The notes under the pieces: model-generated
What the model was told of the DNA's origin: nothing
The model's input: only the letters and a program-made list of their open reading frames with translations
The model's database searches: none
DNA from: Candidatus Eiseniibacteriota bacterium
GTDB lineage: Bacteria > JAFGKV01
DNA: 5,978 bases
Reading direction: 5' to 3'
NCBI GenBank assembly: GCA_025453925.1
Contig: JALOPK010000212.1
Span: 1-5,978 of the forward strand
Made by a program: the position numbers and the translations under genes
Shown here: positions 1-5,978 of the stretch, one piece after another
Layout: the number at the start of each line of letters is the position of its first letter
Numbering within the stretch: the first letter of the stretch is position 1

Positions 1-1
1 G

Positions 2-1870
2 TTCCTGTCGCCATGCAGCGCAGGGGGCCGGTTGTACTTCATCAGCAACATGAGCGGCCGATTCAGTCTCTATGCGATGGACCAGGAGGGCAGCGTCCCC
101 GAGCCGTTGCTTCCACCGGATATCGCCCTGCAGAACCCCGTGCTCCTTGACGGGGTGCCATTTGCGGTCTTCCCGCGGTTCGACCGGATTCTGGTGATGA
201 TCGATCACGATGGAGACGAGCGCTACCAGCCCATGGCCATACCGCTGGAAGGCGGCATCCCCGAACCGGCCTTCGGAGCTTCCTTCCCGGGTCAGCGCCT
301 GTACAGCCATCTCCCCGACGAGGAGCAGGGCATCGTCTACCTCGTGGCTGAGTCGATGCATGAGCAGCGATACGAGACCCACCGTGCCTTCATAGGCTCC
401 GGGAGAGTGACCAGGCTCGCGGAGAGCAGGTTCGGGTGGATACCCACCGGCAGCAACCACCTGCACACCAAAACGGTGCTCGTCGAATCGTATGGGGACG
501 GTGACCACGTGCTCGCCATGCACGACCAGCAATTGGGCTTCCGAGTACTCGCCGGCACGCCAATCGATGCCCGTGCGACGGGTGCGACCGAACGGCCCAC
601 GGGCTTCGGGGCTGCCTGTTTCACCGGCGACGAGGCCGGCGTGCTTGTTCTCACCTCGCTGTTCTCAGATTTCTACGGCCTGGCCTACCTGGAGCTGGAT
701 GGCTCGGCGCGGCCCACCCCGGTCACCATCCAGGACACCGTTCATCATGGGGTTGGTGAACTGGAGGGGATCAGACAGGTGAAAGGGCATCGTTTCTGCC
801 TGCACTACAACGTGGATGGGGCTTCCTGGGCGTATGAGGGCGTCTTCGATGTCGCCTCACACACCATGAGGCTCGCCTCCGTGCTCGCCGGTAAAGGTGA
901 TCTCTCGGACGGTGTCGTGACGTCGTGTCACTACTCGAAGGAGCATGATCGTTTCTCGCTCTCTTTCACCACGGCCACATCACCCACGCAGCTCTGCACC
1001 ATGGACCGCACCCGGCCGGACCAGATGAGAGTTCTGACGCGCGAACGCATCTTGGGTATCCCCCGGGAGCATCTCTCCCGCGGGGAGGACGCCTCATTCG
1101 TCTCCCACGATGGTTGGCGGGTGTCCGCCCGGCTCTATCTGCCGGCCGAGGGGTGCGGTTTTGAGGGTCCACGCCCCGTGGTGCTCTACATCCACGGCGG
1201 CCCTCAGAGTCAGGAGAGACCCGACTTTTCGTGGTTCTCGATGCCGTTGATCCAGTTTCTGTCGCTCAACGGATTCGCGGTGTTCGTGCCTAACGTGAGG
1301 GGAAGCACAGGGTACGGGCTCTCCTACATGCGAGCCGTGTCGAGGGATTGGGGAGGCCAGGACCGTCTGGATCACCTGTTCGCCATGACGGAAGTGCTGC
1401 CCGCGGATCCGCGCCTGGATCTCAGTCGGGCGGGAGTCGTCGGCCGCTCGTATGGCGGCTACATGGCGCTCCTCCTGGCGGCCCGGCATCCCGGGTTGTG
1501 GAAGGCGGCGGTGGACATGTTCGGACCTTATGACCTCGTGGCCTTCTCGAACAGGATTCCCGAGGCCTGGAAGCCCCACTTCGCGCGCACGGTGGGAGAC
1601 CCCGCGACCGATCGGGACTTCCTCATCGAACGTTCGCCAAGAACATACATCGGCGGTCTCGCATGCCCGCTCCTCGTGATCCAGGGAAGGAACGACCCCC
1701 GTGTCCTGGAGCAGGAATCCCGCGAACTGGTCGGGGAACTCCGAGATCGGGGAAGATCTGTCGACTATCTCGTGTTCGAAGACGAAGGCCACGATGTGTT
1801 GAAGTTCGCCAACCGAGTTCGCTGTTATGGGGCAATCACCGGCTTTTTCGCCGGACACCTCCGCCCCTGA
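2..1870 (+). CDS. S9 family (prolyl oligopeptidase-type) serine peptidase, 5' end cut by the window
   Basis: Serine peptidase with an N-terminal beta-propeller-like part and a C-terminal alpha/beta-hydrolase domain, expected to cleave oligopeptides. Numbering from the TTG at 32, the hydrolase motifs are all present: oxyanion-hole HGGP at 388-391, the NVRGSTGYG stretch, nucleophile Ser473 in GRSYGGY, Asp555 in QGRNDPR and His587 in DEGHD. The first 350 or so residues contain propeller-blade phrases such as LYFISNMSGRFSLYAMD, the usual form of a TolB/PD40-like repeat. The frame is open to the left edge (it reads ...CSAGGRLYFISN), and that phrase normally sits inside a blade, so the true start is probably upstream. 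A TTG at 32 behind AGGGGG (22-27) is a weaker alternative. No signal peptide is visible in this part. It is probably co-transcribed with the reductase that starts 34 bases after its stop. Catalytic-family assignment is firm; substrate is unknown. Confidence 0.93.
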   Translation, partial: FLSPCSAGGRLYFISNMSGRFSLYAMDQEGSVPEPLLPPDIALQNPVLLDGVPFAVFPRFDRILVMIDHDGDERYQPMAIPLEGGIPEPAFGASFPGQRLYSHLPDEEQGIVYLVAESMHEQRYETHRAFIGSGRVTRLAESRFGWIPTGSNHLHTKTVLVESYGDGDHVLAMHDQQLGFRVLAGTPIDARATGATERPTGFGAACFTGDEAGVLVLTSLFSDFYGLAYLELDGSARPTPVTIQDTVHHGVGELEGIRQVKGHRFCLHYNVDGASWAYEGVFDVASHTMRLASVLAGKGDLSDGVVTSCHYSKEHDRFSLSFTTATSPTQLCTMDRTRPDQMRVLTRERILGIPREHLSRGEDASFVSHDGWRVSARLYLPAEGCGFEGPRPVVLYIHGGPQSQERPDFSWFSMPLIQFLSLNGFAVFVPNVRGSTGYGLSYMRAVSRDWGGQDRLDHLFAMTEVLPADPRLDLSRAGVVGRSYGGYMALLLAARHPGLWKAAVDMFGPYDLVAFSNRIPEAWKPHFARTVGDPATDRDFLIERSPRTYIGGLACPLLVIQGRNDPRVLEQESRELVGELRDRGRSVDYLVFEDEGHDVLKFANRVRCYGAITGFFAGHLRP

Positions 1871-1892
1871 GCACGCGGGCACACCGCCTCAC

Positions 1893-1897
1893 AGGAG
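1893..1897 (+). promoter_or_regulatory. Ribosome binding site fixing the reductase start
   Basis: AGGAG lies 7 bases before the ATG at 1905. It selects this start over an in-frame ATG at 1827, which would add 26 residues encoded inside the S9 gene and has no comparable site. Confidence 0.8.
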
Positions 1898-1904
1898 CCC
1901 AACC

Positions 1905-3044
1905 ATGCAGTATCGACAATTCGGCACCTCCGGCCGCACGGTGTCGGCGCTGGGATTCGGCGCCATGCGCCTGCCGGTCATAGATGGTGACATGACCCAC
2001 ATCAACGAGCCGGAGGCAACCGACATGATCCGGTTCGCCATCGACCGTGGAGTGAACTACCTGGACACCGCCTACCCCTATCATGGGGGCAACAGCGAGT
2101 CGTTTCTCGGCAGGGCCTTGGCTGATGGCTATCGCCAGCGGGTCACTTTGGTCACCAAGATGCCGACATGGCTCATTGAGTCGGAGGCGGACTTCGACCG
2201 TTACCTTGACGAACAACTCGGCAGGCTGCGGGTGGATCTTGTCGACTTCTACCTTTTGCATGCGCTCAACGATCTGAGCTGGCCGAAACTGAAGGCGCTA
2301 GGCGTGCTGGCCTGGGGAGAACGGGCTGTTGCCTCCGGTCGCATCGGGGGTCTGGGGTTCTCGTTCCACGATGGTCATCCGGTGTTCATCGACATCCTCA
2401 ACGACTATGAGGGATGGGCGCTAGCCCAGGTGCAGTACAACTACATGGACGCGTCTTCCCAGGCCGGAACCGCCGGGGTGCGCGAAGCGGCCCGGCGGGG
2501 CATCCCCGTGGTCGTCATGGAACCCCTGCGGGGGGGCCAGCTGTCTCAGACGCCGCCTCTCGCGGTGCGCGACGTCTGGGATGCCGCACCATCATCGCGG
2601 ACCCTGGCGGATTGGGCGCTCCAATGGTTGTGGGATCAGCCCGAGGTTTCGGTCGTGCTCTCCGGCATGAGCACGATTCGGCAGGTGGAGGAGAACCTGG
2701 CCAGCGCGGAAAGATCCGCGGCAGGGAGTCTGACGGCTGATGAACGCGCCCACATCGAGCGCGTCAGGGAGGCCTTCATGGCACGAAAGGGCGTGCCGTG
2801 TACGGGCTGCGGGTACTGCCTGCCCTGTCCCAGCGGTGTTCGGATTCCTGAGGTCTTCGTCTTCTACAACGAGGCGCTCGTCTATGATGACCTGGCGCGC
2901 GCCCGGATGTCGTATCGCTGGGTGGATGAGGAGCACCGGGCGAGCCGTTGCTCCCGCTGCGGCCACTGTGAACCGCTCTGTCCCCAGCACATCGCTATTC
3001 CCGATCGGCTGGTCGAGGCGGAGAAGCTGCTTAGCACAGCCTAA
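1905..3044 (+). CDS. Aldo/keto reductase with C-terminal 4Fe-4S ferredoxin-like domain
   Basis: Predicted cytosolic oxidoreductase of 379 residues. An NADPH-type aldo/keto reductase barrel is followed by an iron-sulfur domain (the COG1453-like group). The N-terminus MQYRQFGTSGRTVSALGFGAMR is typical of the family. The catalytic tetrad is complete: Asp54 and Tyr59 in DTAYPYHG, Lys85 in LVTKMP, His119 in FYLLHA. The late barrel phrases MEPLRGGQL and LSGMSTIRQVEENL fit the cofactor-binding end. Two cysteine clusters follow: Cys299/302/305/308 (spacing 2-2-2, then Pro) and Cys349/352/355/359 (spacing 2-2-3, then Pro), so two 4Fe-4S centres are likely. Length is normal for the group and nothing is broken. 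The gene follows the S9 peptidase after 34 bases on the same strand with no evident terminator between, so an operon is inferred. The physiological substrate and the role of the clusters are not known from sequence. Confidence 0.95.
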   Translation: MQYRQFGTSGRTVSALGFGAMRLPVIDGDMTHINEPEATDMIRFAIDRGVNYLDTAYPYHGGNSESFLGRALADGYRQRVTLVTKMPTWLIESEADFDRYLDEQLGRLRVDLVDFYLLHALNDLSWPKLKALGVLAWGERAVASGRIGGLGFSFHDGHPVFIDILNDYEGWALAQVQYNYMDASSQAGTAGVREAARRGIPVVVMEPLRGGQLSQTPPLAVRDVWDAAPSSRTLADWALQWLWDQPEVSVVLSGMSTIRQVEENLASAERSAAGSLTADERAHIERVREAFMARKGVPCTGCGYCLPCPSGVRIPEVFVFYNEALVYDDLARARMSYRWVDEEHRASRCSRCGHCEPLCPQHIAIPDRLVEAEKLLSTA

Positions 3045-3092
3045 GTACTCGGATTGACACTTGCGATCGCATTCGACCGCCGTTGCATCCCG

Positions 3093-3127
3093 GCTATCTG
3101 CGCTCTCCGATCGGTGAGATAGCGCAG
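3093..3127. repeat. Two overlapping, mutually exclusive stems
   Basis: GCTATCT (3093-3099) pairs with AGATAGC (3117-3123), and CTGCGCT (3098-3104) pairs with AGCGCAG (3121-3127). Both stems are perfect 7-mers and share bases, so only one can form at a time. A CCGATCGG palindrome (3107-3114) sits between the arms. The element starts 49 bases after the reductase stop and could be part of its 3' untranslated region, but no U-rich run follows, so I do not call it an intrinsic terminator. Confidence 0.4.
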
Positions 3128-3347
3128 CGGATATCTGCCCTCCCCGCTCGCCCGTCGCCCCGAGGCTCCCGGTTCGTGACCGTACCGATGAACGCGAGTA
3201 CTAAGCCGATTCTCGTCCCCGTCGTCTCAGCGCACCACCACGCGGCCCGCCCCTTGCGCTGTGCGCCTCGCGACGACAGCAACCGCTCGCCCAGGCGCAG
3301 AGCCCTGGCTGGTCACCAGCGGCGTGCGGCCCTCGTCGGGGCAACTT

Positions 3348-3385
3348 CATATAGGACACGTCCTATATTGGACGTGTCTTATATG
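3348..3385. promoter_or_regulatory. AT-rich 38-base inverted repeat, candidate tandem operator or RNA hairpin
   Basis: Arms CATATAGGACACGTCC (3348-3363) and GGACGTGTCTTATATG (3370-3385) are complementary over 16 positions with a single G/T pair (3354/3379). They flank the spacer TATATT. The element also reads as two overlapping 20-base pseudo-palindromes of the form ATATnnGAC, 2 bases, GTCnTATAT. The first (3349-3368) has perfect 9-base arms around AC; the second (3365-3384) matches at 7 of 9 positions around GT. Their centres are 16 bases apart and they share ATAT. This form suits a dimeric helix-turn-helix repressor. The AT-richness contrasts sharply with the surroundings. No regulator gene and no plausible downstream gene is present, so its target is unknown; it might be a relic promoter, a small-RNA promoter, a recombination site or simply a transcript hairpin. 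Confidence 0.55.
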
Positions 3386-3447
3386 CCTGCATTCCGGTCG
3401 GAACACCCCCTCCGCCATACCCTCGTGGCGATCCCGGCGTACCCCGT

Positions 3448-3485
3448 CTCTCGGGGCCACGGGTGTCAGCCCGCGGCCCCGAGAG
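3448..3485 (-). terminator. Strong GC-rich hairpin, possible terminator for the aminopeptidase transcript
   Basis: CTCTCGGGGCC (3448-3458) and GGCCCCGAGAG (3475-3485) form a perfect 11-base-pair stem. It continues through one A/C position (3459/3474) into CGGG/CCCG (3460-3463 and 3470-3473), closing on the 6-base loop TGTCAG. In minus-strand RNA the A/C position becomes U/G, giving an uninterrupted 16-pair stem, so minus-strand transcription is favoured. It lies about 140 bases past the aminopeptidase stop. There is no U-rich run on either side, so it is not a classical intrinsic terminator. It may work as a U-less terminator or as a 3'-end stabiliser. Confidence 0.4.
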
Positions 3486-3564
3486 CTCGATGGTGAGAGG
3501 CGTCCACCCGATCACGAGCAGGGTGCTTCTGTGCAAGGTCGCCGCGCAGGGGCCGGTGCCGCGA

Positions 3565-3587
3565 CGGGATCGTGGCGGATGATCCCG
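3565..3587. repeat. Short inverted repeat close to the aminopeptidase stop
   Basis: CGGGATC (3565-3571) and GATCCCG (3581-3587) pair perfectly around a 9-base loop, ending 38 bases beyond the aminopeptidase stop codon. It could contribute to transcript end formation, but it has no U-run on either side and could be chance in GC-rich DNA. Confidence 0.25.
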
Positions 3588-3625
3588 CGAGAAGACTGGT
3601 GCGACGTTCTTCGCCGCGGCGCCGA

Positions 3626-4741
3626 CTACTTCAGGACCTCGGGTAGGAACCGGCCGTCCCGGTAGAACACCTGGCCATCCGCGGAGATCGTCCCTCCCGT
3701 CCTCATGTCACAGAGCATGTCCCAATGGATGGCCGACTTGTTGATCCCGCCGGCCTCACCCATGGAATCGCCGATGGCCATATGCACCGTACCGCCGATC
3801 TTCTCGTCGAACAGCATGTTCCGCGTGAACTTGGCGATGTTGTAGTTCGTGCCGACGGCGACCTCGCCGAAGCGCGATGCGCCGTCGTCCGTGGCCAGCA
3901 ATGCATGGAGAAGATCCTCACCCTTTGAGGCCGTCGCATTCACCACTCGACCCGCGGAGATCTGGAGCCGGATGCCCTCGATCTCCTTCCCGGCATAGAT
4001 CCCCGGGAAACTGAATGTGATGAAGCCGTCGATGGCGTCATCCACCGGTGACGTGAACACTTCGCCGTCGGGGAAGTTCATCGAGCCGTCGCAGTTGATC
4101 CACTTGCGGCCCGCCACGGCGACGCGCAGGTCTGTGTCCTTCGCCAGGATATGAAGCTCCTTCTTGCCGTCCAGGAAGTCGACCCATCGGCTCTGCTCCG
4201 CGCTTATGCGCTGCCACTCCCGGATGGGATCATCGGCGTTGAGCAACCCTGCGCCGAACACGAAGTCCTCGTATTCATTGAGGCTCATTGAGGCTTCCTG
4301 CGCATCCGCATGGGTGGGGAATTGCGTGCCGCACCAGCGGAGCTGGCCATTCCCCATTCGCTCGGAGTAGACGCGACGCCAGGATGCCGCGCCCCGGCTC
4401 GACAGCTTGAGCCTTTCGGCGGGGATGCTCGAGTTGATCCGAGTATTGCGGGAGCCCCAGGACGAGATCCAGACATCGGCTTTTCCGATGACCGACTCCA
4501 TGATGAAGGACGCCTCGAGCAGTTGCTCGTCGGTGGCATGTCTGAGGCGCATCTCACCTACCTCTTGCGAGTTGATGAGCGTCTCCACGTGACCGCCGGC
4601 CTGTGTCGCCTCCCGCACCACTTCCGTGAGGAAGGGCAGCGTGACTTCGTCACCACTGACCAGCACGAAGTCATTGGGTGCTACTTTCGTCGAATAGTGA
4701 ACCAGTACGCGCGCCAGTCGCGCGAGTCGCGGATCTTTCAC
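3626..4741 (-). CDS. M29 family (AmpS/PepS-type) metallo-aminopeptidase
   Basis: Predicted cytosolic, metal-dependent aminopeptidase of 371 residues that removes N-terminal amino acids from peptides. The N-terminal half (DPRLARLARVLVHYSTKVAPND, then VLVSGDEVTLPFLTEVVREATQAGGHV) is the typical M29 opening. By family comparison the metal ligands are Glu227 (MNFPDGEVF), Glu293 (FGEVAVGTN), His320 (GGTVHMAIG), and His339 with Asp341 (SAIHWDM). The 66-residue spacing between the two Glu matches the Thermus enzyme as I recall it. The loop between His320 and His339 is about 12 residues shorter than in the Thermus/Staphylococcus type, and Met327 stands where that type has a conserved Tyr. The GTG start is set by GGGAGG 5 bases upstream and by homology; the frame stays open to 5215, but that extension is low-complexity and runs into the next gene. 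No signal peptide. It is 196 bases downstream of the secreted-protein gene and may have its own promoter, though none is clear. Confidence 0.93.
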   Translation of the reverse strand: MKDPRLARLARVLVHYSTKVAPNDFVLVSGDEVTLPFLTEVVREATQAGGHVETLINSQEVGEMRLRHATDEQLLEASFIMESVIGKADVWISSWGSRNTRINSSIPAERLKLSSRGAASWRRVYSERMGNGQLRWCGTQFPTHADAQEASMSLNEYEDFVFGAGLLNADDPIREWQRISAEQSRWVDFLDGKKELHILAKDTDLRVAVAGRKWINCDGSMNFPDGEVFTSPVDDAIDGFITFSFPGIYAGKEIEGIRLQISAGRVVNATASKGEDLLHALLATDDGASRFGEVAVGTNYNIAKFTRNMLFDEKIGGTVHMAIGDSMGEAGGINKSAIHWDMLCDMRTGGTISADGQVFYRDGRFLPEVLK

Positions 4742-4746
4742 GTCAT

Positions 4747-4752
4747 CCTCCC
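4747..4752 (-). promoter_or_regulatory. Ribosome binding site for the GTG start of the aminopeptidase
   Basis: On the minus strand GGGAGG is followed by 5 bases (ATGAC) and then GTG at 4741-4739. It decides the start within a frame that otherwise stays open for another 158 codons upstream. Confidence 0.75.
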
Positions 4753-4828
4753 AGCGAAAAGAGTAGAACAATCCACCGAAAGAAGGTAGCGTACCCCACC
4801 TCCTGGCGCACCACGGCCGGAAGGCGGC

Positions 4829-4873
4829 CACGCTCGCTCGCGCCCCCCGAGCGCTCACCCCAGCGAGAGCGTG
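4829..4873. repeat. GC-rich inverted repeats between secreted-protein and aminopeptidase genes
   Basis: CACGCTC (4829-4835) pairs with GAGCGTG (4867-4873). Inside this span CGCTCG (4835-4840) pairs with CGAGCG (4848-4853), and GAGCGCTC (4849-4856) is palindromic, so several folds compete. The element begins about 65 bases past the secreted-protein stop on the minus strand and may mark the end of that transcript. No U-rich run follows. The rest of the 196-base gap (4742-4937) shows no gene and no recognisable promoter. Confidence 0.3.
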
Positions 4874-4937
4874 GTCAGGGGCCGAAGGGTGGCGCGCACG
4901 GCGCGGAGTTGTCGGGATCGAGGAAACTGGCGGCGGC

Positions 4938-5837
4938 CTACGATCCGTCCCAGCCGGCCAGCCGGGCCATGAGCCACCAGAACCCACGGCCCTTGAGGAT
5001 GCAATTGAGCGGACGTGAGTGGGCGCAGCATTCATCGCAGAGGAGAGCTGCCTCGGCCACCAGGTCGCTTCCCGGGTTGGCTGCGCACCATTCGTCCGCC
5101 CAGTTCCTCGCCCGATCGTTGTACTCGCATCCGTCGGTGGCGCCCCTGGCGAGGTAGTCGTCGCCGTCGGGATCGAAGCGTTCGATGTCAGCGAAATCGA
5201 ACAGGATCTTGCCATGCTCGCGGCAGAAAGCCCTGATCTGTTCGTTGCGCTGATGCAGGTTGCCGCCGGGACCGGTGCCGTCCAGGTGCCCTGTCATGTA
5301 GACGAATCGGATATCAGGGTAGTCCTGCTCAAGTGCCGCCATGGCGGTGAGGTAGGTCGTGATGTCCTCGGCGGAGTTCCCCGAGACGCCGCCGCACCAC
5401 GACCACATGACTACGTTGCGATCGCATTGTCTGTCCTGCAGCACCTCCCGCGTGGAGTCCCGCCACGAGAGGTCACCACTGCTTCCAAGGTCGCCCCCAC
5501 CGAAACACAGGTCATTCATGAACACGCCCGGATTCAGCCCCCAGGATGAAGACGAGAACACCACCGGGGAGTCCGTACGTTCCCGAAGCGCCTCCATGCC
5601 GGCGATGAGCTGGCTGCCGTGAGAGGTGTGACTGTAGCCCACCCTCAGGTGCGTAGTGGCAGACGCGATCCACTCCAAGGGCACTCGGGAAAGATCCGTT
5701 GACCGGTGATCTGCGACGATGGCGGCACCGGGTGTGCCGTCGGGTTCCGTCGTGCTCTCGTGCCCACAGACGACGAGCGTGAGTCCCGCGTACAGCAGGA
5801 CCCCCGCGCAGAGGGCGATCCCTCTCACGTCAGACAC
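4938..5837 (-). CDS. Secreted cysteine-rich SGNH/GDSL-like protein of unknown function
   Basis: 299 residues. An N-terminal hydrophobic stretch (about residues 6-24, ...LYAGLTLVVC) after a single Arg looks like an export signal. Cys24 could be lipidated, but Val at -1 is not canonical for a lipobox. The mature part has GYSHTSHGSQ (67-76), WSWCGGVSGN (145-154), FVYMTGHLDGTG (178-189) and FDFADIERFDPDGDDY (213-228). That order resembles an SGNH hydrolase core (Ser block, Gly/Asn block, late Asp/His region), though the classical GDSL motif is absent and the catalytic residues cannot be assigned. The acidic DPDGDD patch could bind a metal. Ten cysteines lie beyond the signal (111, 138, 148, 205, 237, 251, 267, 270, 271, 279), suggesting disulfides outside the cytoplasm. 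The C-terminus ends in an aromatic block, GRGFWWLMARLAGWDG. The GTG start follows TAAGG by 5 bases and lies 7 bases after the preceding stop. Coding status is firm; function is unknown. Confidence 0.85.
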   Translation of the reverse strand: MSDVRGIALCAGVLLYAGLTLVVCGHESTTEPDGTPGAAIVADHRSTDLSRVPLEWIASATTHLRVGYSHTSHGSQLIAGMEALRERTDSPVVFSSSSWGLNPGVFMNDLCFGGGDLGSSGDLSWRDSTREVLQDRQCDRNVVMWSWCGGVSGNSAEDITTYLTAMAALEQDYPDIRFVYMTGHLDGTGPGGNLHQRNEQIRAFCREHGKILFDFADIERFDPDGDDYLARGATDGCEYNDRARNWADEWCAANPGSDLVAEAALLCDECCAHSRPLNCILKGRGFWWLMARLAGWDGS

Positions 5838-5842
5838 AGCGG

Positions 5843-5847
5843 CCTTA
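5843..5847 (-). promoter_or_regulatory. Ribosome binding site overlapping the upstream stop codon
   Basis: Minus-strand TAAGG contains the TAA stop of the upstream fragment and sits 5 bases before the GTG at 5837. It favours 5837 over the second in-frame GTG three codons later (5828), which has no site at proper spacing. The arrangement suggests translational coupling. Confidence 0.5.
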
Positions 5848-5978
5848 CCACCGCTCGTGGAACTCGTTCTGGATGACTGAACCGTCAGCGGCGAGGCGAA
5901 CGTGGAGCGCGTAGAGTTCGGTTTGCTCGGAAAACAGGTAGCTCAAGTCCGACCAGGTCACATGCTCGATGCCATCGA
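5845..5978 (-). CDS. C-terminal fragment of an unrecognised gene, cut by the right edge
   Basis: The last 43 residues of a minus-strand frame, open from the window edge to TAA at 5847-5845. It reads GIEHVTWSDLSYLFSEQTEL and then YALHVRLAADGSVIQNEFHERW. This mixed, non-repetitive composition looks like real protein. The TAA lies 7 bases before the start of the secreted-protein gene and overlaps its ribosome site, as expected of two genes in one operon. I do not recognise the family; the sequence is too short to assign, and the upstream part lies outside the window. Confidence 0.6.
   Translation of the reverse strand, partial: DGIEHVTWSDLSYLFSEQTELYALHVRLAADGSVIQNEFHERW

Follow-up and report, generated by a model that had tools for sequence, protein, structure and literature searches.

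A paired palindromic element dispersed through a Fermentibacteria genome, putatively bound by an AphA-like PadR protein

Here, we describe a 36-bp element that recurs at tens of non-coding sites in a genome of an uncultured Fermentibacteria genus and that, judged from its sequence context, is most likely occupied in pairs by a PadR-family protein resembling AphA. With slightly better than even confidence we regard these approximately 45 dispersed sites as those of a single such protein, which would regulate its own gene at the padR copy and would form a fixed, non-promoter mark at all the others. Bacterial transcription factors are expected to act at promoters. Tens of conserved, promoter-avoiding paired sites together with one candidate binder make a possible conversion of one member of a ligand-sensing repressor family into a chromosome-organizing or transcription-boundary protein directly testable, and the little-studied phylum Fermentibacteria gains a genome-wide regulatory element.

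The window, i.e. the whole stretch of 5,978 nucleotides that was analyzed, contains one double element at 3349-3384 (ATATAGGACACGTCCTATATTGGACGTGTCTTATAT). It consists of two ATATnnGACnnGTCnnATAT palindromes, each 20 bp long, which have 4 bp (one ATAT) in common and centres 16 bp apart. A pattern scan on both strands found exact matches to ATATnnGACnnGTCnTATAT at 3349-3368 as well as at 3365-3384, and a repeat finder returned an inverted repeat (3348-3366 / 3367-3385) with arms of 19 nt that are 89% complementary. The base pattern of overlapping half-sites described in the first-pass annotation is thus confirmed, as is its statement that both flanking genes point towards the repeat. The relevant features are:

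1905..3044, + strand: aldo/keto reductase with 4Fe-4S dicluster (ferredoxin) domain, converging on the element
3349..3384, no strand assigned: 36-bp double element with 20-bp palindromes that overlap; the genome has 40 such copies, this one included (sequence, repeat finder, genome pattern scan)
3349..3368, no strand assigned: first 20-bp palindrome ATATAGGACACGTCCTATAT, putative site for one PadR dimer (exact pattern match on both strands; dimer binding inferred)
3365..3384, no strand assigned: second 20-bp palindrome ATATTGGACGTGTCTTATAT, putative site for a second dimer (exact pattern match; dimer binding inferred)
3626..4741, - strand: M29 aminopeptidase, the convergent neighbour, converging on the element

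The host genome (G000) is a MAG of 3.9 Mb in 502 contigs that is 82% complete. Its scan with the single-site pattern (up to 2 mismatches) gave 86 forward matches and that with the double pattern (up to 3 mismatches in 24 positions) gave 40, in both cases against 0 for the backwards control, so the repeat occurs far beyond chance. About four further single sites bring the host total to about 45, and the label “orphan” given to the repeat earlier has to be abandoned. Approximately 30 elements are present in G001 (Ca. Fermentibacteria Zod_Metabat.355, a MAG of the same genus in 340 contigs), and one locus of this genome (L062:3011-3062) shows a triple element, in which three palindromes follow each other every 16 bp and the last is degenerate. 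No element was detected, even with loose pattern settings, in G002, which belongs to another genus of the same family and is the only other genome compared from the phylum. Among 38 distant genomes only one yielded a single, chance-like match, and no viral contig contained two patterns. When 84,980 species genomes, from which records very near the window's own were possibly left out, were scanned for exact matches, Candidatus Fermentibacteria isolate Zod_Metabat.355 was the sole match, and a literature search for the literal motif found nothing.

The candidate binder is suggested by the position of two copies. Only two elements lie upstream of a called start at a distance of 100 bp or less, both of them at orthologous padR genes, compared with about 25% expected for random intergenic placements; the gene calls come from a custom-written caller, which means that some starts near sites may be misplaced and small genes missed. 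The padR ATG follows the end of the element at a distance of 21 bp in G000 and 18 bp in G001. In G000 the gene lies at G000:C333:426-986 (locus L047) and encodes a protein of 187 aa with 74% identity to its orthologue in G001, while the best paralogue in G002, where no orthologue was found, reaches 33%. Orthologue and element co-occur in this set of only three genomes: both are present in G000 and G001 and neither in G002. The L047 protein matches PF03551 (PadR winged helix; 60.2 bits, cut-off 27) and PF10400 (AphA-type / PadR-1 C-terminal domain; 49.9 bits, cut-off 22.4), and its closest solved relative is AphA (1yg2, E 5.8e-24). Two signature tyrosines are known for the PadR family (PMC6457526), and inspection of the AphA alignment places both in the L047 protein. 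A scan of the genome and its relatives for the motif, proposed earlier as a way to identify the binder, thus delivered many copies and points to this protein. The earlier suggestion that the overlapping half-sites suit helix-turn-helix dimers binding cooperatively, for which PadR was one of the types named, is likewise supported. The sole promoter-proximal copies are those at orthologous padR genes.

Several properties may be expected of a PadR operator of the AphA type. A palindromic site of about 16-20 bp, suited to a winged-helix dimer, and a copy at the regulator's own promoter are both seen here, whereas sites at target promoters are confined to padR itself. Those loci of other PadR genes that were examined showed no such palindrome, but this is a weak test since L100, which holds the padR element of G001, was negative too because that copy is imperfect. 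It should be added that a different regulator could give the same picture if it bound the sites while also controlling padR. In both species padR is followed by a gene for a TonB-dependent receptor with a carboxypeptidase regulatory-like domain (L047:1038-3329, L088:4178-6463), which may be cotranscribed with it.

Two characterized PadR proteins offer a comparison. AphA of Vibrio cholerae binds cooperatively to two adjacent sites with a footprint of 37 bp (PMC6855506). It resembles the system proposed here in the palindromic nature of its site, the cooperativity between adjacent sites and a footprint close in size to the 36-bp element. It differs in that its published motif is ATGCAA-N4-TTGCAT, that its sites are tied to regulated promoters while those described here avoid gene starts, and that the latter are strict pairs at a fixed spacing of 16 bp. 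LmrR from Lactococcus lactis, also a member of the PadR family, is autoregulated, and a pair of dimers has been proposed to occupy the promoter of its own gene (PMC4534193); the same arrangement is proposed here for padR. In contrast with the tens of dispersed sites found here LmrR has only few promoter targets. The cooperative footprint of AphA and the two-dimer proposal for LmrR make the occupation of 36 bp by two dimers a plausible fit. Tens of short palindromic sites spread over one chromosome and devoid of a promoter role are known for SlmA, Noc and MatP, SlmA being a repurposed TetR-type fold. The element resembles their sites in number, dispersal and the probable lack of a promoter role, but those proteins belong to other families and their sites are defined by chromosomal distribution, whereas the MAGs considered here consist of 502 and 340 contigs.

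In the mechanism we propose one PadR dimer would occupy each 20-bp palindrome, so that two dimers would lie side by side, 16 bp or about 1.5 turns apart. At the copy next to its start codon PadR would control its own gene. At the other copies a pair of PadR dimers would sit on gene-free DNA away from promoters, mostly past the 3' ends of genes, and would most likely act as a boundary or roadblock to transcription leaving those genes or as an anchor of chromosome structure, but not as a promoter switch. As nearly all sites lie away from gene starts, they probably mark or organize the chromosome rather than switch single genes. The more specific view, that a PadR/AphA-type factor was turned into a genus-specific architecture or transcription-boundary protein acting as dimer pairs on about 45 non-promoter, mostly 3'-side sites, is offered tentatively and may well prove wrong.

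A boundary or anchor role fits both the placement of the elements and their retention between species, and the placement speaks at the same time to the nearest competitor of this proposal. At all 71 loci examined the element is found in non-coding DNA, though 76-84% of the DNA is coding. Where both neighbours are in view, 20 of 50 elements occupy convergent gaps according to the custom gene calls, on which all these placement figures depend, in comparison with 13 of 97 control gaps; convergent gaps make up 16.5% of the intergenic length of G001 (p = 6.5e-5), or 24% when the last 140 bp before each start are excluded (p = 0.013). In codirectional gaps the elements lie nearer to the stop of the upstream gene (mean fraction 0.29, p 0.0006), a bias that is in large part a result of promoter avoidance (p 0.02-0.04 once 100-140 bp before starts are excluded). 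The orientation of the asymmetric centre shows no trend with GC skew. If the elements were ordinary operators of one large PadR regulon, serving small genes that escaped annotation or promoters followed by long leaders, several observations would be in line: PadR proteins repress or activate promoters, the padR copy looks like an operator and small genes can escape a gene caller. Against this stand the absence of any site less than 100 bp upstream of a called start apart from padR, a median distance of 353 bp to the facing start and the large convergent share. In addition, the neighbouring genes share no function, the commonest Pfam family accounting for 4 of 66 in G000 and 3 of 54 in G001. 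With sites away from promoters and neighbours lacking a common function a plain operator role is a poor fit, and we consider such a regulon unlikely.

How the copies vary bears on whether they spread as mobile DNA. Distinct sequences are found in 34 of 37 elements of G000 and 28 of 28 of G001, but this diversity is confined to the centre and to the columns written nn in the pattern: the nn columns vary freely (about 1.46-1.65 bits of entropy), while the 24 fixed columns show only 0.07 bits in G000 and 0.31 bits in G001. In 732 kb of G001 contigs that were chosen for holding elements, all 18 of 18 doubles were found at up to 3 mismatches and no degenerate tail of copies at 4-5 mismatches; matches at 6-7 mismatches came from true elements read out of register or, in one case, arose by chance inside a gene. 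Apart from a single C/G at either end in G000, the flanking DNA reveals no relatedness among the 71 loci. Among the loci that are orthologous between the species, two in convergent gaps serve as examples of retention, their elements being kept in 34 of 36 (L031/L066) and 33 of 36 bases (L054/L082) although the flanks align poorly. By these sequence measures the elements vary as protein-binding sites do, and they are selected sites and not recent copies of one another.

Turnover between the species is nevertheless substantial, and the two species have an element next to orthologous genes at only about seven loci. In G001 the window's aldo/keto reductase has an orthologue (81% identical) that also carries an element past its 3' end, at a distance of 40 bp versus 304 bp in the window and with another neighbour on the far side. 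The aminopeptidase orthologue (78%) is located elsewhere in G001 and lacks the element. Three related loci, two of them in G001 (L046:3380-3760, L072:2050-2440, L081:2110-2500), contain the element within partly alignable flanks, and here the element was apparently duplicated along with the DNA next to it.

REP elements are imperfect palindromes that lie outside genes and often close to 3' ends, and the dispersed, intergenic, promoter-avoiding and 3'-side occurrence of our element resembles theirs. A REP-like or MITE-like selfish palindrome that settles in gene-free DNA would also account for the turnover, and Y1 transposase genes are present. We still judge this origin to be quite improbable, as it does not predict 24 nearly fixed positions with randomized nn columns, the lack of degraded copies in G001 and of flanks in common among loci, or retention at orthologous loci with diverged flanks. 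In contrast with the REP/RAYT systems, variation and retention here point to selection on the site instead of copying, and no transposase is tied to the elements. The Y1 transposases were rejected as mobilizer, being found in all three genomes including the element-free G002.

That the element works as an RNA hairpin, either as a bidirectional terminator or as an RNA-stability element between convergent genes, is very unlikely. Its predicted fold is strong (-28.5 kcal/mol, z -7.75), but a perfect palindrome folds well by construction. The enrichment in convergent gaps would suit such a role, as would a modest covariation of the nn columns across the dyad: over the whole element they pair in 18 of 65 cases against 8.5 expected, an excess that is strong only in G001 (10 versus 3.5) and not significant in G000 (8 versus 6). 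As a guess, this pairing could stem from correction of imperfect palindromes during replication. The excess in G001 is also a point against the dimer model, since dimers binding independently do not account for it. Contrary to what a hairpin requires, the sequence itself is fixed and not the pairing alone, the elements have about 3 dyad mismatches per 18 pairs, and the two bases bordering the central ATAT are complementary in fewer G000 elements than expected by chance (9 versus 16 expected). A T run, which in an intrinsic terminator follows a GC-rich stem, is missing, and the element does not appear in the output of a terminator scan.

Two further roles put forward earlier find no support. 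A promoter of a small RNA is at odds with the lack of any common downstream sequence among the 71 loci and of any Rfam match in the window, and a relic of a lost regulated gene is at odds with retention at convergent orthologous loci while the flanks diverge. A recombination or integration site of the Xer/dif or attC type is the least probable alternative and has no positive support: despite a 6-bp centre flanked by arms of some 15 bp, the copies are single and widely separated instead of arrayed and have no neighbouring gene in common, and the excess of elements less than 500 bp from a contig end, which variable loci might produce, is slight in G000 (11 versus 5.6 expected) and not clear in G001 (5 versus 2.2). 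Perhaps the gaps around elements vary between strains.

The convergent gap of the window contains a second, GC-rich inverted repeat at 3448-3485 (CTCTCGGGGCCACGGG / CCCGCGGCCCCGAGAG), the core of which is absent from all other loci examined. The fold of 3440-3492 reaches -37.6 kcal/mol, and this repeat may be a hairpin resembling a terminator but lacking the T run.
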